Shown here in pieces: positions 1 through 20,367 of a stretch of DNA of 20,367 bases. Numbering within the stretch: position 1 is the stretch's first letter; the number at the start of each line of letters is the position of its first letter. Made by a program: the position numbers and the translations under genes. A model generated the notes under the pieces. The model did not search any database. It had not been told where the DNA came from and saw only the letters and a list, made by a program, of their open reading frames with translations. Origin of the DNA: a virus; the IMG/VR virus record IMGVR_UViG_3300008450_008154, positions 1-20,367 of that record. One strand, given 5' to 3'.

Positions 1-465
1 ATTGGTGTGGAGATAATAGATTTCTATAAAGATGATTTTATTTGTGGAGTTAATAAAAAATATCCTATCCCTGCTGTTGTAAAAACAGCAAAATATTTTA
101 GAATAAATAACTACAAAGTAAAATTTTCTAGAAAAAACTTATTCATAAGAGATAATTATACCTGTCAATATTGTAATAAAAGATTTGATATTGGTACATT
201 AACATATGATCATGTTATTCCAAAGTCGGTTTGGGATTATAATATAGGATCTCCAACATCTTGGACCAATATTGTTACAGCATGTAGAGAGTGCAACAGA
301 AGAAAAGGTAGTAGAACACCTAAACAAGCCAATATGCCGTTACAGAATTTGCCAAATAAACCTCAAAAAAATGTAAAGTACTTGCCTATAACCACCTATC
401 TATCTAAGATAAGATCAGAGATCCCATCTGAATGGATTGGCTATTTACCAGAATCATATTTATAA
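1..465 (+). CDS. HNH endonuclease, 5' end cut by window
   Basis: Probable DNA endonuclease of the HNH family with a zinc-stabilised fold. Numbering from the GTG codon at position 7, there are two CxxC pairs (CQYC at 53-56 and CREC at 93-96), a catalytic YDHVIP segment at 67-72, an Asn in SWTNIV near 88, and the NRRKG stretch after the second CxxC. The preceding FSRKNLFIRD segment is typical of phage and bacterial stand-alone HNH proteins. The frame is open to base 1 (codons ATT GGT GTG) and relatives usually have more N-terminal sequence, so I treat the gene as truncated by the window edge rather than starting at GTG. Its TAA overlaps the next ATG by one base. It could be a homing nuclease or a host-takeover nuclease; the sequence does not decide. 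Confidence 0.85.
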   Translation: MGVEIIDFYKDDFICGVNKKYPIPAVVKTAKYFRINNYKVKFSRKNLFIRDNYTCQYCNKRFDIGTLTYDHVIPKSVWDYNIGSPTSWTNIVTACRECNRRKGSRTPKQANMPLQNLPNKPQKNVKYLPITTYLSKIRSEIPSEWIGYLPESYL

Positions 466-812
466 TGCCTACTTATTCTTATTATTGCGAAAATTGTGAA
501 TCAGAGTTTGAGTTGTTTTTCTATATCAAAGACTATGTAGAAAAACCCAAATGTTCTTGTTGTAAAAGTAAAAAAACAATTAGGGAATATACTAAGGATA
601 TTATCACCCAAAATACATCTGTAAAAAAATCAGATAGCGAGTTGAAAACCATAGGTGATCTGGCTAATAGAAATAGAGATCGAATGAGCGAGGATCAAAA
701 GGCTGATCTATATAGAAAGCACAATTCATACAAAGAAACAACAGAAGAAAAACCACTACCCAAAGGAATGTCACGCATGAAGAAAGGAACAAAAACCATA
801 TGGCCCAGTTAA
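465..812 (+). CDS. FmdB-like zinc-ribbon protein
   Basis: Small protein of 115 aa whose N-terminus matches the FmdB/CxxC_CxxC_SSSS zinc-ribbon family: MPTYSYYCENC, with CxxC at 8-11 and a second pair at 30-33. The rest is charged and probably disordered, ending in a basic PKGMSRMKKGTK segment. Family members are called putative regulatory proteins, but their biochemistry is poorly known, so no function is assigned beyond likely zinc binding. I chose ATG 465 because it forms a TAATG junction with the upstream HNH gene and begins directly with the family motif. The same frame is open a further 11 codons upstream without matching the family. Confidence 0.8.
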   Translation: MPTYSYYCENCESEFELFFYIKDYVEKPKCSCCKSKKTIREYTKDIITQNTSVKKSDSELKTIGDLANRNRDRMSEDQKADLYRKHNSYKETTEEKPLPKGMSRMKKGTKTIWPS

Positions 813-1192
813 ATGACGAAACCATGTTTTTTCAAAAGAATGTAACTCCATCTACTAAGTCTTATGCCTATTATACTATATTAGGCGATCATGACTATTT
901 AGATGATAATGGTAAACCACGATCTAACGAAGAGAATAATAAGGTTGCAGCCAAGTCTGTGGTTACAGACAATAAACCCGCAAGATATTATATCAAGGTT
1001 GGAACTTATGGTAAAATCTATAATCCTATTGGATTATTTAGCGAAGGTAAAAATACCAAGTTTCTATCCAAAATAGGTCGTAAACAATTCGAATTCAAAG
1101 AAGTTAATGCTAAAGTATTCGATCTATATATTAATTTTCTTGCTACCAAAAATACCGCATGGTTAAATAATGCTGAAAGGGAACTAAACTAA
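800..1192 (+). CDS. Hypothetical protein, 130 aa
   Basis: Not recognised. A 130-residue protein, aromatic-rich in the first half (SYAYYTIL, ARYYIKVGTYGKIYNP) with an acidic GDHDYLDDNGK loop. The pattern suggests a compact beta-rich domain followed by a C-terminal helix. No membrane segment, signal peptide or cysteine cluster is visible. It overlaps the FmdB-like gene by 13 nt and joins the next gene by a TAATG junction, so it is likely co-translated in the same early operon leading into the recombination and replication genes. Confidence 0.75.
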   Translation: MAQLNDETMFFQKNVTPSTKSYAYYTILGDHDYLDDNGKPRSNEENNKVAAKSVVTDNKPARYYIKVGTYGKIYNPIGLFSEGKNTKFLSKIGRKQFEFKEVNAKVFDLYINFLATKNTAWLNNAERELN

Positions 1193-1506
1193 TGGCTAAA
1201 ATTTCTAAAACCAAAGAGTATGCTATCAAATATTTATCTGATTATGCTAAGAAAAGTCCAGAAGAAATCTCTAATGAATTAAAGCTACCATTAGCAGAAG
1301 TAACCAAGGTTCTTGGTGATTCACAACCAAAACCAAAAAACAAAGACAAAACAGCAGATTTAATGATTCGTCATACTTCTGGTAAGAAAAACAATACCGT
1401 TAGTATCATGACAGAAAGTGCTGCTCAGTTGTCTGATGAGTTTATCAAGAATATGAATACCAAGAAAACGAACGTAAACTATATTCATAGGCCAAAGACT
1501 GATTGA
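1192..1506 (+). CDS. Hypothetical protein with HTH-like N-terminus
   Basis: A 104-residue basic protein. Residues about 8-40 (EYAIKYLSDYAKKSPEEISN then LPLAEVTKVLG) look like a short helix-turn-helix of the kind that reads 'cells are in state X, so repress or bind', but the match is only by pattern. The middle is Lys/Asn-rich and probably flexible, and the C-terminus carries a polar VNYIHRPKTD tail. It starts on the ATG of a TAATG junction, and its TGA is followed directly by the ATG of the next gene. A small DNA-binding accessory protein is possible; this is inference. Confidence 0.7.
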   Translation: MAKISKTKEYAIKYLSDYAKKSPEEISNELKLPLAEVTKVLGDSQPKPKNKDKTADLMIRHTSGKKNNTVSIMTESAAQLSDEFIKNMNTKKTNVNYIHRPKTD

Positions 1507-1935
1507 ATGTCTGATAAACTTTATCCTTCAAAGTATTCTAACGGTAAACAAGTTACCGCAGCCCAGTATATCACAGAGATAATCTGTGAAAGAAAAGCTA
1601 AGAATAGTAAAAAAGATTTACATTATAGATTTTGGACCAATAAATTATGGGAAAAATTCTATAAGGATCAAATTGCTTCTGCGCATAAGTTGTTAAAAAA
1701 ATACTCTGATACTGCTATTATAAGAGCCCTAAATAGCGATAAGGCTCAAAAAATATACTCTCTGCGAGCACCTTTTTTAACTCCTATCATAGAGCAAGAA
1801 GAACAAAAACTACAGAGTCAAAACCAAGAACTGTCACTAAAATTAAGTAGACCAAGCACAGTTAATTTTGATCGTAATTCAGTCAAACAGTCAAATATTA
1901 TTTCCAAGTTAAAGGATCTAGATAATGAGTCTTAA
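1507..1935 (+). CDS. Hypothetical protein, 142 aa, helical
   Basis: Not recognised. The N-terminal half contains a YITEIICERKA helix and a FWTNKLWEKFYKDQI segment rich in Trp, Phe and Lys, followed by a predicted helical YSDTAIIRALNSDKAQKIYSL region. The C-terminal part is Gln/Glu-rich (EQEEQKLQSQNQELSLKL) and could form a coiled coil. It abuts the preceding gene with no gap and overlaps the recombinase gene by 11 nt; the recombinase's ribosome binding site lies inside its last codons. Position suggests an accessory role in recombination, but nothing in the sequence proves it. Confidence 0.7.
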   Translation: MSDKLYPSKYSNGKQVTAAQYITEIICERKAKNSKKDLHYRFWTNKLWEKFYKDQIASAHKLLKKYSDTAIIRALNSDKAQKIYSLRAPFLTPIIEQEEQKLQSQNQELSLKLSRPSTVNFDRNSVKQSNIISKLKDLDNES

Positions 1936-2935
1936 AGATGATGTGGTTAAAAGCTTCGGTGATAATGTTATATTAAATGGTAATGCTATTATAGACCAAA
2001 AAGTATTAACCATTCCAGTAAGTCCATCTATAGACTATGCTCTTAATGGAGGTATTCCAGAAGGCAGTTTTGTTATTTTAACTGGACATCCTAAATGTGG
2101 AAAAACGCTAACTTCGTTAGACTTTGCTGCTACGGCACAAAAAGAAATTTATCAAGGAGATTTAAAAAAACCAAGAGAGGTTTATTATTTGAATGTTGAG
2201 GGTAGGCTAAGAAAAAGAGACTTAGAAGGTATAGCTAATTTAGATTTATCCAGATTTAATGTTATTGGTAGTCAACAGGGTAAAATATTACATGCCGAGG
2301 AATATCTAACCATAGCAGAAAAAATTATTAATGAGATCCCTGGGTCTATTCTTATTATAGACTCGTATTCATCGTTATGTACAGAAGCAGAAATCACCAG
2401 TGAAATGGATAAAATGCAAAGAGCAGATGGTGCTAAATTATTGAAAAAGTTTTGCAGAAAGGTCGGCAATGTTATTCCGGTTAATAAAAATATTGTAATT
2501 GGTATCACTCATTTAATAGGTAATCCAACCGGATATGGTGCAGAATTTAAAGAGGGCGGTGGTACCGGTATTGCTTATCAGGTAGATGTTAAGTTAAGAG
2601 CCAAATCGAGTAAGCCATGGCTATTAGGTGCTGAAAATACACAAATAGGACAAGAAATAGAGTGGATAGTTGGTTCTTCTCCATTAGGACCACCAGGACG
2701 CCAAGTTCTAGGTTATATTAGATATGGACAGGGTATAGATAAACAAATGGAAGCTATTGTAATGGCTTCTGATCTTGGATTAATACATAAGGGTGGGGCA
2801 TGGTATACCTTTACAAGCTTGCCTGATAAGCCTAAGTTTCAAGGAACAGAAAAGGCTAGACAGTACTTAGTTGAAAATGATCTTATATATCAAGATCTTG
2901 TAAAAACTATAAAAATAACTTTAGGCATAGAATGA
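1925..2935 (+). CDS. recA: RecA/UvsX-like recombinase
   Basis: ATP-dependent strand-exchange protein of the RecA superfamily, expected to coat ssDNA and drive recombination-dependent replication and repair. Visible motifs: Walker A GHPKCGKT at 54-61, a Glu after the second strand (NVEG, Glu92) in the place of the RecA catalytic Glu, Walker B ILIID ending at Asp146, and a GGGTGIAYQVDVKLRA segment after the L2-type region. Near the C-terminus, KGGAWYTF followed later by EKARQYLVEN matches the end of the bacterial RecA core. Length is 336 aa, close to bacterial RecA (about 350) but without the long acidic tail. AAAGGA at 1911-1916 lies 8 nt before ATG 1925. The stop overlaps the next gene in an ATGATAA junction. 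Confidence 0.92.
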   Translation: MSLKDDVVKSFGDNVILNGNAIIDQKVLTIPVSPSIDYALNGGIPEGSFVILTGHPKCGKTLTSLDFAATAQKEIYQGDLKKPREVYYLNVEGRLRKRDLEGIANLDLSRFNVIGSQQGKILHAEEYLTIAEKIINEIPGSILIIDSYSSLCTEAEITSEMDKMQRADGAKLLKKFCRKVGNVIPVNKNIVIGITHLIGNPTGYGAEFKEGGGTGIAYQVDVKLRAKSSKPWLLGAENTQIGQEIEWIVGSSPLGPPGRQVLGYIRYGQGIDKQMEAIVMASDLGLIHKGGAWYTFTSLPDKPKFQGTEKARQYLVENDLIYQDLVKTIKITLGIE

Positions 2936-3342
2936 TAATTAAAGCTTTAGATGGTCAATCACATAATTGGCTATTAACCGGCAATATGGCTAAAGGTAAA
3001 GTTAGCAATAGGTCTTCTTTGCATCTGTCTGCAAGAAAACTGATTACTGGCCACTTCCCCACTCTGCAACTACTAGAAGAAGTGCCGATACCATTGAGGA
3101 AGGGCGAGGTATTATATTTAGATTTTTATATACCATTAAAGAAAATTTGCATAGAAGTTCATGGTGAACAACATTTTAAATTTGTACCATTCTACCATTC
3201 TACTATGCTTAATTTTTTAAAAGCACAAAAAAGAGATAGAGAAAAACAAGAGTGGTGTGAAATAAATGGAATCAAGTATATTGGTCTTAGATTTGATCAA
3301 AAAGAAAATGAATGGAGCGAGTTAATCCAAAATGAGTGCTAA
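2932..3342 (+). CDS. Vsr/DUF559-like PD-(D/E)XK nuclease
   Basis: A 136-aa probable endonuclease of the restriction-endonuclease fold. Diagnostic residues are Glu49/50, Asp64 in YLDFYIP, then the ICIEVHGEQHF block with Glu75 and His81. Downstream, FLKAQKRDREKQEWCEINGIKYIGLRF is arranged as in Vsr-like and DUF559-like enzymes, where D-IP / E-x-H-G-x-x-H forms the catalytic core. The same block (IDLFLP / IEVDGPSHF) recurs in the nuclease at 19261-20055, so two related enzymes flank this region. It shares an ATGA junction with recA and overlaps the following gene by 11 nt. It could be a replication or recombination nuclease or a free-standing homing enzyme; Vsr-like homing enzymes are known beside phage recA genes. 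Confidence 0.7.
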   Translation: MIIKALDGQSHNWLLTGNMAKGKVSNRSSLHLSARKLITGHFPTLQLLEEVPIPLRKGEVLYLDFYIPLKKICIEVHGEQHFKFVPFYHSTMLNFLKAQKRDREKQEWCEINGIKYIGLRFDQKENEWSELIQNEC

Positions 3343-3826
3343 AACATCCAAAGAGGAACTAAAGTATTGGGACGATATACTTGACGAATATGAGAATTCT
3401 ATAGGACTAGGTATATATTCAGATGTTCATGGATTCACAGAAAGTGAACTAAATACATACTTCACCATGAATAGAGATGCTATAGAGAAATTAGATCCGG
3501 AAGATTGTGCTCAAATATCTTATAGATTAGCACAGTACGCATTCTTCTTACAGAGAACTCTTAATAGAGAAATTGCCAGACACAACTGGGCAGAAGAAAA
3601 TATTAAAGAGACCATAGCAGATGAAATAAATAATTATAAAGGATACGGCTTTGTAGAAAAATCTATACAAGCCATTAAACATAATGATAAAGCCATCTCA
3701 TTGAATAAGATTAAAAAGTATGCTCAACAGCGCATGGATAGACTATCATATTTAGCTAATAGCGTTAAAAATCTTTCAGATATTATGCTTTCTGTACAAA
3801 GGACAAAGGTGAAACATGGGTCTTGA
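3332..3826 (+). CDS. Helical protein, possible UvsY-like mediator
   Basis: A 164-aa mostly helical, charged protein. The central part (LAQYAFFLQRTLNREIARHNWAEENI, cited in two overlapping helices) and the C-terminal half (QAIKHNDKAISLNKIKKYAQ, then RMDRLSYLANSVKNLSD) have the general layout of small recombination mediators such as T4 UvsY: a helix bundle with a conserved short linker of Lys/Asn/Asp and a final helix. Position directly after the RecA-like recombinase and before the helicase fits such a job. No sequence motif is decisive, and primary sequence similarity to UvsY is weak by eye. Treat the mediator role as a hypothesis. Confidence 0.6.
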   Translation: MSAKTSKEELKYWDDILDEYENSIGLGIYSDVHGFTESELNTYFTMNRDAIEKLDPEDCAQISYRLAQYAFFLQRTLNREIARHNWAEENIKETIADEINNYKGYGFVEKSIQAIKHNDKAISLNKIKKYAQQRMDRLSYLANSVKNLSDIMLSVQRTKVKHGS

Positions 3827-4181
3827 TAATGATGATATCAAAGCATTAATAGCAATATTACAAAAGGGTTTAACTAATGATGATGAAAATGAGGTAGAGA
3901 CACCAAAGCGTAAAACTCAGCGATCATCCAAACCACGACAAACCAAAAAGAAAAGCACAAACAAATTTGATAACATGCCAGAATTTGGTATGTGTAAAGA
4001 GGATGTGGAGATAGATCGTAAGATCAAAAAACCACCACCATCACTAAGAAATAGGCCGTTTGAACTTGTTAAGGTTCAATGTAGAATTTGTGGTAAAAAA
4101 GATAAGGTTGCACCAAGTATTCTTGAGTCTATGGAAATAGAGAGATACAAGTGTAACAAGTGCGCAACAGGAGCAGGCTGA
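3816..4181 (+). CDS. Zinc-ribbon protein with basic linker
   Basis: A 121-aa protein with an acidic, helical start (LDNDDIKALIAILQKGL), a long Lys/Arg/Ser-rich linker, and a C-terminal four-cysteine ribbon: VQCRIC near residue 90 and YKCNKC near 113. A ribbon plus basic linker suggests a nucleic-acid-binding adaptor. It sits between the mediator candidate and the helicase, and its TGA shares a base with the helicase ATG (TGATG). A helicase-loader or primosome role would fit the position but is not shown by the sequence. Confidence 0.7.
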   Translation: MGLDNDDIKALIAILQKGLTNDDENEVETPKRKTQRSSKPRQTKKKSTNKFDNMPEFGMCKEDVEIDRKIKKPPPSLRNRPFELVKVQCRICGKKDKVAPSILESMEIERYKCNKCATGAG

Positions 4182-5638
4182 TGATTTTGTGTGATCCCGC
4201 CGCAGAAAGAGCGGTATTGGCTGGTATTTGTTCGTATGGTGAAAATGCTTATTTGGACATTGCTGATATATTACAGGAATCATCTTTTACTGTAGATAGC
4301 AATACCATTATCTTCAAATGCTTAAAGCATCTTTGCGAGAATAATCACGGAACTATTGATATAGCCTCCATCTATTCTGTGGCTCAGGATTTGGGAGTTT
4401 CTCATGTTCTTTCAAAGAAAGAGGAAACCCAGCATCTTAAGGCTATTATGGATTTTCCTGTTAGTCTTGATAATGTTAGAAAATTTGCGGCCAAGATAAG
4501 AAAGCTAGAAATAGCTAGACTATTAAGAAAGCAGCTAGAACTAGCTCAGGATAAAATCTTAGAGATAACAGGATCAGAACCAATATCTTCGATTATAGGA
4601 TTGGCCGAAGATAGTATTTTTAATTTCACTTCGCTGCTAAATGATAGTGATAGTGGTCCAGAACAAATATCTTCTTCTATTGATGATTATATTAAACATC
4701 TAGAAGAAACTAAATTGGATCAGGTGGGTATTCCAACAGGATTTCCAATATACGATCAGGCTATTGGTGGTGGACTAAGACGAGGAACAATCAATGTAAT
4801 TGGTGCTAGACCAAAAGTTGGTAAAACTCTTATGTCTGATAATATGAGTAAAAACATAGCAGCATTAGGTATTCCCATATTAAATATGGATACCGAAATG
4901 AATAAAGAAGATCATATTCATAGACTATTGGCTATGATGAGCGAAGTTGATATTAACTCTATCGAAACTGGTAAATTTTCTGAATCTGTTGACAAAAAGA
5001 ATAAGATACTATCCTCAGCAGAAAAACTAAAAGGTATGAATATATACCACAAAAGTATTGCTGGTATGCCTTTTGAGGATCAATTAGCTATAATGAGAAG
5101 ATGGCTAGTTAAAGAGGTAGGACTAAATGATGATGGTACAGCCAAAGAGTGTGTGATATTTTATGATTATCTAAAGCTTATGGATAGTGCTGGTATAAGC
5201 CAAGATCTTAAAGAATATCAGGTTTTAGGATTTATGATGACCAGTTTGCATAATTTTGCTGTTAGATACAAAGTGCCAATCGTAGCTTTTATACAGTTGA
5301 ATAGAGATGGTATTTCAAAAGAAAGTACCGACTCTGCTAGTGGTTCAGATCGAATCATTTGGTTGTGTAGCAATTTCTCAATTTTTAAACGCAAGAGCGA
5401 TGAAGAAATAGCAGAAGATGGGCCAGATGGTGGTAATCGTAAACTAATACCATTAGTATGCAGACACGGTGGCGGTCTGGACGATAACGATTATATCAAC
5501 TGTCATATGAAGGGATGGTGTGCCCAAATTAAAGAGGGAAGAACGCACTTGGAAATTAAGAATAATGTCAAATCTAATGAAGAAGGTTTTATTGTAGATG
5601 AAAACGATAGCGATGAAGACCAAATCCCATTTGAATGA
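4181..5638 (+). CDS. dnaB: DnaB-type replicative helicase
   Basis: Hexameric 5'-3' replicative helicase of the DnaB family (485 aa). The N-terminal domain (DPAAERAVLAGI, then helices to about 150) is joined by a linker to a RecA-fold motor. Walker A is GARPKVGKT at 208-216, the catalytic Glu is in MDTEM (239), Walker B is VIFYDYLKLM with Asp329, and the sensor is FIQLNRDG with Gln372. A late VCRHGGGLDDND segment stands in the usual Arg-finger/DNA-loop region. I start at ATG 4181 (TGATG junction, GGAG about 10 nt upstream) because the DPAAERAVL motif normally lies near the N-terminus; the frame is open to 4160. The C-terminus ends in an acidic DEDQIPFE tail unusual for DnaB. Confidence 0.93.
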   Translation: MILCDPAAERAVLAGICSYGENAYLDIADILQESSFTVDSNTIIFKCLKHLCENNHGTIDIASIYSVAQDLGVSHVLSKKEETQHLKAIMDFPVSLDNVRKFAAKIRKLEIARLLRKQLELAQDKILEITGSEPISSIIGLAEDSIFNFTSLLNDSDSGPEQISSSIDDYIKHLEETKLDQVGIPTGFPIYDQAIGGGLRRGTINVIGARPKVGKTLMSDNMSKNIAALGIPILNMDTEMNKEDHIHRLLAMMSEVDINSIETGKFSESVDKKNKILSSAEKLKGMNIYHKSIAGMPFEDQLAIMRRWLVKEVGLNDDGTAKECVIFYDYLKLMDSAGISQDLKEYQVLGFMMTSLHNFAVRYKVPIVAFIQLNRDGISKESTDSASGSDRIIWLCSNFSIFKRKSDEEIAEDGPDGGNRKLIPLVCRHGGGLDDNDYINCHMKGWCAQIKEGRTHLEIKNNVKSNEEGFIVDENDSDEDQIPFE

Positions 5639-6758
5639 TCAATTAAAACTAAAGCTGATTTGTGATCAGGTTTGTGACAATATTGAGCCACTATTAGATT
5701 CTTTTGGAATTGATTATAGAACTCAATCCAAGATGATCGTTATGGCCTGTCCCATACATGGTGGAGATAATGCGTCCGCACTTAACTTGTATCCAGAAGG
5801 AGACAGTTATAGAGGAAACTGGAAGTGTAGAACGCACAATTGTGAAAAAACATTCAAAGGATCAGTACTAGGATTTATTAGAGGCATATTATCTCGTCAT
5901 CATCATGGATGGAATAAAGATGGTGATAAGATGTGCTCTTTTAATGAGGCTGTTGATTATGCCCTAAAATTTATTAAACAAGACCTATCCGATCTAAAAA
6001 TATCCAAAACAGAAAGAGAAAAGAAACAATTCACGAATGTTGTTAACTATCTCAACAAGACAGAAGAAAAAAGCACAAGCAGAGTAACCAGAAGTCAGAT
6101 AGTCAAATCTTTAATTATTCCTGCTCAATACTATTTAGATCGAAAATATTCACCAGAAATACTAACCAAATATGATGTTGGTTTATGTAGTAAATCTGGT
6201 AAAGAGATGAGTGATAGAATTGTTGTGCCAATATATGACAATAACTATAGTTATATGGTAGGATGTACCGGACGAAGCATCCACGAAAAATGTCCAAATT
6301 GCAAAGGATTTCATAATCCCAATGGTGGGTGTCCATTACCCGACGATGTTTGGAAATTTTGTAAATGGAAACATAACACAGACTTTAAAAGCCAGAATCA
6401 TCTTTACAACTTCTGGTTTGCTAAAGAACATATTCTTAAAACATCAACAGTTATTGTGGTAGAAAGTCCTGGTAATGTTTGGAGATTAGAAGAAAACGGT
6501 ATTCATAATAGTGTAGCTATTTTTGGATCATCCTTGAGCGATAGACAAAAGATCATATTAGATTCATCTGGAGCTATGAATATTGTGATACTAACAGACA
6601 ACGATGAAGCAGGAATAAAGGCCGCTGAACAAATTAAGAATAAGTGCCAGAATACTTATAGAATTTTTATACCCAAAATATCAAAGAGCGATGTGGGAGA
6701 AATGAATAGTGAAGAAATTAATGATCAAATTAAGAATTATCTAGGAAAAATAGTATGA
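5598..6758 (+). CDS. dnaG: DnaG-type primase
   Basis: RNA primase of the phage DnaG kind. The N-terminal zinc-binding module is CPIHGGDNAS (about 51-60) followed by NWKCRTHNC, a C-H/C-C set. A Lys-rich linker leads to the RNA polymerase domain with DRIVVPIYD. The Toprim core follows: VIVVESPGNVWRLEENGI with the catalytic Glu, and VILTDNDEAGIKAAEQI with the Asp-x-Asp pair. A second cysteine group (CPNCKGFHNPNGGC, near 233-246) is inserted between them. Length is 386 aa, shorter than bacterial DnaG because the C-terminal helicase-binding domain is absent. ATG 5598 has GAAGG about 11 nt upstream and overlaps the helicase by 41 nt; ATG 5613 in the same frame is an alternative. It is translationally coupled to the helicase. 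Confidence 0.9.
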   Translation: MKTIAMKTKSHLNDQLKLKLICDQVCDNIEPLLDSFGIDYRTQSKMIVMACPIHGGDNASALNLYPEGDSYRGNWKCRTHNCEKTFKGSVLGFIRGILSRHHHGWNKDGDKMCSFNEAVDYALKFIKQDLSDLKISKTEREKKQFTNVVNYLNKTEEKSTSRVTRSQIVKSLIIPAQYYLDRKYSPEILTKYDVGLCSKSGKEMSDRIVVPIYDNNYSYMVGCTGRSIHEKCPNCKGFHNPNGGCPLPDDVWKFCKWKHNTDFKSQNHLYNFWFAKEHILKTSTVIVVESPGNVWRLEENGIHNSVAIFGSSLSDRQKIILDSSGAMNIVILTDNDEAGIKAAEQIKNKCQNTYRIFIPKISKSDVGEMNSEEINDQIKNYLGKIV

Positions 6759-7393
6759 CAACAATTTTAGCATTCTCTGGACGAAAACAATCTGGTAAAA
6801 GTACATCTGGAGAATATGTACAGGATCTTATCCGTTCTATAAATCCAAAAATCAGCATTAAAACCTATAGCTTTGCTGATCCTCTAAAAAGAAATATTTG
6901 TATAGACTTATTAGGATTAACTGAGCAGCAGTGCTATGGTAGTGATGAAGATAAGAATAGTCTGACCAATATTCGCTGGAAAGATATGCCAGACTATGAT
7001 ATATCATGGACTTATGATTCTGAATATGATTCTAGCGGATTTATGACAGCAAGACAAGTTATGGAATTTGTGGGTACAAGAATTTTTAGAAAAATGAAAA
7101 ATAATATATGGGTAGATGCTACTATTAAACAAATCCATAAAGACAATATCGATATGGCTCTACTATTAGATAATAGATTTCCAAATGAAGTTGATGCTGT
7201 TTTAGACTCTGGTGGATTTGTGGTTAGATTAGCGAGAGATCCTTTTCATTCTTGGTCAGAACCTGAGATTGCTCTGGATCCAGTTAAGTACGATTGGTCG
7301 AAATTTAGTTGTGTAATAGACAACACAAACTGCTCAATAGACGAAAAGAATAATCTTATCAAACAATTTCTTATTAATCAAGGAATACTTTAG
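6755..7393 (+). CDS. Deoxynucleoside monophosphate kinase (T4 gp1-like)
   Basis: Kinase that converts dNMPs to dNDPs for phage DNA synthesis. A P-loop GRKQSGKST lies at residues 9-17, followed by SFADPLKRNICIDLLGL, the substrate-lid region typical of T4 gp1-like enzymes. MTARQVMEFVGTRIFR and WVDATI come later, then the LLDNRFPNEVDAVLDSGG block that carries the base-binding Arg/Asn. Length is 212 aa, slightly shorter than T4 gp1 (241). The gene shares an ATGA junction with the primase, so nucleotide supply is coupled to the replication operon. After its TAG there is the first real gap of the region, followed by an inserted HNH gene. Confidence 0.85.
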   Translation: MTTILAFSGRKQSGKSTSGEYVQDLIRSINPKISIKTYSFADPLKRNICIDLLGLTEQQCYGSDEDKNSLTNIRWKDMPDYDISWTYDSEYDSSGFMTARQVMEFVGTRIFRKMKNNIWVDATIKQIHKDNIDMALLLDNRFPNEVDAVLDSGGFVVRLARDPFHSWSEPEIALDPVKYDWSKFSCVIDNTNCSIDEKNNLIKQFLINQGIL

Positions 7394-7449
7394 TGTGTCT
7401 TAAATAATATTCGGTGTATCTAAGATTAGACATATAAGGAGAAAAATTT

Positions 7450-7977
7450 ATGCCAGCTAAAAAATATTTTATAACTAAAGAATATTTAGAAGAACATTAT
7501 ACCAAACAAAAAAAGAGCACAACCACCATAGCAAAAGAATTAGGACTTAAATCCACAAATACGCTTAAAAGATTATTAAAAAAATACGATATACCCAACA
7601 ATAATAATAGGGCTGGTAGGCCAGTAAAAACCACACAAAAATTTGGTGAAATACACAAATCATATATCTGTACATTAAGATTACGAGCAAAAAGATTAGA
7701 TTATGAATTCAATTTAAATGGAAAATTTTTATGGGAATTATTTCTAAAACAAAATAGAAAATGTGCTTTATCTGGCATAGAAATAGGATTTCCTCAAGCC
7801 TGGGGCGTTAAAAGTAAAACAGATATTACTGCGTCTCTAGATAGAATAGATAGTAATAAAGGATATACAAAAGATAATGTGCAATGGGTACACAAGCATA
7901 TAAACACTATGAAAATGCATATGACAGATATGGAGTTTATAAGTATCTGTAAGAAAGTAGCGGAATACAACAAGTGA
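7450..7977 (+). CDS. HTH-HNH homing-type endonuclease
   Basis: A 175-aa free-standing endonuclease of the phage HNH homing type. The N-terminus (ITKEYLEEHYTKQKKSTTTI then KELGLKSTNTLKRLLKKYDIP, about 9-49) is the helix-turn-helix that positions such enzymes. The nuclease part has RLRAKRLDYEFNL, FLWELFLKQNRKCALSGI, then SLDRIDSNKGYTKDNVQWVH at about 129-148 and INTMK. It has its own strong AAGGAG (7436-7441) 8 nt before ATG, unlike the coupled core genes, which fits a later insertion between the dNMP kinase and the RecB-like nuclease. Its TGA overlaps the GTG start of the next gene. It is clearly related to the HNH gene at 9105-9824 but lacks that gene's zinc ribbon. Confidence 0.88.
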   Translation: MPAKKYFITKEYLEEHYTKQKKSTTTIAKELGLKSTNTLKRLLKKYDIPNNNNRAGRPVKTTQKFGEIHKSYICTLRLRAKRLDYEFNLNGKFLWELFLKQNRKCALSGIEIGFPQAWGVKSKTDITASLDRIDSNKGYTKDNVQWVHKHINTMKMHMTDMEFISICKKVAEYNK

Positions 7978-9017
7978 TTATAACCTATCTTCGAAGTTCA
8001 AGTTTTAACACACACTGTTTCTGTGCTCAACAGTATTTTCTTGAATATGTACTAGGCATTAGATCCCCATCAGGAATTAAGGCCGATAAGGGCACTATAG
8101 TACATAAAGCTTTAGAGATTTTAGCCTATATTAAGCTAACATTACAAAATAAAGAAAATATTTATACTGATGATATTGTTGGTCCTATTAATGTTCATGA
8201 CTATGATTTAGACCGAATTATTGATGCTGTTTATCAATACTATACGTCTCAGTTTAAACATCACTCATGGTCGGCCAAAGATTTAAAAGATTGTCGTCTA
8301 TGGGTCAACAAAGCGATCACAGATCACAACGGAACCTTCGATCCACGCAATAGAAACATACTTCAACCAGAGCAACATTTTGATATAGTTATAGATAAAC
8401 CTTGGGCCTATTATTCGTACAAAACACAATCAGGAATTTTAGATGGTAATTTGGCGATAAAAGGAACTATTGATCTTATTACGGAAGTGGACGAAAATAC
8501 CATAGAAATTGTTGACTGGAAAACTGGCCGCAGACTAGACTGGGCAACTGGTCAAGAAAAAACTTTGGAAAAACTTCAAAATGATCCTCAGTTAAGAATA
8601 TACCACTATGCTGTGCAAAAATTGTATCCGAAAATGGATCATATTATTTTTACCATCAATTTTATTAATGATGGCGGAGCATTTAGTGTTTGTTATGATA
8701 AGAGCGATTTGCCAAAAACAGAAAATATGATTAGACAAAAGTTTGAAACCATACGAGATACCACAAGACCATCACTTAACAAAAGTTGGAAATGCACCAA
8801 ATTATGTCATTTTGGAAAAACCACTTTTGAGAATAGTCATATTCTACCCATCATAGAATATAGAGATAATCAAATATGTGCCAAAGATACTTTCATGACC
8901 AAGTGTGAACAAATCAAACACGATATTGATCTGAAAGGCATTAACAATGTGATTGACCAACACACTTTTCCTGGATATACTGTTGGTAAGTACAAAGCAC
9001 CCGGAAGCGCAGAATGA
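7974..9017 (+). CDS. RecB/Cas4-family PD-(D/E)XK nuclease
   Basis: Exonuclease-type protein of the PDDEXK_1 (RecB/Cas4/AddB-like) family, 347 aa. Motifs in order: YLRSSSFNTHCFCAQQYF (QxxxY-like start with Cys15/17), KGTIVHKALEIL with His44, a Glu in QPEQHFDI (133), IKGTIDLI with Asp167, and IEIVDWKTGRR with Asp181 and Lys183. Late cysteines (CTKLC at 274-278 and others near 302 and 311) together with Cys15 could hold a 4Fe-4S cluster as in Cas4/AddB; this is inference. The start is GTG 7974, inside the end of the HNH gene, with only a weak ribosome binding site. The likely role is DNA-end processing in recombination or packaging, or recycling of host DNA. Confidence 0.82.
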   Translation: MIITYLRSSSFNTHCFCAQQYFLEYVLGIRSPSGIKADKGTIVHKALEILAYIKLTLQNKENIYTDDIVGPINVHDYDLDRIIDAVYQYYTSQFKHHSWSAKDLKDCRLWVNKAITDHNGTFDPRNRNILQPEQHFDIVIDKPWAYYSYKTQSGILDGNLAIKGTIDLITEVDENTIEIVDWKTGRRLDWATGQEKTLEKLQNDPQLRIYHYAVQKLYPKMDHIIFTINFINDGGAFSVCYDKSDLPKTENMIRQKFETIRDTTRPSLNKSWKCTKLCHFGKTTFENSHILPIIEYRDNQICAKDTFMTKCEQIKHDIDLKGINNVIDQHTFPGYTVGKYKAPGSAE

Positions 9018-9104
9018 ACACAACCCATTTCTTTTTCACCTCTTTTTTATTATCTGTGTATTCATACTATGAGTGATAATGCAAATTGAGTATAAGGAAA
9101 TTTT
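9018..9104. other. Short intergenic gap before second HNH gene
   Basis: An 87-nt gap after the RecB-like nuclease. It holds a pyrimidine-rich run (about 9030-9051), a perfect 11-bp palindrome TCATACTATGA at 9062-9072, and AAGGA (9094-9098) placed 6 nt before the HNH ATG. No convincing -35/-10 pair was found. The run of T with no stem before it is not a canonical terminator. Confidence 0.4.
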
Positions 9105-9824
9105 ATGAGAGGCAGAAAAGTAGACAATGGTCGTTTTGTAAAATGTTACGATAATAAATTAACAAAAAAATATCTAGAAAAAGAATATCCAAAACAAGGA
9201 GCCTATAAAATAGCTAAAAGTTTGGGGATTCACGTTAAAACCGTATATAATTATTTAGGATATTACAAAATACCAAGAACTAGACAAGAAAATAATAAAA
9301 TTAAAAAAGGCCAAATTTTTGGATTGTTAACTTTAGTAGAACCTGTTGGAAAATTAAAAAACGGCACAATTACATGGAAGTGTATGTGTGACTGCGGAAG
9401 CGAGACAATAGTACCATCCTCTAGGATAAAAATAGGCAAGGTTAAAAGTTGTGGCTGTTTGAACAAAATTAGTGGCTCAAAAAGATGGAATTGGAAGGGG
9501 TATTGTGGTATTAGTGGAAGCAGATTTTGTGAGATTAGATTAAGAGCCAAAAAGAAAAAATGGGATTTCAACCTAACTCCAAAATTCTTATGGGAACTAT
9601 TTCAACAACAAAACAAGAGATGTGCTATAACTAATGAAATTATAGATTTGAATATTGATGGATCATTAGATAGGATAGACAGTTCAAAAGGATATGTAAA
9701 AAATAACGTTTGGTGGGTTAAAAAAGATATAAATAAGATGAAACTAGACTTTCCATTAAATTTGTTTATCGAATTATGTGAGAAGGTTGTAGCCAATAAG
9801 GAGAATATAAGAAATGGGCGTTGA
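9105..9824 (+). CDS. HTH-zinc ribbon-HNH homing-type endonuclease
   Basis: A 239-aa probable homing endonuclease with three modules. First, an HTH (LTKKYLEKEYPKQGAYKIAK then GIHVKTVYNYLGYYKIP, about 19-57). Second, a zinc ribbon typical of phage HNH/AP2-associated proteins (GQIFGLLTLVEP, WKCMCDCGSE, VKSCGCL; Cys93/95/97 and 116/118). Third, an HNH domain (RLRAKKKKWDFNL, FLWELFQQQNKRCAITNEII, GSLDRIDSSKGYVKNNVWWV). It has its own AAGGA. Its last codons contain AAGGAG (9798-9803) and the ATG (9814) used by dnaE, so it is welded to the polymerase gene. The dnaE reading frame is disrupted 32 nt after this gene ends, which recalls mobA beside the gene 60 bypass in T4. Confidence 0.9.
   Translation: MRGRKVDNGRFVKCYDNKLTKKYLEKEYPKQGAYKIAKSLGIHVKTVYNYLGYYKIPRTRQENNKIKKGQIFGLLTLVEPVGKLKNGTITWKCMCDCGSETIVPSSRIKIGKVKSCGCLNKISGSKRWNWKGYCGISGSRFCEIRLRAKKKKWDFNLTPKFLWELFQQQNKRCAITNEIIDLNIDGSLDRIDSSKGYVKNNVWWVKKDINKMKLDFPLNLFIELCEKVVANKENIRNGR
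9798..9803 (+). promoter_or_regulatory. Ribosome binding site for dnaE
   Basis: AAGGAG, a full Shine-Dalgarno core, lies 10 nt before ATG 9814 and inside the 3' end of the HNH gene. It is the best translation start signal in the area, and it points to the ATG that opens the PHP-motif leader rather than to ATG 9866. This supports the view that dnaE translation begins at 9814. Confidence 0.75.
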
Positions 9825-9858
9825 GCAACGATATGTGCCGCTACACGTCCATTCCTAA
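9814..9858 (+). CDS. dnaE: DnaE first segment (PHP motif HVHS), ends at TAA
   Basis: Fourteen codons, MGVEQRYVPLHVHS, then TAA. RYVPLHVHS is the start of the DnaE PHP domain (the family reads roughly F-V-x-L-H-x-H-[ST]-x-[YF]-S-L-L-D-G), and HxH supplies metal ligands of the PHP site. The continuation MFSLLDGLSKPEQI is found in another frame starting at 9866. Removing exactly the 10 nt TAAGTGAACT (9856-9865) would join TCC to ATG and restore HVHS-MFSLLDGL with canonical spacing. So this is the true N-terminus of the polymerase, cut off by a small insertion. Either ribosomes bypass the 10 nt, or the peptide is made alone and the rest restarts at 9866, or the sequence contains an error. Confidence 0.75.
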   Translation: MGVEQRYVPLHVHS

Positions 9859-9887
9859 GTGAACTATGTTTTCACTTTTGGATGGAC
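9847..9887 (+). promoter_or_regulatory. RNA hairpin around the dnaE frame break
   Basis: A long imperfect hairpin straddles the insertion. GTCCAT (9847-9852) pairs with ATGGAC (9882-9887). T9853 is bulged. CC (9854-9855) pairs with GG (9880-9881). After a small internal loop, AAGTGAA (9857-9863) pairs perfectly with TTCACTT (9871-9877), closing a 7-nt loop CTATGTT that exposes ATG 9866. The total is 15 bp. The putative take-off codon TCC and the TAA stop lie on the 5' arm. In T4 gene 60 the take-off codon and adjacent stop are also held in a hairpin. The base pairing is seen directly; a recoding function is inference. Confidence 0.6.
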
Positions 9888-11251
9888 TATCCAAACCAGA
9901 GCAAATAGCAGAAAGATGCAAAGAGATCGGAGCATCTGCTTGTGCGTTAACAGATCATGGTAACATAGCAGGAACCATCAAGTTTTATACTGCTATGAAA
10001 AAAGCTGGACTAAAGCCTATACTTGGATGTGAACTTTACATTTGTAGTCAAAACCCAAAAATCAAAGAAAAAGATAACAAAAAACTAAGTCATTTTCTGG
10101 TATTGGCTAAGAATTATTCAGGATGGAGAAATCTTATCAAGATAGTTTCATCATCCAATAATCCAGAATATTATTATCATAAGCCGAGATTGGATTTACC
10201 AACACTAAAAGATCTTCATTCAGGGGATTTGATCGGAATAACTGGTCATCTTGGATCAACACTAGCAGATCAAATACTAGACGGGGATGCTCTTAGAGAT
10301 GATTGGCAAAATATAGGAGTACAACATATATCTTATCTTAAGACTATATTTGGTGATCATTTGTTTTTGGAAGCTCAATTAATAGATAAAGATAATCTGC
10401 CAATCCAAGAAATCCTCACAAACTGCATCAGAAAATTGGGACAATTAACCAATACTAAAGTTATATGTACTCCTGATGCTCATTATTGTCGCAAAGAGGA
10501 TGCTGTTGATCAGCGAGTATTATTGTGCAACAATCTTAAGATTACATTCTCTGATATTAGTCGTAAAATCATAAACGATCAAGATATTCCTATGGGGTGC
10601 TTTTTTACATCAGATAATTATCATATTCCATCTCAGGAGGAAATGAAGAACATACACACAGAAGAAGAAATCAATAATACAAATTTTGTGTGTGATTTAG
10701 TGGAAGAATATAACATACTAAGTAAACCTAAATTACCATTATTTAAATGTCCACCAAATTTCTCTCAGGATGAATATTTAAGAGAACTGTGTAGAAACGG
10801 ATGGAGAGATAAAATAGCAAATGTTGTACCTAAAGAAGATCAACAACCATACTTGGATCGTATCAAATACGAACTAGAGGTTTTACAGGGTGCTGGGCTG
10901 AGTAGTTATTTTTTAATAGTACAAGATATTGTGAACTATGTTAAAAGAGAAGGATGGCTTCCGGGACCGGGACGAGGTTGTTTTATACCAGAAACAAGAG
11001 TTAAAATGGCTTCTGGTGAATTGATGCCTATCTATAATATAGAAATAGGAGATCAAGTAATAGATGCTTTTGGAAATAAACAAAGAGTCTATGATATAAT
11101 GAGATATGAAATAGATGAAGAAATACTGGAAATAGAATTAGAAAATGGTAAAATCATAAGATGTACAAAAGATCATAGATTTTTAACACTAAATAGGGGT
11201 TGGGTTGAAGCCCAGTATCTATCAGAAAATGATGATTTGGCCAAAATATAA
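9866..11251 (+). CDS. dnaE: DnaE N-terminal part fused to split-intein IntN
   Basis: N-terminal half of a bacterial-type family C polymerase (PolIII alpha). Residues 1-371 carry the PHP domain (CALTDHGNI with Asp/His, KPILGCELYI with Glu, TPDAHYC with Asp/His) and the start of the palm (LGLSSYFLIV-like GAGLSSYFLIVQDIVNYVKREGW, quoted in part). The extein ends at LPGPGRG, a motif that continues SAAGS in intact DnaE. Residue 372 is Cys1 of an intein. The intein N-domain runs 90 aa to tandem stops TAA TAA. PHP ligands other than the upstream HxH are all present, so the domain looks functional if joined to the leader at 9814. Must trans-splice to the product of 12093-12926. Confidence 0.92.
   Translation: MFSLLDGLSKPEQIAERCKEIGASACALTDHGNIAGTIKFYTAMKKAGLKPILGCELYICSQNPKIKEKDNKKLSHFLVLAKNYSGWRNLIKIVSSSNNPEYYYHKPRLDLPTLKDLHSGDLIGITGHLGSTLADQILDGDALRDDWQNIGVQHISYLKTIFGDHLFLEAQLIDKDNLPIQEILTNCIRKLGQLTNTKVICTPDAHYCRKEDAVDQRVLLCNNLKITFSDISRKIINDQDIPMGCFFTSDNYHIPSQEEMKNIHTEEEINNTNFVCDLVEEYNILSKPKLPLFKCPPNFSQDEYLRELCRNGWRDKIANVVPKEDQQPYLDRIKYELEVLQGAGLSSYFLIVQDIVNYVKREGWLPGPGRGCFIPETRVKMASGELMPIYNIEIGDQVIDAFGNKQRVYDIMRYEIDEEILEIELENGKIIRCTKDHRFLTLNRGWVEAQYLSENDDLAKI
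10979..11248 (+). mobile_element. Split intein, N-terminal half (IntN)
   Basis: Ninety codons from the TGT of Cys1. Block N1/A is CFIPETRVKMASGELMPIYN, followed by IEIGDQVIDA. Block N3/B is GKIIRCTKDHRFLTL with the TxxH motif (Thr-Lys-Asp-His), followed by GWVEAQYL. This is a complete intein N-domain without an attached endonuclease. It stops where contiguous inteins usually carry their endonuclease. Its partner IntC lies 0.85 kb downstream in another frame, so this is a natural split intein. Insertion site is after GPGRG in DnaE. Confidence 0.92.
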
Positions 11252-11253
11252 TA

Positions 11254-11271
11254 AGAACCTCTTCCTGGACC
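11254..11271 (-). repeat. Inverted copy of the GPGRGS insertion-site motif
   Basis: Read on the minus strand, these 18 nt are GGTCCAGGAAGAGGTTCT, encoding GPGRGS, the very hexapeptide split by the cassette. The corresponding extein DNA (GGACCGGGACGAGGT plus AGT) differs only at synonymous positions: 12 of the first 15 bases match. It lies just after the IntN stops. Similarity does not extend to flanking codons (YYI instead of AAG), so it may be chance. Confidence 0.45.
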
Positions 11272-11293
11272 ACTTTTGGTGTATCCTACTATG

Positions 11294-11299
11294 AAAGGA
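11294..11299 (+). promoter_or_regulatory. Ribosome binding site of the intein-embedded nuclease
   Basis: AAAGGA sits 9 nt before ATG 11309 and selects that start over the in-frame TTG 11276 and ATG 11291, which lack a comparable site. It shows that the nuclease is translated on its own rather than as an intein domain. Confidence 0.6.
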
Positions 11300-11308
11300 C
11301 AATCTTGT

Positions 11309-12127
11309 ATGGAATATATAGCATTTAAATCTTTACAAGACAATAATTTTGAATACAGGGGATTAAGCAATAAACCTATTAAAGACATATGTATAAAATG
11401 CAATAAAACTTTTGAATACGCTAAACTTAAGAAATTTATTAGGAGCAGAGTAAACATCCCAAAAATATATTGGTGTCAATGTCAGAAATGTTTTTTGCGA
11501 TATAGAACTATTGATAATTCAGACTGGATAGAAAAAAATAGGAAAGCACAACTTATAGCGCAAAATAAAGAAGAACAAAAGAAAAAGAACGCGGAGGCAG
11601 TATCAAAATCTTGGACAAGAACAAGAAAAAATAAAGCTTCTGAATATCTTAAAGAAAGATGGGTTAATGATGAGGCTTTTAAAAATAAGGCTACTCTTAA
11701 TTTAACCAATAATAGAAGATATAATTTTACAAACGGAATTGCTACTGGGGGTCTTAGAGGATTATATAACGATATATACTATGATAGTGCGCTAGAACTA
11801 TCTTTTATATTGTGGTGTGAATACAATAGTATGCCGATTAAAAGATATGATCAAGATTCTATTAAGTATGTAGATGAAAATACTATCGAAAGAGAATATT
11901 TTCCTGATTTTATTATCAATAACACAACTATTGTCGAAATAAAAGGAAAAGGAATTTGGTATAATCGACACTTTGAACGCAATAAATTAAAAATGATAGC
12001 AGCAAAGACCAAATTTAATGCAAAGTATTGCATATATTACGACTGGGATGAACAAACAAAATTATTTTATCGAAAGGCTAGAAAATTACATCATGAAAAT
12101 AAAAAGAAAAACGTCGCTATCATATAA
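11309..12127 (+). CDS. Free-standing PD-(D/E)XK homing nuclease in split intein
   Basis: A 272-aa nuclease lying between IntN and IntC. N-terminal zinc ribbon CIKC (28-31) and CQCQKC (56-61). Then a Lys-rich helical region with two SW/RW repeats (SKSWTRTRKNKASEYLKERW, followed by a similar NDEAFKNKATLNL) that resembles NUMOD-type DNA-contact modules. Then the catalytic core: DSALELSFILW with Glu163, EYFPDFII with Asp200, and IVEIKGK with Glu210-x-Lys212, a textbook PD-(D/E)XK set. No LAGLIDADG or HNH motif is present. Its frame is the same as IntN, separated by TAATAA, which hints at descent from a contiguous intein. Its last 35 nt overlap the IntC start in another frame. Confidence 0.85.
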   Translation: MEYIAFKSLQDNNFEYRGLSNKPIKDICIKCNKTFEYAKLKKFIRSRVNIPKIYWCQCQKCFLRYRTIDNSDWIEKNRKAQLIAQNKEEQKKKNAEAVSKSWTRTRKNKASEYLKERWVNDEAFKNKATLNLTNNRRYNFTNGIATGGLRGLYNDIYYDSALELSFILWCEYNSMPIKRYDQDSIKYVDENTIEREYFPDFIINNTTIVEIKGKGIWYNRHFERNKLKMIAAKTKFNAKYCIYYDWDEQTKLFYRKARKLHHENKKKNVAII

Positions 12128-12197
12128 GGGTACTGTGTGCGATTTGTCTGTAACCAATACAGCATCTTATAATGTTGAAGGGATTGGAGTACACAAT
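12093..12197 (+). mobile_element. Split intein, C-terminal half (IntC)
   Basis: Thirty-five codons. Block F is VCDLSVTNTASYN and block G is VEGIGVHN followed by Ser+1, so the essential His-Asn-Ser is intact. The block F His seen in many inteins (THNY) is Ala here (TASY). Size matches C-halves of other natural split inteins. Confidence 0.88.
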
Positions 12198-12926
12198 AGT
12201 GCGGCGGGGTGTTTGGTATCCTATCTCATCGGCATAACTAATATTGATCCTATAAAATATAGTCTGCTTTTTGAAAGATTCTATAATGAGGGTCGTAACA
12301 CAGCAGACAATATTTCCATGCCAGATATTGATGTAGATATACCTATCGAAAAGCGAGAAATGGTTATTCAATATATCAAAGACAAATATGGTTCGGACAA
12401 AGTTTCTCAAATGGTTACTTTCAATACGATCAAGGGTAGGGGCGCACTAAAAGACGTATTAAGAGTATATGGTAATATTACATTTGAAGAAATGAATAAG
12501 ATAACCAAAAATATCCCCGATGAGTCTAAGATTGCCGATGATCTTCAAGAGATGAAAGAAGAAACTGGCGAAGCATCCATCGTTCGATGGGCTTTGGAAA
12601 ACGATAATGATAAGCTTAAAGAATGGTGCTTTATTGATGAAAAAGGACAACTACAAGGCCTCTTGTCAAAAAGGTTTGAACAGGCTATTAGACTAGAGGG
12701 CACCAAGTCAAATCAGTCCAAACATGCTGCTGGTATTGCTATCAGTAGTGAACCATTAAATGAATTATGTCCTATGGTTTATGATAGTAAGAATGATCAG
12801 TTAATAGCAGGAATGGAGATGCAAGACTTGGAAAGCATAGGAATTATTAAGTTTGATATTCTTGGTGTTGCTCTTCTTGATAAAGTGATGACAATCAGAG
12901 ACCTTTTAAATGAAGGAGTTCAATAA
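12093..12926 (+). CDS. dnaE: Split-intein IntC fused to DnaE catalytic part
   Basis: Thirty-five intein residues (MKIKRKTSLS to GIGVHN), then the DnaE extein from Ser+1: SAAGCLVSYLIGITNIDPI. The extein (242 aa) carries the polymerase palm with all three catalytic acids: MPDIDVDI (two Asp) and IIKFDILGV (third Asp), plus HAAGIAIS and MVTFNTIKGRGA segments typical of family C. The protein stops at LNEGVQ, soon after the third Asp, where E. coli DnaE continues to the fingers. ATG 12093 gives an IntC of the usual 35-37 aa size; in-frame ATGs at 12018 and 12048 would add an unrelated extension. The ribosome binding signal is weak, and the start lies inside the nuclease gene, so initiation is probably coupled. 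Confidence 0.88.
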   Translation: MKIKRKTSLSYKGTVCDLSVTNTASYNVEGIGVHNSAAGCLVSYLIGITNIDPIKYSLLFERFYNEGRNTADNISMPDIDVDIPIEKREMVIQYIKDKYGSDKVSQMVTFNTIKGRGALKDVLRVYGNITFEEMNKITKNIPDESKIADDLQEMKEETGEASIVRWALENDNDKLKEWCFIDEKGQLQGLLSKRFEQAIRLEGTKSNQSKHAAGIAISSEPLNELCPMVYDSKNDQLIAGMEMQDLESIGIIKFDILGVALLDKVMTIRDLLNEGVQ

Positions 12927-13111
12927 TGATGGTTAAGTTTAAAGATGTGGCTGAAAATACATTATTTAGCAAAGATGGTGTGGAATTCAAAAAAATACAA
13001 CTAGTAAAAATTAGTTGTTGTAAAACAATAAATGCTATACAAGTATTAGATCCTAGAAATAGAGTGCTTTTTAATCAAGAAGATGAAGTAGAAGTGAATG
13101 ATCAACTATAA
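12926..13111 (+). CDS. Small beta-type protein, 61 aa
   Basis: A 61-residue protein (VKFKDVAENTLFSKDGVEFK, then KIQLVKISCCKTINAIQVLD, then FNQEDEVEV). The alternation of beta strands, a central SCCKTINA motif and an acidic end matches a class of small phage beta-barrel proteins of unknown role. Expression looks strong: AAGGAG at 12913-12918 lies 7 nt before the ATG, which overlaps the TAA of the polymerase fragment (TAATG). It is embedded between two polymerase fragments and overlaps the exonuclease start by 14 nt, so a replisome-associated role is possible. It carries no catalytic motif. Confidence 0.72.
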   Translation: MMVKFKDVAENTLFSKDGVEFKKIQLVKISCCKTINAIQVLDPRNRVLFNQEDEVEVNDQL

Positions 13112-13793
13112 TAAGATTTGTGTTTTTGATTTTGAGACAGACGGATCGGATCCATCAGAATGCAGTCCTGTACAGATTGCTGCTATTATGATAGATCCAT
13201 TAAATTTGGACATTATACCCGGCTCAGAGTTCAATATAAACTTTAGGCCAGAAGTTTTGGAAAACAACGAAAACTACAAATACGAAACAGATATATTAGA
13301 TTTTCATTCAAAGGTTAAAGGGTGTTCTCAAGACGAGGTTTTAGCCTCGTGGTATAAATATCCTAAACAGGATCATTCTTGGAAATTATTCACAGCCTAT
13401 TTGGATAAATACCATTCACGAGCAACTAAAAAAAGTCAATTTTCTGCACCTATTGCTGCTGGTTATAATATACATAGATTTGATCTACATATCATAGACA
13501 GATTAAGCAAAAAGTATGGTAATTTGAACAAAGAAAAAAGAACAGATTTATTTTATCCTAGAGACACTATAGATGCTATGCAATTAATGTTTTATTGGTT
13601 TGAGCATAGTAGTGATCTTAAAAGTTATTCGTTAGATACTGTGAGAGATTATCTGGGAATTAGCAAAGATGGTGCTCACGATGCTCTAAAAGATGTTCAG
13701 GATACAGCAGCAATAATAATTAGGTTTTTAAAGTTACATCGTAATTTGGGACAAAAGGTAAAGTTTAAGAATTCTTTTGCAAATCAGGCATGA
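13098..13793 (+). CDS. DEDDh 3'-5' exonuclease (proofreading-type)
   Basis: DnaQ-like exonuclease of 231 aa. Motif Exo I is VFDFETDG (Asp11, Glu13), Exo II is AGYNIHRFDLHII (Asn124, Asp129), and Exo III is HDALKDVQDTA with His194 and Asp199, giving the full DEDDh set. The segment SLDTVRDYLGI before Exo III is typical of epsilon and PolC exonuclease domains. It lies inside the polymerase locus, between the catalytic part (ending 12926) and the fingers part (from 13790), with an ATGA junction to the latter. This strongly suggests it proofreads for this DnaE. It overlaps the upstream 61-aa gene by 14 nt. Confidence 0.9.
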   Translation: MINYNKICVFDFETDGSDPSECSPVQIAAIMIDPLNLDIIPGSEFNINFRPEVLENNENYKYETDILDFHSKVKGCSQDEVLASWYKYPKQDHSWKLFTAYLDKYHSRATKKSQFSAPIAAGYNIHRFDLHIIDRLSKKYGNLNKEKRTDLFYPRDTIDAMQLMFYWFEHSSDLKSYSLDTVRDYLGISKDGAHDALKDVQDTAAIIIRFLKLHRNLGQKVKFKNSFANQA

Positions 13794-15397
13794 CTAAAAA
13801 ATATCAATATCCTTGTGGATGTTCTTTTGAGTTAAATGATAACAATGGATTAGTTTTTGATCCAGATATTAACTCTATAAATTTGGACTGTTCCAGAACA
13901 TGGGGTCTAATTTCGGATGGTAATACTAAGGGTTGTTTTCAATTAGAATCTCGTCTAGGACGATCCATAGCCAAAAAACTTAAGCCAGAAAATATAGAGC
14001 AGCTTTCTGCACTAATTGCTGTGTTAAGACCCGGCTCATTAGAGGCTATTAGAGATGGTAAAAGTGTAACCAATCATTATATCGATAAAAAGAATGGTCA
14101 AGAAACACTAGATAACTTTCATCCCGTTCTTGAGCCAATCCTAAATTCAACATACGGAGAGATGATATATCAAGAACAAGCAATGGAAATTGCTAAGATA
14201 GTTGCTGGTTTTAATTTGCGAGAAGCAGATATGTTAAGAAAAGCTATTGGTAAGAAAAAACCAGAAGAAATGGCAAAGGTTAAGTCAAAGTTTTTAGAAG
14301 GATCATCAAAACTGAATATCTTAAGCACAAATGAGGCAGAACAGGTGTTTGGTTGGATTGAAAAAAGTCAAAGATATTCTTTCAATAAGTCCCATTCTGT
14401 TAGTTATGCTATTAATGCGTACTTATCAGCATATGCCAAAGCACATTTTCCAAAAATATTTTTTGCATCATATCTCAGATTTGCCAAAGATAAAAAAGAT
14501 CCTCAAGCAGAGATAAAAGAATTGGTACAAAATGCTAATGAAATGGATATTACTGTTCATACTCCTGATATTAGAAATCTTAATGAGTTCTTTATATTGA
14601 AGAACGATAAGATATATTTTGGTTTAACAGATATTAAGGGTGTGGGCAAATCGGTATTTGATAAGCTTAGAGGAATATCTTTGAATGTTAAATTTGATTC
14701 ATCTAATTGGCTTCAGTTTTTATTCTTAGTTTTGAATAGAATTAATTCTACAGCAGCCAAAGCTTTGATCCAAAGCGGGGCGCTTAGTTTTATACCAATA
14801 ACCAGAAGTAAGATGTTGTATGAATATAATCTTGTTAGCACTTTAACAGCCAAAGAGATTGAGCATATTTGTAATAACTTGACCAAATTCACCACACTAA
14901 AGGAATGTTTGGGATTTGTGATGGGTTTACCTAGAGTTAATAAGAATAGACAAAATTCTATCAGAGATTCTTTGTATGCTTTAGATTTTCCACCACATTC
15001 ATTGGATGATAGTCCGGAGTGGATAGCAGACTGCGAAGATGCCTTACTTGGATGCTCTATTACTTGTTCCAAGCTGGATATGTATGATATTAGTATGACC
15101 AATATAACATGTAGAGAATTAAAGAATACGTCTATGAAAGATAATCTTATTCTTGGCGGAGAAATAGATAATATCAATATTGTAAAGACCAAAAGTGGTA
15201 AAAATCCCGGTCAAGAAATGGCTTTTGTTACAATGACAGATCAAACTGGTTGTGTTGACTCTATAGTATTTTTTCCTGAACAATACAAAACTTTCAAGAA
15301 TTTACTATTTTTGGGCAATATTGTTATTGTGAAAGGATCTAAGTCCAAGAACGGAGATGGTATCATAGTAGAAAAGGGTTATATAGCAAAAACTTGA
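13790..15397 (+). CDS. dnaE: DnaE C-terminal part (fingers, HhH, OB fold)
   Basis: A 535-aa C-terminal half of a family C polymerase. After an N-terminal extension with cysteines (YPCGCSFEL then NLDC), the DnaE sequence resumes at NTKGCFQLESRLG, LIAVLRPGSLEA, YGEMIYQEQAMEIA, ADMLRKAIGKKKPEEMAK and FNKSHSVSYAINAYLSAYAK, the fingers region. A helix-hairpin-helix follows (YFGLTDIKGVGKSVFDKL) and then an OB fold (MAFVTMTDQTGCVDSIVFFP). No intein sequence is found at its N-terminus or at the end of the previous fragment, so this part must associate non-covalently with the spliced N part. The cyanobacterial split-intein site (FNKSHS) is intact. No long clamp- or tau-binding tail is obvious. Confidence 0.92.
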   Translation: MTKKYQYPCGCSFELNDNNGLVFDPDINSINLDCSRTWGLISDGNTKGCFQLESRLGRSIAKKLKPENIEQLSALIAVLRPGSLEAIRDGKSVTNHYIDKKNGQETLDNFHPVLEPILNSTYGEMIYQEQAMEIAKIVAGFNLREADMLRKAIGKKKPEEMAKVKSKFLEGSSKLNILSTNEAEQVFGWIEKSQRYSFNKSHSVSYAINAYLSAYAKAHFPKIFFASYLRFAKDKKDPQAEIKELVQNANEMDITVHTPDIRNLNEFFILKNDKIYFGLTDIKGVGKSVFDKLRGISLNVKFDSSNWLQFLFLVLNRINSTAAKALIQSGALSFIPITRSKMLYEYNLVSTLTAKEIEHICNNLTKFTTLKECLGFVMGLPRVNKNRQNSIRDSLYALDFPPHSLDDSPEWIADCEDALLGCSITCSKLDMYDISMTNITCRELKNTSMKDNLILGGEIDNINIVKTKSGKNPGQEMAFVTMTDQTGCVDSIVFFPEQYKTFKNLLFLGNIVIVKGSKSKNGDGIIVEKGYIAKT

Positions 15398-15422
15398 CCT
15401 GTCGCCGTGGTCAATATACTAT
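15394..15422 (+). promoter_or_regulatory. Probable sigma70-type promoter for ssb
   Basis: TTGACC (15394-15399) is followed 17 nt later by TACTAT (15417-15422); overlapping TATACT copies at 15415 and 15420 offer other spacings. The -35 overlaps the dnaE stop. Together with the terminator after ssb and a 70-nt leader it suggests ssb is transcribed separately for high expression. Confidence 0.45.
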
Positions 15423-15467
15423 ACTGTTAGTTGGCGTTGGTTCGTTTTATTTTTCAAAGGAGAATTT

Positions 15468-15830
15468 ATGAATATTGTTATGTTGCGTGGTAATCTTGCT
15501 AGGGATCCTGAGATCAGAGTTGTTGGTGATAAGCAAACTTCGGTTGCTAACTTTACAATTGCTGTATCTCGTGAGTTTGTAAAAGCAAACGGAGAGCAGG
15601 ACAAGATTACATCGTTTATTCAGTGTGAAGCATGGGATAGTGGTGCCGAGGCTATTGGATCATCTTTTAAGAAGGGTGATCTCGTGATGGTCGAAGGATC
15701 GTTACGAAATGATAGTTGGGAGAAGGATGGTGTTAAGCATAGTACTCTTAAGGTAAGAGTTAACAACTTTGCTAAAATTACCAAAACCAAGAAAGTTGAG
15801 AAGTCCGCCGAAACAACGGTAGCTTTCTGA
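15468..15830 (+). CDS. ssb: Single-stranded DNA-binding protein
   Basis: OB-fold SSB of the bacterial type, 120 aa. It opens with MNIVMLRGNLARDPEIR, then VANFTIAVSREF, FIQCEAWDSGAEAI, KKGDLVMVEGSLRND and LKVRVNNFAKI, the usual strand order. It protects ssDNA at the fork and recruits partners. The C-terminus is short and basic (TKTKKVEKSAETTVAF) and lacks the acidic DDDIPF tip of bacterial SSB. AAAGGAG (15456-15462) lies 5 nt before ATG. Its codons look less A/T-biased (many GAG, AAG, CGT, CTC) than neighbours, in line with high expression. It is bracketed by a probable promoter and a terminator. Confidence 0.93.
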   Translation: MNIVMLRGNLARDPEIRVVGDKQTSVANFTIAVSREFVKANGEQDKITSFIQCEAWDSGAEAIGSSFKKGDLVMVEGSLRNDSWEKDGVKHSTLKVRVNNFAKITKTKKVEKSAETTVAF

Positions 15831-15845
15831 ACATTAATCTAAGAG

Positions 15846-15878
15846 AATCTCTAGCAGCTTTTGTTGCTAGAGATTTTA
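15846..15878 (+). terminator. Rho-independent terminator after ssb
   Basis: Perfect 11-bp stem AATCTCTAGCA / TGCTAGAGATT (15846-15856 and 15865-15875) with an 8-nt loop GCTTTTGT, followed by TTTACTT. It lies 16 nt after the ssb stop and separates the replication region from the glycosyltransferase cluster. Confidence 0.82.
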
Positions 15879-15895
15879 CTTAGGTCTATTAAATT

Positions 15896-17548
15896 ATGAA
15901 TAAAAAAAGAATTTTAATTGCCAATGATGCTAGTTTTCTCGATACCGGATACGGAGTATACGGTAAAGAAATCATTTCACGCATTCATAACAGCGACAAA
16001 TATGAAGTAGCAGAATTAGGATGTTATGCTGGTATAGGTGATTCAAGAATAAAAAATATTCCTTGGAAATTCTATCCAAATGCTGTTAAAACTGATGATC
16101 CTAGGTTTCAGCAGTATTCATCTAATAATCTCAATCAATTTGGATTATGGAGATTCAATAGATGCTTGGTGGATTTCAAACCACATATTGTTTTTGATGT
16201 TAGAGACTATTGGATGTACTCTTATCAAGATACTAGTCCATATAGATCATATTTTAGTTGGGTTATAATGCCAACTACCGATTCTGATCCTCCAAAGATA
16301 GAATGGCTATATACCTATCAAAATGCTGAATTAGTAGTACCATATACTAATTTTGCTAAAAATGTCTTACAGCGATCTTGTGGAAATAAAATAAATCTAT
16401 TTCCAAAAATAGCTAATGCTGGTATTAATCCTAATGAATTTTATCCTATAGAAAATAAATTAGCACATAAGATTAAATATCTAGGAAGAGATCTAAATAT
16501 AGTAGGTGTTGTTATGCGTAATCAAAAACGCAAATTAATAGCTGAACTATTGCTAGCATTTAAAATGTTTCTGGAACAATTGAAGACTTCCAAGCAAGAC
16601 GATATATATAATAAAACATATCTTTATTTGCATACATCTTATCCTGAAGAAAATGGGTGGGATATTCCATCTTTACTATTAGAATATGGTTTATTAGATA
16701 AAGTATACTTTACATACAAATGTAGATTTTGTAATAATGTTTCTGTAGGAAAATTTCATCCATCATTAAAAATATGTTCTAAATGCAATAATAGATCAGT
16801 ATCATTAGCTGCGTCAAACAATGGTATTACAACCAGTGAACTAAATGAGATATATAATTTATTTGATATTTTCATACAGTATGCTATTTGTGAAGGATTT
16901 GGTATGCCACAGGTAGAAGCGGCAGCATGCGGCTTACAAATAGCTTCTGTTGATTATAGTGCTATGAGTGAAATCGCAGAAAATTTAAATGGTATAAAAA
17001 TACCTGTTCAAAAGATGTTTAGAGAAATGGAAATTAATGCTAATAGGGCATATCCAGATAATAATTTTACTGCTAATATGTTATATAACTTTTTTGTAAA
17101 CACATCAGATGATATTAAAGCAACTAATAGTGATCTTATTAGAGAAAAATGTTTATTAACTTATACTTGGGATAATGTTTATAGAGTTTGGGAAGAAGCA
17201 TTTGATACTATAGATATTAATAGTAAATTACCATGGTATCATAAGAATATGTCAAATATAGAAAATACATCAATTAAAGTACCAATCAATATAAGTGGAA
17301 AAGAGTTTATAGAGTTTATTTGCTTAAAAGTTATTAATGATCCACATTTATTAAAAACAGCAAATATACAATCTCTAATAAAAGACATTACCAATACTTT
17401 AATTACTAGATCTGGTTCTATAGGAATTTTTGATAAAAAAGAAGCATTAGAAATACTAGAGGGATTTTTCAATAATAAAATTATATGTGAAAAAATGAGA
17501 ACTAATCCAGAACTTATAACTAAAGAAGACTTTATCAATGCTCAATGA
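15896..17548 (+). CDS. GT-B glycosyltransferase with zinc-ribbon insert
   Basis: A 550-aa glycosyltransferase of the GT4-like GT-B fold. The N-terminus RILIANDASFLDTGYGVYGKE has the glycine loop that contacts the acceptor or phosphate. Residues near 333 hold EGFGMPQVEAAACG, the E-x7-E nucleotide-sugar motif, followed by SVDYSAMSEIAENL. Between the two Rossmann halves, about residues 275-303, is a four-cysteine ribbon (CRFCNN and CSKCNN) not usual for this family. About 120 residues after the catalytic region (from roughly 440) are helical and unassigned. It probably glycosylates phage DNA or a virion or cell-surface component. It follows the ssb terminator with a weak ribosome binding site, so it may start a new transcription unit. 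Confidence 0.8.
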   Translation: MNKKRILIANDASFLDTGYGVYGKEIISRIHNSDKYEVAELGCYAGIGDSRIKNIPWKFYPNAVKTDDPRFQQYSSNNLNQFGLWRFNRCLVDFKPHIVFDVRDYWMYSYQDTSPYRSYFSWVIMPTTDSDPPKIEWLYTYQNAELVVPYTNFAKNVLQRSCGNKINLFPKIANAGINPNEFYPIENKLAHKIKYLGRDLNIVGVVMRNQKRKLIAELLLAFKMFLEQLKTSKQDDIYNKTYLYLHTSYPEENGWDIPSLLLEYGLLDKVYFTYKCRFCNNVSVGKFHPSLKICSKCNNRSVSLAASNNGITTSELNEIYNLFDIFIQYAICEGFGMPQVEAAACGLQIASVDYSAMSEIAENLNGIKIPVQKMFREMEINANRAYPDNNFTANMLYNFFVNTSDDIKATNSDLIREKCLLTYTWDNVYRVWEEAFDTIDINSKLPWYHKNMSNIENTSIKVPINISGKEFIEFICLKVINDPHLLKTANIQSLIKDITNTLITRSGSIGIFDKKEALEILEGFFNNKIICEKMRTNPELITKEDFINAQ

Positions 17549-18290
17549 AAATATAAATAAAATCCATACTCCGTGTAAAGATTGTGTATTTGCAAAATAT
17601 GAAAATAATACCCAGATAGATTGTGAACTAGACTATATATCCAAATACAAAACTAAAAATATAGAGATACTAGAAGCCTATGATAATAGTAAAGAATTCT
17701 ACATTATTAATGGGAAAAAATGTATTGGATACAGAGAAGATAAGTGGTTCGATAGGTTTGATTTGAAAGATAGTTCTATAAAGGATAAGATTGATAAATA
17801 TAATGAGCTTAATAATCTTGATTATTTATTAGTAGTTGATCTTAAAAAGATAAGTATAAATCAATTAGAGGATATTCTAGAACAAGTTGATACACTGGAT
17901 ATCAAGCCTAAAAAATTAGTTATTATTAGATATGCTGATAATATGGGTTTTCCATATGAAATGTTAAAAAACCTACTGGATAAATATGCTAAGAATTATG
18001 TGTGGCGTATTCAAACTATATTGGATCCATTATTAACATTTGATAATATACTAAAAAATATTGTGTCATTAAATTCTAATCGATTTATTGTATCTCTTAC
18101 TAACTATAATACAGACCTAAAGAAACTTATTGATCACACAAACAAAGTTGTCCATTATGACCTGGATCAATTCAATATTGTTTCCAATCAAAATAAAGAC
18201 TGCTTAGTATTTAGTCGTGGCATTTATGCTTTTGAAATTTTTAATGGTCAAAACCTACTGGATAATGAATCTAATTATACAATCATATGA
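17538..18290 (+). CDS. Cys-cluster protein with GT-like domain
   Basis: A 250-aa protein. The N-terminus has a cysteine cluster: CKDCVFA (13-19), a Cys near 29, and KKCIGYREDKW near 60. This resembles the Fe-S or zinc heads found on some phage glycosylation-cluster proteins. The remainder (NLDYLLVVDLKKISINQLED, then KPKKLVIIRYADN and a long alpha/beta stretch) has the feel of a family 2 glycosyltransferase fold, but I see no DxD at the expected place, so it may be a catalytically degenerate partner. It overlaps the glycosyltransferase by 11 nt and the next gene by 4 (ATGA). Function not assigned. Confidence 0.65.
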   Translation: MLNENINKIHTPCKDCVFAKYENNTQIDCELDYISKYKTKNIEILEAYDNSKEFYIINGKKCIGYREDKWFDRFDLKDSSIKDKIDKYNELNNLDYLLVVDLKKISINQLEDILEQVDTLDIKPKKLVIIRYADNMGFPYEMLKNLLDKYAKNYVWRIQTILDPLLTFDNILKNIVSLNSNRFIVSLTNYNTDLKKLIDHTNKVVHYDLDQFNIVSNQNKDCLVFSRGIYAFEIFNGQNLLDNESNYTII

Positions 18291-18919
18291 ATATTATTAT
18301 TCTTGGCGATAAATATCAGAAAAGAATGAAATCACGAGGCTGTGTTGGTTTAATAAAGTTACAAAATAAGAACATATTACATCACCAATATAAAATACTT
18401 ACCAATAAGTTTGCACTATCAAAAATAGTATATATCTACGGGTTTGATAATAAGAGATTACTATCTTATCTTGAAAAAAATAATCAAGCATATAGTCAAC
18501 TTGAATTTGTTCATAATAACAGATATGATCAATATAATAATGCTTACAGTCTTTCTTTAGTTAAGGAATATCTAGACGATGATCTTTTAATAATGTTTGG
18601 AGATAAAATTCTAACCGCTAATACCTTTAGTAAGTTTGATAGTAGTAAGTTTTCACAAATTTTTATAGATCATAATTCGCAGTCTAAACTAGGATGTATT
18701 ATTCATAATAATAAAGTAGAGAATATTTGTTATGATCTTGACAATAACCTATCTGAAATTTACTTTATTTCACGGGATCAAGCACAAGATCTAAAAAAAA
18801 TAGTATCTAATCCATCATTTTACAATTACTTTGTATTTGAGCTATTAAATAAAATGATTGATTCAAATCAAACCATAGTTCCACATTTCATTAACAAAAA
18901 GACCTCTAATGCGATATAG
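18287..18919 (+). CDS. Nucleotidyltransferase-like protein (NTP_transferase fold)
   Basis: A 210-aa protein resembling sugar- or choline-phosphate nucleotidyltransferases (GlmU/LicC-like). Start MNIIILGDKYQKRMKSRGC, a variant of the G-x-G-x-R nucleotide loop, then GLIKLQNKNILHHQYKIL (the 'K-x-L-x-x-x-G-x-P-x-L' position), YDQYNNAYSLSLVKEYL and DDLLIMFGDKIL, where an Asp binds metal in the family. The glycines of the first loop are poorly kept, so activity is uncertain. It would supply an activated sugar or alcohol to the preceding transferases. It joins them by an ATGA junction and overlaps the next gene by 11 nt. Confidence 0.65.
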   Translation: MNIIILGDKYQKRMKSRGCVGLIKLQNKNILHHQYKILTNKFALSKIVYIYGFDNKRLLSYLEKNNQAYSQLEFVHNNRYDQYNNAYSLSLVKEYLDDDLLIMFGDKILTANTFSKFDSSKFSQIFIDHNSQSKLGCIIHNNKVENICYDLDNNLSEIYFISRDQAQDLKKIVSNPSFYNYFVFELLNKMIDSNQTIVPHFINKKTSNAI

Positions 18920-19271
18920 TATATTTTCAACAGATATAGCAAAAGATATTGATCTAATAGAAAGAATAAAAACTTTTCTTTACAATAATACTGATATAGA
19001 AGACTTTTTTATTTTTAGTGATGAGACTATGTGTTTATTGCATGATCATAGTTCATTGCCAACTTTTTATACTGTAGGATATAATGGCACTATAATATTT
19101 TTGACGGTTCAAGACTATCTGTTATTCAGAGATAAGGCGAATGGGGATATAGCAGTATTTCTAAATAAAGAAGACCTATCAAATATTGATCGTAGTACGA
19201 TAAAAAATCACAAAATCATTATTGAGGATGTTGATTCGACTTTAAAATGGGTGCCGAGCTATGGATTATAA
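18909..19271 (+). CDS. Hypothetical protein, 120 aa
   Basis: Not recognised. An alpha/beta protein (DIDLIERIKTFLYNNTDIED, FFIFSDETMCLLHDHSSLP, GTIIFLTVQDYLLFRDKANG) with alternating hydrophobic strands, suggesting a small Rossmann-like or GT-partner fold. No catalytic motif or membrane segment. Its 11-nt overlaps on both sides tie it to the glycosylation-type cluster upstream and the nuclease downstream. Confidence 0.7.
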   Translation: MRYSIFSTDIAKDIDLIERIKTFLYNNTDIEDFFIFSDETMCLLHDHSSLPTFYTVGYNGTIIFLTVQDYLLFRDKANGDIAVFLNKEDLSNIDRSTIKNHKIIIEDVDSTLKWVPSYGL

Positions 19272-20055
19272 CAAACTGTCTGATAAACAAAAAAGAGAGC
19301 TGCTTAGTAAAGAATATGAAACCAATAATAAAAGCTTTAAAGATATAGCCGATAGTGTTGGTACATACGCTAATAAGATAAGACGAGATGCTATTAAATT
19401 AGGAATAAAAATCAGAGATAAAAGCGAGGCCCAAAAGAATGCTCTTCAACGTGGAAAAGCAGTTCATCCAACAAAAGGAACAACAAGACCAGAAAGCATA
19501 AAAACTAAGATAGGGCTTGGTGTTATGCAATCATGGGAGGATATGGATGATCAAACACTGAATGATAGAAAAAATAAAGCCAGAATAAATTGGGAAAGTT
19601 TATCGCAGGATAAAAAAGATAATATTCTAAGAGAAGCTAATAGCGCTGTAAGAGAAGCTAGTAAACAAGGATCAAAACTTGAAAAGTTTCTACTGCAACA
19701 GTTGATTCAAGACGGATACAAGGTTGAATTTCATAAAGAGCAATCATTATTAAATACCAAATTGCAGATTGATCTATTTCTACCTACTCTGAATATAGCC
19801 ATAGAGGTTGATGGACCATCGCACTTTAAGCCCGTATGGGGTGATGATAATCTTAAGCGTAATAAGGGTTATGATAATAAAAAGACAGGATTAATTCTTG
19901 GTAAAGGACTCGTGCTAATAAGAATCAAACAAACCAAAGATTTTTCTAAAGCGCGAGGAATAACAATCTATAATGAACTAAAAATCCATATAGAGTCTAT
20001 CAAAAACAAATTTCCGGATAAAGATAATAGGAACTTAGAAATAGGAGACAATTAA
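19261..20055 (+). CDS. HTH plus Vsr-like nuclease
   Basis: A 264-aa protein with an N-terminal HTH (SFKDIADSVGTYANKIRRDA, about 25-44). Next come NUMOD-like repeats (HPTKGTTRPESIKTKIG, then two SWEDMDDQ / NWESLSQDKK units, about 69-135). The C-terminal nuclease domain is Glu141 in SKLEKF, Asp171 in LQIDLFLP, IAIEVDGPSHF with Glu182, Asp184 and His188, then LGKGLVLIRIKQ. The core matches the Vsr/DUF559-like block of the protein at 2932-3342. The HTH/NUMOD/nuclease order is that of homing endonucleases with a Vsr-like head, but related proteins also occur as conserved phage genes. It overlaps the gene before by 11 nt and shares a TAATG junction with the next. Confidence 0.75.
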   Translation: MDYNKLSDKQKRELLSKEYETNNKSFKDIADSVGTYANKIRRDAIKLGIKIRDKSEAQKNALQRGKAVHPTKGTTRPESIKTKIGLGVMQSWEDMDDQTLNDRKNKARINWESLSQDKKDNILREANSAVREASKQGSKLEKFLLQQLIQDGYKVEFHKEQSLLNTKLQIDLFLPTLNIAIEVDGPSHFKPVWGDDNLKRNKGYDNKKTGLILGKGLVLIRIKQTKDFSKARGITIYNELKIHIESIKNKFPDKDNRNLEIGDN

Positions 20056-20367
20056 TGGCCAGACCCAAAAAAGAAGTTACACAAACCGTTAACGATGGCA
20101 TATCTTTTGAGGTTGAGGTCAATGCAAAAACTGTATCACCTAATGATTTGGAATGGACTGATCATGTATTGGGATTATTAAATGAAGATGAAAAAATTAG
20201 TGGTAATCCTACCACAGATGGATTAAGGCGTATATTTGAAAAGGTCTTAAATTGTACAGTTATAGAAGCCAGACCAGAAGTTGTTCAATCACCAGATTTG
20301 GCAAATGAACGTCGAGCCACCGTAGTTTATAGTATAGGCTATGTTTTAAATGATCCTGATCTACCAG
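20055..20367 (+). CDS. Hypothetical protein, 3' end cut by window
   Basis: A frame open from ATG 20055 (TAATG junction) to the window end, 104 codons. It begins MARPKKEVTQTVNDGISFEV, with a basic start, an acidic mid-part (DHVLGLLNEDEKISGNPTTD) and the block GLRRIFEKVLNCTVIEARPE followed by RATVVYSIGYVLND. The last block alternates like a beta-sheet edge and reminds me of ssDNA-annealing or Rad52-like domains, but this is only an impression. Function not assigned. Confidence 0.7.
   Translation, partial: MARPKKEVTQTVNDGISFEVEVNAKTVSPNDLEWTDHVLGLLNEDEKISGNPTTDGLRRIFEKVLNCTVIEARPEVVQSPDLANERRATVVYSIGYVLNDPDLP

Follow-up and report, generated by a model that had tools for sequence, protein, structure and literature searches.

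A family of putative short stop-hops at the start of viral dnaE genes, at times adjoined by an HNH homing endonuclease gene

The dnaE gene in a 20,367 nt stretch of viral DNA (IMG/VR record IMGVR_UViG_3300008450_008154, positions 1 to 20,367; hereafter the window) raises the question of how a DNA polymerase is made from a gene that is closed by a stop codon close to its start: one protein is split here into two ORFs with a gap between them, while most relatives identified by scans with the DnaE body encode it in one uninterrupted ORF. The first-pass annotation had proposed a short cassette of a homing endonuclease gene and a 10 nt translational bypass. Its description of the locus is borne out by ORFs and sequence: a leader with ribosome binding site and ATG 9814 runs into a TAA at 9856-9858 and the body resumes at 9866 (Table 1).

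Table 1. Features of the dnaE locus in the window (positions are those of the window)
Feature	Position	Strand	Details	Basis
HNH-type homing endonuclease gene	9105..9824	+	239 aa; 5' part of the putative cassette	ORF; PHROGs
Shine-Dalgarno AAGGAG of the dnaE leader	9798..9803	+	inside the endonuclease gene	read from sequence
dnaE leader, ORF1, MGVEQRYVPLHVHS	9814..9855	+	14 codons, ATG 9814; first PHP-domain motif HVH	
Lower stem, 5' arm, GUCCAUUC	9847..9854	+	pairs with 9880-9887	folding, synonymous-recoding control
Putative take-off codon UCC (Ser)	9853..9855	+	Ser UCN in all 54 alleles	
Coding gap TAAGTGAACT	9856..9865	+	10 nt; not in uninterrupted relatives	
Parts of the gap		+	stop UAA 9856-9858, spacer, putative landing codon ACU 9863-9865	read from sequence
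Upper stem, 5' arm, AAGUGAA	9857..9863	+	pairs with 9871-9877	folding, co-variation
DnaE body, ORF2, PHP domain and polymerase start	9866..11251	+	resumption codon AUG 9866; MFSLLDGLSK...	
Upper stem, 3' arm, UUCACUU	9871..9877	+	inside DnaE codons F-S-L	
Lower stem, 3' arm, GGAUGGAC	9880..9887	+	inside DnaE codons L-D-G-L	
ORF, DnaE continuation and putative intein C-half	12018..12926	+	DNA_pol3_alpha E 7.1e-55	

ORF2 has Pfam matches to PHP (E 3e-31), DNA_pol3_alpha (E 2.5e-12) and Intein_splicing (E 5.9e-9) and extends into the N-half of an intein; in our own reading, the C-half probably lies in the ORF that continues DnaE. The native counterpart of the leader aligns with the PHP domain of Pol III alpha (2hpi), and without TAAGTGAACT the window has the same spacing as the uninterrupted relatives L001, L003, L004 and L005, as had been claimed. 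A plain +1 frameshift at TCC-TAA is ruled out, because that frame hits a TGA at 9860-9862. The caveat that the gap may be an assembly or sequencing error can be dismissed: the same 10 nt gap recurs in L018 and L341, genomes that differ elsewhere, and same or similar gaps are present in many different genomes, with related gaps in 54 alleles. The contig L002 equals the window over 11,113 nt and is too near to it to count as an independent genome. A second candidate bypass, in the upstream exonuclease gene, was rejected; it is only a start that lacks ATG, GTG or TTG in several relatives.

Altogether, 54 distinct alleles of the element were collected from uncultured phage-like viruses, the window's own included: the first sets held 29 alleles with TAA, and alleles with TAG and TGA as well as L341 were added. 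The pattern scans demanded PLHVHS or HVHS; two demanded TAA and one accepted TAA, TAG, TGA or TGG. The scan with the wider choice of stops gave 86 loci and the scan of genome contigs 99, all of which were read; only one of the 99 genome contig stretches is an element (L341; its contig is listed with a Chitinophagia MAG, which we do not take as proof of the host). A stop directly after the take-off codon was a criterion for collecting the 54 alleles. Two further scans used the DnaE body protein alone and had no stop requirement; in both, 15 of the best 80 loci have the element and 65 are uninterrupted (the best 80 of at least 555 and at least 596 confirmed candidates, respectively; these are loci, not independent alleles). 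In all 30 element loci from these two scans, the stop immediately follows TCN.

Gap length differs between alleles: it is 6 nt in one allele (L161), 7 nt in two (L182 is one of them), 8 nt in three, 9 nt in 12, 10 nt in 16, 11 nt in 19 and 12 nt in one, and all three frames are represented (remainder 0, 1 and 2 in 14, 18 and 22 alleles); a fixed 10 nt hop that merely preserves the frame is ruled out by this range. The stop is UAA in 30 alleles, UAG in 21 and UGA in three, and the take-off codon is UCU in 34, UCC in 18 and UCG and UCA in one each. The putative landing codon, defined as the last before resumption, is UCN in 34 alleles, ACU in 11, GCY in seven, UUU in one and UGA in one (L234). 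Its middle base is C in 52 of 54 alleles, and the positions one or two bases away have a C in 0, 0, 4 and 39 alleles, the 39 being the C with which CAY resumption codons begin. Take-off and landing codons are both UCN in 34 of 54 alleles and identical in 16. The poor match in the window, which the first-pass annotation had listed as a caveat, is genuine (by pairing, ACU matches UCC at positions 2 and 3 only) and represents one end of the range.

In all 54 alleles, the start chosen for the leader has a Shine-Dalgarno match of at least four bases ahead of it. The leader retains the motif Y-x-P-L-H-V-H-S, with five synonymous Leu codons in use; the scans had demanded PLHVHS, not the Tyr. It has 14 codons in 48 alleles, 13 in five and 12 in one, and this length is suggestive, but only suggestive, of a nascent-peptide signal.

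The hairpin that had been noticed around the stop was found again on refolding: in the window, it consists of 8 bp, a 2x2 internal loop and 7 bp, with an energy of -18.9 kcal/mol (z -6.4), and none of 200 shuffles is as stable. The family mean is -18.9 kcal/mol, compared with -6.6 kcal/mol in synonymous recodings, and at most three of 300 synonymous recodings are equally stable in 52 of 54 element alleles, but in only one of 54 natives (the native set used for this test and for the start codons). The arms of the upper stem change together (AAGUGA/UCACUU, UAGUGA/UCACUA, UAGAGA/UCUCUA, UAGCGA/UCGCUA, UAACGA/UCGUUA, GAGUG/CACUC), which was reached in none of 10,000 arm shuffles; in the alignment of 29 alleles, one of five pair measures, for further pair types, was not above its shuffle control (403 of 500). 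The stems were also compared pairwise, because alignment A4 puts the gap of L192 in the wrong place. The upper stem is broken in L051 and L061, and among the 54 alleles a stable hairpin was not found in L161 and L182, indicating that the hairpin is not indispensable.

From this anatomy, on evidence that is comparative throughout, we infer a ribosomal hop, along with whatever efficiency it has and the part played by each signal. Ribosomes would start at the Shine-Dalgarno site and make the 14-residue leader ending in ...LHVHS; they would then stall, the P site holding peptidyl-tRNA-Ser on UCY and the A site the stop codon. The hairpin, which begins in the stop codon, may hinder release and help the anticodon to let go; the mRNA would slide by 6-12 nt and the tRNA would re-pair on the landing codon, either on UCN or with two of three bases, as for ACU or GCY. 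Decoding would resume at the next codon and give an intact PHP domain with HVHS joined to xxSLLDG, and the gap would stay untranslated. The expected junction is encoded in L354 and L355: these have an element-type leader and a relic of the lower stem, and HVHS runs straight into HFSLLDGL in the DNA itself, with no gap between the two.

The element is scattered among its relatives. In a quick tree of 82 bodies, in which L102 and L022 are long branches, the trait requires at least 12 changes, four of them forced by starred branches; the tree held 54 natives and, of the 29 alleles collected by then, the 28 that were long enough. Among 50,697 records of isolated phages, the 181 nt around the element have no DNA match, and all 923 DnaE matches are less than 60% identical (the top one 34%, among the matches listed).

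An HNH-type gene does lie upstream of the stop: its best four PHROGs matches to endonuclease/HNH families have E values of 2e-20 to 5e-13, and it ends 31 nt before the TAA; a Pfam search with it gave no match at E 0.001, and at E 5 nothing passed a cut-off. An endonuclease gene lies directly upstream in eight of 54 elements and in none of 94 natives (the native set used for this neighbourhood), and a remnant in five elements and one native (L124, a remnant without element); Fisher's test gives P = 2.2e-4 for intact genes and P = 7.3e-6 for intact genes plus remnants, with kinship ignored. Neither endonuclease gene nor remnant was found adjoining the remaining 41 elements. The proposal of a short cassette is supported, in a modified form with a gap of variable length and with no endonuclease gene or remnant found at most alleles. 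We consider it highly probable that the window contains a mobile cassette consisting of an HNH homing endonuclease gene and a recoded dnaE 5' end with a short programmed bypass; the element may also protect its site from the endonuclease. The idea of such a cassette for mobA and gene 60 of T4 reportedly goes back to Bonocora and colleagues.

Could the ribosome instead release the leader at the stop and restart near 9866, to produce a DnaE that lacks the first PHP motif, or a PHP domain made of two chains? In the window alone, a restart at ATG 9866, raised as a caveat by the first-pass annotation, is possible, and 13 of 54 alleles do resume at ATG. As a general mechanism of the family, restart at an ATG appears to fail, given that the body of the other 41 alleles starts with CAT, CAC or GAA, in whichever of the three frames. 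The body frame was searched between the nearest preceding in-frame stop and the tenth codon after resumption. In this span, 31 alleles had an ATG or GTG: at the resumption codon in six, as ATG seven codons after it in one, as GTG at a distance of two or three codons upstream in 13 and as ATG 7, 10 or 11 codons upstream, overlapping the leader, in 11 (an upstream body-frame ATG in L013 opens an ORF beginning MSIPKWAMFSLLDG). The other 23 alleles have neither ATG nor GTG in this span; in 22 of them, codon 5 of the body is TTG, which encodes Leu and is common in natives too, while L092 (gap of 11 nt) has no ATG, GTG or TTG until 43 codons past resumption, beyond the TDHG motif. Candidate starts thus vary in place and kind whereas the leader motif is constant, and uninterrupted relatives encode HxHS and body as one chain, which makes re-initiation improbable.

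Removal of the 6-12 nt from the RNA before translation, by cutting and religation of a tiny intron or by processing of the hairpin, would fit the conserved hairpin across the gap, and RNA ligases are encoded by some phages. However, the 3' boundary falls at differing positions within the apical loop, L161 and L182 do without the stable hairpin, and neither the stop after the take-off codon in every body-scan element nor the conserved middle C of the landing codon is explained; we regard RNA processing as very improbable. Readthrough of the stop, whether through a suppressor tRNA or through reassignment of the code, and with a frameshift or without one, could be imagined for the 14 alleles with in-frame gaps (6, 9 or 12 nt), and tRNA genes were matched in three of ten records; it is hardly credible, as the gap shifts the frame in 40 of 54 alleles, all three stops are present, and in-frame gaps would insert two to four residues into a motif whose spacing is kept in uninterrupted relatives. 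Equally hard to credit is the decay of a dnaE gene that a selfish insertion disrupted not long ago. An endonuclease gene or remnant does adjoin 13 of 54 elements, but the element has been kept and re-shaped across many lineages and the DnaE bodies are under purifying selection: dN/dS is 0.02-0.09 in eight of ten pairs, with synonymous differences of up to 0.74 per site. Of the other two pairs, L002/L018 is saturated and L010/L013 (dN/dS 0.33) is probably misaligned, since it was compared ungapped and its match lengths are one codon apart.

Programmed bypassing thus remains the preferred reading, and the alleles likely constitute a natural, mobile and diversified family of stop-hops, of 6-12 nt, over any stop and into any frame, that serves to make a DNA polymerase, has sometimes travelled together with an HNH homing endonuclease and is now mostly found alone. 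If this is true, the 54 natural alleles are a ready-made mutagenesis series for the release and landing of ribosomes on mRNA, in which the gap (6-12 nt), the stop (all three), the frame (all three) and the degree of codon matching vary and the hairpin arms co-vary. It would also suggest that the association of homing endonuclease with bypass known from T4 recurs elsewhere, and that in viral metagenomes a stop codon close to the start of a gene can conceal an intact gene.

Programmed bypassing has so far been well documented in very few natural genes: in the portion of the literature compared here, T4 gene 60 is the sole natural case of efficient programmed bypassing by bacterial ribosomes, besides the inserts of yeast mitochondria. 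In mitochondria of Magnusiomyces capitatus, ribosomes skip short blocks, and take-off and landing codons are not always perfectly matched (PMC5009743, in the sections available); unlike the dnaE element, these blocks are at 81 places in 12 genes and seemingly independent of mRNA context. In the tape-measure gene of Corndog-group mycobacteriophages, an HNH insertion is found at the start and ribosome bypass is one option, an ACG start the other (PMC4351075); this is a different gene, and the available part of that paper describes no family with stop, matched codons and hairpin. Closer in plan are the synthetic 'stop-hops' of E. coli, in which matched codons flank a stop (reference 54 of PMC5009743, as cited in its available sections): L161, with UCU-UAA-UCU, follows exactly this plan, nine nucleotides specifying one residue. 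The dnaE elements differ in being natural, conserved and, in 52 of 54 alleles, equipped with a hairpin, and the same 2016 review states, in these sections, that natural in-frame stop hopping was not known (PMC5009743).

The closest natural system is the programmed translational bypass of T4 gene 60 with its adjacent HNH gene mobA (PMC11194080, on its available part). As in gene 60, the stop is directly 3' of the take-off codon and a stem-loop is present there in 52 of 54 dnaE alleles. The dnaE element is not the gene 60 element and would work alike: gene 60 has a gap of 50 nt, Gly GGA codons and a leader of 46 codons, while the dnaE element has 6-12 nt, Ser UCN and 12-14 codons, is in another gene, at its 5' end, and varies in gap length and frame between relatives. 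Like mobA/gene 60, the window has an HNH endonuclease gene adjoining the bypass candidate; unlike the T4 pair, the dnaE element exists in many alleles, most of them without an endonuclease.

The window is a 20,367-base virus record and carries replication genes of phage type. The short ORF at its dnaE start (the leader, ending at the stop) is the beginning of the PHP domain of DnaE. Uninterrupted relatives (natives) read the PHP motif in a single frame, for example MNYIPLHCHSMFSLLDGL, immediately 3' of the exonuclease gene; it aligns with LHQHTQFSLLDG in the Pol III alpha structure 2hpi from Thermus aquaticus. In the window, TAAGTGAACT stands between the leader and the body parts of the motif, the body being DnaE from the resumption codon on. 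A simple +1 frameshift at the TAA is ruled out by a TGA in the dnaE frame, which leaves no readthrough.

Features around dnaE in the window and at related loci (L-numbers are handles of loci or contigs compared with the window)
Sequence	Feature	Position	Remark
Window	Second HNH-type endonuclease gene	7450-7977	just before exonuclease gene, overlapping its start
Window	PD-(D/E)XK exonuclease gene	7974-9017	first in order around dnaE start
Window	HNH-type endonuclease gene	9105-9824	between exonuclease gene and dnaE
Window	14-codon leader ORF MGVEQRYVPLHVHS	9814-9855	AAGGAG upstream, TAA after
Window	TGA in dnaE frame	9860-9862	
Window	DnaE polymerase body	from 9866	after TAA and gap
Window	Intein, additional interruption of DnaE	10979-12200	
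Window	Double stop ending intein N-half	11249-11254	
Window	Separate endonuclease-like ORF	11276-12127	after intein N-half; weak Phage_endo_I match, below its cut-off
Window	Intein C-half	start at 12018 or later	different frame
Window	Exonuclease gene (RNase_T, DnaQ-like)	12926-13790	between two genes of split DnaE
L013	Second HNH-type endonuclease gene	3821-4345	just before exonuclease gene
L001	Exonuclease gene start	3930-3976	apparently without ATG, GTG or TTG
L102	Exonuclease gene	8280-10295, minus strand	in-frame insertion of about 325 residues, intein-like end

The first-pass annotation had proposed a 10-nt bypass, with an assembly error as a caveat. Such an error is excluded: the same 10 nt are present in L018 and L341, whose genomes differ elsewhere, and 36% of synonymous sites differ between the bodies of L341 and L002. 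The L002 contig matches the window without a difference over 11,113 nt and is thus, by sequence, no independent case. The contig bearing the L341 element is assigned to a Chitinophagia MAG, which may be a host hint or a binning error.

Scanning for the pattern CAYGTNCAYTCN-TAAGTG turned up many dnaE genes that share the stop but differ in the gap, and two further scans yielded additional gaps and stops; 124 matches in the fetched loci, some of them lying on one and the same contig, reduce to 54 distinct alleles, counting that of the window, and the suggested comparison of dnaE with and without the insertion could be made against uninterrupted relatives. The 10-nt gap holds for the window but not as a fixed length: gaps are of 6 nt (1 allele), 7 nt (2), 8 nt (3), 9 nt (12), 10 nt (16), 11 nt (19) and 12 nt (1), with remainders modulo three of 0, 1 and 2 in 14, 18 and 22 alleles. 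The stop is UAA in 30, UAG in 21 and UGA in 3. The take-off codon, the last before the stop, is UCU in 34, UCC in 18 and UCG and UCA in one each (TCN was required by the pattern scans, AGY permitted when collecting the alleles). The landing codon, the last of the gap, is mostly UCN (UCU 18, UCA 12, UCC 3, UCG 1), the others being ACU (11), GCU (6), GCC, UUU and UGA (one each). Two scans with the body only, the stop being absent from the query, gave the same result: the best 80 of 555 and the best 80 of 596 candidates each comprised 65 uninterrupted loci and 15 with the element, and no third kind of locus. In all 30 element loci, the stop is immediately 3' of UCN; these counts are of loci, and some contigs and alleles recur.

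The hairpin noticed at the window insertion was borne out, with 8 bp and 7 bp around a 2x2 internal loop (z -6.4). Over the 54 alleles it averages -18.9 kcal/mol, versus -6.6 when the flanking codons are recoded synonymously. In 52/54 element alleles, no more than 3 of 300 such recodings reach the same stability, versus 1/54 natives. Codon variation at S-L-L-D-G is lower in 29 TAA alleles (entropies 1.04, 0.57, 0.57, 0.22, 0.83) than in 54 natives (1.86, 1.99, 1.37, 0.85, 1.69). The arms of the upper stem, interrupted in L051 and L061, change together: AAGUGA/UCACUU, UAACGA/UCGUUA, UAGUGA/UCACUA, UAGAGA/UCUCUA, UAGCGA/UCGCUA, GAGUG/CACUC. When arms were exchanged among the 14 distinct combinations, the observed 70 pairs were reached in 0/10,000 shuffles (mean 45.9, maximum 63). 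Among the 29 TAA alleles, pairing holds in 96.8% of cells, versus 49.0-55.6% after sliding one column and 24-46% after sliding two or three. None of 500 shuffles reached the observed values for paired cells, for cells changed on both sides or for the covariation score; pairs changed on both sides were reached in 9/500, and further pair types, not above control, in 403/500. Relatedness of the sequences may inflate these covariation counts. The sole alleles with folding not beyond the synonymous control are L161 (UCU-UAA-UCU) and L182 (UCG-UAAA-UCG), in which the gaps are shortest (6 and 7 nt) and the take-off and landing codons identical. Poor-match alleles all have the hairpin, and a trade-off between codon match and hairpin is possible.

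Restart of translation near the body start, in place of bypass, had also been considered. It is possible in the window, which resumes at ATG, as do 12 other alleles, but the remaining 41/54 resume at CAT, CAC or GAA. Counting from the last upstream in-frame stop to ten codons beyond resumption, ATG or GTG is present in the body frame in 31/54 alleles at varied positions: at the resumption codon (6), as GTG two or three codons before (13), as ATG 7, 10 or 11 codons before (11) or seven codons after (1). The same stretch has neither in 23/54. In 22 of these 23 the fifth body codon is TTG, a Leu codon frequent in natives as well; in the L092 allele, the first ATG, GTG or TTG comes only 43 codons beyond resumption, past the TDHG motif. 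Since the starts vary by allele, restart would need different kinds of start and would always miss the HxH motif. The chosen leader start has a Shine-Dalgarno match of at least 4 bases in 54/54 alleles, and the leader has 14 codons in 48/54.

The dnaE with the element is to all appearances a living gene. Body dN/dS is 0.02-0.09 in 8/10 compared pairs, undefined through saturation in one and 0.33 in L010/L013, where the ungapped comparison probably led to misalignment. The leader motif Y-x-P-L-H-V-H-S is conserved (PLHVHS was demanded by the collecting pattern, the Tyr was not), while its Leu codon varies (TTA, CTA, TTG, CTG, CTT). Two gap-free alleles, L354 and L355, combine an element-type leader (MGAKLNYVPLHVHS) with the lower stem, and HVHS and HFSLLDGL are contiguous in their DNA; L353 is similar without the lower stem. 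These alleles look like cured descendants, and they encode the protein expected from bypass.

In a quickly built tree of 82 bodies, carriers of the element are dispersed; a minimum of 12 changes is needed, and well-supported branches force 4 of these. In T4, the HNH gene mobA and the gene 60 bypass reportedly form one mobile cassette, and a similar cassette had been proposed here. Such an arrangement is present in part of the family: a homologue of the window endonuclease is immediately upstream of 8/54 elements and 0/94 natives, and a remnant upstream of 5/54 and 1/94 (Fisher P 2.2e-4 for intact genes, 7.3e-6 with remnants, relatedness ignored); neither was found at 41/54 elements. Some genomes thus have both endonuclease and gap, and from the remnants it follows that the gap can persist after loss of the endonuclease gene; for the other elements, this gene may have been lost or may never have been present. 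The native with the remnant, L124, is either cured or at an earlier stage. Between the bodies of L013 (element) and L153 (native), the first three 30-nt windows are 63, 83 and 70% identical and the following three 97-100%, as if a short piece of dnaE had been carried in with the cassette in L013.

The neighbourhood has further peculiarities. The C-terminal parts of the two HNH proteins are about 47% identical. The exonuclease of L001, L004, L005 and L010, all apparently lacking a usual start codon, reads IITYLRSSS or IVTYIRSSS from ATA/ATT/ATC-type codons at the preceding gene's stop. In the window, the DnaE intein appears to be split, with an endonuclease gene between its halves, a 'fractured gene' arrangement; the beginning of the intein region is similar in L013. 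The order of the split DnaE with an exonuclease gene in between recurs in L001 and L004.

Bypass is very probably the mechanism in this dnaE family. A tRNA-Ser would sit on UCY with the stop in the A site, a stem would begin inside the stop codon, and the anticodon of that tRNA would pair again with the landing codon through two or three of its bases. The parts of the element fit such a stop-hop; we infer the hop and how efficient it is, as well as any part played by the nascent chain of 14 residues. Our verdict from sequence comparison is that these alleles represent a probable natural family of short programmed bypasses. Literature searches, covering open-licence papers, found no published account of it. 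PMC5009743 treats gene 60, inserts in yeast mitochondria and synthetic stop-hops, lists a likely bypass in the terminase gene of a Streptomyces phage, and states that in-frame stop hopping had no known occurrence. PMC3014915 describes gene 60 bypassing as seemingly unique among T4-related phages, and for a tape-measure gene that follows an HNH insertion, PMC4351075 mentions bypass among the possibilities. For T4 gene 60, an A-site stem-loop and the nascent peptide are reported in PMC11194080 to block termination and promote sliding. The dnaE family would work like the synthetic stop-hops and like gene 60, yet it is not the gene 60 element itself.
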